From assembly GCA_014859655.1 (NCBI GenBank), contig JACUTT010000004.1:17841-81840 (forward strand): a DNA stretch of 64,000 nucleotides. Direction: 5' to 3'. Under the pieces are notes generated by a model. It was not told the origin of the DNA, made no database searches, and saw nothing but the letters and a program-made list of their open reading frames with translations. The DNA comes from Campylobacterales bacterium (GTDB lineage Bacteria; Campylobacterota; Campylobacteria; Campylobacterales; Sulfurimonadaceae). This document shows positions 1 to 64,000 of the stretch, in pieces. Positions within the stretch are counted from its first letter, which is position 1; the number at the start of each line of letters is the position of its first letter. The translations under genes and the position numbers were made by a program.

Positions 1-1089
1 ACAACGTCACCGACCGCATAGACACTCGCATCGCTTTGGGTCTGGAAAGAGACCGGCTTGTCTGCACTGCTTGCCATTTTGACTTTTTTGAAGGCATCTG
101 GAGTCGTTGCAACGCCTGACATCTCGATAACCGGGTTTGACATATTGTGCGGGATCAGGTTGAAGACGCTGTATTTGATCGTCTTGCTTGTTTTGACGCC
201 ATCCGTGTCATCCTCATCCTTGTAGACCGTCTGCTCGTAAGTGATCTCTTTCTTGTCAAAATCAACATCCACGATACGGCAGTTGCTGCGATGCTCTACC
301 ATATCACCGTTGATCTCTTTCCACGACTCTTTGAAGGCTGCGCCTTTAGAGATAGAATCTGTTTCGTTGAGCATAATGACCTTGCCCTCTATGCCTTCGT
401 TTTTCATGAAGTTGGCGATCATACTCGCACGCTCAAAGGGTGCCGGAGGACAGCGGAATTTGCCGCTTGGAACGGTAATGATCACATCGCCGTCGTCCAT
501 GTTTTTGACCATTCTGTCCAGTGTCACGTGCTCACCGCCAGGAACCAATGCTCCCGGTGCCGCACGGCGGGCCTGTGCGATTTTAGCATCGGACCATGTC
601 GGGAACTGCTCTTTGTAGTTATAGTCGATACCCGGTGCAAGGACCAGGATGTCATAAGCAACCCCGCCCATAGAGGTGTGGACTACCTTTTTTTCACGGT
701 CGATGCCCGTAACGACAGCTGTCAACATGCCATAGCCGTTTTTCTCAACTGCCTGCGCGTAGTCATGCGTCAACATACTAAGGTTGACACCATTAAGTCC
801 GCCTAAGTTGGCATTTGAGAATGGACAAGACATAAAGCTGTCATTTTTTTCGATGATCGTAACATCAAATTTTGAATCTATTTTTTTCAGCTCTTTGGCA
901 ACAGTCAAACCGCCCCAGCCTCCGCCGATAATAACAACCTGATGTTTGCCGAGCAGCTTGCACGCTGCAGTTTTCGTGTCTGAAGCCGTACTAGAAGCTC
1001 CTCCTGTAACGGCCGAACAGCCAGTTACGGCAGCCGCTGCCGCGCTGATACCGGCAAACTTAAGTAGATCTCTTCTTGAATTATTCATG
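1..1089 (-). CDS. FAD-dependent sulfide dehydrogenase (flavocytochrome c sulfide dehydrogenase FccB / SQR-like), Tat-exported; partial, runs off left edge
   Basis: Minus-strand reading from ATG at 1089: MNNSRRDLLKFAGISAAAAAVTGCSAV..., twin-arginine signal, then VVIIGGGWGGLTVAKEL (FAD-binding GxGxxG) and ...VYAVGDVV near the edge. Absent from the ORF track because it is open at the left edge. Confidence 0.8.
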
Positions 1090-1313
1090 CGTTGGTTCTC
1101 CTATTGCTGTTAGATTTAGTAGCATACTATTGGTATTGAGCTTAAAGGTTTCTAAGATAACACGAAATGCGGCGCATAAGAGATTATTATAAATAAATGG
1201 TGATAAAATTGTGATAGACTCAGCACAAAGTTGAAGTAAGCTTCAAAAGGATACCCCGGTAAGTTGAATGCAAAGAGGTCAACATGTTCTAAAAGTATTT
1301 TTTGTTTTCTTAA

Positions 1314-1373
1314 TTTAGGGCACCTCTAAAAACCCCAGTTGCCTTCAGTTGGGATTTTTAGAGGTGCCCTTTA
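1314..1373. mobile_element. 52-bp MITE-like palindromic element (1318-1369) flanked by TTTA direct repeats
   Basis: GGGCACCTCTAAAAACCCCAGTTG...AGTTGGGATTTTTAGAGGTGCCC inverted repeats; TTTA at 1314-1317 and at 1370-1373. Confidence 0.65.
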
Positions 1374-1526
1374 GATTGACCACTGTCTCCGGGGAGATTA
1401 CTCCTGCTTCATTTTCGTTAAAAGCATTTACAAGTCCCCCATCTAAGTAATTTTTGCTACATTCAGTTGTGGCATTAAAATCCAGCATATCTTCCGAGGT
1501 AAAAAAACAGAAAACACCCCCCCCAT
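1345..1526 (-). pseudogene. Short ORF or gene fragment, out of frame by one base in a G8 tract and ending inside the MITE-like element
   Basis: ATG at 1526 followed by G8 (1517-1524). With one extra G it would read MGGGVFCFFTSEDMLDFNATTECSKNYLDGGLVNAFNENEAGVISPETVVNLKGTSKNPN*. Confidence 0.4.
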
Positions 1527-1529
1527 AAG

Positions 1530-3722
1530 CTAGCTTTCATTTTCTTTCTTGTGGCCGTCAAAAAATTCTAACTCACTCATAATCGTATCGATTAGCCTAG
1601 CTCCTTGGTCGGTCTCAAAGCTCTCGATATGCTCTTTGAGTTTAGCCATCTTCTGGCTAAATGCTGCATTGGCATACTCAACAAATATTCCAGTTTCTTC
1701 GGTATTGACTATTATCCCATTCTGTAGCTCTTTTTTGAGCGTTTGGAGCTTGATCGCCATTTGCAGCGGGTCGAGGTGTTTTTTATAAATCGCTGGTTTG
1801 GTCTCTTTATCAAGATGGGCTTTCAACAGCTTCAACGTCTCGTTGAGCATGCTTTTACACTCAGGAAACCGTTGCTGAACTTTAGCAAGATTATTGTTTT
1901 TTGCGGCTTCTTCTAGCTCCTTACCCATATCTTGCAGTATAAGGGCACCTATATTTCCAGCAGAACCTCTAAGTGAATGGGCGTGCAGTTGCGCATCTTG
2001 GCTGTTGTTTTCCTCCAATGCTTTTGCCAGTGCTGTGAGAGACTTTGCTCCGTCGTTCACAAATGACTTTATGATTTTATTTAACAATGTGCTATTGCCA
2101 CCAAGTCGATGCAAAGCCTCTTCTTCGTCCCATAAAACAAGATCTCTTGGCACTGTTTGTTTTAAAATAAGTTCTTTTTCTTCTTTTAAAATCCATTTGA
2201 TTAATGTCGATTTTAAAACAGAAAGATTGATTGGTTTTGCAATGTAGTCGTCCATGCCGGCACTGGTGCATTTCTGCCGATCGCCTTGCATTGCATTGGC
2301 CGTCATGGCAATGATAGGCAGATGCTTATTCTCTTCACCTGCTTTTCCCTCACGTACTGCACGTGTTGCATCGTACCCGTCCATTTCAGGCATTTGACAG
2401 TCCATTAGAACAAGGGCATATCTTTGTGTGTCATTTGAGATTCGGATGGCGTCCAGAGCTTCTAGTCCATTCGAAGCCATGTCGCAAGTTAGCCCCAAAC
2501 TCTCCAATATCCCTTGCGCTACTAGCTGATTAGTAGTGTTGTCTTCAACAACAAGAAGTCGGATATCGGATGGCCAGGAGATATTATTTTCATTGAATTT
2601 TTCTTTGGTTTGAACAATAACTTGATCGCTTCCCAGCGCAACCGTTAAATCAATACTAAAGGTACTTCCCTCCCCAGAAATACTCGTGGCGTTTACGCTT
2701 CCGCCCATAAGCCCGCTTAGTTTTTTGACAATAGAGAGCCCCAATCCTGTTCCTCCGTATTTACGGGTTGTAGAACCATCGGCTTGCGTAAAGGCTTCAA
2801 ACAGCATTTCTATCTTTTCATGCGGTATGCCAATACCTGTATCCATAACATCAATACGCAAACGCCCATGCTTTTCATTCTCTTTATAAAGAGAAGCGTT
2901 AATGGTAATGTGCCCTTCGTGGGTAAACTTCACTGCATTTCCTACGAGATTGGTGAGAATCTGACGTAAACGTCCCGGATCGGTGATGATGTTGGAATAA
3001 GTGATTTTATCGGTATTTAGAATGAGTTTTAAACCTTTTTCTTCGGCTTTAAACGCAATGGAGTGTGTGAAAACTTCCAGCTCATGTCTGAGATCAAACT
3101 CGAGCATTTCCAAATCCATCTTCCCTGCTTCGATCTTGGAAAAATCGAGAATATCGTTGATAAGTCCCAGCAGTGAAGTAGCACTCGAGGTCGCAATAGC
3201 CACTTTGTGTTTTTGGGATGGATCAAGTTGGGTTTTGTCCAACAGCGCCAGCATTCCCAATACACCGTTCATAGGGGTGCGTATCTCGTGACTCATGGCA
3301 GCTAGAAATTGTGATTTAGCATGGTCGGATGCTTGGGCATCTTCTTTGGCTTTTAGTAACTCAGCCTCAAACCGACTGCGCTCATGTGCGACAAACAATA
3401 CCCAGGAGTAGCTCTCCTTGCCATTGTTAAAACTTCTCTGACAATTGACTAAAACAGGAATAGATTGTTTTTGACTGTCGTAAATCTGCATGTGGATTTC
3501 TCGCACTTGTGCTTCATGGTACAAGATTGGCCAAAGGTATGTTTGTAAAAAAATACGGCTCGCAGGGGGAAATAAATCATTTAGGGACTTTTTTTGCCAT
3601 TCTTCAGCCGTCCCTCCCACAAATTGCAATAAATTAGCATTGGTTATGAGTATATGTCCCGCGGCATCAGTAATCAACACAGGACAAGGCAGTTGATCAA
3701 TCAAATTATTCATATAATTCAA
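1530..3722 (-). CDS. Hybrid sensor histidine kinase (PAS-HisKA-HATPase-REC-Hpt)
   Basis: N-terminal PAS; MSHEIRTPMNGVLGM (H-box); GGTGLGLSIVKKLSGLMGG (G-box); LVLMDCQMPEMDGYDATRAVR (REC); HAHSLRGSAGNIGA (Hpt). Confidence 0.93.
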   Translation of the reverse strand: MNYMNNLIDQLPCPVLITDAAGHILITNANLLQFVGGTAEEWQKKSLNDLFPPASRIFLQTYLWPILYHEAQVREIHMQIYDSQKQSIPVLVNCQRSFNNGKESYSWVLFVAHERSRFEAELLKAKEDAQASDHAKSQFLAAMSHEIRTPMNGVLGMLALLDKTQLDPSQKHKVAIATSSATSLLGLINDILDFSKIEAGKMDLEMLEFDLRHELEVFTHSIAFKAEEKGLKLILNTDKITYSNIITDPGRLRQILTNLVGNAVKFTHEGHITINASLYKENEKHGRLRIDVMDTGIGIPHEKIEMLFEAFTQADGSTTRKYGGTGLGLSIVKKLSGLMGGSVNATSISGEGSTFSIDLTVALGSDQVIVQTKEKFNENNISWPSDIRLLVVEDNTTNQLVAQGILESLGLTCDMASNGLEALDAIRISNDTQRYALVLMDCQMPEMDGYDATRAVREGKAGEENKHLPIIAMTANAMQGDRQKCTSAGMDDYIAKPINLSVLKSTLIKWILKEEKELILKQTVPRDLVLWDEEEALHRLGGNSTLLNKIIKSFVNDGAKSLTALAKALEENNSQDAQLHAHSLRGSAGNIGALILQDMGKELEEAAKNNNLAKVQQRFPECKSMLNETLKLLKAHLDKETKPAIYKKHLDPLQMAIKLQTLKKELQNGIIVNTEETGIFVEYANAAFSQKMAKLKEHIESFETDQGARLIDTIMSELEFFDGHKKENES

Positions 3723-3731
3723 ATTGCCCTG

Positions 3732-4544
3732 TTAGCCCAAAGAAGTGGCATCAAAATATTCCTTCATTGCTTCTATAACGAGCTTCGGATGACTCATATG
3801 CCCACAATGACCCGCCACATTGAGTACTTTTAAGGTACTGTTGCTCAAGACTTCATGCATATAATCACCGACTCCAAGGGGTGCCAGTGCATCTCTGCTG
3901 TGCTGAAGAATCAAAGAGGGACACGTAGCCAATGGTAGATCAGCACGATTGTCGGAGAAAAAAGTGGTTTTGGCGAATACTCGCGCCACTTGCGGATCGG
4001 TAGAGCAAAAACTCTCCGACAATTCATGCGACACCTCTTCTCCGCCACCCTCACCCGATACCACCGGAGCCAAATAATTAGCCCAGCCTATGTAGTTCTG
4101 GTCCATTAAAGACAGTAGTCCCTCCAAGTCCTCGCGCTCAAAACCTCCCAAATACTCAGGCGGATGATTCAAAAAACAAGGCGAAGGTCCTAGCAAAATC
4201 AAGCGCTCAAACAGTTGTGGACGTGCAATCGAAGCCAAAATCCCCGCACTGCAACTGACCGAATGGCCCACAAAAGTTACGCCACTGTGTAAATCCAATG
4301 CATCACAAACATCCAAGACATCCTGAGCATAGCCTTGTAAACTAGAATATCGTTTACTATCAAATGAGGCCAAATCGGATTGCCCACTGCCAACATAATC
4401 AAATAATACTTGTCGGTGAGTAGAACCAAAAGCAGGTGTAATTCGATCCCACATTTTCTGGCTACAGCCAAAACCGTGGGCATACAGAATCACAGGACCT
4501 TTGTCCCCTAGTACCTGAACGTTATTTCGCTTGATAATATTCAT
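3732..4544 (-). CDS. RsbQ-like alpha/beta hydrolase
   Basis: Start at MNIIKRNNVQVLG preceded by gaggga; GHSVSCSAGILAS nucleophile elbow; DALAPLGVGDYMHEVL and AGHCGHMSHP match the RsbQ/KAI2-type acid and His regions. The ORF track start at 4583 is probably too far upstream. Confidence 0.85.
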   Translation of the reverse strand: MNIIKRNNVQVLGDKGPVILYAHGFGCSQKMWDRITPAFGSTHRQVLFDYVGSGQSDLASFDSKRYSSLQGYAQDVLDVCDALDLHSGVTFVGHSVSCSAGILASIARPQLFERLILLGPSPCFLNHPPEYLGGFEREDLEGLLSLMDQNYIGWANYLAPVVSGEGGGEEVSHELSESFCSTDPQVARVFAKTTFFSDNRADLPLATCPSLILQHSRDALAPLGVGDYMHEVLSNSTLKVLNVAGHCGHMSHPKLVIEAMKEYFDATSLG

Positions 4545-4604
4545 ACTTCCCTCTATCGTCTTATCGTATCTATTTAAGCACATTGTAACATTTATATTTG
4601 GACA

Positions 4605-4757
4605 ATGTCTGTTTTTTTAAACCCAAAAGGTTTTATTACTCCGCATAAGCTCGCTCAGATTTTGGGGCATCGTGATTCCCAAATGGTTCACCAGGTCTAC
4701 GCTAAATTTTTAAATGATGGTAAATTTGATTTTAAAATGGATTTGGAGCTTTATTAG
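4605..4757 (+). pseudogene. Remnant of a tyrosine recombinase (phage integrase) C-terminus
   Basis: 51-codon frame ...GFITPHKLAQILGHRDSQMVHQVYAKFLNDGKFDFKMDLELY*, containing the LAxxLGH...Y catalytic-tail motif. It lacks the N-terminal two-thirds. Confidence 0.75.
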
Positions 4758-4829
4758 TTGTATGGGGATTTTTTGATTTTTTCAGAAGGTCTTTGAAAGT
4801 CCCTATTTTAGGGGGTTTTGAGAGTTTTT

Positions 4830-4913
4830 TGGTGCGGTCGGGGGGATTTGAACCCCCACACCCTAAAGCACTACCACCTCAAGGTAGCGTGTCTACCGTT
4901 CCACCACGACCGC
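4830..4913 (-). tRNA. tRNA-Leu (anticodon GAG), CCA encoded
   Basis: Reverse complement GCGGTCGTGGTGGAAC...CTACCTTGAGGTGGTAG...GGGGGTTCAAATCCCCCCGACCGCACCA; 7-bp acceptor stem, T-arm GGTTCAAATCC, anticodon loop CTTGAGG, variable arm. Confidence 0.95.
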
Positions 4914-4960
4914 ATATTAGAAGATGTCAGCCGAAGCTGACAGAGGTATTCTTAGGTTGA

Positions 4961-5275
4961 TTAACCTAGGAATGGGTTCGCGTAAAGTGCGATAAGCGCG
5001 ATTACTAGAGTATAGATAACCTGTGCTTCGATCATTGCAAGAGCGATGAACATTGTAGTCATTAGCTTTCCGCCAAGACCTGGGTTACGTGCAGTACCTG
5101 CGATAGTTGCAGCAGCAGTGTGACCCATACCGATAGCGCCACCAAGAGCAGCAAGACCAAGACCAACACCGGCCGCGATCATTGAGTATGCTTTTAGTGT
5201 TTCGTTAACTACAGCTTCTTCAGCACCGAATGCAGCAGCAGCAAGAGCTAGCATCAATAATACGATTTTTTTCAT
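4961..5275 (-). CDS. atpE: F0F1 ATP synthase subunit c
   Basis: MKKIVLLMLALAAAAFGAEE...GVGLGLAALGGAIGMGHTAAATIAGTARNPGLGGKLMTTMFIALAMIEAQVIYTLVIALIALYANPF. Confidence 0.95.
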   Translation of the reverse strand: MKKIVLLMLALAAAAFGAEEAVVNETLKAYSMIAAGVGLGLAALGGAIGMGHTAAATIAGTARNPGLGGKLMTTMFIALAMIEAQVIYTLVIALIALYANPFLG

Positions 5276-5492
5276 TTTATCTCCTTTTTGTTGTACAAGG
5301 TCCGTTCGGCTAGCGTAACCGGTTTGTGAACCAGCCATAACCACATAAATGCGGCTATGTCCCTACTAAAGACTTCGTTTCGTCGGAAGTTTACAGAGTC
5401 GGGGCTAAAAGTAAGATTAAAGAGTGTTTTATTGCAAAAGAAATTTTTGCTATAGCGCAGGCGGAGAGAGCCTTTGCTAAGAAGAGGAAGCT

Positions 5493-7679
5493 CTACGGCC
5501 GTCCGAGGCTGATCTTGTTGCCTTTGAACTCCAGGATCTCGACTTCGATCTCCTGGCCGACAGAGAGGACATCTTCGACTTTACTGACGCGCTCTTTTGA
5601 GATCTTGGAGATGTGCAAAAGACCGTCGATGCCGCCGGGAAGTTCGATAAAGGCGCCAAAATCAACCGTGCGTTTCACCTTTCCCATCACGATGTCGCCA
5701 ACCTGATACTCCGGCGCCTTCTCTTTGGGAGCAGAGAGCAGAGACTCGATGTGTTCGCGTGCGCTTTTGACACCTTTTTTGCTGCTGCCCGAAACGCGGA
5801 CATTTCCCTCTTTTTTGTCGATGTCGATGGAGACCTCAAACTTTTCGATGATCTCGCGGATCGTCTTGCCCGCCTGGCCGATGACCTCCGCTATGCGCGA
5901 AGGATCGATGCTGAAGAGGTCCATACTCGGAAGCTTCTCTTCGTTAATCGTGATATTCTCCTCTGCCTCCTTCATGATGTCGAGGATGTGGACGCGTCCC
6001 TCTTTGGCCTGCAAAAGCGCTTCATGCAGAAGTGCCTTGGAGATGCCTCCGAGCTTGATGTCCATCTGCATCGCCGTAATTCCCTTATAGGAGCCCGCGA
6101 CCTTGAAGTCCATATCGCCGTCGTGGTCTTCAAGGCCCATGATGTCGCTCAAGACGGCGTGTTTGTCGCCTTCGATAACAAGACCCATCGCAATGCCTGC
6201 TATAGGATCGCTCATCTCGATCTCGGCCGCACGAAGGGCCATATAGCCGCCGCAGACGGTTGCCATAGACGAGGAGCCGTTGGACTCCAGGATCTCGGAG
6301 ACCAGACGGATGGTTCTTCCCTGCGCGTCCAAAGCTGCTTCGAGCGCGCGCTTGCCAAGATTGCCGTGTCCGAGTTCGCGGCGTTTGGGCGCACCCACCG
6401 GAGAGGCCTCGCCTACTGAGAAGCCCGGGAAGTTATAGTGAAGCATAAAGGCTTCGTTCTGGGTTCCCGCATCAGTCAGGTTTTCAAACATCTGCGCGTC
6501 TTTGTTCCCGCCTACCGTCAAGACAACAAGAGCCTGTGTCTGGCCGCGGGTAAAGAGACAGGAGGCGTGTGCGTTGGGAAGAACATTGGTCTCGATCGAA
6601 ATCGGGCGGACCTGGGTCAGTGTTCGTCCGTCGGCACGCACGCTCTTTTCAATGATCTGGTCGCGTACGCATTTTCGTTTGTAGTTGACGACAGAGGATT
6701 TTATCTGGTCGTAATGCCACGCATTCTCTTTCGCGATATCCGAAGCCAAAATCGCCTTGGAGATCGTTTTGAGCGAGTTATTGCGCTCGCTCTTTGCCAT
6801 CTGGCTGATCGCTGCTTCTATCTGGGTCTTGTACACCTCCTGAACATGGGCATAGATCTCCGAGTTGCTGATCTCTTCGAGCAGTCTAACCGGCTCTTCG
6901 GCTCTGGAAAGAGGGATAAAGGCCTCTTCGTACTGCACATTGGCAACATTCAGCGCCTCCTGTGCGATGGAAATCACTTCGATCAGCTCGTCTTCCGGCA
7001 TCGCGTTGGAGGCAACGGTGGTGATCATCTCTGAGGCCAGGGTCGGATCGATCATCGGATCGACCATCGGCATCGGGATCATCTCGCTCTCTATCGAACC
7101 CAAAGAGCGCATCTCGATCATCAAAAGGTCATCCTTGCTTCCCGCGACAAAAAGATCGAGGGTAGACTCTTGCATCTGTGAGTTCGTCGGATTGATCTCT
7201 ATCTTACCGTCGATCTTGCCCAAACGCACACCCGTGACCGAGGTCTTGAAGGAGAGGTTGGAGTGGAGCATGGCCGCCGAGGCTGCATTTAGCGCCAGAC
7301 GCTGAAGGTCGGCCTCTTTGTCCACGCTGAGCACCATGATTGTGATCTGCGTCGGGTGCGCAAAGCCTTTTGGAAAGAGCGGGCGCAGAGAGCGGTCGAC
7401 AAGGCGCGAAGTCAAAGTCTCAAAATCACTCGGCTTGCTCTCGCGTTTGAAAAATCCTCCCGGCATCTTTCCCGCGGCATAGCTCTTCTCAAGATACTGT
7501 ACGGTCAAAGGAAGAAAATCCCCTTCGATCACCTCGTCGCGGTCAACGGCGATCGTTGCCAGTAGCACCGTGTCACCGACTTTCAGCCATGCGGCCCCGT
7601 CTGCTTGACGCGCAACTTTTTCAAACTCATAGGTCTCGATATGGTTGTTGATATCAAAAATACATCTGCTCATTTTCAT
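5493..7679 (-). CDS. pnp: Polyribonucleotide nucleotidyltransferase
   Basis: RNase PH duplication, KH (IAEVIGQAGKTIREIIEKFEVSIDI) and S1 (VGDIVMGKVKRTVDFGAFIELPGGIDGLLHISKI) domains. Confidence 0.97.
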   Translation of the reverse strand: MKMSRCIFDINNHIETYEFEKVARQADGAAWLKVGDTVLLATIAVDRDEVIEGDFLPLTVQYLEKSYAAGKMPGGFFKRESKPSDFETLTSRLVDRSLRPLFPKGFAHPTQITIMVLSVDKEADLQRLALNAASAAMLHSNLSFKTSVTGVRLGKIDGKIEINPTNSQMQESTLDLFVAGSKDDLLMIEMRSLGSIESEMIPMPMVDPMIDPTLASEMITTVASNAMPEDELIEVISIAQEALNVANVQYEEAFIPLSRAEEPVRLLEEISNSEIYAHVQEVYKTQIEAAISQMAKSERNNSLKTISKAILASDIAKENAWHYDQIKSSVVNYKRKCVRDQIIEKSVRADGRTLTQVRPISIETNVLPNAHASCLFTRGQTQALVVLTVGGNKDAQMFENLTDAGTQNEAFMLHYNFPGFSVGEASPVGAPKRRELGHGNLGKRALEAALDAQGRTIRLVSEILESNGSSSMATVCGGYMALRAAEIEMSDPIAGIAMGLVIEGDKHAVLSDIMGLEDHDGDMDFKVAGSYKGITAMQMDIKLGGISKALLHEALLQAKEGRVHILDIMKEAEENITINEEKLPSMDLFSIDPSRIAEVIGQAGKTIREIIEKFEVSIDIDKKEGNVRVSGSSKKGVKSAREHIESLLSAPKEKAPEYQVGDIVMGKVKRTVDFGAFIELPGGIDGLLHISKISKERVSKVEDVLSVGQEIEVEILEFKGNKISLGRP

Positions 7680-8323
7680 CCTTGTTCTTCTAAAATAGTT
7701 TCAATCTCTTTGTCGCTTACGGGCCTAAAATCTGTGTAATAACAGTAGGTCTTGACATAGTCGCCCACCTCGTGCACGATATAGGACTCATCCACGATCT
7801 GGTTCAGTGCCTCGGCAACACTTTTTGGCGCAACGGGAATCGCCACAAAAACCGCTTTGGCGTCCATGTTCATCGCTGTTTTGATCCCTGTCATCAGTTT
7901 CATCCCGCTCTCACACCCCTCATCGATGAGCAAAACATGCTCGTCTTTGAGGTCAGTAAAGGGCCTTCCTTTTCTGAGTTTGTAGATCGCGGGGAGAATC
8001 TTCTCTTCATGTTTGCGGCGCGCCTCGCCATAGATGTAGTCATACTGCACCCCAAAGGCATTCACCAGCTCTTCGTGCACGACGATCTCTTCGCTTTCGC
8101 TGACGCGGCCGAGTTCGCACTCATGGTTTGCAGGTGCCGCAATGGCCTCTGAAAGCAGGATATCCACCTTCACTCCGGCTTTTTTTGCTATAGCGGCAGC
8201 GATCTTCAGGCCGCCCGATGAGACCGCGATGATCTTCCACTTTTCCTGGCGTATGCGCTCAATAGGCAGTATGTCGATCAGTTTTGCTGCCGCTTCATCT
8301 CTGTCTTTGTGGTACTGGTTCAT
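7676..8323 (-). CDS. Phosphoribosyltransferase family protein
   Basis: HVLLIDEGCESGMKLMTGIKTA PRPP-loop-like motif; 4-nt overlap with pnp. Confidence 0.75.
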   Translation of the reverse strand: MNQYHKDRDEAAAKLIDILPIERIRQEKWKIIAVSSGGLKIAAAIAKKAGVKVDILLSEAIAAPANHECELGRVSESEEIVVHEELVNAFGVQYDYIYGEARRKHEEKILPAIYKLRKGRPFTDLKDEHVLLIDEGCESGMKLMTGIKTAMNMDAKAVFVAIPVAPKSVAEALNQIVDESYIVHEVGDYVKTYCYYTDFRPVSDKEIETILEEQG

Positions 8324-9714
8324 CGTGCTGCTCCTGCTACGGATGACAAGAGGTACTTCATGCTCTCTTCACTAAACGAGGCCCCGAAGCCCAGGTAGAA
8401 ATTATCTGCTTTTGTGTTGAGGAAGTTATCCCAGCCTGCATGCACTTCGAGGTGTTTTAAGAAACGGTAGCGCATATTAAACCTCATGTGTGCACGATTA
8501 TTACGAAAGTCATTGACCGCATTAAGATCATATCCCTCAAGGCTGAACTTAAGATTGTCTTTCATCGCAAAATAGTCCACGCCTACCCCGCCCGTTGTCT
8601 CGATAAGACCGGCTCTAAAAAGGAGATCGTCATAGCGTTTTCCATACTGCGCCGAGAGATAGTATTTGTCCTTGTCATGTGTTACCGGCTCCACAAAATC
8701 GTTGTTTGCATCTGTTTTCGTGTAGTCGTTCATCGAGATCACACTAAACATATAGTAGGTCGACGGGTCGGGAAGATAGTTGATGTCCACATAGGTTTTC
8801 GCATATTCGTCGCTGAACATATAGTGCGAATTGATCCCGAACTGCAGTTCGCTCTTGGTGAAGTTTGAAAGCATCTTGTCCACTTTTTTGAAAGCCTCGC
8901 CTCCATTGCTGAAAAAGCTGTCCGCCGAAAGGAGGACATCGTTGAGCGGCTTTTTGTTCTCCTGGACGACCTGTGTAAGATTGTCCTCCAAAGAGATAAA
9001 CTTATCCATTGCCGCGGGCAATTTTGTGTCGAGCGTTTCGCCCACACTGTCAAAACGTTTCGATAAAGAATCGAACTGCGCCATGATATCAGGCAGTCTG
9101 TTGTTGACGGTTTCGCCCATCACCTTGAAGTTGTCGATGGTTTCATACAGGTTGCTGCGGTTTTCCGAGATCACTTCGCGCAGGGATTTGCCTACTTCGG
9201 CGAACTCTTTGAGTGCGGATTGCAGGTCATGTCGGCTTTGCGCATCAAAGGTCTGGCGAAGTTCTGATACAAAAAGTTTTATCTCCTGCGCCGCCTGATC
9301 CACACTCTCACTCGTCTCTTCAAATGAGGCGAGACGGTCCACGGCTTTCAATACCCCCTCTTCGCCGATATTTTCGCTGGAATGTCCGGGGGTGATGTTG
9401 ATAAGCTTTCCGCCCAGTACACTGTCTTGGGTAACAACAACAGAGGAGTCAGCCGGGATCATGATCCCCTCGCGAACAAAGAAGCGAAGCTTTACCTTAT
9501 GATTAACAAGAGTGATATCATCAATATAGCCGATTTCAACCCCGTTCAGCTTCACTTTTGTCTTTTGCTCAAGGCCGGAAGCATCCTGAATATAGGCATT
9601 TACATATGTTCCTTTTTCATTGAAACTTCCCAGATCATTCACCTGAGTTGAAAGGACAAACAGTAAAATTAACCCCGAGACAACAAAGGCACCGACTTTA
9701 GCTTCTAGACTCAT
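8320..9714 (-). CDS. MlaD/MCE family protein with C-terminal beta-rich, barrel-like region
   Basis: MSLEAKVGAFVVSGLILLFV (TM) + MCE domain (YIQDASGLEQKTKVKLNGVEIGYIDDI...DSVLGGKLINITPG); C-terminal repeats of alternating strands (MRFNMRYRFLKHLEVHAGWDNFLN...FYLGFGASFS). Confidence 0.85.
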   Translation of the reverse strand: MSLEAKVGAFVVSGLILLFVLSTQVNDLGSFNEKGTYVNAYIQDASGLEQKTKVKLNGVEIGYIDDITLVNHKVKLRFFVREGIMIPADSSVVVTQDSVLGGKLINITPGHSSENIGEEGVLKAVDRLASFEETSESVDQAAQEIKLFVSELRQTFDAQSRHDLQSALKEFAEVGKSLREVISENRSNLYETIDNFKVMGETVNNRLPDIMAQFDSLSKRFDSVGETLDTKLPAAMDKFISLEDNLTQVVQENKKPLNDVLLSADSFFSNGGEAFKKVDKMLSNFTKSELQFGINSHYMFSDEYAKTYVDINYLPDPSTYYMFSVISMNDYTKTDANNDFVEPVTHDKDKYYLSAQYGKRYDDLLFRAGLIETTGGVGVDYFAMKDNLKFSLEGYDLNAVNDFRNNRAHMRFNMRYRFLKHLEVHAGWDNFLNTKADNFYLGFGASFSEESMKYLLSSVAGAAR

Positions 9715-11897
9715 TCAATTTCCGATTTTTTATAATGTACTTCCATCCCGCCCAGCGGTCGCAAGTTTAGTGTTAAATAAAGCACCTTGTCCTGAATAGA
9801 GGAGCTTTGGCCGCCTGCATTCATCGTAGGACGAATGTTTTCGAGATATTTCAATTCCAAACCCCAGCAGCGTTTGTTGTAGGCAAAACCCAGATGGCGG
9901 TTTTTAGTCTCGCTTCTTTCAACGTCATAGGCGTACCCCGCGTAATACTGCCATTTTGCAGAATAGTTATAGCGCGCGTCCGAAGTAATATAGCTAGCAC
10001 GCGTACGCACGGTTCTGAGCACTTTATCCTCATACAGATGCGAAACGTTAAAAATAAAAACCGTGTCATTATACCCTAATGAATTTTGTGTTTTTGAAAC
10101 AAGGTTGCGTTCGTGATTATAAAAGGTGCTATTGTAGTAATTGAAGGCTTTAGTGAAGTAAAAACGAAGCTCGTTCTCCAGTTCGCCGTACTTATCGTAT
10201 CCGTCTTGCAAGATCAGAGGCTGCTTAAGCCTGTGATAAAGCCTTTCATCCATATTCTCCGTAAAAAGATACTGTGTCAACTCTACCGAGGCCTGTTCTA
10301 CAAGTTCATTTATCGTATTATATTCACACACGCCTGTTTTGCCGGGAGAACATTTATTTTTGAATTCCTCCTCATAATCCGCATAGAAACCGCTCCGCTT
10401 CTCCTGTCCCGGATGTAAATAGGCGAGGGTAATGTCAACACTGTGGCTCATCTCCTCGAAGGACTTCACGAGGTTGGTGTTGAGTTCGACCCGCTGCGAA
10501 TCTCGTGCGTAGGCTCCGGGCGAGTAGCCAAAAGCTGGAGGCGTGCGTACTCCCGTGTCAGTACCTCTTGGATTGGGATTGTCAGGGTTGTCGGAGCCGT
10601 AAAAATTCAGGTGCGAGGCATAGATATTTTCGCTCAGTGTCAGGGTCAGGTACTCATCAAACAAGGAAAACTGAAGATCAAGAGGGATCGTCACTTCGTT
10701 CTGCATGGCATTTTTGCGTGTTTCTCTGTAAAAATTCGTACCGCGGTAATCGACGGAGTAGAGAAGATGATCATCCAAAAATGTATTGAGTGCGTGGTGA
10801 TAGTGGAGAATAGGAAGGTTTTGGATCGTGTCTGAATTGCTCTTTTTGTTAAGGTCTATATAGTACCGAAAATAGCTTCCAAAAAAGTTCTCACTCTGGT
10901 TTAAATAGAGGTTCACGCGCGATGCCACCTGCGCCTGGGTAGCGTAGTTCAAGGAATCATTCTGTTTTAGGTTCAGGTACTCCACATCGTTGAGATAGGT
11001 GATGTCGACATAAAGCGCCGAACTGCCCTGCGGCGACCAGTCAAACCAGGTGTTCAGCACACCCCTGTGCTGATAGTCAAAATCGATCCCGTAATGCTCC
11101 TCATTTTTTAGATTAAACTCTTTTTGATAGCTCTCTTTTTCGCGAAATCCGCCGACAACCAAGGAGCCCGAGGATTTTTGCGAGTCAACAAAGCGCAGGG
11201 TCGTGTAGAGACCTTTTCCACGTTTGGCTCGGCTTTGAGGCACGATCTCAAGATCCCACTGCGGGTCTTCGGCGATATAAAGCGGCTGCTTGTACATAAA
11301 ACCTTCATCTCCGGAGAGTCCGAAGTTAGGCCGCAAGAGTCCGGTGCGGCGTGTCGTGTCGGTCGGATAGGCTATGTAGGGGAGATAGAAGACGGGAACT
11401 TCCCCCGCATAGAGGCGTGCATTATAGAGCTGCATCCACTGTTCTTCCTCATCATAATAACCGCTGCTGAAACGAAGGGTCCAGTCGGGGTCTTGGGGAT
11501 TGCACGAGGAGGCGATGCCCTTGGTGAGTTCGTACTCCTCCTTTTTTGTTTTGGCAGACTGTGCGCTCATCCACAGCTCATCCGCATAGTCTTGAAAAAA
11601 AAAGGGACGGAACTGGCGAGTCTGCTCCTGGGTATTGAGCATCAGGTAATCCCCCATAGCAAAATACTGTGCGCCCTTGAGTACGCTGATATTGCCATAG
11701 AGTTCGAGTATCCCGCTCTCCTTGCTATAGCTTGCGGTTTCTGCGCTGATATACATGTCCTCATATAAGACAACCACATCCTTGCTCGCTTTGACAAAGG
11801 AGCTGTTAGTATCAAGATTGGTCGCAAAAAGTTCGACTTTTTTCTCTGCCGCTGCGCTCAGAACGACACATAACAGAAGAAAAACTGTTCTAAGCAT
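9711..11897 (-). CDS. lptD: LPS assembly protein LptD (OstA/Imp)
   Basis: Signal peptide MLRTVFLLLCVVLSAAAEKKVE; OstA-like N-domain; PVFYLPYIAYPTDTTRRTGLLRPNFG; LELKYLENIRP...LYLTLNLRPLGG C-terminus. Start moved from 12011 to 11897. Confidence 0.88.
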   Translation of the reverse strand: MLRTVFLLLCVVLSAAAEKKVELFATNLDTNSSFVKASKDVVVLYEDMYISAETASYSKESGILELYGNISVLKGAQYFAMGDYLMLNTQEQTRQFRPFFFQDYADELWMSAQSAKTKKEEYELTKGIASSCNPQDPDWTLRFSSGYYDEEEQWMQLYNARLYAGEVPVFYLPYIAYPTDTTRRTGLLRPNFGLSGDEGFMYKQPLYIAEDPQWDLEIVPQSRAKRGKGLYTTLRFVDSQKSSGSLVVGGFREKESYQKEFNLKNEEHYGIDFDYQHRGVLNTWFDWSPQGSSALYVDITYLNDVEYLNLKQNDSLNYATQAQVASRVNLYLNQSENFFGSYFRYYIDLNKKSNSDTIQNLPILHYHHALNTFLDDHLLYSVDYRGTNFYRETRKNAMQNEVTIPLDLQFSLFDEYLTLTLSENIYASHLNFYGSDNPDNPNPRGTDTGVRTPPAFGYSPGAYARDSQRVELNTNLVKSFEEMSHSVDITLAYLHPGQEKRSGFYADYEEEFKNKCSPGKTGVCEYNTINELVEQASVELTQYLFTENMDERLYHRLKQPLILQDGYDKYGELENELRFYFTKAFNYYNSTFYNHERNLVSKTQNSLGYNDTVFIFNVSHLYEDKVLRTVRTRASYITSDARYNYSAKWQYYAGYAYDVERSETKNRHLGFAYNKRCWGLELKYLENIRPTMNAGGQSSSIQDKVLYLTLNLRPLGGMEVHYKKSEIE

Positions 11898-12339
11898 CAA
11901 CAACCACGGTTCGCGCTGTTTTGTCGTGCCAGGTCTGGCGGGCCGGGTCCAGAAGTCCCCAGACAAATCCCGCGTAGAAGAAGAGTTCGCTGAGCACCCG
12001 AACGCTCGCACGGTTCAAGGCACATAAAAATGAGGGATTCGACGCGGTGCGCAGCTCCAGGATGCGTATCTTCATAATGATCTTTCCCGGACTTGCCGCA
12101 TACTGCATCACAAAAAAAGTGTGATAGATCACTTTCAAGACCATAAATTCCAGCAGATAGGAGTTGATCAGAAGAATCTTCTCTTCGATGCTTTCCAGAC
12201 CCGAAAAAGAGCCCCAGATGATGCTCAGCCAGATCACAGACAAGATCAGCTCATCGATCATGTAGGCTGCGAAACGCTTCTGCTTGGACGCGAGTTGGAG
12301 CTCTTCTCTGTCAAGGAGTCTGGAGATCTCTTCGTTCAT
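11890..12339 (-). CDS. RDD family membrane protein
   Basis: LASKQKRFAAYMIDELILSVIWLSIIWGS and SPGKIIMKIRILE are typical RDD signatures. Confidence 0.85.
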   Translation of the reverse strand: MNEEISRLLDREELQLASKQKRFAAYMIDELILSVIWLSIIWGSFSGLESIEEKILLINSYLLEFMVLKVIYHTFFVMQYAASPGKIIMKIRILELRTASNPSFLCALNRASVRVLSELFFYAGFVWGLLDPARQTWHDKTARTVVVDA

Positions 12340-12342
12340 GAC

Positions 12343-13617
12343 TTAGGCGCGCAGTGCTTGGTATGCTATATCTGTGCGCAGTTTTTTGCCGGCAAAATGG
12401 ACCTGTCCGCAGAGCAGATAAGCGCGGTCGCGTGCCTCCTGGATGCTCTCACCCAGGCCGACACAGACCAAAACGCGACCACCCGTCGCATACAAGACGC
12501 CATCGGTACGTGTGACGCCCGCGTAGGAAATATGGCTGTTTTTAAGAAGCTCCTGGTGGTGGATCTCGTCCACGACGATCTCAGCAGGTGTAGATGAAGC
12601 GTAAGGATACTCCTTGCTGGCCATCACAATCCCCACGGCATATTTGTCGTAGAACTCGACCTTTAGGGTGTCGAGCTGGGAGGTCGCTGCCTTATAGAAG
12701 AGATCGAAGACAGAGCTTTTCAGAAGCGGCATCAGTATCTCGCACTCGGGATCGCCGAAACGGACATTAAACTCCAGGGTGATCGGCTCGCCCTTGACGA
12801 CCATGATCCCGATGAAAAGAACGCCCTCGAAGGGTGCGCCCTCTTTTTTCATTCCCTCAAGCGTCGGTCGGATGACGCGTGCCTTGACCTTCTCGTAGAT
12901 CTCCTCGTTTACCAGAGGCGTCGGCGCATAGGCACCCATCCCGCCGGTATTGGGGCCCTGGTCGCCGTCAAGAAGACGCTTGTGATCCTGCGCTGCCTGC
13001 AAAAGGACAAAATCGTCTCCGTCACAGATGGCGAACATCGAGAGCTCGTACCCGTCCAAAAACTCTTCAATGATGACTTTTAGACCCGCATCTCCGAAGG
13101 ATTTTCCGCTGAGCATCTCCGAAACCGCTTTTTTGGCCTCGTCATGGCTTGCGGCGATAATGACCCCTTTTCCTGCGCACAGGCCGTCTGCTTTGACGAC
13201 GATTGGCGTGCTCAGGGTGTCAATAAACTTGAAAGCCCTGTCAATCTGGTCTGTCTCGATATAGGCCGCTGTCGGGATATTGTATTTGGCCAAAAAGTTC
13301 TTCATGTAGACTTTTGAGCCCTCAAGCTGCGCCGCCTGTTTTGAGGGGCCGAAGATGGCGAGTCCTTTGGCTTTGAAGATGTCCACAACACCATCTACCA
13401 GGGGGCCTTCAGGACCGACTATGGTAAACTCGATGTTCTTCTCTTTGGCAAAAGTGGCCAAGGCATGATAGTCTTCAATCCCTACGTTTTCGCCCAGTGA
13501 TTCCGTCGCACCGTTACCCGGGGCAAAATAGAGTTTGTCGACGTTCACGTCCTCTTTTAGGGCACGGCCGATAGAGTATTCCCGACCTCCGCTTCCAATT
13601 ATCATTACATTCATCAT
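12343..13617 (-). CDS. purD: Phosphoribosylamine-glycine ligase
   Basis: [21 protein letters not shown]...[12 protein letters not shown]...[16 protein letters not shown]...[18 protein letters not shown]. Confidence 0.97.
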
Positions 13618-13711
13618 GTTCTCCGAGTCGGTGTTAAGATAGAAGATTGTGCGGATTATTCATAAAAACCCAGGGGGGTAGATTTTTGTCAATAATCCTG
13701 CGTTTATCCAA

Positions 13712-13904
13712 GGTGTCCGGGTGGGCGTTCCGCGGTTAGCTTTGGTTCTCAAAGCCGAATTGTAGCAGACTGAGCCAGTTCTAACGGTAGCAGATTCTAA
13801 GGCTTGCGCCCTCAAACAAAAATACTTCACACGAACTGTCTACGCCGTCCGCTGTATGAAAATGTAGAACCCCCTGATATGCGAGTTATCGCACCACCCA
13901 GGCA
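13712..13904 (-). ncRNA. ssrS: Probable 6S RNA (ssrS) upstream of purD
   Basis: Minus-strand -10-like GGCTATAAT (13910-13917), then ~190 nt with long closing stem GCCTGGGTGGTGCG...CGCCCACCCGG and central imperfect pairing; located directly upstream of purD, a position I recall for epsilonproteobacterial 6S RNA. Confidence 0.6.
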
Positions 13905-14150
13905 GTAAAATTATAGCCTACAAAGCTTAAAAAAATGATGGTCAGACAAGTTTTAAAACGCGCTATAGCGCTCTTTTCCAAGCTTATGACCACAAAAATA
14001 ACTAAATAAAATACTGGGTTAAAAAAACAAAAAAGAGCCAGTCTCGCACACAAAAGCATAAAAAGAGTTTAGTGCGATTTGGAATGTTGCGCCCCGAAGA
14101 CGTAGTCAACTACGTCGCAGGCACACTCATTTCAAAGCGTGCCGAAATCT

Positions 14151-15716
14151 TTATTCCCACTCGATTGTTGCTGGGGGCTTGGAGGAGATATCATAGACTA
14201 CGCGGTTGATTCCGTCGACCTCGTTGATGATACGGCGTGAGATACGCTCAAGAAGGTCGTGCGGAAGATAGGCAAAGGTTGCCGTCATCCCGTCCACTGC
14301 TTCGACGACACGTACGCAGACCGTGTTATCGTAGGTGCGGTTGTCGCCCATTACGCCCACCGACTTGACATTCAAGAGAACGGCAAAGGCCTGCCAGGTC
14401 TTGGTGTAGTAGCCGCTTGCTTTGAGCTCGTCGAGCAAGATCGCGTCCGCCTCGCGCAAAAGAGTCAGATCGGGCACATTCACATCTCCCATGATGCGGA
14501 TCGCAAGACCCGGGCCAGGGAAAGGATGGCGGTTGATCATACTCTCGGGAAGGCCCAACTCAAGGCCGATCTTTCGCACCTCGTCCTTGAAGAGTTCACG
14601 CAGAGGCTCGATGAGCTGAAAGTCCATCCAGTCAGGAAGTCCGCCGACATTATGGTGGGACTTGATCACTTCGGAGGGGCCATTCACGGAGATAGATTCG
14701 ATAACGTCAGGATAGAGTGTTCCCTGCGCCAAAAACTTGATCCCCTGATGCTTTTTCGCCTCTTTTTCAAACTCTTCGATAAAGGTGTGGCCGATGATCT
14801 TGCGCTTAGTCTCAGGATCCGATACACCGGCTAGTTTGCCCAGGAAGTTATCCACCGCGTCAACCGTGACCAAAGGTACTTTAAGGTTGATCTTGAAGAC
14901 TTCTTCGACCTGCTCGCGTTCGCCCTTTCGAAGAAGTCCGTTGTCGACAAAAACAGGGATAAGCTGATCGCCGATCGCTTCGTATAACATCGCCGCAACG
15001 ACAGAGGAGTCAACGCCGCCGCTGAGTCCGCAGAGCACCTTGCCGTCTCCGACCGTCTCGCGGATCTTGGCGATCTGCTCTTTGAGGAAGTGCTCCATCT
15101 TCCATTTCTCTTCGACACCGCAGATATTGCGGGCGAAGTTGCGAAGCATCAGATAGCCCTCTACGGAGTGCTGGACTTCAGGGTGAAACTGCATCGCATA
15201 GACGCGCTTCTCTTCATTTGCTATAGCAGCATAAGGGGAGTTAGACGAGGTCGCAATCGGGCTGAAACCCTCCGGCAACACATCGACACGATCAGAGTGG
15301 GACATCCATACCGTTCCCATGTCGTCCACCTTCTCAAAAAGAGGCGAGGCCGTTTCAAGTTTCAGCTCCGCCTTGCCGTACTCATGATGGTCCGAACGGA
15401 TAACTGATCCGCCAAAATCGACAGCGATACGCTGCATGCCGTAACAGATCCCCAGCACAGGAATTCCGAGCTCATATATCCCCTGATCTACCGTATAAGC
15501 ATTCTCGCTATAGACAGATGAGGGGCCGCCGCTAAGGATAATACCCTTGGGGTTTTTCGCTGTAATCTCTTCTATGCTGGTGTAATAAGGAACTATCTCG
15601 CAATAGACTTTCTCTTCACGCAGACGGCGCGCGATAAGCTGTGTGTATTGTGAACCAAAATCAAGAACAATAATGCTTACATTTTTCAATGGGATACCTT
15701 TAAATGGTCTAATCAT
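14151..15716 (-). CDS. guaA: GMP synthase (glutamine-hydrolysing)
   Basis: [41 protein letters not shown]-terminal PPATIEWE. Confidence 0.97.
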
Positions 15717-15808
15717 GAAAGGATACTCTATAAATGATTAAAGATCTATTATTACGCTATGGCGAAGTGAGGTTTTTTTAGAAAAAAAAGCGTAGCTGTT
15801 GAGGCATT

Positions 15809-15832
15809 CAAAGGGCCGGAACAGGCCCTTTG
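15809..15832 (-). terminator. Hairpin downstream of nhaD
   Basis: CAAAGGGCC-ggaaca-GGCCCTTTG perfect 9-bp arms just after the NhaD stop. No strong U-tract. Confidence 0.5.
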
Positions 15833-15849
15833 ATGTTGAAAAATAGAGC

Positions 15850-17256
15850 TTAGTGCGTGCCCTCAGGAGCTTCACACTCCACCTTGCAGCTTGGGCAAGT
15901 TATCGCCGTTGCTTCCGTGTGGTAGTTGACCTCATGGTTGTTGTACAGGCCCATCACTTCAAACTGTCCGTACCAGATCGCGACGGAAATCGCATAACCG
16001 ACAAAGACAGTCCATGAGAGACGCATATGCGCACCAAAGGTATAGACGCCCTTTAGTTTCCCCATAACACCGATACCCGCTGCAGAGCCGAAACTGATCA
16101 GAGAGCCACCGATACCTGCAGTGAGTGTGACGAGCAGCCATTGGTTGAGACCAAGATCCGGGTTGGCTTTCAAGACAGCCGACATGACCGGCACGTTGTC
16201 TACGATGGCGGAGAGGAAACCGACACCGATATTGACATAGGTAGGATTAAACATATCGTAAAGCTTCACGGCGTATCCCAGGAAGCCTGCGAAGTGAAGT
16301 GCCCCGACAGCCGCGAGGATACCGAAGAAAAACAGAAGGGTATCGTTCTCGACTTTGGCGATTGACTTGTAGATATCGACATCCTCTTTATGTCTTTTCT
16401 TCAGGAAATAGACATAAAACTTCAGAATCGAAAGACCGAAAAGCATACCCCACATCGGCGGAAGATGCATAACCTGCTTCGAGAAGACTGCCATGGCGAT
16501 GGTAAAAATCCCCAGGGCAACAACCACCATACCACCTTTGAGCACCTCATCAGAAGGCATGGGCACCAGCTCATCAACTTTGGTCTGCAAAGGGTAGCCT
16601 ACGGGCACATATCGGCTCAGTAGATATCCCGTGACCAGCCATCCTGTGACCGAGGCGGGGAAGAGGTACAAGAAGTCGGCAAACTCGCCCTTGTGCGCCG
16701 TCCAGGCCATCAGCGTTGTGATGTCTCCAAAAGGGCTCCATGCACCGCCGGCATTGGCTGCGACGACGATATTGATCGCACCAGGGACCAAGAAGGCTTT
16801 GTTCGTCTTTTCAATCGTGATCAAGACGGTAGAAAGGATCAGGGCCGTTGTCAGGTTATCCGCAATAGGCGAAATGAAAAATGCCAGGGCCCCCGTTACC
16901 CAAAAAAGTCCCTTATAGCTGTGCCCTTTTTTAATAAGCTTGGCCTTCAAGGCGTTAAAGACGCCCCGCTCGATCAAGGCTTCGATGAAGGTCATCGCGA
17001 CATAGAGGAAGAAGAAGATCTCTGCGATCTCCAGGATCAGGTGGGCGATCTCTGTCTCAAAGGGCTTCATATTCAGCCCGTTGTAGGCATAAAAGCCGCC
17101 GATTACCATAAACATCAGCGTACCGATAAAGAGCGCCGGTTTTGCCTTGTTAAGATGGTATTTCTCTTCTGCGGCGATAAAATAGTACCCCACAACAAAT
17201 ATTGCAAACAGCAGCCACCCTATAGGCTCTGTTACCATATCCAACTTTTCGATCAT
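15850..17256 (-). CDS. nhaD: NhaD-family Na+/H+ antiporter with Cys-rich C-terminal tail
   Basis: GAINIVVAANAGGAWSPFGDITTLMAW, FISPIADNLTTALILSTVL, AIVDNVPVMSAVL; tail TCPSCKVECEAPEGTH. Confidence 0.85.
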   Translation of the reverse strand: MIEKLDMVTEPIGWLLFAIFVVGYYFIAAEEKYHLNKAKPALFIGTLMFMVIGGFYAYNGLNMKPFETEIAHLILEIAEIFFFLYVAMTFIEALIERGVFNALKAKLIKKGHSYKGLFWVTGALAFFISPIADNLTTALILSTVLITIEKTNKAFLVPGAINIVVAANAGGAWSPFGDITTLMAWTAHKGEFADFLYLFPASVTGWLVTGYLLSRYVPVGYPLQTKVDELVPMPSDEVLKGGMVVVALGIFTIAMAVFSKQVMHLPPMWGMLFGLSILKFYVYFLKKRHKEDVDIYKSIAKVENDTLLFFFGILAAVGALHFAGFLGYAVKLYDMFNPTYVNIGVGFLSAIVDNVPVMSAVLKANPDLGLNQWLLVTLTAGIGGSLISFGSAAGIGVMGKLKGVYTFGAHMRLSWTVFVGYAISVAIWYGQFEVMGLYNNHEVNYHTEATAITCPSCKVECEAPEGTH

Positions 17257-18701
17257 TTTCCATTCTCCTTCAAGTAATGTACCCCTACTGAGGTTTTGCG
17301 TTTAAGTGCCGAGGTCACTATCTCTTTGGCCGTGAACAAGCGAAGCTTTAAAAGCCGTCCTATGTGCTTGTGCAGGGTCTCTTCAATAAAGGCCAAAGCC
17401 TCCTGCAGCCCTTTTTCAGTGCGGACGATCCCTACATCGTTCCACATTATACGACGAAGTTCGCTTTTGTAGCGCGTATCATCCTCGCAGCGCAGAGAAT
17501 CCGTGCTGATAGGGAACTGTTTTGGTGCATAAGTAACACTTATCTCATTCATCTTTTTCACCGCACGCACGGCAAAGACCAGTCCCTCCAAGAGCGAATT
17601 GCTCGCAAGGCGGTTGGCCCCGTGCACACGCGTTGATGCGACCTCCCCTATAGCATATAGATTTTTGACCGATTCGACTTCCCCGTCAAGGTTGGTCTTG
17701 ATCCCGCCTATGGCGTAGTGAAAAGCCGGCGAGATCGGAACACGATCGCGAGGAAGGGTGAAGCCCAGGTCTTTCAGACTTGAAGCGATGTTTGGAAAGC
17801 GGGCGTTAAAATAATCTGCCTCAAAGTTTTCAAAAGAGAGGTAGACCTCCTGAGCGCTTTTTTGCTTATAGTCAAAGATGGCGCGGCTGACGATATCGCG
17901 CGGTGCCAACTCGGCGCGCTCGTCGTAATCTTTCATAAAGGCATACCCTTTTTCATCCACGAGTTTCGCCCCCTCGCCGCGAAGAGCCTCGGTAAGAAGC
18001 TGCTTTTGTGCGGCATTTGAGCTGACGTAGACCGTCGGATGAAACTGCAGCATCTCCATGCGCTCAAGCTCTATCCCTTTTTCAAGACAGATTCCCTGCA
18101 GGTCCCCGCTTATCGTGTAGGCGTTGGTGTGGTAGGCAAAAAGCGAACCCACTCCGCCTGAAGCGATAATGACATTTTTTGACAGAATATGCTTGAGCTC
18201 GTCTCTGTAGTTAACGCAGACCCCATAGCACCTCCCCTCATCGATCAACAGGTCCGTTACCTGGGCCCCTTCGAGCATAGGATGGGGATTATTTTGAAGC
18301 AAAAAGTGGTGCAGGTAACGTCCGGTTGCATCTCCGCCCGCATGCAGGATACGGCTCGCCGAGTGCGCTGCTTCTTTGGTGTAGAGAAGCTCTCCTTTCT
18401 CATTCGTATCAAATTTGAACCCGCGCGAAATAAGATCGCCGACAACTTCGCGGCTGTGCTCGCTCAGAACACGAACCGCGTCTTCGTCACACAGCCCTGC
18501 CCCGGCTTCCATCGTATCTTTGATGTGCAGAACCTCGTCTTTGTCATTGACCGCTGAGACGACTCCGCCCTGGGCATAATAGGTGTTGCACGCCCAGGGG
18601 TGGTCTTTGTTGATGATAAGCACTTTTTTGTCTTTGGGAAGGTTCATTGCGGCATACAGACCGGCAACGCCTGCGCCGATGATTACGACATCATAGACCA
18701 T
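17253..18701 (-). CDS. nadB: L-aspartate oxidase
   Basis: VVIIGAGVAGLYAAMNL; AQGGVVSAV; HSASRILHAGGDATG; GEVASTRVHGANRLASNSLLEGLVFA. Confidence 0.95.
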   Translation of the reverse strand: MVYDVVIIGAGVAGLYAAMNLPKDKKVLIINKDHPWACNTYYAQGGVVSAVNDKDEVLHIKDTMEAGAGLCDEDAVRVLSEHSREVVGDLISRGFKFDTNEKGELLYTKEAAHSASRILHAGGDATGRYLHHFLLQNNPHPMLEGAQVTDLLIDEGRCYGVCVNYRDELKHILSKNVIIASGGVGSLFAYHTNAYTISGDLQGICLEKGIELERMEMLQFHPTVYVSSNAAQKQLLTEALRGEGAKLVDEKGYAFMKDYDERAELAPRDIVSRAIFDYKQKSAQEVYLSFENFEADYFNARFPNIASSLKDLGFTLPRDRVPISPAFHYAIGGIKTNLDGEVESVKNLYAIGEVASTRVHGANRLASNSLLEGLVFAVRAVKKMNEISVTYAPKQFPISTDSLRCEDDTRYKSELRRIMWNDVGIVRTEKGLQEALAFIEETLHKHIGRLLKLRLFTAKEIVTSALKRKTSVGVHYLKENGK

Positions 18702-18790
18702 CTCTACCTGCTCTTCGCATCAGGATAATAGGGCGGGCCTTTATAGCCGCACGCACTTACACTTAACATCAAAACTGTTATAATAGTGAC

Positions 18791-19225
18791 ATGAAAAATT
18801 CTAAACAACTTGTTTCCCATCTTCGTTCTCAGTCGGCCTTTGCACCACTTAGCAATATGGCTTGCATCAATGCTGTAAAAGAGCTTCTTCCGGAACGTTT
18901 ACATAGATTTATTCTATTTGGATATATTCGACATAATATCTTATTTTTTGCGCTTAACCACCCCGGCGCAAAACAAGAATTCGATAATATTATAAATTCT
19001 ATAAAAACACCTTTAAAAAGGATGCCTCCTCTGGCCTGCAAAAAATTCGAGATATCGGATGTCCGTGCCTTCGTCTCTCATAAAAAAAGCCTGAGCTTCA
19101 CCTCCGCAGAACCGAAGGCAGTTCACTATCTTGAGCGTTCAAGCGCTGCATTTGAGAACACCATAGAAGACAAAAAGCTCCACGAAGTCATTGAAGAGAT
19201 ACGAGACATCATAAAGAAATCATGA
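18791..19225 (+). CDS. Conserved hypothetical, possibly DUF721/DciA-like
   Basis: 144-aa ORF upstream of uvrC with 4-nt overlap (stop 19225 / ATG 19222); LYFGYIRHNILFFALNHPGAKQEF-type region resembles DUF721. Confidence 0.55.
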   Translation: MKNSKQLVSHLRSQSAFAPLSNMACINAVKELLPERLHRFILFGYIRHNILFFALNHPGAKQEFDNIINSIKTPLKRMPPLACKKFEISDVRAFVSHKKSLSFTSAEPKAVHYLERSSAAFENTIEDKKLHEVIEEIRDIIKKS

Positions 19226-21045
19226 ACAAACTTAACCCAATCCTTCTAAAACAGATACAACATCTCCCCAAATCTGCCGGCGTCTACCACTATTTTGATG
19301 AAAACGGAAAACTTCTCTACATCGGCAAGGCCAAAAATCTCTTCGCGCGCGTCAAAAGCTACTTTAGATTTTCTCCGCTCTTTACACCGAACCCCGCCGT
19401 GAGTTCGCGTATCTTAAAAATGCTGCATGAGGTGCATACCATGCACTACATCCTCGTTGAAAATGAGCATGACGCCTTGATCCTGGAAAACTCTCTGATC
19501 AAACAGCTGCGCCCAAAATACAATATCCTGCTGCGCGATGACAAGACCTACCCTTACATCTATTTTGACAAAAGCGAAGAGTTTCCGCGCTTTGAGATCA
19601 CACGGACTATCCTCTCGGACAAGCAGATCGAATACTATGGCCCTTTCTCTACCGCAGCACGCGATATCCTAAACGCCCTCTACGAGCTTCTTCCTCTAAT
19701 CCAGACCAAAAGCTGTCTCAAAAGCGGCAAAGCCTGCCTCTACTACCAGATAAAAAAATGTTTCGCTCCCTGCGAAAAGAAGATCTCTGGAAAAGAGTAT
19801 GCACGCTATATCGACAAAGGCGTAGCCTATATCCACGACAAGAAAAGGCTTTGCAAAGACCTTGAAATCCGGATGGTTGAACTCTCCGAAGAGATGCGCT
19901 TTGAAGAGGCGGCACTCCTGCGCGACAGTATCGAGAAGATCTCCAAAAGCAGTACGATCTCGCAGATAGACCTGGCCAGCAGCGAAGATATCGACCTTTT
20001 CAGCGTCGATGCAGACGAAAAAAGAGCCGTCGTTCTGCGCCTGTTTATGCGCCAGGGAAAGATCATCTCCAGTTCGCACAACTTTGTCCATCTCAACCAC
20101 GGTTTTGACAGAGATGAGCTCTATAAACGCGCTATAGTAGAGTTCTATCAGTTCTCCCCTTTGACCAGCAAACAGATCATCGTTCCGCACGCTTTTGAGG
20201 AGATGGAGGATGTGCAGGCTTATCTGAAAGAGACATTTTCAAAGGCAGTTGATCTTTATGTTCCCAAGCGCGGTCCAAAGGCAAATCTCTGCGCTTTGGC
20301 GCTCAAAAACACCCGGGAGCTTCTGAACAATTATGCCCACGAAGCAGACTCATCTTATGAAGATCTTGAAGAGAAACTCCAGGAGCTGTGCACACTCCAA
20401 AACCTTCCCAAACGGATTGAAATATTTGACAACTCCCATCTTCAGGGCTCTGCCCCCGTCGGCGCGATGGTCTGTTTTGAGGAGGGGAAGTTCAACAAAA
20501 GCGGCTACCGGCAGTACCATCTTGAGTCTCTTGATGAATATGCCCAGATGAGAGAGACACTGACGCGTCGTATCGGACGTTTTGAGACAAATCCTCCTCC
20601 GGATCTGTGGATCCTGGACGGAGGGGCCACTCTGCTTTCTCTGGCCAGAGATCTTCTCGAGTCCAGCGGAGTCAACCTTGACGTCCTTGCCATTTCAAAA
20701 GAGAAGCTTGATGCCAAAGCACACCGTGCAAAGGGAAAGGCTAAAGATATTCTTCACTCAAAAGATCAGAGTTTTGCCTTAAGCACAAGTGACAAGCGTC
20801 TGCAGTGGGTTCAGCGAATGCGTGACGAAGCCCACCGCTATGCCATTACTTTCCATAAGAAGACAAAACTTAAGCAAGACCAAGCTTCCACGCTTCTACA
20901 AACCAGGGGCATCGGTCCGGCCAAGCTTAAAAAACTTCTCAACCACTTCGGTTCTTTTGAAGCATTAAAAGAAGCCAAAGAAGAGGATATTGCCGATGTT
21001 GTGGGAAAAAATGATGCAACGTCGATTAAGAGACTATACAAATAA
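19222..21045 (+). CDS. uvrC: UvrABC system protein C
   Basis: LPKSAGVYHYFDENGKLLYIGKAKNL (GIY-YIG); UVR motif; EIFDNSHLQGSAPVGAMVCFEEG; C-terminal HhH. Confidence 0.97.
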   Translation: MNKLNPILLKQIQHLPKSAGVYHYFDENGKLLYIGKAKNLFARVKSYFRFSPLFTPNPAVSSRILKMLHEVHTMHYILVENEHDALILENSLIKQLRPKYNILLRDDKTYPYIYFDKSEEFPRFEITRTILSDKQIEYYGPFSTAARDILNALYELLPLIQTKSCLKSGKACLYYQIKKCFAPCEKKISGKEYARYIDKGVAYIHDKKRLCKDLEIRMVELSEEMRFEEAALLRDSIEKISKSSTISQIDLASSEDIDLFSVDADEKRAVVLRLFMRQGKIISSSHNFVHLNHGFDRDELYKRAIVEFYQFSPLTSKQIIVPHAFEEMEDVQAYLKETFSKAVDLYVPKRGPKANLCALALKNTRELLNNYAHEADSSYEDLEEKLQELCTLQNLPKRIEIFDNSHLQGSAPVGAMVCFEEGKFNKSGYRQYHLESLDEYAQMRETLTRRIGRFETNPPPDLWILDGGATLLSLARDLLESSGVNLDVLAISKEKLDAKAHRAKGKAKDILHSKDQSFALSTSDKRLQWVQRMRDEAHRYAITFHKKTKLKQDQASTLLQTRGIGPAKLKKLLNHFGSFEALKEAKEEDIADVVGKNDATSIKRLYK

Positions 21046-21092
21046 GTTATATTTTGAAAAGAATATGATATATTATTCGCTCGCATGCTTAA

Positions 21093-21107
21093 GGGCACCT
21101 CTAAAAA
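21093..21107 (+). repeat. Solitary copy of the MITE terminal sequence GGGCACCTCTAAAAA
   Basis: Identical 15-mer to the 5' end of the element at 1318-1332; no partner arm seen nearby. Confidence 0.5.
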
Positions 21108-21148
21108 GAAGAGATTAACTGCAAAAGCTATCAATTTAAAGGTTTTTT

Positions 21149-21562
21149 ATGGGAAAAGTGGAAGCGTTGGACGAAGAACTCCTTTTTCAGGGCCGAGTTA
21201 TCATCAGCGAGACCGATCTCAAAGGTCTCATTACCTACGCTAATAGAAAATTTTGCGAGATCTCAGGATATGAAAAAGAGGAGCTTATTGGCAAGACTCA
21301 CAACATCATCCGACATCCAGACATGCCAAAAGAGGCCTTTGCAAAAATGTGGAGTACTATCCAAAGTGGTCAGATCTGGCACGGCCTGGTAAAGAACCTG
21401 CGCAAAGACGGCAAGTTTTACTGGGTAGAGACAGAAGTTCTCCCTTCAAAAAATGAAAACGGTGAGATTATCGGCTATGTCGCAGCACGTAAGGTAGCCT
21501 CACGTAAAAATATCGAAGAAACGGCTAAAATGTACCATAAAATGAAAGAAAAAGAACTCTAA
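21149..21562 (+). CDS. PAS domain protein (Aer/energy-taxis type PAS)
   Basis: DLKGLITYANRKFCEISGYEKEELIGKTHNIIRHPDMPKEAFAKMWSTIQSGQIWHGLVKNLRKDGKFYWVETEV. Confidence 0.9.
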   Translation: MGKVEALDEELLFQGRVIISETDLKGLITYANRKFCEISGYEKEELIGKTHNIIRHPDMPKEAFAKMWSTIQSGQIWHGLVKNLRKDGKFYWVETEVLPSKNENGEIIGYVAARKVASRKNIEETAKMYHKMKEKEL

Positions 21563-21576
21563 AAAAAGGGAAGACA

Positions 21577-23325
21577 TTGTTACTATACAATCAAAGTAAA
21601 GAATTTATTGGTATAGACGAAGACGATCTCAAGGGATTGGAATTTCAAAATATCACCGAACTGCTGAATGAATCAAATGATTTTGCTGATCTTTTTGTAA
21701 AAAAACCAGGCTATATCCACAATTTTAAAAACTTCTCATGGATTGACTTCATCCTGCACAGCGAGGCAGACGAGTCTAAGGCAATTGTCCACGCCAAGGG
21801 CAAGAACTACTCATGTACCCTGCACATCTCTCCTTTTTATTTCACCTCCGAACAGAACGGCTATGCAGTCTTTATCAAAAATCTCCGCCATCTCAAAGGT
21901 GCTGAAGATGCTCAGGCCACAAAAGACCTGGAATCCGCCGGAGGCATAAGATCTACCCCGGCTACAGCCTCCGCACCGGCAGCTGTACAGAGCACTTACG
22001 CAGAACCAAGTGTCTCGTTTAAGCAAAATATCGCTGGCGAACCGGAACTGCCGAATTTTGAGCAGCGCTATTCTCAAGAGCTTAACGAGCCCGAAGCACT
22101 GCAGATCCCTAAAACACAAGAGATTGATCTGGGCTTCTCTAGCACTGAAAATGAGTTTGGCGCACCTAGTGGTATTGATTACAACAGTCCACTTACGCTT
22201 GATGATGATCTGATGATGGATGAGGAAGAAATCGAGCTGCCAAGCTTTGAGATACCGGCAGAAAAGACGCCTAAAAAAAGCGGACAGCCGATGCTGGGCG
22301 ATTATGTCAGCGGCGGAGAAGAGTATCTGAGCGATCTGGTCAAAGCAGGCACCTACAAATTTGATCCCCAAGTCGCTGCCAATGAACTGGGCCTGCCTGT
22401 TGATCTCATTGAAGAGTTTATCGGCGACTTTATTGCCCAGGCCCATGAGTTTCATGACGATCTATATGCTTCAGTCAACACAGGTGATTTTGATAATGTT
22501 CAAAACTTGTCGCATAAACTAAAGGGCGTTGCCGCAAACCTGCGCGTTGAAGATGCCTTCGATACCCTAAGCGTGGTTAATGTTTCAAAAGAAGTCGAAG
22601 AGATCCTGCCTAACCTTAACCACTTCTACAAGATCATCGCAAGGCTTGAAGGCAAAGAACTTCCCCAAGAGTCTGCTCCTGTCAATGTTCCCGACGAAAC
22701 AGATTATGCTGTCGGTATCAAGCAGCCCGAAGATGAGCCCTTGATGGCAGATGAAGAGAGCACATATGACGACCTCCTGCCTACGCCGGAGAAAAACGAA
22801 GCTCTAGCAACTGAAACAGAGGCGCCTTCCGCGCCATTTTTTGATGACGATGACCTCTATGGCGACCTTCTGGGCGGAGCCGAGAGTTACGGCGAAGCTT
22901 TGGCAGAAGAAGAAGCTCCTTCGGCACCATCCTTTGATGACGATGACCTCTACGGCGATCTTCTGGGTTCTTCGCAGAAAAATATTACTGAAGAAATTCC
23001 ATCCGTACCGGAAGCAAGTACACAAAAACTCACCGTTGACGTTCATCGTACGGCTAATGAGCTGGGTATTTCTGCTGATCTGGTCAATGATTTTATCCAG
23101 GAGTTTAAGGAGCAGATACATATTCACCAAAGCGACTTTAAACAGGCGCTTACAGACCAAAACATCCAAGAAGTCAACAATACAGCTACCATACTCAAGG
23201 GGATGAGTGACAATCTTCGTTTAAAAGAAATATCAGAAGTTTTAGAAGAACTTCAAAAAGAAAGCGATATCAACAACATAACAGAAGCTTTTGCACAATT
23301 GCAAGCTTATGCAGATCAATTATAA
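21577..23325 (+). CDS. Hpt-domain protein with acidic tandem repeat (one canonical Hpt, one degenerate Hpt)
   Basis: TTG start likely. NLSHKLKGVAANLRV (Hpt) and NNTATILKGMSDNLRL (Hpt-like, His replaced); 31-aa repeat EAPSAPxFDDDDLYGDLLG. Confidence 0.75.
   Translation: MLLYNQSKEFIGIDEDDLKGLEFQNITELLNESNDFADLFVKKPGYIHNFKNFSWIDFILHSEADESKAIVHAKGKNYSCTLHISPFYFTSEQNGYAVFIKNLRHLKGAEDAQATKDLESAGGIRSTPATASAPAAVQSTYAEPSVSFKQNIAGEPELPNFEQRYSQELNEPEALQIPKTQEIDLGFSSTENEFGAPSGIDYNSPLTLDDDLMMDEEEIELPSFEIPAEKTPKKSGQPMLGDYVSGGEEYLSDLVKAGTYKFDPQVAANELGLPVDLIEEFIGDFIAQAHEFHDDLYASVNTGDFDNVQNLSHKLKGVAANLRVEDAFDTLSVVNVSKEVEEILPNLNHFYKIIARLEGKELPQESAPVNVPDETDYAVGIKQPEDEPLMADEESTYDDLLPTPEKNEALATETEAPSAPFFDDDDLYGDLLGGAESYGEALAEEEAPSAPSFDDDDLYGDLLGSSQKNITEEIPSVPEASTQKLTVDVHRTANELGISADLVNDFIQEFKEQIHIHQSDFKQALTDQNIQEVNNTATILKGMSDNLRLKEISEVLEELQKESDINNITEAFAQLQAYADQL
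22825..22972 (+). repeat. 93-bp (31-aa) coding tandem repeat, about 1.6 copies
   Basis: EAPSAPFFDDDDLYGDLLGGAESYGEALAEE followed by EAPSAPSFDDDDLYGDLLG; gatgacgatgacctct recurs at 22843 and 22936. Confidence 0.8.
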
Positions 23326-23337
23326 GGTGGGGAAACA

Positions 23338-26300
23338 ATGCAAATAGGTCTTAAAGCCAGACTCCGACTAATCAGTCTTTTTCCAATATTTATGCTTATT
23401 GGAATCGCAAGTTTTTATGTATATGATTCATATATGGGGTATGACTCGGCAGTTAAGCTGCAGAGTAAACTTGAAGAAAACAAAAAACTAAACGAATTGA
23501 TCGGGGATATTTCTCGCGAACGCGGTATGACTGTGATGTATATGGGAAACCAGTCTGAAGCAACAGCAGAGTCACTCAAGAGTCAGCGCAGCATCGTTGA
23601 TCAAAAAGTCGTAGCCTACATACAACATCTCAAAAGCACAGAGACTCTACACGAACACTCCGGCGAAGGCGTCTGTCTTGCCTGTAAAAGTGTCAAAAGT
23701 ATTGAATCCAACTACAATACTATCAAAGAGACCCGTCCCCTTGTTGACAATCAAAACATTGAGTTCCAAGAGATCTTTTATGACATCTACGGAAATGCTC
23801 AAAAAGTCATCATTGACCAACTTGAAGGGGTGCGTAACTACCAGCTTGACGAGAAGATCACCTCAATCGTAACCACCTACCTGATCCTGGCAAAGGCCAA
23901 AGAGTTCACAGGTTCCGAGCGTGACTTCATCACCTATGCCCTCGCGCGATCTACAAAATTTGACTCCGAAGAGCTCAATGTCTGGCTGACGCTTATCGGT
24001 AAAGCCGACGCGATCAACTACAGCGCCTTAACCGATCCTCTCCTGAAACAAAGCCTTACAGCCCTCTTCACCGACGAAGAAAACGCAGAGCTTTTTGAAG
24101 ACATCACCTTGGAGCGCGCCGAGATCATGCAGGCTGTGAATGATGGCCTTTATGCAACAGAAGCCGGTATCTGGTTTACTATGCTCTCTGAAAAGATCAG
24201 TCTGTTTGACGAAGCGGAGCAGATGCTTCTACTTGCAATGGATGAAAAGTCCGAGATCTTCAAACAAGAGCAGCTGCAGGTCCTTGTTGTCGCCATCGCT
24301 ATCTGGGCCCTGGCTATCTTGGGTGCGATCTTTGGTATCTTGCTCTCAACCGACATCGCCAGAAATATTAAAAACCTTGAGACCGTGCTTCAGCGTGTTG
24401 CGACCGACACCCATGAGGGCGATGACATGAGCTCTAGCGAGATCGCCAGCCATATCAACCTCGATACCTCCAAGGGAACGGCGCAGGCTTACCAGCTCCT
24501 TGAGACCATCATTGACCAGACGCGCAAAGATAAAGAGTTCGCCATGGAAGCATCTGAGGCGAAGTCGATGTTCCTTGCCAACATGTCGCATGAGATCCGA
24601 ACACCGCTTAACGGCATCGTCGGCTTTACCGAGCTTCTTAAAGATACCGCCTTGCATGACGAGCAGCGCGAATTTGTCGATATTATCGAGAAAAGTTCTG
24701 AGAACCTTCTTGAGATCATCAACAATATTCTTGACCTCTCCAAGATCGAGAGCAACAAGCTTGAGATCGAAGAGATCGTCTTCAATGCAGCTGAAGAGTT
24801 TGAGTCAGCCGTTGACGTCTATGCCGTCCGTGCCTCTGAAAAGCATATCGACCTGGGCTGCTTCATCGATCCGGAACTTGAACGTCCGATCAAAGGTGAT
24901 CCGACCAAGATCAAAGAGGTTGTCATCAACCTTCTTTCCAATGCGGTCAAATTTACCAACAGTGGGGGTGCTATCACTGTTGATATCCGCCGTATTCCTT
25001 GCGAAAAAGAGGGGCGTGCACGCATACGCTTTAGTGTAAAAGATAGCGGAATCGGTGTTACCCAGGAGCAAAAAGAGAAGATCTTTGATGCCTTTAGCCA
25101 GGCCGATAGCTCGATTACACGCAAGTACGGCGGTACGGGTCTTGGTTTGACGATCTCCAGCCGTTTTGTCGAACTTATGGGCGGAGAACTTGACCTTGAA
25201 AGCGAGCCAGGACAAGGGACAACCTTCTTCTTCGAGCTCGAGTTTGAAGAGATCGAGACCCTAAACGAATCGCTCCGCGGCCAGTTTTCAAACATCAACG
25301 CCCTTATCCTTGAGAGCGACAGTAAGAAAAAAGTGCAGGAGAAAAACCTGCGCGAGTATCTTGACTTCTATGGCGTCGCCTATAAATCCTTCAAAAATCT
25401 TGAAGATCTCAACAAGCTTGAGCAGAAGGTCAGCTATGATCTGATGTTTGTGGATTACGACTATAGTAACGAAGAGATGCTGCATGAATATGTCAAACAC
25501 CCTGAACGCACTATTTTGATCACCAAATCATATTACATGAAGAAGATAGATTCGCTCAACCTCGATGTCTTCAAGGTCATATATGAACCGCTCAATGCGT
25601 CAAAGATACGCTCGATCCTGGAGATGCATGACGTTGAAGAGTTTAATAGGCCTAAGACCAAGACCATACAGCGCCGCAAATACGATGAAAAAACATCGCG
25701 TTTTAATGCCCGGGCCCTGGTTGCGGAAGACAACCTTATCAACCAGAAACTGATCAAACGTACCCTCGAAGATATTGGTATCGAGGTCTCACTTGCAAAC
25801 AACGGTCTTGAGGCCTTTGAAAAACGCAAAAACAACCAGTTCGATGTTATCTTTATGGATATCCAGATGCCGGTTCTTGACGGGGTCGAGGCTACGCAGG
25901 AGATCTTGGAGTATGAAGAAGACAACAATGTCGAGCATACGCCTATCATCGCCTTGACTGCAAATGCGCTCAAGGGCGACCGCGAACGTTTCATGGGTGC
26001 CGGTATGGATGAGTATACGACCAAGCCTCTTGTGCGCAGCGAGATCATCTCCCTACTCAACCATTTTATCGGGCACAAGATCGTTGATGCAAAAGCTGTA
26101 GAGAAGCAGCCTGAGCAAGAGACAGAAAAAGCACCCGAACCCAGAAGAGACCTTCTGGATGATATGAGTCTTGAACTTCCCGAAGAGACGTCTTTTGGCA
26201 CCGACCTGGATGATTTTGACTTTAATGAAGAGTTCTCAGGTCTAGAGCTTGAAGAGGATAGAGCCGAGCCTCTTGCCACAGAGGCAGCAGAAGAGATGCT

Positions 26301-26691
26301 TTCCGCAGATACTTCAGCAGATGCAGCGCTCTCTTCGGGCTATGATGCCGACATCTTGTTGGCAAAAAAGAGCTCTTTCGAAAACCGTCTTTTTAAATCG
26401 CTGCTTGACGACCTTGGCTACACTTCGGTTGCAGTCGATGGTACACAGGCGCTTCAAGAGGCATTGCAGACGAAGAAATTCAAGCTTCTTCTTTTTGACA
26501 AAGAAACAAGCGGCCTCAATGTTTCAGATATTGCAGCTCTCATAAAAGCCCGCGAGACCGATACAGCTCTCGTGCTTATGATCGACCCTGCATTTGAAGC
26601 AGAAAAGAGTGATGCGAACTATGTCCATGAGATTATTAAAAATATCGTCAACAAAGACCTGCTCCGTCTTGTCTTTGAAAAATTTATTTAA
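23338..26691 (+). CDS. NIT-domain hybrid sensor histidine kinase (NIT-TM-HisKA-HATPase-REC-like modules)
   Basis: ISRERGMTVMYMGNQ NIT-like region; MSHEIRTPLNGIVGF; GGTGLGLTISSRFVELMGG; VIFMDIQMPVLDGVEATQ; additional REC-like regions before and after. Confidence 0.9.
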   Translation: MQIGLKARLRLISLFPIFMLIGIASFYVYDSYMGYDSAVKLQSKLEENKKLNELIGDISRERGMTVMYMGNQSEATAESLKSQRSIVDQKVVAYIQHLKSTETLHEHSGEGVCLACKSVKSIESNYNTIKETRPLVDNQNIEFQEIFYDIYGNAQKVIIDQLEGVRNYQLDEKITSIVTTYLILAKAKEFTGSERDFITYALARSTKFDSEELNVWLTLIGKADAINYSALTDPLLKQSLTALFTDEENAELFEDITLERAEIMQAVNDGLYATEAGIWFTMLSEKISLFDEAEQMLLLAMDEKSEIFKQEQLQVLVVAIAIWALAILGAIFGILLSTDIARNIKNLETVLQRVATDTHEGDDMSSSEIASHINLDTSKGTAQAYQLLETIIDQTRKDKEFAMEASEAKSMFLANMSHEIRTPLNGIVGFTELLKDTALHDEQREFVDIIEKSSENLLEIINNILDLSKIESNKLEIEEIVFNAAEEFESAVDVYAVRASEKHIDLGCFIDPELERPIKGDPTKIKEVVINLLSNAVKFTNSGGAITVDIRRIPCEKEGRARIRFSVKDSGIGVTQEQKEKIFDAFSQADSSITRKYGGTGLGLTISSRFVELMGGELDLESEPGQGTTFFFELEFEEIETLNESLRGQFSNINALILESDSKKKVQEKNLREYLDFYGVAYKSFKNLEDLNKLEQKVSYDLMFVDYDYSNEEMLHEYVKHPERTILITKSYYMKKIDSLNLDVFKVIYEPLNASKIRSILEMHDVEEFNRPKTKTIQRRKYDEKTSRFNARALVAEDNLINQKLIKRTLEDIGIEVSLANNGLEAFEKRKNNQFDVIFMDIQMPVLDGVEATQEILEYEEDNNVEHTPIIALTANALKGDRERFMGAGMDEYTTKPLVRSEIISLLNHFIGHKIVDAKAVEKQPEQETEKAPEPRRDLLDDMSLELPEETSFGTDLDDFDFNEEFSGLELEEDRAEPLATEAAEEMLSADTSADAALSSGYDADILLAKKSSFENRLFKSLLDDLGYTSVAVDGTQALQEALQTKKFKLLLFDKETSGLNVSDIAALIKARETDTALVLMIDPAFEAEKSDANYVHEIIKNIVNKDLLRLVFEKFI

Positions 26692-26700
26692 GGCTAAAAC

Positions 26701-27075
26701 ATGAAACAGATAAAAGTGCTTGCAGTGGATGACGATATCATTAACTTGAAACTCCTTAAATCGATGCTGATGAAGCTTCCGAATGTCTCAGAAGTCCTCG
26801 AAGCCAAAAACGGCGAAGATGGCCTCAAGATCCTGAAGAGCCGAACAGACATTAACCTTATTTTGCTCGACATCATCATGCCTATTATGAACGGGATCGA
26901 GATGCTCAAAATCGTACGTTCTGACGAGAGTCTCAGCAATATTCCGGTTATTGTGCTGACGACAGATGAGACAAAGAAAAGCGAGGCTTTGGAGTGCGGG
27001 GCAAATGACTTTATTATGAAACCAGTACGCGAGAAGAATGTATCCGAAAAGATAGCGCGTCTTATCAACATCTAA
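26701..27075 (+). CDS. Single-domain CheY-like response regulator
   Basis: VLAVDDDIINLKLLKSML...INLILLDIIMPIMNGIEML...IVLTTDETKKSEALECGANDFIMKPV. Confidence 0.93.
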   Translation: MKQIKVLAVDDDIINLKLLKSMLMKLPNVSEVLEAKNGEDGLKILKSRTDINLILLDIIMPIMNGIEMLKIVRSDESLSNIPVIVLTTDETKKSEALECGANDFIMKPVREKNVSEKIARLINI

Positions 27076-27109
27076 ACTCTTAAAAAGGCAGGCCTTGCGC
27101 CTGTCTCTT

Positions 27110-29530
27110 CTAGTCTACTAAAACAATATCCAAAACCTCTTCAACACGTTTGACACCTTTGATCTGCAGTGCTTCGCGAACCTCTGACGGAATATCTTCC
27201 AGATCACGCTCGTAATTCTTTTGGGGAATAAGCACCAGTCTCATGCCGGCGCGATGCGCTGCGATAAGCTTTTCACGCAGTCCGCCGATGGGAAGAACAT
27301 CCCCGACCAACGAGGTCTCTCCTGTCATAGCAACATCTGAACGGATCTTTTTGCCGCTGAGTATGGACGCGATAACGCTTACCATTGCTATACCGGCGCT
27401 CGGACCATCTTTTGGCGTTGCTCCGTCGGGCACGTGTATGTGAAGATCATAGCGTCTATAGACCTCAGAGGCCTCGATCTCGGCCTTGTCGTCACGCTCT
27501 TTTATACTCAGCGGAATGTTCTTTTCATCTATCTTGAGCACATTGGTGTCGATGAGTATCTTTACAAGGCTCATTGCAATGCGTGAGGACTCTTTCATCA
27601 CATCTCCCAGGCTCCCGGTGATCTGCATCTGCCCCTTGCCTTTGATACGGATGGCTTCGAGTTTCAAGACATCACCTCCGACGGCTGTCCATGCCAGTCC
27701 GTAGACGACACCGACACGGGGAATACTGTCGGTTCTGTCAATCTCAAAGACTGTTTTTTCGAGAAAATCTTTAAGATTTTTCAAGGAGACTGAGATCTTG
27801 TGCAGCTCTGGATTTTCCAAGATCATCTTCGCTGATTTTCGGATGATATCTGCCATGCGGCGGCGCAGGTTTCGCACGCCTGCCTCGCGGGTGTGCTTGT
27901 TGATGATCTCTTCGAGGGCACTTTTTGAGATGGAGAGCTCCGAACTCTTGAGACCGTGTTTTTTCAGCTCCTGAGGAAGGAGGTAGCGCTTGGCGATCTC
28001 GAACTTCTCCTGAGGCGTGTAGGAGCTGACAAATATAAACTCCATCCTGTCGCGCAGAGGTGCGGGAATACTGCCGACATCATTGGCCGTCGCGATAAAT
28101 ATCGACTTAGAGAGGTCCAGATTGAAGTTGAGATAGTAATCTCTGAAACTCTTGTTCTGCTCCGGATCGAGTATCTCCAGCAGTGCCGATGTCGGATCGC
28201 CCCGCTGTGAGCGCCCCACCTTGTCGATCTCATCCAAAACGATGACAGGGTTCATCTTTTTCGCATCAATCAGACCCTGCACGATACGTCCCGGCATAGC
28301 ACCCACGTAGGTGCGTCTGTGACCCCGCAGTTCGTTTACATCTTCGAGCCCGCCCAAGGCAATGCGCACAAGCGGACGTTTCAGCGCTTCGGCTATGGAG
28401 TTTGCCAAAGAGGTCTTTCCGACCCCAGGAGGGCCCGCGAAGCACAAAATAGCGCCGTGTGCCTCTTTTTCGCTGATGCCGCGCAGCTCCAGAAGCTCTT
28501 TGACGGAGAAGTACTCGACGATGCGGTCTTTGGGCTTTTTCAATGAGTAGTGGTCTTTTTCTAGCTGCTTTTCAACCTCTTCGATCTTCAGAGGTTTTTT
28601 GGCCATCTCGCCGTAGGGGAGCTCAAGTACCCACTCCAGATAGGTCTGTATCATCCCTGCGTCCGAGGAGTCGGGGTGCATGCGCGCGAAGCGCTCGAGC
28701 TGTTTATGCACCTCTTTGTAGGCATCCTCGCCCATGGATTTTTTCTTCTTCTCGAGCTTGACTCGGTACTCTTCGATCTCCTCTTCGCGTTGCGTGTCGG
28801 AGCCTAGTTCGCGCTGGATCTGTTTGAGCTGTTCTTTGAGGAAATACTCCTTGTTCACCTTCTCGATGCGGTTGTGCACTTTTGAACGGATCTCTTTTTG
28901 GAGCTTGTTAGCTTCTATCTCGCCGCTGAGCGCGTCGATAAGTTTGAGGTAGCGGTTCTCTAGATTCTCTTCTACAAAGAGCTCAAAGGCCAACTCTTTT
29001 CTCAGTTTTATAGAGCTGCAGATCAGATCCGCAATACGGCCATGCTCATGGTTCTCTTCGATGGTGCGCAAAAGGTCAGGCGGGAAATAGCTGCTTACCT
29101 GTGAGAGCATACGCACTTTTTCGCGCACAATCTCCAAGACCGCGTCCATCTTCAGGGTGTTCTCCACGCTGCTTTCGATGATATCAACATTGGCAAGCAT
29201 CGGGTCATGTTCGATTTCTTTGATCACCTTGCCTCGTGCAAGTCCTTGAAAAAGCACCTTTACGCGGCCATCAGGAAGAGAGACCTTGCGCATGATCGAG
29301 CCGATAACGCCCGCATTGTAGATCCCGTCAAAATCGCGTGAACCCTCTTCATCAGGAAGGGTCGGGCAGACAAGAACCAGCGAGTTGTTCTCTATCGCTA
29401 TAGCAGCGGCCTGGATGTTTTTCTCGTCGCTCAAGAAGAGTGGAGAGATCATAAACGGATATAAAAAAAGTTCATCTTCCGCAATAACTGGAATAATTGC
29501 TGGGAAAGAACTGTAGTGACTTAGTTGCAT
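27110..29530 (-). CDS. lon: Lon protease
   Basis: LCFAGPPGVGKTSLANSIAEAL Walker A; HVPDGATPKDGPSAGIAMV catalytic Ser; GGLREKLIAAHRAG. Confidence 0.97.
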   Translation of the reverse strand: MQLSHYSSFPAIIPVIAEDELFLYPFMISPLFLSDEKNIQAAAIAIENNSLVLVCPTLPDEEGSRDFDGIYNAGVIGSIMRKVSLPDGRVKVLFQGLARGKVIKEIEHDPMLANVDIIESSVENTLKMDAVLEIVREKVRMLSQVSSYFPPDLLRTIEENHEHGRIADLICSSIKLRKELAFELFVEENLENRYLKLIDALSGEIEANKLQKEIRSKVHNRIEKVNKEYFLKEQLKQIQRELGSDTQREEEIEEYRVKLEKKKKSMGEDAYKEVHKQLERFARMHPDSSDAGMIQTYLEWVLELPYGEMAKKPLKIEEVEKQLEKDHYSLKKPKDRIVEYFSVKELLELRGISEKEAHGAILCFAGPPGVGKTSLANSIAEALKRPLVRIALGGLEDVNELRGHRRTYVGAMPGRIVQGLIDAKKMNPVIVLDEIDKVGRSQRGDPTSALLEILDPEQNKSFRDYYLNFNLDLSKSIFIATANDVGSIPAPLRDRMEFIFVSSYTPQEKFEIAKRYLLPQELKKHGLKSSELSISKSALEEIINKHTREAGVRNLRRRMADIIRKSAKMILENPELHKISVSLKNLKDFLEKTVFEIDRTDSIPRVGVVYGLAWTAVGGDVLKLEAIRIKGKGQMQITGSLGDVMKESSRIAMSLVKILIDTNVLKIDEKNIPLSIKERDDKAEIEASEVYRRYDLHIHVPDGATPKDGPSAGIAMVSVIASILSGKKIRSDVAMTGETSLVGDVLPIGGLREKLIAAHRAGMRLVLIPQKNYERDLEDIPSEVREALQIKGVKRVEEVLDIVLVD

Positions 29531-29555
29531 ATATTTTCCTCTTATAGTAATAAAA

Positions 29556-30281
29556 TTATTCTTTTATATTTCCCTGCGTATCCTGTGCCATGACACTTCT
29601 GGTCTCAGGAATCCAAGAAGCATACCAGCTGGCCGTACCGTCTCCTTCAAAGATCTCTCTGTACCATGACGTATCAGGCGGTCTCACCTCGTCCCAGTTG
29701 ATCCAGCTCTCCTGCTCTTTCTGGGCATAAAAAGCTTGGGCCTTAGGCTTGTCTATTCTGCCATAAAGAGAGGAGATCGTCTGGTTTAGATTTGCACGCG
29801 CTAGATAAAGCCTTACTAGCATCGTGTCCACTGCCGGCAGATAATAGGAGCCGTAATAGGTCTGTTTAAAATTTTCTCCCTCTTTGAGCGCGTTATTGAT
29901 AAGCGTCTGATCGCGGCGCGGATTGGGAAGGGCCATGAATTTTGCACGCATCTTTAAAAAGGATGCAAACTCTCTCTCATTAGCGGAGGCAAAACGACGG
30001 ATATACTCATCCAAAAAGTGCTCCGCCAGCATATATTCGCCCGCTTCCATATGGGCCTGCGCCATGATCATCGTCGCTTCACGCAGCAAAGGCGAGCCGA
30101 TATGCTCGCTTTGAAGTGATGAGAAATAGCCGTCCGCTTTTTCCAAGGAGGCATTGGCCACCGCATCAATCATTTTTTCATACCAGTACACCGCAGGTTT
30201 GTTGTACTCGGCTATCTCTTTGCCGCAGCCAACAAAAAAAGTCAACACAATAAAAATCATTGCGGAAATTCTAAATCTCAT
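29556..30281 (-). CDS. bamD: Outer membrane assembly lipoprotein BamD (ComL-type)
   Basis: Lipoprotein signal IVLTFFVGCGKE; TPR-like repeats; HFLDEYIRRFASANEREFASFLKM; RRDQTLINNAL. Confidence 0.8.
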   Translation of the reverse strand: MRFRISAMIFIVLTFFVGCGKEIAEYNKPAVYWYEKMIDAVANASLEKADGYFSSLQSEHIGSPLLREATMIMAQAHMEAGEYMLAEHFLDEYIRRFASANEREFASFLKMRAKFMALPNPRRDQTLINNALKEGENFKQTYYGSYYLPAVDTMLVRLYLARANLNQTISSLYGRIDKPKAQAFYAQKEQESWINWDEVRPPDTSWYREIFEGDGTASWYASWIPETRSVMAQDTQGNIKE

Positions 30282-30415
30282 CGTTTATCCTTATTAAAAG
30301 AAGGATGATTTTAGCCAAGTCGGAGTTAGGAAGAGTTTAAAATAAATTCCAATTCTTGCCTTTTAATAGTTGTACTGCTACAATACCCGACAAACTATAC
30401 GATACAAGGCAATCT

Positions 30416-30841
30416 ATGCTATTTGAGCTAAAGCTCCCTCTTTTGGGATTTGAGTCGATCAAACAGATGAAACTTACAAAAATTGACGATATATTCATGC
30501 AGCTTGAAAATGTTACAAACAAGGGAAAACCCTCATTTACGCTTATCGACCCCTTTGTTTTAAAGCCCTACGAGATCGAGATACCCGAATCCGTCCAGAC
30601 ACTTTTAGAGATCAATGAAAGCTCAAATATTTTGATATACAACATCGTTGTTATTCAACAGCCTCTGGAAAAATCAGCCATAAACTTTATCGCGCCTCTG
30701 ATCTTCAACACAGACAACCTGACCATGGCACAGACCATACTTGATGGAAAAAGCGCGCATGGACACGGCATGGCCGAGTGTATCTGCGACTTTATGAACA
30801 AAGACGAGAAGAAGAACAAAAAGGAGAGTGACCATGTCTAA
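30416..30841 (+). CDS. fliW: Flagellar assembly factor FliW
   Basis: LPLLGFESIKQMKLTKIDDIFMQLE...FTLIDPFVLKPYEIEIPESVQTLL...NFIAPLIFNTDN. Start moved to ATG 30416. Confidence 0.85.
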   Translation: MLFELKLPLLGFESIKQMKLTKIDDIFMQLENVTNKGKPSFTLIDPFVLKPYEIEIPESVQTLLEINESSNILIYNIVVIQQPLEKSAINFIAPLIFNTDNLTMAQTILDGKSAHGHGMAECICDFMNKDEKKNKKESDHV

Positions 30842-31598
30842 AACGATCACGTTTATCGGCAACGGAAACATGGCACTTGCTATAGCGCAGGGGCTTAAAC
30901 ATAACTATGAAATAGAGGTCGTCGGACGCACACCTGCAAACCTTGAAAAGTTTGAAAAAGCCCTGGGAAAAAGCATTCAAAAGCATGCGCTGAAGGGCTT
31001 TGACATCTCCGGCAAAACAGTCATCTTTGGAGTAAAACCCCAAAACCTTACAGAGGTCTCCGCCCAGCTTCAAGGAAGTGCCGAAACGCTCTACTCGATC
31101 TTGGCAGGCACCACGCTTCAGAGCCTCAGAAGTGCTATCAAGGCCAAAAGCCATGTTCGCGCCATGCCCAATATGGCCGCCTCCGTGCAAAAGTCGATGA
31201 CGACCCTGACAGGGGATGCAAGCGTGCAAGAAGAGGCGCTTTCCATCTTCTCTGCTATAGGAAAAGCCCACTGGCTAGGAAGCGAAAAAGAGATCGACGT
31301 CGCAACTGCGCTGGCAGGAAGCGGACCCGCCTACCTGGCGCTGATCGCCGAAGCCCTTGCCGACGGCGCGGTCAACCAGGGGCTCAAACGCGTCGATGCT
31401 ATGGCTGTCATGCGGGGACTTTTTGAAGGTTTCGGCGCACTTATCCAAGAGCAGCACCCTGCCCTCTTAAAAGACACGATAATGAGTCCCGGCGGCACAA
31501 CCGCAGCCGGATACGCGGCCCTGGAAAACGGCAATGTCAGAAATGCCTGCATCCAGGCAATTGCCAAGGCGAACGAACGTGCCAAGGCACTTTCGTAA
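30834..31598 (+). CDS. proC: Pyrroline-5-carboxylate reductase
   Basis: ITFIGNGNMALAIAQGL; VRAMPNMAASV; ALAGSGPAYLALIAEALADGAVNQGL; MSPGGTTAAGYAALE. Confidence 0.95.
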   Translation: MSKTITFIGNGNMALAIAQGLKHNYEIEVVGRTPANLEKFEKALGKSIQKHALKGFDISGKTVIFGVKPQNLTEVSAQLQGSAETLYSILAGTTLQSLRSAIKAKSHVRAMPNMAASVQKSMTTLTGDASVQEEALSIFSAIGKAHWLGSEKEIDVATALAGSGPAYLALIAEALADGAVNQGLKRVDAMAVMRGLFEGFGALIQEQHPALLKDTIMSPGGTTAAGYAALENGNVRNACIQAIAKANERAKALS

Positions 31599-31778
31599 AC
31601 CATCGGTAAACCAAGAGTAAACCCTCGGATAACGCCCCCTCCTAAATAAACTTTTCTAATATCAGAGCCCTCTTCTTAACATAGATTGAAGTATATTTGT
31701 GGGTATAATAAGTCAACACAATTCTCACACATTCAGGCTGAGTCCTCTTTGTGAGTGCAGCAAAACAAGGATTGGCTT

Positions 31779-34700
31779 ATGAAACGATTTTTGACCTTTA
31801 TTTTCTTTTTCACGCTCTCTTCGGAATTAATTTATGCCGACATCGAGCCGGACAATAGCTCGTGCATCGGCGAGGAAATCATAACTGAACTTCACGGAAC
31901 AACCGTGCAGGTGACGCACTCTGTCGCGGGTAAGGTTTTGGCCGATACCGACGAATTTGACCACTATACCTTTAAGCCTGCGAGTTCAGGGAAATTTGTT
32001 GTCTCCTACAGCTCTACTGAAAACAGCGACTTTGCCGTAACCGCTGTCACCGACTGTTCTACCAACAGCAATGTTCTTGTCAGCAATGCAAAAACATTAG
32101 CAGACACTACCATTACCGTTGCCAGCGGAAAAACAGTACATATCTACATCAAAAGACGCTCCAATAAGAGTGCCGACTACACTTTCTCTATGGTCTGGAC
32201 GCCCGACGCTATTATCGCCCCCGAGATCGATACTCCCGACGATTGCAGCACAACAGGTGCGAGCAGCGGGCAGCGCGACTTCTGTCGGCGTTCAAGCTTG
32301 ATCACGCGCGGCGGGATGGTCACTATCGGAAACACTGTTTTGGTACCGCCAGATCCGAACACTCAGGACTGCTCAGCTTACTCTAACGGCGATTTTATCT
32401 CCGATTTCTCCACATCAAACGCTGATGCCAATCTCTGCTCATACAAACTTCTTCCCGGGAAAAACTCCACCTCCGCAAGACTGACCCTTCCTGATGCGGC
32501 GAACAGCGAGATCCTTTTCGCCGGACTTTACTGGCAGTCGATCGTTCCCGATACGGCGCTAAGCAGTTTGACCGGAATGAATGTTCATATTCAAAACGAG
32601 GATGCCACAGGAGGAGGGGCCGGGCTCAAAGCCGTGACTGTTGATAAACTTGACTACGAATTAGGTGCCGGTCGAACCGGTTTCTACTCTTATGCCGCAT
32701 TTTCAAATATCACCTCTGTCTTTACTGCCAATAATTGGACGGAGGGGAATATCATCGTAGAAGGTATCCCCTCCTACCAGGGTAACATTCCTGTTTTAGG
32801 AAACTACGGTGCATGGTCGCTTGTCGTCATCTACAAAGACCCGCAGCAGCCGCTTAAAAACTTCTCCGTATTTGACGGCTGGAAAATCGTCAAAGGGGCG
32901 GTTAACACTGAATTCTCGGACTTGGAGATAGGTATACAAGGATTTTACACTCCAAAAGTCGGCTCCATAAACTCATCTGTATCGATTTTTGTAGCGGAAG
33001 GCGACAAATATATCTCAGGCGACGATCTGACCATCGTTAATGAACTCACCGGTACTCAAGTCAGCCTGGGTACGCAAAACTCAAGCATCGACAATGTCCC
33101 AATACGAGAGCCCTTCTTGATCAATAACAACGGCATAGATATCCATACCTACTCCGTGGGAGATTATTTGCAAAACCAACAGAGCTTTGTGCGCTTCCAT
33201 TTTAAAAATACCACAAATAGCACCGACACCCACTGGCCCTCTATGATAGCTTTTGAGACGGACATCTATGAGCCCAGCTTCTGTTATGATTATGCCTACT
33301 CTCAAAACAGCTCCTTCTTTACCAATGAGAACAACGGAACAGAGCCACCCAGGATTGAAGGCGATCCGGTTCAAGCAAATGATTTGGTCACTGTCAATTT
33401 ATATGTCAGAAACCTTGAAGACTCTGATATAGAGGCAAGGAATGTCTTAATTGATATCACTGACATCAACACCAGCCAGGCCGTCTACTCGAGAGATTCG
33501 GTGAAACTCACCTATCCGAACTCTATTTTCCCGCTTGCGGTTGATGACACAGATTTTGTAGTCGGCGACAGCTTCGTCAAGGGCATAGACATCGGGAGTG
33601 TGCGTGGGAAGGATTATTTCTATGCACATTATGAGCTGATGCCCTCCGTCACGACGATCGACATGCCTATCAACGCAACGATGCGCTATGACCTGGTCTT
33701 CTCCGACGGAACTGTTATCCCCTTTGAATCCACCCTGGGAGGCGAAAAACTGCCCATGTGTGGCGGGGCGAGCTCTAACTATAGCCCTACTTGGAGTATC
33801 TTTGATATTGTCGATGCCAATCTCTACAGCACTGGTAACAAAAAATACAATATCCCGACCCAGGTTGCAAGACGCCCCGGCTACTTCAATCTTGTCTCCT
33901 TTGAACCCGCTGATCTGACCACGCACAAGCCCGTCAGCACTATTGTTGCGGTCGAGCTTATCGATGCAGGGGCCTACCACGTCACCTCGGCCTCCTGTTC
34001 CGAAACCTCCTCTTCCATCTCAGGAAAGATATGGATCACCTTCGGTACCGGTGCTGGCGGCGGCGAACCATCGGATGTAGAGACACTCAATATCGCCGCT
34101 GCGATCAGCGGCGGACTGATTATGCAGCACCCGAATTATCCGATTGCGAGTCCAGAGGACTTCTACTCGGTTGCACGAAAAAATGCTGCCTTTAGAATCA
34201 GCTACAACGTCGCCAATGACGACGGGGAAGAGCTTGTTCAGCTTGGCGGTGGCGATAACGCTTGGCAGATCTTGAACTTTACCAAGCTTGTCCAGGACAT
34301 CGGCGAATGCTCCTCTCCCGTTCTCTTTAATCCCAACAGCGACCAGCTCACCACCCAGGTAGCGGCCGTATGCGGCAACAGCGGAGGCGTAGGCGGCTCG
34401 GCCTTGAACAACTGGCAGCTCGCACGCTGCCAGGAGTGTATCTATGGCTACAGAACAAAATATGTCTGTTCACGCGATAACTTTGCCATCCGTCCCGAAG
34501 CGCTGGACGTAAAAATATTTGACCGCCCGCAAGAAGCAGGCCCCGAAGTGCAACTGGAAAAAGTCTCCAATGCTGCCGTAGGCTATATTTACAAGTATGA
34601 CATTACAGCGACAAGCCACACTTCCAATCTGCCCACAATAGGCTATACCCAGTATTTCAATGACGGCACCGATGCCAACCTCTCTTTTGAATGGTCACCT

Positions 34701-36248
34701 CTGCCCGGACGTGATGTTTCAGGCTGTAATGATACAGATCACCAATCTCCCTTTTTGTACATCAAAGATGGCCTCGATCAGAATGCAGAAGGCAGTAGCA
34801 GCAAACTGGGGAGATATGACATAAAACTCATCGACAGAGAGTGGACAAAAGTCGATGTGAACCCACCGCACCACACAGGCATCAATCCGATAAGCGGCTT
34901 TGACCACTCTGTCTATTTTGAACCCGATGACTGTATCCTAAACAGCAGTGACGTGCCGCTCTCAATCAATAATTACAACGCCAACAAGGTGGGCTGCGAT
35001 GTTAAGAGCTCGCATACCAATCTCTACACGAACACGCTCTTTGAAGACCACAACCTGACCTTCCGTCCCTACGAATACCGTGTCTATACTGTCTCTGAAA
35101 ACAGTAACTCCTTGCTGATCACCAAGGGCGAGAATGACCAAAACATAAGCGCAAATGACTTTGTCTACATCAACAATATCCAAACAACAGAGCAAGGTGG
35201 TACTATCCCTCCTGAAAATATAGGAATGTCTACACGCTACCGGGCCTTTATCCGTCCGGTAGGCGCAGAAAACAATGACACACTTCCAAATTTTGTAAAC
35301 AACTGCTATGCCGAACCCTTGCAGCTGGAGACAAATATGATCATTCCCGCTTCTACTCAAAATCTCAGGAGGCGCGTACTCACAAGCGACCTCATCACTG
35401 ACATATATTCTCTTCCGGCGGCGATCACGACCGGTATAGGTAGTCTTAAAACCGACGTAAGTAGTGTTATGACAGCCTCCACCCCGGTCAATCTCATGCC
35501 CATCATATTCACAAAGAGCGGTCGCGGAACAGTAGCGCTTGAAGTTGATTATAACTACGACAGAGAACGCAACGTCAGTGTCAACCCTCTCCAGATCAAC
35601 TTTAGCGATTCCAACCTAAGTTGTTCTAATATAGCCGATTGTACCCGCGTCGCCGACTTGATTGACAGCTCTCCACATACAGACCTTGTCTATGATAACA
35701 ACGTCACTTACATCTACGGCCGTCTACATAGCCCCCGCCAGCGCGTTGCCCATATCGACCCAAACTCAATCCAGACGACTGCTGTCATTCCACTCGAATA
35801 TGAGTTTTATTGCGATAGCATTACCGGCTGCGATATCGCAAACTTTAACAGCGCGCAGCCTCTTGCGCTTTCGCCTATTGGCCTCTTGAGTCCTGATGAT
35901 GTCCGCTGGTACCGACAAAATGAGCACAATGTCAGTGTTGACGGAAATGCCACGGCAACACAAACCCGTAACGGAAACGACGACGACAAATTCACAACGA
36001 TGCAAATTGATACAAATGCAGTTACCGGAACCTATACCTACAGCGGAAGCCGCGATTACCCCTATAAGGCAACCATAGAGCTCTTTGCTCCCAACTGGCT
36101 TCTCTATAACCGCTATAACGGAAATGCCATTGCTAACGACTTTGAACTCGAGTTTTTCAGAACCGGTAACTGGGCAGGCAGAGACGAAAGCGGCATGAAT
36201 ATTGACCCAAGTTCGCCTACTAATGTCAACAGGAGAGTGGAATGGTAA
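31779..36248 (+). CDS. Giant secreted cysteine-containing surface protein (N-terminal PPC-like domain), MshQ-like by position
   Basis: Signal peptide MKRFLTFIFFFTLSSELIYA; EFDHYTFKPASSGKFVVSYSS PPC-like; ILFAGLYWQSIVPD...WSLVVIYKDP; about 1489 aa; overlaps the start of a pseudopilin gene. Confidence 0.75.
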   Translation: MKRFLTFIFFFTLSSELIYADIEPDNSSCIGEEIITELHGTTVQVTHSVAGKVLADTDEFDHYTFKPASSGKFVVSYSSTENSDFAVTAVTDCSTNSNVLVSNAKTLADTTITVASGKTVHIYIKRRSNKSADYTFSMVWTPDAIIAPEIDTPDDCSTTGASSGQRDFCRRSSLITRGGMVTIGNTVLVPPDPNTQDCSAYSNGDFISDFSTSNADANLCSYKLLPGKNSTSARLTLPDAANSEILFAGLYWQSIVPDTALSSLTGMNVHIQNEDATGGGAGLKAVTVDKLDYELGAGRTGFYSYAAFSNITSVFTANNWTEGNIIVEGIPSYQGNIPVLGNYGAWSLVVIYKDPQQPLKNFSVFDGWKIVKGAVNTEFSDLEIGIQGFYTPKVGSINSSVSIFVAEGDKYISGDDLTIVNELTGTQVSLGTQNSSIDNVPIREPFLINNNGIDIHTYSVGDYLQNQQSFVRFHFKNTTNSTDTHWPSMIAFETDIYEPSFCYDYAYSQNSSFFTNENNGTEPPRIEGDPVQANDLVTVNLYVRNLEDSDIEARNVLIDITDINTSQAVYSRDSVKLTYPNSIFPLAVDDTDFVVGDSFVKGIDIGSVRGKDYFYAHYELMPSVTTIDMPINATMRYDLVFSDGTVIPFESTLGGEKLPMCGGASSNYSPTWSIFDIVDANLYSTGNKKYNIPTQVARRPGYFNLVSFEPADLTTHKPVSTIVAVELIDAGAYHVTSASCSETSSSISGKIWITFGTGAGGGEPSDVETLNIAAAISGGLIMQHPNYPIASPEDFYSVARKNAAFRISYNVANDDGEELVQLGGGDNAWQILNFTKLVQDIGECSSPVLFNPNSDQLTTQVAAVCGNSGGVGGSALNNWQLARCQECIYGYRTKYVCSRDNFAIRPEALDVKIFDRPQEAGPEVQLEKVSNAAVGYIYKYDITATSHTSNLPTIGYTQYFNDGTDANLSFEWSPLPGRDVSGCNDTDHQSPFLYIKDGLDQNAEGSSSKLGRYDIKLIDREWTKVDVNPPHHTGINPISGFDHSVYFEPDDCILNSSDVPLSINNYNANKVGCDVKSSHTNLYTNTLFEDHNLTFRPYEYRVYTVSENSNSLLITKGENDQNISANDFVYINNIQTTEQGGTIPPENIGMSTRYRAFIRPVGAENNDTLPNFVNNCYAEPLQLETNMIIPASTQNLRRRVLTSDLITDIYSLPAAITTGIGSLKTDVSSVMTASTPVNLMPIIFTKSGRGTVALEVDYNYDRERNVSVNPLQINFSDSNLSCSNIADCTRVADLIDSSPHTDLVYDNNVTYIYGRLHSPRQRVAHIDPNSIQTTAVIPLEYEFYCDSITGCDIANFNSAQPLALSPIGLLSPDDVRWYRQNEHNVSVDGNATATQTRNGNDDDKFTTMQIDTNAVTGTYTYSGSRDYPYKATIELFAPNWLLYNRYNGNAIANDFELEFFRTGNWAGRDESGMNIDPSSPTNVNRRVEW

Positions 36249-36958
36249 GACCTGCTTTTACGATGATAGAGCTCATCTTTGCCCTTGTCATTATGGGGAT
36301 TGTATTTGTCTCCCTCCCCTTGATCTTGATTAACAATGCCAAATCTATCGAGGATAACCTCATCCAGGAGAGCATCTTTTTGACCTCATCAAAAATAACG
36401 CAGATCATGAGCTTTCAATGGGACAACAGCAGCAGTGAAACCGGTACAGGCATGCTCGCCGCATCCGATGTCGTTAATGTCACAGCCGGAGCAGCTGCGC
36501 TCGTCAGAAACGCCACCACCGATTTCAGAGTCGGCCATTTTCAGCAGGATAAGCGCCGAAGGATGACTCCTGTCGGAAATCCCCGCTTCGCTACGCCCGT
36601 CGGACCAGATGTCAATGATGCAGGTATTTTTGATGATGTTGACGACTTCCACGGGCAGACTGATGCTGCCCTCGTACAATCCGCTAGCGCGCTTACCTCG
36701 GGTTCCGGCTACAAAAAAGCCTACCGTACAAACACCACCGTCACTTATGTCGACGACGACGCAGGCGGGACTTTTTTTAACGGCAATACTGTCCAAAACT
36801 TTATCTTCACTACCGCTGCTGCCGGCGGAACGACCAACCTGAAGATGATAGAAGTATCCGTTGATCAGAACAACTCCGGCGACTGGGACACAACCCTGCT
36901 TCTGCGTGCCTATGTCGCCAACATCGGCGAGACCGATTATCACAAGAGGAGATACTAA
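36242..36958 (+). CDS. Type IV pilin-like protein (pseudopilin) with class III signal, Ala at -1
   Basis: MVRPA|FTMIELIFALVIMGIVFVSLPLILI; secreted beta-rich C-terminus. Confidence 0.85.
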   Translation: MVRPAFTMIELIFALVIMGIVFVSLPLILINNAKSIEDNLIQESIFLTSSKITQIMSFQWDNSSSETGTGMLAASDVVNVTAGAAALVRNATTDFRVGHFQQDKRRRMTPVGNPRFATPVGPDVNDAGIFDDVDDFHGQTDAALVQSASALTSGSGYKKAYRTNTTVTYVDDDAGGTFFNGNTVQNFIFTTAAAGGTTNLKMIEVSVDQNNSGDWDTTLLLRAYVANIGETDYHKRRY

Positions 36959-36961
36959 AAG

Positions 36962-37876
36962 ATGAGAAAAGGGTTTACCTTTATCGAGATGCTCTTCGTT
37001 ATTGTCATCATGGGCATCCTTGCCAAGTTCGGCTCCGAGATCTTCCGCAATGTCTACCTCAACTACAACCAGAGCACGGCCAACAATGAGCTGCAGATCG
37101 ACACCGAGCTTGTCCTGCAGCAGATCGCCAACCGCTTTCAGTATCGGATAAAAGATTCCGTCATTGCCAAAGTTTCAGGAGAAGTTAACTTCAAGAGTAT
37201 TTCATCTGCCGATGCAAACTCTACGGTGTTTGAATGGATAGGCTACGATATTGACGGATGGCTGGGCGATGGCACAAGTACGCTGCCGACCTGGACAGGG
37301 TTCATCGATCTCAACGCGCTTGACACTGGCAATGCAAACCAAAGTACGCTCTTCTCTCCCGGTACAGATACGGGAAGGATCAACACTGTCATAGCGGCAC
37401 TCAGTCCATCGGGTGCTGGCATAGGCAATGCGGTCATCTTCTTCACCGGAGAGAATGCCGACGTCCAGACCGACTATGGGTGGGATGGAGTTAACTTAAC
37501 CACTCAACGCGATGTCGCTGCGCATAGGATAGACGCAGGAACGAATGCAGACCAGTTAGTAGCCCATGCTGCCGGTGCAAACTTCACTGACACCGACATC
37601 TACGAGCAGTATAAACTCGCATGGACAGCCTATGCCTTGGAGATCTCTACGGATGGAAACCTGACCCTCTATTATGACTACCGGCCATGGGAAGGCGGGA
37701 GTTATAACGATCCTGCAAACGCTTCATCGGCACTGCTGATGCAAAACGTAACAACAGCAAAGATACAGGCGGTAGGAGAGATCCTAAACCTGCAGGTGTG
37801 TGTAGGCGGCGAAAAAATAACAAGCCTCAATGGCGATGGAGGATATTCAATATGCAAAGAAAAAGTAATATTTTAA
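36962..37876 (+). CDS. Type IV pilin-like protein (pseudopilin)
   Basis: MRKG|FTFIEMLFVIVIMGILAKFGSEIF canonical prepilin peptidase site; acidic mature domain. Confidence 0.85.
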   Translation: MRKGFTFIEMLFVIVIMGILAKFGSEIFRNVYLNYNQSTANNELQIDTELVLQQIANRFQYRIKDSVIAKVSGEVNFKSISSADANSTVFEWIGYDIDGWLGDGTSTLPTWTGFIDLNALDTGNANQSTLFSPGTDTGRINTVIAALSPSGAGIGNAVIFFTGENADVQTDYGWDGVNLTTQRDVAAHRIDAGTNADQLVAHAAGANFTDTDIYEQYKLAWTAYALEISTDGNLTLYYDYRPWEGGSYNDPANASSALLMQNVTTAKIQAVGEILNLQVCVGGEKITSLNGDGGYSICKEKVIF

Positions 37877-38334
37877 GCCCCTATGTCCCTTTTAAAAAGG
37901 GTATCGCCATGCTTATTGCTATAGCATTTCTACTGATCACGGCTGTTTTGATGGCCATCATGGTCAACATGACAGCGCAGACAACCAAGCGCACCGCCGA
38001 TATCTATCTGCAAGAGCAGGCCCAATTGTTGGCTAAAAGTGCCACAGAGTTTGTTCTGCTGGCGATCTCTGGGCACAACAGAGACGTAAACAGCTGTCTG
38101 ACCAAGATCAACATCGTCAGTCCTACCGGCAACTTTGACATCAATACGACTATCCGCTATATCGGTCTTTCAAGCCTTGGCGGAAGCTGTTCTGGAGCGA
38201 ACTCGCTGATCGACTCCATATCCACTCCCGAGTCCAACGGGACTATTCTTATCGACACCTACGTCACGACCACTGCACTTGCCCGTGTTACCGAACCCGT
38301 GCGTTTCCACCGCCGCACTATGCAGAAGCCTTAA
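37852..38334 (+). CDS. PilX/MshP-like minor pilin assembly protein
   Basis: KKGIAMLIAIAFLLITAVLMAIMVNMTAQTTKRTADIYLQEQAQLLAKSATEFVLLAI; start overlaps the preceding gene by 25 nt. Confidence 0.75.
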   Translation: MQRKSNILSPYVPFKKGIAMLIAIAFLLITAVLMAIMVNMTAQTTKRTADIYLQEQAQLLAKSATEFVLLAISGHNRDVNSCLTKINIVSPTGNFDINTTIRYIGLSSLGGSCSGANSLIDSISTPESNGTILIDTYVTTTALARVTEPVRFHRRTMQKP

Positions 38335-38435
38335 ACAGGCTTTTGCGCTTTAATAATCTTTAGCCAAAAAAACCCCATAACTATTCTTAAGAATCCACAC
38401 GTTATAATCAAAGCACTCCACAACAAGGAAAGATT

Positions 38436-38975
38436 ATGAATATTAGTATGGTCGGACGTCACGTAGAACTTACCGATGCGATAAAACAGCATATTGAGGC
38501 TTGCGTTGACACATTTACCAAGTTTAATCTCGACATTATCTCTGTGCGTGCTATAGCATCTGCCGAAGAAAAAAAGGGCAAAAAGGGGATCACCTTTGAA
38601 TTTACTTTAAACCTTCCAAACAAGAACACCATCGTCATCAAACAGCGAGACGATGATCTCTACGCGGCCATAGACATTGCGGGCGGGCGTGCCCAAAAAG
38701 CACTGCGCCGACACCATGAACGTATGTTCGATCACAAAAAAGCAGGTATCAACGACGCCAAGGCGGCTTCACTCGATATCAATCTCAGTGATGAGAAAGA
38801 GGCCCTTGAAGACGAGATCGTTCCGCATCAGCTCGATCTCTACAAGCCTCAAGAGGTCCAGGATGTTCTCGAGAGCCTCAAAGAAAACGGCAAGCAGTTC
38901 GAGATCTTCAATGACATCGACGGAAAGACCCGCGTTCTCTACAAGCGCAACGACGGACGCTTCGGACTCTACTAA
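38436..38975 (+). CDS. hpf: Ribosome hibernation promoting factor (long form)
   Basis: MNISMVGRHVELTDAIKQHIE...DDLYAAIDIAGGRAQKALRRHHER; C-terminal dimerisation domain VLYKRNDGRFGLY. Confidence 0.93.
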   Translation: MNISMVGRHVELTDAIKQHIEACVDTFTKFNLDIISVRAIASAEEKKGKKGITFEFTLNLPNKNTIVIKQRDDDLYAAIDIAGGRAQKALRRHHERMFDHKKAGINDAKAASLDINLSDEKEALEDEIVPHQLDLYKPQEVQDVLESLKENGKQFEIFNDIDGKTRVLYKRNDGRFGLY

Positions 38976-38992
38976 TTAAATTTGCGATGCCC

Positions 38993-40816
38993 TTATGGGC
39001 ATTGTACGCTTTGCGCTTTTATATACTTCTGCACCTGTAAAATTATTTCTTCGTCATCGGCCATATCCACATACCGAAAATTCACTCCGCTCTGCTCCGC
39101 CCCGCTTAGCAGATCACCGCTTTTTCTATAGCGAAGGTCAAGTTTTGCGATCTCAAACCCGCTCATCGTCTTTGAAAAGGCCGATAGACGTTTGGACTCT
39201 TGCAGATTGGTGTAGAGATAGCAGTAGCCCTTCAGTCCCGTCCGGCTGACGCGTCCGCGAAGCTGGTGCAGGCTGGAAAGCCCCAGTCTCTCCGCCCCGA
39301 CGATCACAACGGTGCTCAGGCGCGGAAGCGATATTCCCACCTCGACAACCGTCGTGGCCAAAAGAACGCTCCCTTTCTCTCTAAAATCGTACAAGACCTG
39401 CTCTTTTTGCTTATCCTTACCGTGGGTCACATAGACATTCTCAAAACGGCTCTCCCAAAAACCGCGCGCCTCTTCGATGCTCTGGTAGAGTATCGCTTCG
39501 CTCTTTTCGACAAGCGGATAAACGATCAGTATCTGATGCTCCAGGGCAATCTCGCTTTTGATATGTTCCAAAAGGCGGGCAAAATCGCTCTTTCGGATAA
39601 GGGAAGTGTCTATATCTTTCTCAAAAGGGGTCTGCGTGATCAAGGAGACATCGATCAGCGAACTGTCTATCATCGCCTGAGTCCGAGGGATGGGCGTGGC
39701 TGAAAACTGGAAAAAATGGGGACGCTTTTCCGATCTCTCCATCAGCTTGGAGAGGCGGTTGCGCTGGGCCGTTCCGAAGCGGTGTTGCTCATCGATCATC
39801 ACCACCGCCGCATCGCTCAGCTCTCTAAACAGCAGGGCGTGCGTACCGATGATGAAGTCATAGTCCGCAAGAGACTCTTTTTTGGAGCGGTTGGTCACGA
39901 GGGCTATTTTCATGGATGCGGGCAAAAACTTCTGTGCCTCTTCGAAGAGCTGATTGGCAAGCACGGTTGTTGGTGCCATAAGCACGGCACCTTGCTCTCT
40001 TGCCATGTAGGCGCAGGCCAGGATGACCATCGTCTTTCCCGCACCAACATCGCCGACGACCATCCGTTTTGCCGCTATAGCGCCGCTCAGGTCTTTTTGT
40101 ATCTTCTTTATCGTGCGCAGCTGATCTTGCGTAAGCTCAAAAGGAAGGGTCTGCGTCCAGGGCTCATACTCGGATGAAAATGAGTTCAAAGCCGGGTAGG
40201 ACTCTTTTTTGCCCGACAAGAGCTGCAAGTGGTTGTAGAGTTCGGCAAACTTCAAGGCGTAGAGGCTCGGCAAAAAGGCTTCGCTCTCGGCCTTGGGCGG
40301 CATTTGCGCGGGAAAATGCAGCGCTCGCAAGGCTTGTGCAATCTCCTCGCTCAAGCCCTCCTGCATCAGCCTCTCAATCGTGAGGTATTTTAAAACCAGT
40401 GCGCTCATCACATCCGCCCGCAGTACACTCTTATAACTCGCGGCTATCCCGCCGGCATCTTTGACGATACGCGGCTGTACCAGCTGCAGCTGAGAGAAGT
40501 TTAGCTCAAGCTTGCCAAAGAGAAAGAGTCTCTGCCCCACACCAAACTGGTGGCGGTGGTAGCTTTTGGGCTGGAAGATCACCGCGTCGATGCATTGGGC
40601 AAGATTGTAGGCATAAAGGGTCATTTTGATCGACTTGCCGGTATGGACAAAGCTTTTTATCTCGGCGTCAATGAGCTGCAGGTTTCCTATGGCAGGCATG
40701 GTGTAGAGGTTTCTGTCTTCATAATGCGAGGGCACGAGCAGGGCCAGTTCGATGGCGTTGCGTATTCCCAGCTTGGCAAAAGCGGGGCGATCTTTCGCGT
40801 CGAGCACAGGAGGCAT
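38993..40816 (-). CDS. recG: ATP-dependent DNA helicase RecG
   Basis: RMVVGDVGAGKTMVILACAYMA; MIDEQHRFGTAQR; SATPIPRT; TTVVEVGISLPRLSTVVIVGAERLGLSSLHQLRGRVSRTG. Confidence 0.95.
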   Translation of the reverse strand: MPPVLDAKDRPAFAKLGIRNAIELALLVPSHYEDRNLYTMPAIGNLQLIDAEIKSFVHTGKSIKMTLYAYNLAQCIDAVIFQPKSYHRHQFGVGQRLFLFGKLELNFSQLQLVQPRIVKDAGGIAASYKSVLRADVMSALVLKYLTIERLMQEGLSEEIAQALRALHFPAQMPPKAESEAFLPSLYALKFAELYNHLQLLSGKKESYPALNSFSSEYEPWTQTLPFELTQDQLRTIKKIQKDLSGAIAAKRMVVGDVGAGKTMVILACAYMAREQGAVLMAPTTVLANQLFEEAQKFLPASMKIALVTNRSKKESLADYDFIIGTHALLFRELSDAAVVMIDEQHRFGTAQRNRLSKLMERSEKRPHFFQFSATPIPRTQAMIDSSLIDVSLITQTPFEKDIDTSLIRKSDFARLLEHIKSEIALEHQILIVYPLVEKSEAILYQSIEEARGFWESRFENVYVTHGKDKQKEQVLYDFREKGSVLLATTVVEVGISLPRLSTVVIVGAERLGLSSLHQLRGRVSRTGLKGYCYLYTNLQESKRLSAFSKTMSGFEIAKLDLRYRKSGDLLSGAEQSGVNFRYVDMADDEEIILQVQKYIKAQSVQCP

Positions 40817-40820
40817 AGAA

Positions 40821-42104
40821 CTACTGGGTGACTATCGCGTAGGAGAGGTTTAGTATCTCTTTGTGTTTTGTAATGAAGCGGTTAAGATCGTCCAGTTCAA
40901 GCACTTCTATCTTGTCAAGTTCACGCTGGGCATTGTCCAGAGGTGCGCCGTTATAGTAGTCCATAAAGGTGCGTGAGAGGCGCTGGGAAAGGGTCTCGAC
41001 ACGAAGCGGCTCGCTTCCTAGAAGGAACTTCTTCGCCTGGTCTAGCTCATCCTGGCTCACCCCTTTGTCCACAAACTCTTTTATCACTTCGTTGACGCTT
41101 TTGCGCGCCTCGTCCTGTGACTCGAGCTTGGTCTGAAGATAGCCGGAAAAGAAGGCATGCGAACGGTTCACATGCACACGGGCGTAGGCGGAGTAGGCCA
41201 GCCCTTTTTTCACACGGATCTCCTCCATAAGACGGCTTCCAAACCCGCTTGAGCCCAGGATAAAGATCGCCACGCGCGCCTTATAATACTCTTCGTCGCC
41301 CGTCTTCATGTTGAAAGGACTGCCAAAATAGACATAAGCCTGCTCCGTTTTTTTGCGTATAATCTCCTCTTCTACCTTCGGGTTGACGCTGAAATAGGGA
41401 AGCACAGCCTCTTTTCCTTTTTCAAGGCCAGAAAGCAGTGCTGTGATGCTTGTATTGGCTTCGTCCCTGCTCACATCTCCGCCGATAACACAGATTGCGC
41501 GGCTAGAAACAATGGACTCTTTAGCAAAGGCCTCGATCTCTTCGAGCGAAATGGCCGTGACACTTTCGGCTGTTCCGATAGGGCTCTGCGCCAAAACAGT
41601 GTTCTTGAAAAGCAGGCCTTTAAGCGCTCTCTCCGCCACATAATCGAAGTCGGTGCTCTTTCGCTGGATCTCGCCAAGCGTGACTGTTTTTACCTGATCG
41701 AGGGCGTCCTGGGTAAGGTTCGGGTCATTAAGCAGCGAGATCAGCGCCTCAAGTGCCTGGGGGAAGTGCTCCTTCAAACAGGAGAGCTCAAAGACAAAGG
41801 TCTCCCCGCCTGCATGCGCAGAGATATGGATCGCCTTGGCTTCAAGCTGCTCGGCAAAGGCGGTGCTTCCGAGAGTCTTTGTCCCCTCGCCGTACATCTT
41901 TGCCACGGCGCGCGCGAGGCCTGCATGTTTGACATTGGAGACAGAGCCTCCGTTTTGAAACACCACCTGCATCGATACGATCGGCAGGCGCTTATCCTCT
42001 TCGAAGATCACCGGCACGCTAATGCCCTGAACATCAATCTTTAATATTTCGTTTCCCATTATAACCTCGCTCATTAAAATCATTGCAAACAACAGTCGTT
42101 TCAC
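40821..42104 (-). CDS. M16 family zinc peptidase (non-canonical active site)
   Basis: Insulinase-like fold: GLARAVAKMYGEGTKTLGSTAF...GSSGFGSRLMEEIRVKKGLAYSAYARV. The HxxEH motif is not obvious (GLARAVAKM in its place). Confidence 0.85.
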   Translation of the reverse strand: MKRLLFAMILMSEVIMGNEILKIDVQGISVPVIFEEDKRLPIVSMQVVFQNGGSVSNVKHAGLARAVAKMYGEGTKTLGSTAFAEQLEAKAIHISAHAGGETFVFELSCLKEHFPQALEALISLLNDPNLTQDALDQVKTVTLGEIQRKSTDFDYVAERALKGLLFKNTVLAQSPIGTAESVTAISLEEIEAFAKESIVSSRAICVIGGDVSRDEANTSITALLSGLEKGKEAVLPYFSVNPKVEEEIIRKKTEQAYVYFGSPFNMKTGDEEYYKARVAIFILGSSGFGSRLMEEIRVKKGLAYSAYARVHVNRSHAFFSGYLQTKLESQDEARKSVNEVIKEFVDKGVSQDELDQAKKFLLGSEPLRVETLSQRLSRTFMDYYNGAPLDNAQRELDKIEVLELDDLNRFITKHKEILNLSYAIVTQ

Positions 42105-43150
42105 TAAAAAATCTCCAAGGTATCGTATGCTGTATTTCTCACCGCCGCGGTCTCGCCGATGTCGTTGATAAGATGTATCATCTCGTCTTTTGCCATTGTG
42201 AAACCCGCGCCCGCACTGCGTACCACGTTCTCTTCCATCATCGTAGAGCCCAGGTCGTTTGCGCCGAACTTCAATGCCATCTGCCCGATATAAGGCCCCT
42301 GTGTTACCCAGGAACTCTGGATATTGGGGACATTGTCAAGAAAAAGACGAGAGACTGCAAGCAGACGGAGATAGCGGTTTGACGAGGGTTTGTCCATCGT
42401 GCCCATCTCTTCTAGCAGCTGCGTGTTCTGTCCCTGAAACGACCACATGATGAAGGCGCGAAACCCGCCCGTCTCGTCTTGAAGCTGGCGCACCAGGTTC
42501 CAGTGCTCAACGATCTCCTCGTCCGTCTCGACGGTTCCGAACATCATCGTAGCCGTTGACTTTATCCCCAGCTGATGCGCCTGTCTATGCACATCTATCC
42601 AGACCGAAGAGTCATGTTTTTTCGGCGCGATGATGTCGCGCACCCTGTCGCTGAGTATCTCGGCACCTGCGCCGGGAATAGAGGAGAGTCCTTTGGCTTT
42701 TAGGCGTTCCAAAACCTCTTTGAGGCTTATCTTCGAGACCTTGGCAATGTAGTCAAGCTCGATAGCGGAGAAGGCGTGGATGGTGATCTGCGGGTATTTT
42801 TCATGGATATGGCCGACAAGCTCTTCGTAAAAATCGATCTTGAGCTTGGGATGCACTCCGCCTTGAAAAAGGATCTGTGTCCCGCCTATAGCAACCAGTT
42901 CGTCGATCTTCTGATCGATCTCCTCATGGCTCAATATATAGGCATCGTCATCTTTGGCATGGCGGTAGAAGGCGCAAAACTTGCAGTCCACCCAGCAGAC
43001 ATTGGTGTAGTTGATGTTTCTGTCGATGATGAAGGTGGTGATGCCCTTGGGGTGGAGCTCTTTTTTTCTGGCCGAGGCCATCTTACCGAGCTCTTTGAGG
43101 TCCGCTTCGCGGATGAGTTTTAGGGCTTCTTCGGATGTCATTCTTTTCAT
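42104..43150 (-). CDS. mqnC: Cyclic dehypoxanthinyl futalosine synthase (radical SAM, menaquinone biosynthesis)
   Basis: DRNINYTNVCWVDCKFCAFYR (CxxxCxxC); GGTQILFQGGVHPKLKIDFYEEL; SIPGAGAEILSDRVR. Confidence 0.92.
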   Translation of the reverse strand: MKRMTSEEALKLIREADLKELGKMASARKKELHPKGITTFIIDRNINYTNVCWVDCKFCAFYRHAKDDDAYILSHEEIDQKIDELVAIGGTQILFQGGVHPKLKIDFYEELVGHIHEKYPQITIHAFSAIELDYIAKVSKISLKEVLERLKAKGLSSIPGAGAEILSDRVRDIIAPKKHDSSVWIDVHRQAHQLGIKSTATMMFGTVETDEEIVEHWNLVRQLQDETGGFRAFIMWSFQGQNTQLLEEMGTMDKPSSNRYLRLLAVSRLFLDNVPNIQSSWVTQGPYIGQMALKFGANDLGSTMMEENVVRSAGAGFTMAKDEMIHLINDIGETAAVRNTAYDTLEIF

Positions 43151-43278
43151 AGTTTACCTCTTTAAATACCATTGTCAACGCGTGCCGGGTCTATGAGCCT
43201 GTCGGATGGATACTTCGTTTCAATCAGATCAAGCTGACAGACTCCTGGAAAGAGGAGTTGCCAAGCAGGAGACATGGT

Positions 43279-43677
43279 CTACTTTGTATTGGCGATCGCG
43301 TCGAGCACACCGTTGATGAACTTGGGGGACTGCTCTGTTCCAAAGGCCTTTGTAATCTCTATCGCTTCGTTGATGATTACCGCAGAGTCAAGCTCGCCAA
43401 AAAGTATCTCATACCCACCCAGACGAAGCGTAGCACGCTCAATCGAGCCTAAACGGTCGAATTCCCAATCTTTAAGACTGGCGATGATCTTCTCGTCGAT
43501 CTCGTCAAGATGCTCGATGACGCCTTTGAAAAGGTCCATCGCAAAGTCGCGTTGTTTGTTGCGGATCTTCTTCTCTTCGAGTATCTCATCGGAGTGCTCA
43601 GCTATGTTTTTATTGCCCAGGTCATAAGCGTAGAGAAGACTGACTACGGCCATTCTTGCGTGGTGTCGTGTCGCCAT
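43279..43677 (-). CDS. nusB: Transcription antitermination protein NusB
   Basis: [19 protein letters not shown]...AVIINEAIEITKAFGTEQSPKFINGVLDAI. Confidence 0.95.
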   Translation of the reverse strand: MATRHHARMAVVSLLYAYDLGNKNIAEHSDEILEEKKIRNKQRDFAMDLFKGVIEHLDEIDEKIIASLKDWEFDRLGSIERATLRLGGYEILFGELDSAVIINEAIEITKAFGTEQSPKFINGVLDAIANTK

Positions 43678-44147
43678 TATGCTTGGATCTCACGGTAAAG
43701 GTTTATCATCTCGATCAGTGTGACCATCGCTTCTGCACCTTTGTTTCCGGCCTTGCTTCCTGCACGCTCTATCGCCTGCTCTATCGTGTCTACCGTCAAC
43801 AATCCGAAGGCTACGGGCTTGTTAAACTTAAGTGCCATCGTTGCGATGCCCTTGGTGGCTTCGGCAGAGATGTAGTCAAAATGCGGAGTAGCCCCGCGGA
43901 TAACAGCGCCCAAACAGCAAACCGCCTCGTACTTTCCGCTCGCCAAAACGCGCTCAAGCGCCAAAGGCAGCTCGAATGCGCCCGGTACAAGGATAAGCTC
44001 CAAGTCCTCTTCGTTTCCGCCATGGCGGAGGTAGGCATCTTTTGCGCCTTCGACCAGACGGTCGGTGATGATATGGTTAAAACGTGAGTTGATGATCGCT
44101 ACCTTTTTGCCGGGTACGACCTGAAGTTTTCCTTCTACAATTTTCAT
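43677..44147 (-). CDS. ribH: 6,7-dimethyl-8-ribityllumazine synthase
   Basis: [23 protein letters not shown]...[15 protein letters not shown]...[19 protein letters not shown]. Confidence 0.96.
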
Positions 44148-44186
44148 AAATTGTCCTCTGTGAAATTTAAATTATCTGTTTAAAAA

Positions 44187-44987
44187 TTATATCGAAGATA
44201 CCTCTTGTATCTTCTGAAGCGTGGCGACCAGCTTTTCAAGATCGTCCAGTTTGACCATATTCGGCCCGTCAGAGAGCGCTATAGCAGGATCGAAGTGGGT
44301 CTCGAAAAAGTAACCGTCCACGCCCACCGCAGCCGCGGCTTTTGCGAGGTAGGGCACCATAGAGGAGTCCCCGCCCGTCTTGCCGCCCGCGGAACCCGGC
44401 ATCTGCACGCTGTGCGTTGCATCAAAGATCACCGGCGCGAACTTTTTCATGATGACCAGAGAGCGCATGTCGACCACAAGATTGCCATAGCCGAACGTCG
44501 ATCCACGCTCGCAGAGATAGACGCCGTGCTTGAGCGAGTTCTCATAGCTCGCCTCTTTGCAGCCGCGAGTATTGAGCACTTTGAGTACCGGATAGAGCAT
44601 ATCTGAAGGCGAAAGAAACTGCCCTTTTTTGATGTTGACGATGCACCCTGTCTTTGCCGCGGCGACGAGCAGGTCCGTCTGGCGGCACAAAAAGGCCGGG
44701 ATCTGAAGGACATCGACGACTTTTGAGACCGCCTCGACCTGAGAACTCTCGTGGACATCGGTGACAATCTTGAAGCCGAAGACGTCTTTGACCTTTTGCA
44801 AGATACGCATCCCCTCTTCGAGTCCGGGGCCTCTGTAGCTCTCCAAAGAGGTGCGGTTCGCCTTGTCAAAGCTCGCCTTAAAATAAAAATCGATCTGCGG
44901 ATTTTCGTGGTAAGGACGAAGCGCCTCCGCTATCTTAAAAACATTCTCTTCACTCTCAATAACACAGGGGCCTGCAAAAAGTACCAT
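44187..44987 (-). CDS. kdsA: 3-deoxy-8-phosphooctulonate synthase
   Basis: [63 protein letters not shown]. Confidence 0.96.
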
Positions 44988-45017
44988 TTTTTATCCTTTT
45001 AATAACGAGATTATAGC

Positions 45018-45920
45018 TTATTTTTTAATGACCAAAAGGCCTGCGATGAAAATCGCCGCAATACCGAAGGCGCTTGTCAGGTTCGGCAAGGCGTCTCCCA
45101 TAAAGAGGCCGATGATAATGGCAAACACGATGTTCGAGTAAGAGACCGCACCGACTATTCCGGCTCTCGTCACGCCGTAGGCCTTGGTCATATAGACCTG
45201 CGCCATCGTCGCAAAAAGCCCAAGCCCGAGGATGTAAAACCACGCGATACCCCTGGGCATCGTAAACTCCGCAAAGAGAAAGTCAAGCTCGTCCGTATGG
45301 ATAAAAGGCTCCAGAGCCAGAAGCATCAGCGGACCAAGGGTTCCCACCGCCATAAAAGAGAGCACGATCGCGCGGGTGTCATAATAGTTTCGCAGCTCGC
45401 GTACCGAGGTATAGGCCAGAGCCGCGCCAACGCCGCTGAAGATACCAAGAACATCCGTCTTGCTCAGGGTGAAACCGCTGGGCTGCGCGATCAGAACAAT
45501 GCCCGCAAAACCCACGAATAGGGCTATCCAGCCGTAAAAACCCATCTTCTCTTTTAAAAAGAGGTAGGCAAAAAAGGCGGTAAAGATCGGCGAGGTCTTA
45601 GAGAAGGTCATCGCGTCCGCCAGCGAGATGTGCGCTATGTTATAGAAAAAGGCCAGCAGCGCCAGAAAACCCATAAGACCGCGAAAGACGAGCAGAAAAG
45701 GGCGTCCACCCTTTTGCACCAAGGGAGTTTTCAACACCATAAACCCTATCATCACCACGCCGAAAATATTTCTGAAAAAGACCACTTCCAAAGAGCTCAT
45801 ACTCTCGCTGAGCTCTTTGGCAAAGGCGCCCATCACAGCAAACAAAAAAGAGGCAAAAAGCATGTAGAGCACGCCTTTGTCGATCAAACTTATTCTTCGT
45901 AGCATTTTAATCTTCTCCAT
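45018..45920 (-). CDS. EamA/DMT family transporter
   Basis: Ten hydrophobic segments; EVVFFRNIFGVVMIGFMVL, MTFSKTSPIFTAFFAYLFLKEKMG. Confidence 0.88.
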   Translation of the reverse strand: MEKIKMLRRISLIDKGVLYMLFASFLFAVMGAFAKELSESMSSLEVVFFRNIFGVVMIGFMVLKTPLVQKGGRPFLLVFRGLMGFLALLAFFYNIAHISLADAMTFSKTSPIFTAFFAYLFLKEKMGFYGWIALFVGFAGIVLIAQPSGFTLSKTDVLGIFSGVGAALAYTSVRELRNYYDTRAIVLSFMAVGTLGPLMLLALEPFIHTDELDFLFAEFTMPRGIAWFYILGLGLFATMAQVYMTKAYGVTRAGIVGAVSYSNIVFAIIIGLFMGDALPNLTSAFGIAAIFIAGLLVIKK

Positions 45921-45931
45921 TTGATGTTATG

Positions 45932-46064
45932 CACTTTAGGAACAAAGTCCCTAAAGTGGCAGGGACAGATGTCCCTACGACCCCCTAAAGCTACCCGCAT
46001 CCTTCGGATACGGCAGATAAACTGACCTTTCACACCTTGTCAGGGCAAGATGCGAAAGGTCAGT
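45932..46064. repeat. Cluster of inverted repeats in a divergent intergenic region
   Basis: CACTTTAGG/CCTAAAGTG (45932-45958); AGGGACAGATGTCCCT (45961-45976); ACTGACCTTTC/GAAAGGTCAGT (46021-46064) with a nested imperfect stem. Confidence 0.75.
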
Positions 46065-46114
46065 TATTTAATGCTAGAATTCTAGTCAAACTTCTATTAA
46101 TGACAAGGAAAACA

Positions 46115-46873
46115 ATGTTCAATCTCATACTCTTTGGTATCGTCGTCTATGTGCTTTATCGCATCTTCAAAAGCTATCAGCGTTTTCAGCAGCACTACTA
46201 CACGCAGGCACAGTTTAAAAACATGCGCATTTCCAAAGAGGCGATCGCCGGCAGCGAGCTGGGTCTTTTTGTGGCGCTATGTGCCAAGGTCGCCAAGGCA
46301 GACGGGCGCATCGACGCGCTCGAAGCCGAACTCATCGGCAATATGTTCACCGACATCTCCCGCGTCTTTCCCGAGCCCCAAAAGGTCAAGGAGTACCTCA
46401 AAGAGATCTTCAGCGAGGAGAAGAAACAGCCGCGCAATGTCGACCGCATCGTCTCGGAGCTCTACATCCTGATCCACAAAGACAGGCAAAAGTGTCAGAT
46501 GATGATGAGCTTTTTGATCAACATCGCCTTTATCGACGGCAAGGTCACCCACGCCGAAGAGAGCCTGCTGACCAAGATCGCGGCCTTCTTGCACTTCAAC
46601 TCAGCCGAGTTCGAGTCGATGATGGATCAGTTCCGCTCAAGCTTCTCGCAAACGACAGTACACAGCTCCATAGAGCAGGCCTACAAACTTTTGGGTGCCT
46701 CCGCCTCGGACGATCTCAACACCATAAAGAAAAAGTACCGCACACTGGTCAAAAAGCACCACCCCGACATCATCAAAGCCCAGGGTGCGGATGAGGATTA
46801 CGTCAGGGCCGCGACGAAAAAGATCCAGGAGATCAACGAAGCCTACGAGACGATCAAGAAGCAAAAAGCCTAA
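46115..46873 (+). CDS. DjlA-like TerB + J-domain co-chaperone
   Basis: N-terminal TM; TerB-like region VALCAKVAKADGRIDALEAELI; J domain AYKLLGASASDDLNTIKKKYRTLVKKHHPDII (HPD). Start moved to 46115. Confidence 0.88.
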   Translation: MFNLILFGIVVYVLYRIFKSYQRFQQHYYTQAQFKNMRISKEAIAGSELGLFVALCAKVAKADGRIDALEAELIGNMFTDISRVFPEPQKVKEYLKEIFSEEKKQPRNVDRIVSELYILIHKDRQKCQMMMSFLINIAFIDGKVTHAEESLLTKIAAFLHFNSAEFESMMDQFRSSFSQTTVHSSIEQAYKLLGASASDDLNTIKKKYRTLVKKHHPDIIKAQGADEDYVRAATKKIQEINEAYETIKKQKA

Positions 46874-47832
46874 CGAAGAGAATTCTGGTAGCTCTCAATT
46901 GTCTTCTTCATCGTGCTAAAATGCTCAAACTTCAGATGCATCAAGGTCAGCCCCAGATACAAAACCGCCATCATCGACCAGACGATAGCAAACTGCCGAG
47001 CAGGCTTTTTGACCAAGTAGGAGATGAGGAGGTTGAGCTGCACGTAGTTCCCCACCCCCGAGATGATATACAAAAACAAAAAGATGAAGATCACGCTGGC
47101 CGTCGGGTCTATCCACAGAACAAAACGCTCCACCTCATGATTGAGCATCTCGCGCAGATACTTATAACTGAGCAGGCTCACCAGAGAAAAGAGCAGAAAT
47201 TTAAAGGCCAGCACCACGCCTTGGTCAAAAAATAGCTTGTGGAGGTTCACCTTGGTATGCAGTCCAAAGAGCACATCAAAGATCAAAAACGAAAAAAGAA
47301 GGGTGATGATAAAGGCTTCCATCAGGTCCGAAGTCAAGGAAAAGAAGAGCATAAAGAGCAGGAGATGATAGCCCAGCTTCTGATCCAAACGGTTTTTCGC
47401 ATAGAGCCGGGCGATAGTGTCGCGGCTTTGCAAAAGCTTGTTGCCTAAAAAAGTCCAAAACAAAAAGAGGACCACAAAAGCGCCCAGGGTCAAAATGATC
47501 CAGCGGGCATTGAGGCTCAACAGGACCGAGGCCTTGATAAAAAGCAGAAAAAACGCCCCGCCGACAAGAGGAATGACAATAAGAAAAAAGGGCAGTTTGA
47601 TATAGAACATGATCAGGCGCGAGGCATCCTTGTCTTTGATCAGGGCGTTGTAAGTCAGCGAGAGCCTGTTGTTGGCAATGATAAGACGCAGCGGATAGTA
47701 GAGCACCAGCGTCAACAGCAAAAAAAGCGTTGTCGTCACCTGCCGGGTCGGTTCATAGGCGTTGAAAAGGGTCAGCGTGATAAAGGCGATCGCCAAAAAG
47801 AGAAAAGAGAAGGAGGCGAGTTGTTTAATCAT
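46870..47832 (-). CDS. Hypothetical polytopic membrane protein
   Basis: 320-aa ORF with multiple hydrophobic helices; convergent with the J-domain gene. Confidence 0.65.
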   Translation of the reverse strand: MIKQLASFSFLFLAIAFITLTLFNAYEPTRQVTTTLFLLLTLVLYYPLRLIIANNRLSLTYNALIKDKDASRLIMFYIKLPFFLIVIPLVGGAFFLLFIKASVLLSLNARWIILTLGAFVVLFLFWTFLGNKLLQSRDTIARLYAKNRLDQKLGYHLLLFMLFFSLTSDLMEAFIITLLFSFLIFDVLFGLHTKVNLHKLFFDQGVVLAFKFLLFSLVSLLSYKYLREMLNHEVERFVLWIDPTASVIFIFLFLYIISGVGNYVQLNLLISYLVKKPARQFAIVWSMMAVLYLGLTLMHLKFEHFSTMKKTIESYQNSLR

Positions 47833-47885
47833 TTGAAGAATATTACTATAAACTTCTTGCTAAAATTCTAAAAAAAAGGACATCT

Positions 47886-48794
47886 TTGGGAACTGTTTTT
47901 CTGGCTGTCTCTTCGATCTATATCTTTATCCTTATCGGCTATAGCGCCAAATACTTCTTCAAAGAGAAGATCGACGAGAAGTCGCTGAATCTTCTCTCTG
48001 TCTATTTTCTGCAGGTCTTTTTGACCTTCTGGGGTCTGTTAAAGCGCCCCATCGACAGCGAACTGCTCCTCGCTCCGCTGATCTATCTGGGCATCATCGC
48101 TATCATCCTGACCCTCACATTTTTGATGGCACGCCGGCTCTTTTTGGACCCCAAAGAGCGTTCCATCGCCTCCATAGCCGCCCTTATCGGCAACACGGGA
48201 AATCTTGGCATTCCCGTAGGAATCGCGGTTTTTGGCGAGGAGAGCATCCCTTTTACGACGCTGATCAACCTGGCCAATATCTTTATCGTCTATACCCTGG
48301 GGGTCTACTTCTATTCGCGGGGAAATTTTTCCATTTCGCAGTCTTTGCGCAACATTGTCAAACTCCCCGTCTTGTGGTTCGCCCTGCTGGCACTGGGCTT
48401 CAACTTCTACGAGGTCAGCCTGCCCAAAGAGATCATGAAGGTCCTGGAGATGGGGGCCTACTCGAGCATGGTCATCCAGCTCATCATCCTGGGGATGTTC
48501 CTGCACAGCGTCAGGCTCCGCCACCTCAACCTCAGACTCATTGCCTTTGTCAATGTGACGAAGTTCATTCTGCTGCCCGCACTGGCCTTTTCTCTGCTGC
48601 AGTTTGCCCCGCTTTCAACGATGATAAAGGGGGTCATCTTTATGGAGCTCTTCATGCCACTGGCCGTTGCCAACGTCAACCTGGCTTCACTTTATGGCTG
48701 CCGCAGCGAAGATGTCACGGCCCTTATCTTTATCTCTTCATTGCTCTTTTTGCTCTTTGGGTTTTTCGGGCTAACTTTGATTGAGAAGTTTTAG
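47886..48794 (+). CDS. AEC family transporter (auxin efflux carrier-like)
   Basis: Ten-TM; ALIGNTGNLGIPVGIAVFGEES; FMELFMPLAVANVNLASLYG. Probably non-ATG start. Confidence 0.85.
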   Translation: MGTVFLAVSSIYIFILIGYSAKYFFKEKIDEKSLNLLSVYFLQVFLTFWGLLKRPIDSELLLAPLIYLGIIAIILTLTFLMARRLFLDPKERSIASIAALIGNTGNLGIPVGIAVFGEESIPFTTLINLANIFIVYTLGVYFYSRGNFSISQSLRNIVKLPVLWFALLALGFNFYEVSLPKEIMKVLEMGAYSSMVIQLIILGMFLHSVRLRHLNLRLIAFVNVTKFILLPALAFSLLQFAPLSTMIKGVIFMELFMPLAVANVNLASLYGCRSEDVTALIFISSLLFLLFGFFGLTLIEKF

Positions 48795-49198
48795 TCCAGC
48801 ATCTCCGGGGAGAGTCCCACGATCCACTCATAGGCGATCACGCTGGGTTTTTTGTCGATCTGCACAAGGAAAAAGTGGCGATTTCCTTCAAGAAGTTCTG
48901 CGTCAATAAGCTTCGATTTTTCCGCTTCGCTTGGACGCATCTTCAGCAGCACCCTCGCCTTCTTGAAGATCTCTTGCGTCTGCTCTGCGCTGGGATCGGC
49001 GTACTCTACACGGTCACCCTTGCGGATAAGCAAACGTTTCAGAAACTCGAAGCTTTGCAAACTTGAGCGAAAGAGAAGAAGGCAGAGCAGCACCACAAAC
49101 ACGCCTACTCCCCAGTGAATGACAGAGAGCACAAAGCCCAGACTCAGGACAAAGAGAAGGTAGAAAAAGAAGAAGACGGGCGTGAACTTTTCAAAGAG
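48791..49198 (-). CDS. Hypothetical membrane protein
   Basis: MLFEKFTPVFFFFYLLFVLSLGFVLSVIHWGVGVFVVLLCLLLF...; start moved in from 49318. Confidence 0.6.
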   Translation of the reverse strand, partial: LFEKFTPVFFFFYLLFVLSLGFVLSVIHWGVGVFVVLLCLLLFRSSLQSFEFLKRLLIRKGDRVEYADPSAEQTQEIFKKARVLLKMRPSEAEKSKLIDAELLEGNRHFFLVQIDKKPSVIAYEWIVGLSPEMLD

Positions 49199-49269
49199 CA
49201 TCACCCGCGAAATGATAAAAAAACTCCGCAGCAGATGCGTATAGGGCTGCAAAGAATCCCTGAGAGAAC

Positions 49270-49728
49270 TCACGATTCGTTTTCCAGAACATCTTTTTCC
49301 CAGAAAAACTCTATCCACTCTTTGGCCTCATTTATGGCAAAGTCGGGCTGCACAAGCGCCGTCGGCTTGTAAAACAAAGCCGCGACCTTGAACTCGACCT
49401 GCGGAAAGTTTTCTTGCAAGAGAAAAAGTATTGCGCTTATCGTCTCGCCGCTGTCGACGATATCATCGAGGATCAGCACCTTTTTGGCTTCGCTTAGATC
49501 GGGAAGATTGAAGAGCTGGCATTCGCTACCTTTTTGCTCCTTCTCGTACAAAATAGAGTTGATGCTAAAGAGGCGGCGGTTGTCTGTGGCAATAGCGTAG
49601 GCATGCGCCAGCGTCAATCCACCCCGTGCCACAGCAAGCAGGGTGTCGGCTCTATAGGCTTTGGAAAGCTCGAGAAGTTTTTTTGTGTCTTTTACAAATT
49701 CGTCGTAGGCATAGTAGCGCATGGGCAT
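49270..49728 (-). CDS. Purine phosphoribosyltransferase (Gpt-like)
   Basis: LLAVARGGLTLAHAYAIAT; KKVLILDDIVDSGETISAIL (PRPP motif). Confidence 0.85.
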   Translation of the reverse strand: MPMRYYAYDEFVKDTKKLLELSKAYRADTLLAVARGGLTLAHAYAIATDNRRLFSINSILYEKEQKGSECQLFNLPDLSEAKKVLILDDIVDSGETISAILFLLQENFPQVEFKVAALFYKPTALVQPDFAINEAKEWIEFFWEKDVLENES

Positions 49729-49787
49729 CCGTAATATTGAAAATTGCCATCATTGTAACGGGAACTTTCTTTTTTAAAGGACAGTTT

Positions 49788-50927
49788 ATGCTAGAATCAC
49801 TGAAAAATTCAAGGGTACGCATGGAAGAGTTACAGAGTATATTGCATGAGGTTTTTTTAGGCAACAGTGTCGCGCAATGGATGCTCTCCTTTGGTGTCTT
49901 CTTCTTCTTTATCCTCCTGCGCCGCCCCTTTGCCCAGCTCTCTATCGAAATTTTGCACAAGGCAAGCGTCAAGACGAAAAACACCCTGATCCAGACGATC
50001 ATTACCGTTATCGAACCGCCTTTGCGCCTGATCATTGTCCTTGTCGGTTTCTACGCGATGTTCGCTTTTTTAACCCTTACCCCCGAACTCGATGCCTTTC
50101 TTATGCATTTCTTCCGCTCCATGTTTGCCTTCACCCTCTTCTGGGCATTTTACCGCATCAGCGACGGCTTCAGCGACTACCTTGGCGCGCACAAGGGGAG
50201 CCTCGTCAGCACTCTGCGCTCCGACCTGACGCTCTTCTTTATCAAGGTCGTCAAGTTTGTCCTCGTCGTCATGGGATTTGTCATCATTGTCCAGGAGTGG
50301 GGCTATAATTTTACGGGCTTTTTGGCCTCTTTGGGCCTGGGCGGTCTGGCCTTCGCATTGGCGGCCAAAGACACGGCGGCCAACCTTTTCGGCTCACTGG
50401 TCATCTTCTCCGACAAGCCTTTTGATGTGGGCGACTGGGTAAAGACGCCCGACGTTGAAGGTGTCGTCGAAGCTATCGGTATGCGCTCAACGCGTATCCG
50501 TACCTTTGAAAAAGCCCTTGTCGCTGTTCCTAATGCGATCCTGGCCAACAGCCCCATCACCAACTGGTCGCGCATGACAATGCGCCGCATCAAGATGACG
50601 ATAGGCCTGACCTACGCCACAAGTGCTGAACAGATGCAGAATATTCTCGGCGACATCCGCACGATGCTCAAAAATGACAAAGAGATCAATCAGCAGACGA
50701 TCATGGTCAACTTTACCGATTTTCAGGACTCCTCTTTGGGGATCTTCTGCTACTTCTTCACCAACACGACAAACTGGCAGGAGTATCTGATGGTACGCGA
50801 ACGTATAAACCTGCAAATCATGAAGATTATCAAGGAGAACAAGGCAAGCTTCGCCTTCCCTTCGCAATCGCTCTACATCGAGAGCCTGAGTGATAGCCTG
50901 CTCCCCTCACCAAAGGCCGCCTTATGA
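49788..50927 (+). CDS. MscS-family mechanosensitive channel
   Basis: GFLASLGLGGLAFALAAKDTAANLFGSLVIFSDKPFDVGDWVKTPDVEGVVEAIGMRSTRIRTFEKALVAVPNAILANSPITNWSR. Start moved to 49788. Confidence 0.93.
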   Translation: MLESLKNSRVRMEELQSILHEVFLGNSVAQWMLSFGVFFFFILLRRPFAQLSIEILHKASVKTKNTLIQTIITVIEPPLRLIIVLVGFYAMFAFLTLTPELDAFLMHFFRSMFAFTLFWAFYRISDGFSDYLGAHKGSLVSTLRSDLTLFFIKVVKFVLVVMGFVIIVQEWGYNFTGFLASLGLGGLAFALAAKDTAANLFGSLVIFSDKPFDVGDWVKTPDVEGVVEAIGMRSTRIRTFEKALVAVPNAILANSPITNWSRMTMRRIKMTIGLTYATSAEQMQNILGDIRTMLKNDKEINQQTIMVNFTDFQDSSLGIFCYFFTNTTNWQEYLMVRERINLQIMKIIKENKASFAFPSQSLYIESLSDSLLPSPKAAL

Positions 50928-51901
50928 AAAGGGTCACATTTATGCTGCTCTCCCTGTTCTTTATGGGCTGTAGCGGAGCCAAACAGCCCGAAGTACTCTC
51001 TTACCCCTCTTGGTACCTCAACCCGCCGCACAATGACGGCAGTTCTCTGTACGGTGTAGGCGAAGGAGTCGACCTCTCTTCAGCCAAGATCTCCGCGCTC
51101 AACGCTATAGCAGCCTCCCTCTCCGTCACAGTAAGCTCAGAGTTCAAAAAAAGCGAGTCAAGCAGCAGCTTCAACGGGCGCGAAAATACCTATCACTCCG
51201 CCATAAACACCCTCAAGGCCGAGGTCAAAGAGATAGAGTTTGGCGACTATACAGTAGTACAAAACCTGGCCCTCTCCGGCAGGATCATCCTTCTCGTCGA
51301 GGTGTCGCGCTCCAGGCTTTTCAATGCGCAAAAGGCCAAACTCGAACAGTTCTCGAAAGAGCTCCGGGCCGAACACGCCAACATCTCTCGCAAATCACCT
51401 TTGCAACAGGCATTTGCCTATGAGCAGAGTATGGAGAAGACGCAAAAGCTCACCGCCCTAGCCCTGCTCGCCAAGAGCATCAATTCCAACTTTGACACCG
51501 CACCTTATATCGATCAGGTCGCACAGATCAAGCAGTACCAGGAAGATGCTCTTGGCAACGCAAAGGTCTCTGTTACGGCAGATCCGGAGGCAAGGGTATT
51601 TGTGGATGCGCTCAAAGAGGGGCTCAATGATGCCGGTATACAGACCGTCTCCAGCGGCGCGAACACCCACATCCATCTGCAAAACAGCTTTCAGACCGAT
51701 GTGATTTACGGCTTTACCATCGTCAAGGCAACTCTTCTGCTCTCAACCAAAGACGCCCAGCAAAGAAACATCGCGACCAAGACGATAAGCCTTAATGGCA
51801 AGTCGCGCTACGACGCTGAAAAAGCGAAGCTCAGTGCCGCGCAGTCGCTTTCGCTAAAAATCACGCAAGAGGGTATCTATGCCCTTATCGGCATCCAATA
51901 A
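50924..51901 (+). CDS. LPP20-family lipoprotein
   Basis: Lipobox FFMGC; YPSWYLNPPHNDGSSLYGVGEGVDLSSAKISALNAIAASLSVTVSSEF. Confidence 0.82.
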   Translation: MKRVTFMLLSLFFMGCSGAKQPEVLSYPSWYLNPPHNDGSSLYGVGEGVDLSSAKISALNAIAASLSVTVSSEFKKSESSSSFNGRENTYHSAINTLKAEVKEIEFGDYTVVQNLALSGRIILLVEVSRSRLFNAQKAKLEQFSKELRAEHANISRKSPLQQAFAYEQSMEKTQKLTALALLAKSINSNFDTAPYIDQVAQIKQYQEDALGNAKVSVTADPEARVFVDALKEGLNDAGIQTVSSGANTHIHLQNSFQTDVIYGFTIVKATLLLSTKDAQQRNIATKTISLNGKSRYDAEKAKLSAAQSLSLKITQEGIYALIGIQ

Positions 51902-51913
51902 ACAGGAGTTTAC

Positions 51914-52939
51914 ATGTTCAGATCTTTCGCATCCTTTGTTCTTATGCTGCTTTTTCTTGGCGGCTGCGGTGCCTCCATCGGCTCACTCGAAGCCTTTGCC
52001 CCGGTTCCCCTTGAAGACTCGGCCTTTATGCCGACAAAAGAGGAGATAAAAAGCGGCAAGACCAAGGTGATTCTCACCCCCATCGATGATACCAAGTTCA
52101 CTTTGGCGCAAAAGGCCAACCTTGGACAGTCTTTGTATGTCGAACTCGAACGCCAGCTTAGCACCAGCGGCACGGTCGAAATCCTCGACAGGGATATCTC
52201 ACAGAAGTTTGAAAACGAGATCCGTCTCAGTGAGCTGAACCAAGCCTCCCAGATGAGCGAGATCGATCTTTCTGTGGCAAAATACGCGATCTCAGGAAGC
52301 CTCTCCAACGCCCAATTTGTATCACGTTTCGTTCAGACGCAGCGCTGGCAGGACAAAAAGGGAAAGGTCCATCTCATTCCTGCGCACTACATCTATACGG
52401 CCTCGGTAAGCGGCATCCTCAAGATCTATGCCATCCCTTCGATGAAGGTCTTAAAAACCATAGAGTTTTCAGACAGTGCCAGACGCAGCGAAGACAGTAA
52501 GTACTACGGCAGCAGCCACTACCCTTCAGATGTCGGCGGCATGCTCAATCAAGCGGGGCGTTCAGCGATCCACTCTACCCGCCATGACTTCAAAAATTAC
52601 CTTGCGCCAAAGGGCTACATAATGCAGCAGCGAAGCGACGGGAAGAAAAAGATAGTCCAGGTCAACATCGGAAAAGCCGACGGGCTTAAAACAGGAGAAG
52701 AGGTGGATATCTATTCGGTCCAGAGCAGCACAAACCCCTTCACTCAAGAGGAGGAGACAGAGAGCATAAAAATTGCCAGGGGACTTATCTCAAACAAGAT
52801 TGATGAGCATCGCGCATGGATCATCATTGAAGAGCAGAGCCAAGAGATCAAACTGGGCGATTACATCAAGGCCAACTACACCAAAGAGTTTTTTGACTAC
52901 ATCAATGACTTTACAAAAGGCTATAGCGGCCTGATCTAG
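51914..52939 (+). CDS. CsgG-like lipoprotein
   Basis: Lipobox FLGGC; KVILTPIDDTKFTLAQKANLGQSLYVELERQLSTSGTVEILDRDISQKFENEI; RSAIHSTRHDFKNYLAPKGYI. Confidence 0.65.
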   Translation: MFRSFASFVLMLLFLGGCGASIGSLEAFAPVPLEDSAFMPTKEEIKSGKTKVILTPIDDTKFTLAQKANLGQSLYVELERQLSTSGTVEILDRDISQKFENEIRLSELNQASQMSEIDLSVAKYAISGSLSNAQFVSRFVQTQRWQDKKGKVHLIPAHYIYTASVSGILKIYAIPSMKVLKTIEFSDSARRSEDSKYYGSSHYPSDVGGMLNQAGRSAIHSTRHDFKNYLAPKGYIMQQRSDGKKKIVQVNIGKADGLKTGEEVDIYSVQSSTNPFTQEEETESIKIARGLISNKIDEHRAWIIIEEQSQEIKLGDYIKANYTKEFFDYINDFTKGYSGLI

Positions 52940-53021
52940 ATATCTGGCGGATGTGGGGCTCCCAGCATTTGACTCTTGGGGGAAATTTGCTACAATTGCC
53001 AGATCAACATAAGGAATTCGT

Positions 53022-53612
53022 ATGAAAAAAAGTATTGGATCGATCTTTTTGGCTGCCGCAATGGCCGCCACATTTGCAGGCTGTGCCGACAAGGCTGCCG
53101 GTGTAAGCGCTGAGGAGAAGGCTGATTTCCGCTGCCGCATCAACAACGTTTTGGCACCTGAATGGGCCTGCGGAAACGAGAGCGTTGAGGGCGCGATCAC
53201 TGCTGTCGGTTCGGCGCCTATGAGCAAGCTGGGCGAAGGTTTTTCACGCCGCGAAGCAATCGCCAACGGCCGCTCAAACCTCGCACAGCAGATCCAGACG
53301 CTGGTCAAAGACAAGGTCGAGACTTTTTCACGCTCAACAGGTGTAGGCGGGGATGAAGTCGCGGACAAGGTCTCTACGCAGGTCTCCAAGCAGGTCGCAC
53401 AGGTAACACTCAACGGCTCCAAGCAGATCAAACGCTGGCAAGATCCGACTAACAACGATATCTATGTCCTGATCGGTGTAGACGAAGGCGCGATGAATCA
53501 GGAGATCAAGAACAGCGTTAAGTCCTCTTACAAGAACGACAATGCGCTATGGCAGCAGTTTCAGTCCAAACAGGCCTTAGAAAGTCTTGATAAAGAGTTC
53601 CCGACAAACTAA
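53022..53612 (+). CDS. LPP20-family lipoprotein (short)
   Basis: Lipobox AATFAGC; AVGSAPMSKLGEGFSRREAIANGRSNLAQQIQTLVKDKVETF. Confidence 0.82.
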   Translation: MKKSIGSIFLAAAMAATFAGCADKAAGVSAEEKADFRCRINNVLAPEWACGNESVEGAITAVGSAPMSKLGEGFSRREAIANGRSNLAQQIQTLVKDKVETFSRSTGVGGDEVADKVSTQVSKQVAQVTLNGSKQIKRWQDPTNNDIYVLIGVDEGAMNQEIKNSVKSSYKNDNALWQQFQSKQALESLDKEFPTN

Positions 53613-53620
53613 ACCGAAGA

Positions 53621-53639
53621 TGAGCAGACAATCTGCTCA
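53621..53639 (+). terminator. Hairpin after the LPP20 gene
   Basis: TGAGCAGA-CAA-TCTGCTCA perfect 8-bp stem shortly after the stop, followed by cttcttt. Confidence 0.6.
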
Positions 53640-53642
53640 CTT

Positions 53643-53682
53643 CTTTAAATCCAAGGGCACCTTGGTGCGCTTGGATTTAAAG
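53643..53682. repeat. 40-bp near-perfect palindrome
   Basis: CTTTAAATCCAAG-G-GCACC-TT-GGTGC-G-CTTGGATTTAAAG: 18 paired bases each side of a TT centre with a single G/G mismatch. Confidence 0.85.
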
Positions 53683-53701
53683 ACACCCTAAAAGAAGTCA
53701 A

Positions 53702-54844
53702 ATGCCTATTAACAGACCCCATATTCTCTCTCTCCTATTTTTAAGCTCATCGCTTTTGTCCGGTTCGGATGAGGCCTTCGAGCAGTTTAAAAATTCTCAG
53801 GAACAGGAATTTGCACAGAAGAAGACCCACTTTATCGATTACAAAAAAGCCGAAGAGGCGGCCTTTGCCCAGCACCTCGAAAACGAGCGCAGAGAGATAG
53901 CCGCCTACACCAAAAAAATTGAGCAATACTGGCCGAAGGCGGAGCTTGGAAATCCTCAAAAGCTCGTCACCTATTCGAACGACCTCAAGACACAGCGCAT
54001 CATTGACTTTCAAAACAACACCCTTAGCATCTCTCAGATTTCACCCGAAGACTCCGACGCCAAAGAGAAGCTGCTGCAAAACCTCGATGCGACCTTGAGT
54101 CTGGACAACACCCAGGCCTTCAATGAAAATGAGCTTGAGCAAAATATCAACAAAATCAGCCAGACAACGCCCTTTATAAAACATGCCAAACTTGACGGGC
54201 AGAAACTTCTTGACAAAACAGAGACAGCGCCCCAGAACATTTCCATCGTCAAAAACGAGAAGGGCTACCAGCTCACCTACACCCTGCCCAAGGATGCCAC
54301 CTTCAAACGCTCTTCCAGCTATCTCGTTCCGGCCAAGGCCAATGCAAAACGTTTCAATCTCAAAGCCCAGTGGCTGCTTGCGATCATGCACACCGAAAGC
54401 AGTTTCAATCCGCTCGCGCGCTCGCACATTCCCGCCTACGGCCTGATGCAGATCGTCCCAAAATCCGCCGGCATAGACTCCTACTATTTTCTCTATAATG
54501 AGCGCCGGCTGCTGAGTGCCTCCTACCTCTACAACACCCACAAGAACATCGAAACGGGCTCGGCCTATTTACACATCCTTTACTACAAATACCTCGCCTC
54601 CATAAAAAACCCCACCAGCCGGCTCTACTGCGCTATAGCCGGTTACAATACCGGGGCCGGGAATGTCGCACGCGCCTTTGTGGGAACCAACAGCGTGCCC
54701 AAAGCTGCCGAAATCATCAACACCATGTCACCCGAAAGCGTCTACGCCTATCTTCTCAAAAATCTTCGCTATGACGAGCCCAAACACTACCTCAAAAGAG
54801 TGCGCGAACGCACACTCAGCTACGAAGAGCTGTACCAATTATAA
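53702..54844 (+). CDS. MltC-like lytic murein transglycosylase
   Basis: LLAIMHTESSFNPLARSHIPAYGLMQIVPKSAG (SLT catalytic Glu); AIAGYNTGAGNVARAF; N-terminal DUF3393-like region. Confidence 0.87.
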   Translation: MPINRPHILSLLFLSSSLLSGSDEAFEQFKNSQEQEFAQKKTHFIDYKKAEEAAFAQHLENERREIAAYTKKIEQYWPKAELGNPQKLVTYSNDLKTQRIIDFQNNTLSISQISPEDSDAKEKLLQNLDATLSLDNTQAFNENELEQNINKISQTTPFIKHAKLDGQKLLDKTETAPQNISIVKNEKGYQLTYTLPKDATFKRSSSYLVPAKANAKRFNLKAQWLLAIMHTESSFNPLARSHIPAYGLMQIVPKSAGIDSYYFLYNERRLLSASYLYNTHKNIETGSAYLHILYYKYLASIKNPTSRLYCAIAGYNTGAGNVARAFVGTNSVPKAAEIINTMSPESVYAYLLKNLRYDEPKHYLKRVRERTLSYEELYQL

Positions 54845-54921
54845 GCAGACATTAAGAAAATTATTTATTTACCCGCTAACCTGCTATAATGCCACAATTA
54901 AAACTGGAACTGAGTATTACT

Positions 54922-56517
54922 ATGAAAAAACTGGCCATAATCGGACGTCCTAATGTCGGAAAGAGCTCTCTCTTCAACCGTCTTCTAAAACAGCGTGACG
55001 CGATCACATCAGATCAGGCAGGCACGACCAGAGATGTTAAAAAACGCATCGCAAAGATCCTTGACAAAGAGATACAGATCCTCGATACCGGCGGCCTAGA
55101 CAAGGGCTGCGAGCTCTTTGACAAGATCAAAGAAAAAGCCGTCAAAGCGGCCTACGAAGCCGATATCGTCCTGTATATGACCGACGGCAAGACCATCCCC
55201 AACGATGAAGACAAAAAGTTCTTTTACGAACTCCAGACAATGGGAAAGGCCGTTGCCCTTGTTGTCAACAAGATCGACAACGACAAGATGCAGGAGAAGC
55301 TTTGGGACTATTATGAGTTCGGTACGGAGACGATCTTCGGTATCTCTGTTTCGCACAACCGCCACATCGTCAAGCTTGTCGAGTGGATCTACGAGCAGCT
55401 CTCCGACTCTCCTGTCGCGCAAAACAGCGAAGAGAATGAGGTCGGCGGCGAGATACTAGAGCCTGAGATGGAAGATGAAGAGGCCTTTTATGATGCCTTT
55501 GATGACGAAGGTGAAAAAGAAGAAGACTCGAGTATTTTCGAGCTAAACGACAACACCCGCTTCTATGACCCTGAACGCCTAAACCAGGTCAAGGTCGCCA
55601 TCATCGGGCGTGTCAACGTCGGAAAAAGCTCCCTTCTCAATGCCCTCATCGGCGAAGACCGCTCTGTCGTGAGCAGCATCGCAGGCACGACCATCGACCC
55701 CATTGATGAGATGATCGAAGTCGGCGACAAGCGCGTCACCTTCGTCGATACGGCCGGACTCCGCCGCCGCGGCAAGATCCTTGGCATCGAGAAGTTTGCG
55801 CTTATGCGTACCAAAGAGATGCTCAAAGACGCCGACATCGCCCTGCTGGTTCTGGACGCTTCCGAACCCTTCAAGGACCTCGACGAAAAGATCGCCGGAC
55901 TCATAGACGACAACCGTCTGGGCTGCATCATCGTGCTGAACAAATGGGACCTGACTGACAAGGATTTCGACAAGTTTACCCTGGAGGTGCGTTCACGCTT
56001 CAAGTTCCTCCACTATGCGCCTATCATCACGATCTCGGCACTGACGCATCAGCGCGTCAACCGCATCATGGACAAGATCCTCGAGATCAACGAGAACTAC
56101 TCGCAGCGCATCGGCACCTCCAAGCTAAACCGCGTCCTCGAACTCGCACAGCGCAAGCACCACCTTCCGTCCGTCCGGGGAAAAATCATCCGTATCTACT
56201 ACGTCACACAGTACGATATCCGTCCGCCGCGCATTGCCCTGGTCATGAACCGTCCCGAAGGTCTGCACTTTACCTACCGACGCTACCTGACCAACAAACT
56301 GCGCGAGGCTTTCAACTTTGAGGGAACCCCGGTTCTTTTCCACGCGCGAAGCAAAAAACAAAAGACCCATGTCTCGGATGAGCCCGACTATGTACTCGAC
56401 ACCTTTGGCGGCGTACCAAGCGCCGAGGAGGAGTTCTATGAAGAGCTCGACGACGATGAGTTGGAAGACTTTGACGGGGACGACGAGGACGAAGGTTTTG
56501 TTGACATCGACCGCTAG
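54922..56517 (+). CDS. der: Ribosome-associated GTPase Der (EngA) with acidic linker and tail
   Basis: Two G domains: GRPNVGKSSLFNRLL and GRVNVGKSSLLNALIGEDRSVVSSIAGTTIDPID; KH-like C-terminus; start moved to MKKLAIIGRP. Confidence 0.96.
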   Translation: MKKLAIIGRPNVGKSSLFNRLLKQRDAITSDQAGTTRDVKKRIAKILDKEIQILDTGGLDKGCELFDKIKEKAVKAAYEADIVLYMTDGKTIPNDEDKKFFYELQTMGKAVALVVNKIDNDKMQEKLWDYYEFGTETIFGISVSHNRHIVKLVEWIYEQLSDSPVAQNSEENEVGGEILEPEMEDEEAFYDAFDDEGEKEEDSSIFELNDNTRFYDPERLNQVKVAIIGRVNVGKSSLLNALIGEDRSVVSSIAGTTIDPIDEMIEVGDKRVTFVDTAGLRRRGKILGIEKFALMRTKEMLKDADIALLVLDASEPFKDLDEKIAGLIDDNRLGCIIVLNKWDLTDKDFDKFTLEVRSRFKFLHYAPIITISALTHQRVNRIMDKILEINENYSQRIGTSKLNRVLELAQRKHHLPSVRGKIIRIYYVTQYDIRPPRIALVMNRPEGLHFTYRRYLTNKLREAFNFEGTPVLFHARSKKQKTHVSDEPDYVLDTFGGVPSAEEEFYEELDDDELEDFDGDDEDEGFVDIDR

Positions 56518-56535
56518 TCTCAGCCAACCAAGGGC

Positions 56536-56970
56536 TTAAAAGGGCTTGACAATCACCATCGCCACGATAAGCAGCAGCAAGATGGTCGGTGCTTCATTGT
56601 AATAACGAAAAAACTTTCCGCTTTTTGTGCAGCTGTCGTTCAAAAGTTTTTTGCGGTAATGCCCCATAGAGAAAAAATACCCGATCAAAATCGCGGCAAA
56701 CAGAAGTTTCGCATGCAACCAGCCCCCGCTTTGAAAGAGGCCCGGGTTGAGCGCTATCATGGCCACTCCCGAGAGCAGTGTCGCCCAAAATGCGGGAACA
56801 CCGATCGCGTAGTAGATCTTGCGCTCCATCACCTTCAACACCTTGATAAAGTCTGCATTCTCCACATTTTCCATATGGTAGACGAAAAGCCGCGGCATGT
56901 AAAAAAGCACGGCAAACCAGGCCACCATCGAGATGACATGAAACCATTTTATCCAGAGATAATATTCCAT
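56536..56970 (-). CDS. hemJ: HemJ-type protoporphyrinogen oxidase (CopD-like)
   Basis: WIKWFHVISMVAWFAVLFYMPRLFVYHME...RKIYYAIGVPAFWATLLSG...KLLFAAILIGYFFSMG. Confidence 0.88.
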   Translation of the reverse strand: MEYYLWIKWFHVISMVAWFAVLFYMPRLFVYHMENVENADFIKVLKVMERKIYYAIGVPAFWATLLSGVAMIALNPGLFQSGGWLHAKLLFAAILIGYFFSMGHYRKKLLNDSCTKSGKFFRYYNEAPTILLLLIVAMVIVKPF

Positions 56971-57171
56971 TTTTATCCTTTAATTGTTAGAGTTCTTGTG
57001 GAACTCTTGAATACGGTTAATGAGCAAAAGCCCATCAACCTGCGCTGACCCTGAGTTTTCTTCGGCAGAAAGCCCGCATGCCCTTGGTGCTATGAAGGCT
57101 TATAAAAGCCCCTAAGCTCGTATTATATGACAATAAAGTACAATTCCCCCAACAATCGACAAGGATTTTAT

Positions 57172-58137
57172 GTGAAAGTACTAGCAGGTATCCAGCCCTC
57201 AGGCGATCTCCATATCGGGAACTATTTCGGCTCCATCAAGAAGATGATCGAACGCCAGGAGAGCGACAGCGTCTATGCTTTTATCGCCAACTACCACGCG
57301 ATGACGACCGTCGGCGACGGAGAACGTCTCTCTACGCTGACGATGCAGGCGGCCACTGACTTTTTGGCCCTGGGCATAGAGCCTGAGAAGACGATGTTTT
57401 GGGTGCAGTCGGATGTCAAAGAGGTGCTTGAGCTCTACTGGGTTCTTTCGCAGTTCACACCGATGGGATTTTTGGAGCGTGCGCACTCCTACAAAGACAA
57501 GGTCGCCAAGGGGATCCACCCCCACCACTCCCTCTTCTCCTACCCCGTCTTGATGGCCGCGGATATTCTGCTTTTTGACTCTGAGGTGATCCCCGTCGGA
57601 AAGGACCAGATCCAGCACGTAGAGATCGCGCGGGACATGGCCATACGCTTCAACAACGAGCACGGAGACATCTTTCGACTGCCCGTGCACCAGGTCGATG
57701 ACGAGGTCGCGACAGTGCCCGGAACCGACGGGGCGAAGATGTCAAAATCCTACGGCAACACCGTCAATATCTTCGGAGACGAGAAAATGATCCAAAAAAC
57801 GATCAAGAAGATCGTCACCGATGCTACGCCTCTTGAGGAGCCCAAAGCCTACGAAAACTGCAATATCTACGCCCTTGCCAAGCTCTTCCTGGGCCCAAGC
57901 GAGCTTCTGGCCCTGCAAGAACGCTACAAGACGCCGGGCGAAGGTTACGGGCACTTCAAACTCTATCTGCATGATGTGATGTGGGAGTATTTCAGGCCCT
58001 ACCGCGAAAAACGCGCCTATTATGCCGCGCACCAAGACGAGGTACGCGACATCCTCAAGGCCGGTGCCGACAAGGCCCGTGCTATAGCGCAGGAAAAGAT
58101 GCAGATCGTCCGCTCCAAAACCGGCATAGCTTACTAA
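57172..58137 (+). CDS. trpS: Tryptophan-tRNA ligase (probable GTG start)
   Basis: VLAGIQPSGDLHIGNYFGSIKKM (HIGH-like); GADGAKMSKSYGNT-type KMSKS motif. Confidence 0.96.
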   Translation: MKVLAGIQPSGDLHIGNYFGSIKKMIERQESDSVYAFIANYHAMTTVGDGERLSTLTMQAATDFLALGIEPEKTMFWVQSDVKEVLELYWVLSQFTPMGFLERAHSYKDKVAKGIHPHHSLFSYPVLMAADILLFDSEVIPVGKDQIQHVEIARDMAIRFNNEHGDIFRLPVHQVDDEVATVPGTDGAKMSKSYGNTVNIFGDEKMIQKTIKKIVTDATPLEEPKAYENCNIYALAKLFLGPSELLALQERYKTPGEGYGHFKLYLHDVMWEYFRPYREKRAYYAAHQDEVRDILKAGADKARAIAQEKMQIVRSKTGIAY

Positions 58138-58246
58138 AAACTAAAACTGCGCCCCTAATAAGCTCGCCCGGCAGATATTAAAGGGCATTTCACTAAACTT
58201 TCATCTTTAAATCAGGGGGCCAAATCGCCCCTATTAAGGACAATAA

Positions 58247-58453
58247 ATGTTTCAAGTATCTGTACCCCAGCAATGCGGTTGTTTTAGACGAAGCGGAAAA
58301 GAGGCTTCAGTCAGCTTTGAGAACAAAGACGATGCGCTTATGCACGCCCAGGAGATGGCGCAGGAGATGAACAGTGAGTTTTGCAAAAAACATAATTTCT
58401 CTGTTTTAGAAGAGGGAAAAGATTTTATTATCGTTATGGCAGCTTCGAACTAA
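58247..58453 (+). CDS. Small conserved hypothetical protein (68 aa)
   Basis: MFQVSVPQQCGCFRRSGKEASVSFENKDDALMHAQEMAQEMNSEFCKKHNFSVLEEGKDFIIVMAASN; RBS-like taaggaca upstream. Confidence 0.7.
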   Translation: MFQVSVPQQCGCFRRSGKEASVSFENKDDALMHAQEMAQEMNSEFCKKHNFSVLEEGKDFIIVMAASN

Positions 58454-58506
58454 GACGCAAGAGGCACAAGTTGCCTCCTCTCTTTATTTAAAACCAAGAC
58501 TACTTA

Positions 58507-59427
58507 CTAGCGATGCAGATCTAACCAGACCATCAACCCCTTTTGCGCATGCAGACGGTTTTCTGCTTCTTCAAAGATAAGGCTTTGCGGCCCTTCAAGG
58601 ACCGCTTCGCTTACCTCTTGCCCGCGGTAGGCCGGCAGACAGTGCAGGAAGATTGCATTGCTCTGTGCCGAGGCCATCATCTTCTCATCAACGATGTAAC
58701 CCGCAAAGGCTTTGATCCTTGCCTCTTTTTCATCTTCTTGTCCCATTGAGGCCCAGGTGTCTGTTGTAATGACCGTTGAGCCTTTTGCCGCCTCGGCAGG
58801 GTTGTTGGTCACAATTATTTTACCACCGCTTGTCTTGCAGAACTCCAGGGCTTCTTGCAAGATCGTCGCGTTTACCTCGTAGCCCTTGGGTGTCGCAATG
58901 CGAAGTTCAAAGCCGAGTTTGGCCGCAAGCATCATCCATGAGTGCGTCATGTTGTTACCATCGCCGACATAGGCTACTATGGGGTCCTTGTCCATGCCCT
59001 TTTCCACCATCGTCATGTAGTCCGCGAGCAGCTGAACCGGGTGGTAGGAGTCGGTCAGTCCGTTGATGACGGGAACGCTCGAGTAGGAGGCGAACTCTTC
59101 AAGGCGCGAGTGCTCGAAGGTGCGGATCATGATCATATCGGTCATGCTGGAGATAACGCGCGCGGTGTCTTTTACCGGTTCGCCGCGTCCAAGCTGTATG
59201 TCTTTGTTAGAGAGAAAAAGCCCATGACCGCCAAGCTGCGAAATCCCCGACTCGAAGCTGACGCGGGTGCGTGTCGAGCTCTTCTCAAAGATCATAGAGA
59301 GTGTCTGTCCATGAAGGTATGGCGGCTGGGCCTTGGCTTTGAACTCTTTTTTGATCTTAAGGCCCAGGGCGATAATCTCTAAAATCTCTTCTTTTGTATA
59401 ATCTTTTAATGTTAAAAAATGTCTCAC
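58507..59427 (-). CDS. argF: Ornithine carbamoyltransferase
   Basis: [40 protein letters not shown]-like ([10 protein letters not shown]); [13 protein letters not shown]. Confidence 0.95.
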
Positions 59428-61853
59428 TGCTGTCCTCTTAATTTCAAAATTTCCTCACCGCTCATCACATGTCCGATGTGATAGCCCTGCACATACTCGA
59501 TACCGATCTCTCTTATGGCCTCAAAGAGCTCACTGCTGCTGACAAACTCGGCCACAACTTCGATGCCGAGCTTGCTGGCAAAGTCGTATATCCCTTCGAC
59601 TACCTGGCGCTCTTCCGCGCTTGTGTTCATCCGCTCGATCAGCGAACCGTCTATCTTGATATAATCGGGCTTGATCTGCATGAGGTAGGCGAAGTTGGAA
59701 TACCCCGTACCGAAGTCGTCTATAGCGATCTTGAATCCTGCACGCTTGATCTGCTTGATAATTGTAATATATTTTTCTTTAAGCAGCTCTTCGGACTCGA
59801 CCAGTTCGATCACCACCGACGCTGGTTCTATCTTGTATTTTTTTGCCTCGGCAATAAGATAAGAAATGATCTCCTCGTCCAGATCGTCGCGCGTCATGTT
59901 GATGGCAAGATCGATCTGAAAGGCTTCATAGCTCTTGAAGCTTTGGCTGATGACCAGCTTTGTCAGCTCTTTCTCGTGCCCCGAGTTTTGGAGCACATCG
60001 AGAAACTCCGCCGGCGAGACCACCAGATCGCGCTCTTTGTCATGCATGCGGATAAGCACTTCATACTTCACGATCTCCGCTGTCGACGCCCGTGCAATAG
60101 GCTGATAATAGACGGTAAAGAAGCCTTTCTTAAAGGCTTCGGCGATCTTTTTTACCCACTCCAGATTTTCTTTGTGCCGTTTTTCAAAAAGTGCATCCTC
60201 GTCATAATAGGAGAAGCGCTGATGCGTACGAATGGCATGGCGCGAAGCGATCTCTGCACGACTGAGCTGTGAGGACTGAGAGTGTTTTGTATCGGAATTA
60301 GCGATGCCGAAAGTAAAGGAGAGCGGCATCTCAATGCCCCCGTGTTCGATGATATAGGTCTCTTTGAGCTTAGAGATCAGCAGCTCGGTATACTCCGGTT
60401 GTGAACAGATCAGCACGAACTCATCCGAGCCCATTCTGTAGGCTTCCGTTTTCAGTTCGGGCCGCCGCGAGCCCAGCGTGCCCGAGATCTCTTGAAGCAT
60501 CCGCGCTGTCTGCTGAAGATAGACATCGCCGACGCTTTGGCCAAAACTGTCATTGATATGCGAGAAGTTCTGGATGTCGATGTAGATGATCATAAAATCC
60601 TGCCCCGATTCTTGCATCTTCTGCATCTCTTTGAGAAGTTTGTTGCGGTTTGGGATGTGGGTAAGCTGATCGGTCTCATAGGTGTGCTCTATGATCTTGA
60701 TCTGTTCATGAATCTTGGCATTGAAGTCAAAAAGCGTGCGGTAGATCGTCCCTAACTCGCTTTTTGACTGCAACAGCAGGAGCTGGTCTTTTCCCCTGAT
60801 GCTGCGCTCTTTGAGGAAATTGAGCAGGGTCCGCAGAGAGTTTCTGATGTCCACAAAGATAAACCAGGCCACAAAGAGCGCAAAAAGAAGCGGCAACAAG
60901 AGCATCAGCACATTTCGTTTAAAGGCTTCATTGTTGCGCAGCAGCTCTTTTTCAATCTTTGCCTTTACGCTGTTGCTGTTGAGCAGCTCAACCGCTTTTA
61001 TCTCATCCATGTAGCGCAGATAATACCCCAGCCATTCCTCAATCTCTATGCCGCCGACCTTTTCTCCTACCTGCATCTTCAGCTCTTCAAGCATCTCGTT
61101 GAGATGGATAAACGAGGCACTGGAATAGAGTTTTTGGTAAGCCACGATGGCCTCGGCTTCGGCAAAGGTCTTGAAACGGTCAAGATAGGCCTGCGATTTG
61201 GCATCTTGGGTTATGATAAGGTCGTACCAGATCTGATCAAAAGCTTCCTCTCTTCCTACCGCCACCTGCACGAGCGACTGCTGCAAGGCCGCGTACTCAA
61301 TCGCATTGATCAGGTTGAAATAGGCATTAAAATCATTCGACTCGATCTGCGCCGTCATCAGCGCGATAAGGTCAATAAAATGCTTTATCAGGGCGTCTGT
61401 GTAGTGGCGGACGATCTCATCGCCGTCTATCTGAGCCGCGTCCACTTCCATACGGATCTTTTGTAAGGAGGTAATCTCGCTGCCTAAAAGAGCCAGCTTG
61501 ACGCTGATCTTTTCGTTGGCAACGGCGCCGAGCGTTTGGCGGCACTCACCAAACTTCGCCAGATAGAGATCACTTTCGTGACGCACACCTTCCAGGGCAT
61601 CCGCGACCTGGGCATGTTCAGCAAAGGCGACGGAGTAGGTCCGCTCTTTTTGAAGAGAAAATACAATGGCATTGATCTTTTCTGCCGTCTCAAAGGCAAA
61701 GAGCAGCTTTTCTGTCCGGGCATTTTCTCTGATCGTGTCATTGAGATAGGAGACATTCCAAAAAAGAACGCCCGAGATCAAAAAGACGATCAGAAAAGCG
61801 ACTTTGAGCTTGACGCTGAAACGGCTAAGAAAATAAAGAATAACTTGAACCAT
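59424..61853 (-). CDS. NIT-domain GGDEF/EAL protein (GGDEF degenerate)
   Basis: NIT-like periplasmic region; GGDEF position reads [48 protein letters not shown]. Confidence 0.9.
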
Positions 61854-61864
61854 AAGCCTCCGAT

Positions 61865-62836
61865 TTAGTGGCCTAAAAGTTTTGCAACTTCTTTGGCATG
61901 GTAGGAGATGATGATGTTTGCACCCGCGCGTTTGAAGCCGATCATCGTCTCCATCAGCACCCGGTCATAGTCGATAAGCCCTTCTCTACCCGCAAACTTG
62001 AGCATTGCGTACTCCCCGCTGACATTGTACACGGCCAGTGGGCGGCTTGTGTTCTCTTTGATGTCGCGGACGATGTCGAGGTAGGCCAGTGCGGGTTTTA
62101 CCATCAAGATGTCCGCGCCCTGGGCCTCATCCTCAATGCTCTCGGCAATCGCTTCGAGGCGGTTTGCCGGGTCCATCTGGTAACTCGAACGGTTGCCGAA
62201 ACTCGGTACCGACTCGGCCACATCCCTAAACGGCCCATAGTAGCCGCTGGCAAACTTCGTCGAGTAGGCCATGATAGGAAGCTCGTTATAGCCGCCTTCG
62301 TCCAAAGCGCTGCGCAGGGTCTGGATGATCCCGTCCATCATGCCGCTCGGCGCTATCATATCCGCGCCCGCTTTGGCATGCACAAGGGCCTGTTTGGCCG
62401 AAAGCTCCAAAGTCGCGTCGTTGTCCACCGTTTCACGCTGCGTGTCGATGATTCCGCAGTGGCCGTGGTCGGTGTACTCGCAAAAACAGAGGTCTGTGAC
62501 GACGAACATCTCAGGGTGTGCCGCCTTGATGGCGCGTATCGCACTGGCGATAATGCCGTGAGAACAGAGTGCGTCCGAGCCGACCGAGTCCTTCACCGCG
62601 GGGATGCCGAACAAGATGATGGAGTAAAGACCCAAAGCTTTGAGGCTCTCGCACTCTTTAAGCACCTCGTCGATGCTCATCTGGTAAACACCCGGCATAG
62701 AGGCGACCTCGGTCTTGATCCCTTCTCCGGGACGCACGAAAAGCGGATAGATGAAGTCATTGACACTCACAGAGCTCTCTCTGACAAGGTTTTGAAGCTG
62801 TGGATTGATGCGCAAACGGCGGAAACGATGAAACAT
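61865..62836 (-). CDS. hemB: Delta-aminolevulinic acid dehydratase (porphobilinogen synthase)
   Basis: [69 protein letters not shown]. Start moved to 62836. Confidence 0.96.
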
Positions 62837-62920
62837 TCTTAACCTTTGAGAAAAAATAATAATGCTATAATCAAAATTATTTCCCATTCTAACAAATCTA
62901 TCACAAAAAAGCAGTTAAAC

Positions 62921-63484
62921 ATGAACTTAGAGATCTCCGAAGTTGCCAATCTACCCACAAAACACGGAACCTTCAAGATACAGGCCTTCAAAGAACACCA
63001 CAAAGAACATCTTGTCATATTTACCGAAAAACTCCCCGACATTCCCATCGTCCGTGTGCACTCCGAGTGCCTCACCGGAGACGCACTGGGGAGTCTGAAA
63101 TGCGACTGCGGCGACCAGCTCGATCTCTCGCTGAAAATGATTTCCAAAGAGGGTGGCATGGTGCTATATCTTCGACAAGAAGGCAGAAACATCGGTCTTT
63201 TGAACAAGGTCAACGCCTACGCGCTTCAAGACAGGGGCTTCGACACCGTTGCGGCCAACCACCAGCTGGGCTTTCCGGCCGACGCGCGCTCGTATGAGAT
63301 CGTGCATGACATCTTGAAGCACTTCAAGATCAGCCGCATCCGCCTGCTCACCAACAACCCCGAAAAGATAAAATCCCTCCAGGCCATCGAGATCGTAGAG
63401 CGCCTCCCCATCATCGTCAAGACAAACGTGCACAACCAAGACTATCTGCAGGTCAAAAAAGAGCAGATGGGGCACTTACTGTAA
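62921..63484 (+). CDS. ribA: GTP cyclohydrolase II
   Basis: VRVHSECLTGDALGSLKCDCGDQLDLSL; LYLRQEGRNIGLLNKVNAYALQD. Start moved to ATG 62921. Confidence 0.93.
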   Translation: MNLEISEVANLPTKHGTFKIQAFKEHHKEHLVIFTEKLPDIPIVRVHSECLTGDALGSLKCDCGDQLDLSLKMISKEGGMVLYLRQEGRNIGLLNKVNAYALQDRGFDTVAANHQLGFPADARSYEIVHDILKHFKISRIRLLTNNPEKIKSLQAIEIVERLPIIVKTNVHNQDYLQVKKEQMGHLL

Positions 63485-63675
63485 TTTATACACTTCGGCG
63501 AGCTAAGCTCACCTTCGTTACGATGACTCTGCGTCCTCCTCAGCGGAGTGCTCGCGGACAGTGAACCGTCCTGGGGGTTTGGTCTTGTCGAACACTTTTT
63601 TTGGCTAATTTTGTTTTTACCGCCTAATAAGCACTTTACTTTCTTATCTTCGTTTGGATGCTGAAGTTATTATCT

Positions 63676-64000
63676 CGTGTCACCTCTCCTGAGGTGACAC
63701 GCATACGGCAGTCCGAACGTAAAGCACAGCGGCTGTGTCTAAGCAGGTGAACTGCCTATGCGTTCCACCTCGGGAGAGGATGGAACGAGGTTATACTTTT
63801 CTGAGCTCTCATGTCACCTCTCCTGAGGTGACATGTATACGGCAGTCCGAGCATAAAGCACAGCGGCTGTGTCTAAGCAGGTGAACTGCCTATGCGTTCC
63901 ACCTCGGGAGAGGATGGAACGAGGTTATACTTTTCTGAGCTCTCATGTCACCTCTCCTGAGGTGACATGTATACGGCAGTCCGAGCATAAAGCACAGCGG
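63676..64000 (+). repeat. Tandem array of 134-bp structured units (at least 2.4 copies, continues past window edge)
   Basis: GTCACCTCTCCTGAGGTGAC starts at 63679, 63813 and 63947 (period exactly 134). Each full unit carries three predicted hairpins. No supported ORF. Confidence 0.9.

Follow-up and report, generated by a model that had tools for sequence, protein, structure and literature searches.

REPs are palindromes of 20–40 nt with a conserved unpaired foot, and two inverted REPs with a spacer, foldable as a single hairpin, constitute a REPIN or BIME, further hallmarks being that the same REPs flank a gene for a REP-associated tyrosine transposase (RAYT) and that the host genome encodes the cognate RAYT. 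Classic REPs are scattered over many extragenic sites, often in more than 100 copies per genome. RAYT-mediated mobility involves binding of the hairpin, C|T cleavage and strand transfer. Binding and cleavage of single-stranded REPs have been demonstrated for the RAYTs of E. coli, Stenotrophomonas and Marinomonas (PMC8266576). The REPINs of Pseudomonas fluorescens SBW25, for which dissemination of the REP pair as a unit has been proposed, also form clusters of tandem repeats that include flanking sequence (Bertels and Rainey 2011, PMC3116915). TnpA-REP subclass 2.6, or RAYT group 5, comes mostly from Bacteroidetes, and the structures flanking its transposase genes are weaker and have been called ‘atypical’ (Quentin et al. 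2018, PMC6006769). The survey of GTAG and CGTC REP superfamilies reports GTAG repeats in epsilon-Proteobacteria and lists Sulfurovum NBC37-1 as CGTC-positive (Di Nocera et al. 2013, PMC3733652).

We analysed a tandem array at the end of a 64-kb stretch of a Campylobacterales genome (the window). The array is very probably a tandem cluster of REPINs, inverted REP pairs with a structured spacer, and thus BIME-like non-autonomous mobile DNA of a known kind rather than a new class of RNA, because its REPs flank RAYT genes in related genomes, are dispersed, and all five of its hairpins match a model built without window sequences.

Comparison with described systems

The array shares with the SBW25 REPINs and their tandem clusters the inverted REP doublet, the hairpin-forming spacer, compensatory changes in the hairpins, and the repetition of nearly identical REPINs together with flanking DNA; it differs from them in the sequence of the REP and its foot (TATGCA/CGAG) and in a much lower copy number, and a search of its host genome found no RAYT (PMC3116915). 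The RAYTs of relatives resemble those of the subclass 2.6 REPtrons in length (177 aa, against 179 in the published table), in the motifs NHLH (NH[LIV]H) and YIHxNP (YIH[QN]NP), in a WQ in most of them and a downstream SS, and in flanking structures that are not of the GTAG type and recur elsewhere in the genome; here, however, Campylobacterota are the hosts, and the hairpins have a strong, regular structure (PMC6006769).

With the GTAG and CGTC superfamilies (PMC3733652) the family has several traits in common: the palindromes are short and have one unpaired end tag, they pair up as inverted dimers around structured spacers, they occur in tandem groups, and they are located between convergent genes. 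The consensus foot is nevertheless TATGCA, rather than the GTAG or GTGG that lies 5′ of the hairpin in the GTAG superfamily, or CGTC, with GTAG occurring on the inner side in a minority of copies; and whereas the CGTC REPs are described there as having no dedicated transposase, the REP family of the array has one. E. coli BIME-2 likewise consists of tandem alternating REPs but differs in REP sequence, foot and RAYT subclass. The literature that we covered contains no earlier description of a TATGCA/CGAG REP family in Campylobacterota; as far as that literature goes, the family seems to be new to the sulfur-oxidising Campylobacterota, the REP/REPIN class itself being known.

A tandem array beside ribA

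TRF reports a tandem array at 63673–64000 with a period of 134, 2.4 copies, 97% matches and 0% indels, which bears out the exact 134-bp period claimed in an initial annotation of this DNA. The array and the gene that precedes it comprise the following features.

62921–63484, plus strand: ribA, GTP cyclohydrolase II (PF00925, E = 6.6e-59), with its 3′ end facing the array
63673–63705, minus strand: REP monomer a, copy 1 (H1), TATGCG-TGTCACCTC-AGGA-GAGGTGACA-CGAG-A (model R2, 37.3 bits, E = 2.2e-6)
63706–63756, no strand: spacer separating the REPs of copy 1 (H2); its ends, GGCAGT/ACTGCC, are complementary and enclose a CACAG/CTGTG hairpin (sequence and fold)
63757–63790, plus strand: REP monomer b, copy 1 (H3), with one bulged A, TATGCG-TTCCACCTC-GGGA-GAGG(A)TGGAA-CGAG-G (R2, 39.7 bits, E = 6.1e-7)
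63791–63806, no strand: 16-bp linker TTATACTTTTCTGAGC, which separates REPINs, was amplified as part of the unit and contains TATACT (sequence)
63807–63839, minus strand: REP monomer a, copy 2 (R2, 34.2 bits, E = 1.1e-5)
63840–63890, no strand: spacer, copy 2 (sequence)
63891–63924, plus strand: REP monomer b, copy 2 (R2, 39.7 bits, E = 6.1e-7)
63925–63940, no strand: linker, copy 2 (sequence)
63941–63973, minus strand: REP monomer a, copy 3 (R2, 34.2 bits, E = 1.1e-5)
63974–64000, no strand: spacer, copy 3, truncated where the contig stops (array resumes at G000:C65:1–295)

The array had been thought to be cut off by the window. It is indeed cut at 64000, but contig C74 itself ends there and not the window alone, so the assembly holds nothing to the right. 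The array resumes at the start of another contig of the same genome (G000:C65:1–295) with the same copy variants as in the window, two of its units having a linker that reads GTAAATACTTTTC instead. The pieces on C74 and C65 sum to about five units or more. Past the C65 part lies the end of a convergent gene, outer-membrane-protein-like by look alone (no Pfam match), and in two further relatives ribA is followed directly by a homologue of this gene. Because relatives keep the two genes adjacent and the array resumes on C65, the contigs are very probably joined through the array, which lies between convergent ribA and the outer-membrane-protein-like gene. In the close relative G004, whose ribA is 96% identical, the homologue of the convergent gene also comes directly after ribA, and the intergenic alignment contains no array.

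The flanks of the array resemble each other (window 63605–63655, TTTTTACCGCCTAATAAGCACTTTACTTT; L011 296–345, TTTTACTGCCGCATTAATATTTTACTTT), perhaps reflecting an old duplication of the target region. The assembly also breaks at a direct repeat, acgcccagcagtgggcgttgttattgctttttggatgcacttcgtgctcttat, which reaches the end of C65 (L006, about 1660–1819). Elsewhere in the window, a purD RNA motif (RF01069) scores above the gathering score at 13715–13843 on the minus strand.

A position between two convergent genes is usual for REPs, according to PMC3733652, and the hairpins are strong, so the array might have been selected there as bidirectional terminators or mRNA-stabilising hairpins, with its REP origin incidental. 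We consider this unlikely: G004 has the same gene order without any array, REPs are present at unrelated loci, and no U-tract follows the REP stems, a terminator scan giving two weak sites that both fall within the spacer.

The unit is a pair of inverted REPs

The three stems H1 (63676–63701), H2 and H3 of the initial annotation are all present as it described them, but the unit is better read as two inverted copies of one palindrome plus a spacer. H1 on the minus strand (TATGCGTGTCACCTCAGGAGAGGTGACACGAGA) and H3 on the plus strand (TATGCGTTCCACCTCGGGAGAGGATGGAACGAGG) are one 33–34-nt element, TATGCR-[9-bp stem, NGGA-type loop]-YGAG, with the size and the unpaired feet (TATGC and GAG) of a REP. 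H2 is a palindromic spacer, the complementary ends of which extend the REP palindrome, and the most stable plus-strand fold of the unit is one long hairpin in which H1 pairs with H3, as for a REPIN or BIME, and not three stems. Element and linker repeat together, which is also true of published REPIN clusters. Across genomes the REP takes the general form (G)TATGCA-[9-bp stem, 4-nt loop]-CGAG, in which the inner foot (G)TATGCA and the outer foot CGAG are both conserved; the guide foot could be either the inner TATGC or the outer CTCG on the other strand.

Of the 134 unit positions, five (5, 28, 30, 45 and 47) distinguish copy 1 from copy 2. The compensatory pair reported for H1 is exact, G63677/C63700 in copy 1 and A63811/T63834 in copy 2, and it sits in the REP feet (TATGCG...CGAG versus TATACA...TGAG). 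The reported change of a G-C pair to a G-T wobble corresponds to unit position 30 (C/T).

REPs are dispersed in the genome and across Campylobacterota

Covariance model R2 was built from 22 sequences, none of them from the window, and neither model that we built included a window H3. Searched against the 64-kb window, R2 finds all five array hairpins and nothing else at E ≤ 1. In the genome as a whole, a model search gives 16 REP matches at E ≤ 0.1 on five contigs (C4, C10, C20, C65 and C74), and a pattern search gives 10 against 0 for a reversed control. Copy number is therefore low by these counts, and the matches that were inspected are intergenic. Contig C4 carries further complete inverted REP pairs, and it is the single REP, without H2 or linker, that forms the dispersed and conserved unit.

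REPs occur in 16 of 16 Campylobacterota genomes, which had been picked for having them, with no control matches. Exact matches to the core in named genomes are confined to Campylobacterota (Sulfurimonas, Sulfuricurvum, Sulfurovum and Helicobacteraceae MAGs), and another genome has a separate tandem array with 94-bp spacing (L125). A second type of palindromic repeat, CGTCATTCCCAACTTGATTGGGAAT, which resembles CGTC-tagged REPs, lies between window-type REPINs on contig C4 (L012, about 118–150), and in genome G016 an IS30-like transposase gene (by look) lies ~110 bp from a REP (L019, 163–1164), possibly an IS targeting the palindrome.

The same REPs flank RAYT genes in relatives

A scan for CGAG-footed hairpins identified three loci at which a gene for a 177-aa Y1 protein lies between inverted REPs. 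These proteins score above the curated cut-off of NF047646 (REP_Tyr_transpos, the NCBIfam family for REP-associated tyrosine transposases), and in a wider search 44 of 399 genomes of the order contained the protein or remnants of it. Most of the intact RAYT genes that we fetched have hairpins on one or both sides at about 20–200 bp, with TATGCA pointing inward and CGAG outward; at L212, L216, L219, L239, L250, L256 and L259 the hairpin scan gave no hairpin. The window's own stem, TTCCACCTC/GAGGTGGAA (exact stems TTCCACCTCNGGAGAGGTGGAACGAG), is found on both sides of an intact RAYT gene in L218 and of a split one in L263, and adjoins complete or broken RAYT genes in L252, where the two REPs share one orientation, L195 and L215. 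The same REPs thus flank RAYT genes in relatives (L218, L263 and others), but not in this genome. The H1 stems of the window (TGTC/GACA) have diverged from the stems at the RAYT genes.

The 177-aa proteins have the HUH motif NHLH and the tyrosine motif YIHxNP, and with their WQ, SS and length near 179 they carry the signature of subclass 2.6/group 5, an assignment made by motif only; among 10 RAYTs, WQ is missing in two and YIHHNP is present in two. We assign the REPs to these RAYTs, and recognition of hairpins by the transposase would explain the covariation described below. Longer Y1 proteins of relatives (225–280 aa) were rejected as the cognate RAYTs, being mostly without REPs alongside, which fits subclass 2.1, described as REP-free. 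No relatives of the RAYT were found in viral contigs.

Searches of the array's own genome (85 contigs) found no RAYT or Y1 transposase, although a RAYT could sit in a repeat gap of the assembly. The REP copies therefore look orphaned, their mobilisation in this genome is not direct, and present-day movement is doubtful. In strains of E. coli, the RAYT is described as having been lost while its REPs stayed (PMC3733652).

Among the RAYT loci, L218 (G103:C13, 844–2244) is a REPtron rich in REPs: window-type REPs enclose its intact RAYT, and further REPs there have another stem type. Its genome, G103, has 32 REP model matches. At L235 (G100:C4, 1722–2028), REPs with a different stem (TTCCGCCAG/CTGGCGGAA) form same-orientation repeats beside a short RAYT remnant.

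Folding, covariation and the RNA reading

Compared with dinucleotide shuffles, one unit has a far more stable fold on either strand (z = -5.5 and -5.4). In 24 distinct monomers, partly picked for pairing, 97.2% of cells pair, both partners have changed in eight of nine pairs, and covariation scores 0.718, compared with 0.177 ± 0.028 when shuffled and at most 0.114 when slid. Because of that selection we took a fairer set, chosen only by the feet and by a handful of outer stem letters, with the inner five pairs not required; in it, pairing holds at 213 of 230 inner positions, compared with 108 ± 8 when shuffled. Such near-invariant feet beside a freely varying stem sequence are the pattern that a hairpin-reading transposase with a fixed guide would select.

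The initial annotation had proposed a candidate undescribed structured RNA, perhaps a multi-copy small RNA array or a self-processing RNA transcribed from each unit, and had taken covariation without an Rfam match as support for novelty. That combination is indeed observed, but an RNA does not follow from it here, since identical covariation is imposed by a transposase reading hairpins in single-stranded DNA; DNA and RNA are not separable in this way, and gene context decides. The strong folding on both strands, the covarying stems and the TATACT in the linker suit an RNA. Against it, the unit has no credible Rfam match at the gathering score or relaxed to E ≤ 10, and no promoter is predicted in the array; the −10-like TATACT, present at 63792–63797, belongs to the inter-element linker and becomes TAAATACT in other units. 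Moreover, the dispersed unit is the REP without H2 or linker, and the same hairpins form the terminal inverted repeats of transposase genes. We therefore regard all of these RNA proposals as very improbable. The small ORFs through the unit are short and overlap on both strands. A further suggestion of the initial annotation, an array of recombination or protein-binding hairpins, came close, these being REP hairpins of the kind that RAYTs recognise. It had also named an annotated repeat as grounds for abandoning its reading, and this applies in kind, REPs, BIMEs and REPINs being a described class.

That the assembler falsely made the tandem copies is hardly credible: both C74 and C65 break within the repeat, but the copies differ at several positions, the same variants recur on the two contigs, another genome has an independent tandem array, and dispersed REP copies exist. 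Very improbable, too, is a MITE derived from some other type of transposon, or an array of integron attC sites or CRISPRs, because, despite the terminal inverted repeats and tandem order, the repeats are the hairpins common to RAYT loci and not to any DDE transposon seen here, and, with a period of exactly 134 bp and no variation in the inner sequence, there is no room for a variable spacer or cassette.

Origin of the array and its significance

For the tandem REPIN cluster, the structure, dispersal, RAYT linkage in relatives and presence or absence relative to G004 observed here, together with what is established for RAYTs elsewhere, suggest the following course. A RAYT would recognise the hairpin and foot in single-stranded DNA, cut beside it and disseminate the REP pair as a unit. 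One copy would have inserted between ribA and the convergent gene, and the element with its 16-bp linker would then have been amplified in tandem, by recombination or slippage or by the transposase. At the RNA level, the hairpins could still end or stabilise the convergent transcripts as a side effect.

An apparently new structured repeat is thereby tied to a known mobile-DNA system, a caution that covariation and the absence of an Rfam match are not in themselves proof of a new RNA. RAYTs whose flanking structures have been called ‘atypical’ gain a clear REP definition, and the many stem variants with fixed feet, each beside a RAYT gene, provide a natural data set on which parts of the hairpin the transposase reads. 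We hold it to be evenly balanced whether the Campylobacterota have a lineage-wide REP/REPIN system with feet of its own (TATGCA inside, CGAG outside), driven by subclass 2.6-like RAYTs and with stems that diversify freely by covariation while the feet stay fixed. In that case the window would show a host without its former transposase in which the system has nevertheless persisted and even undergone tandem amplification.
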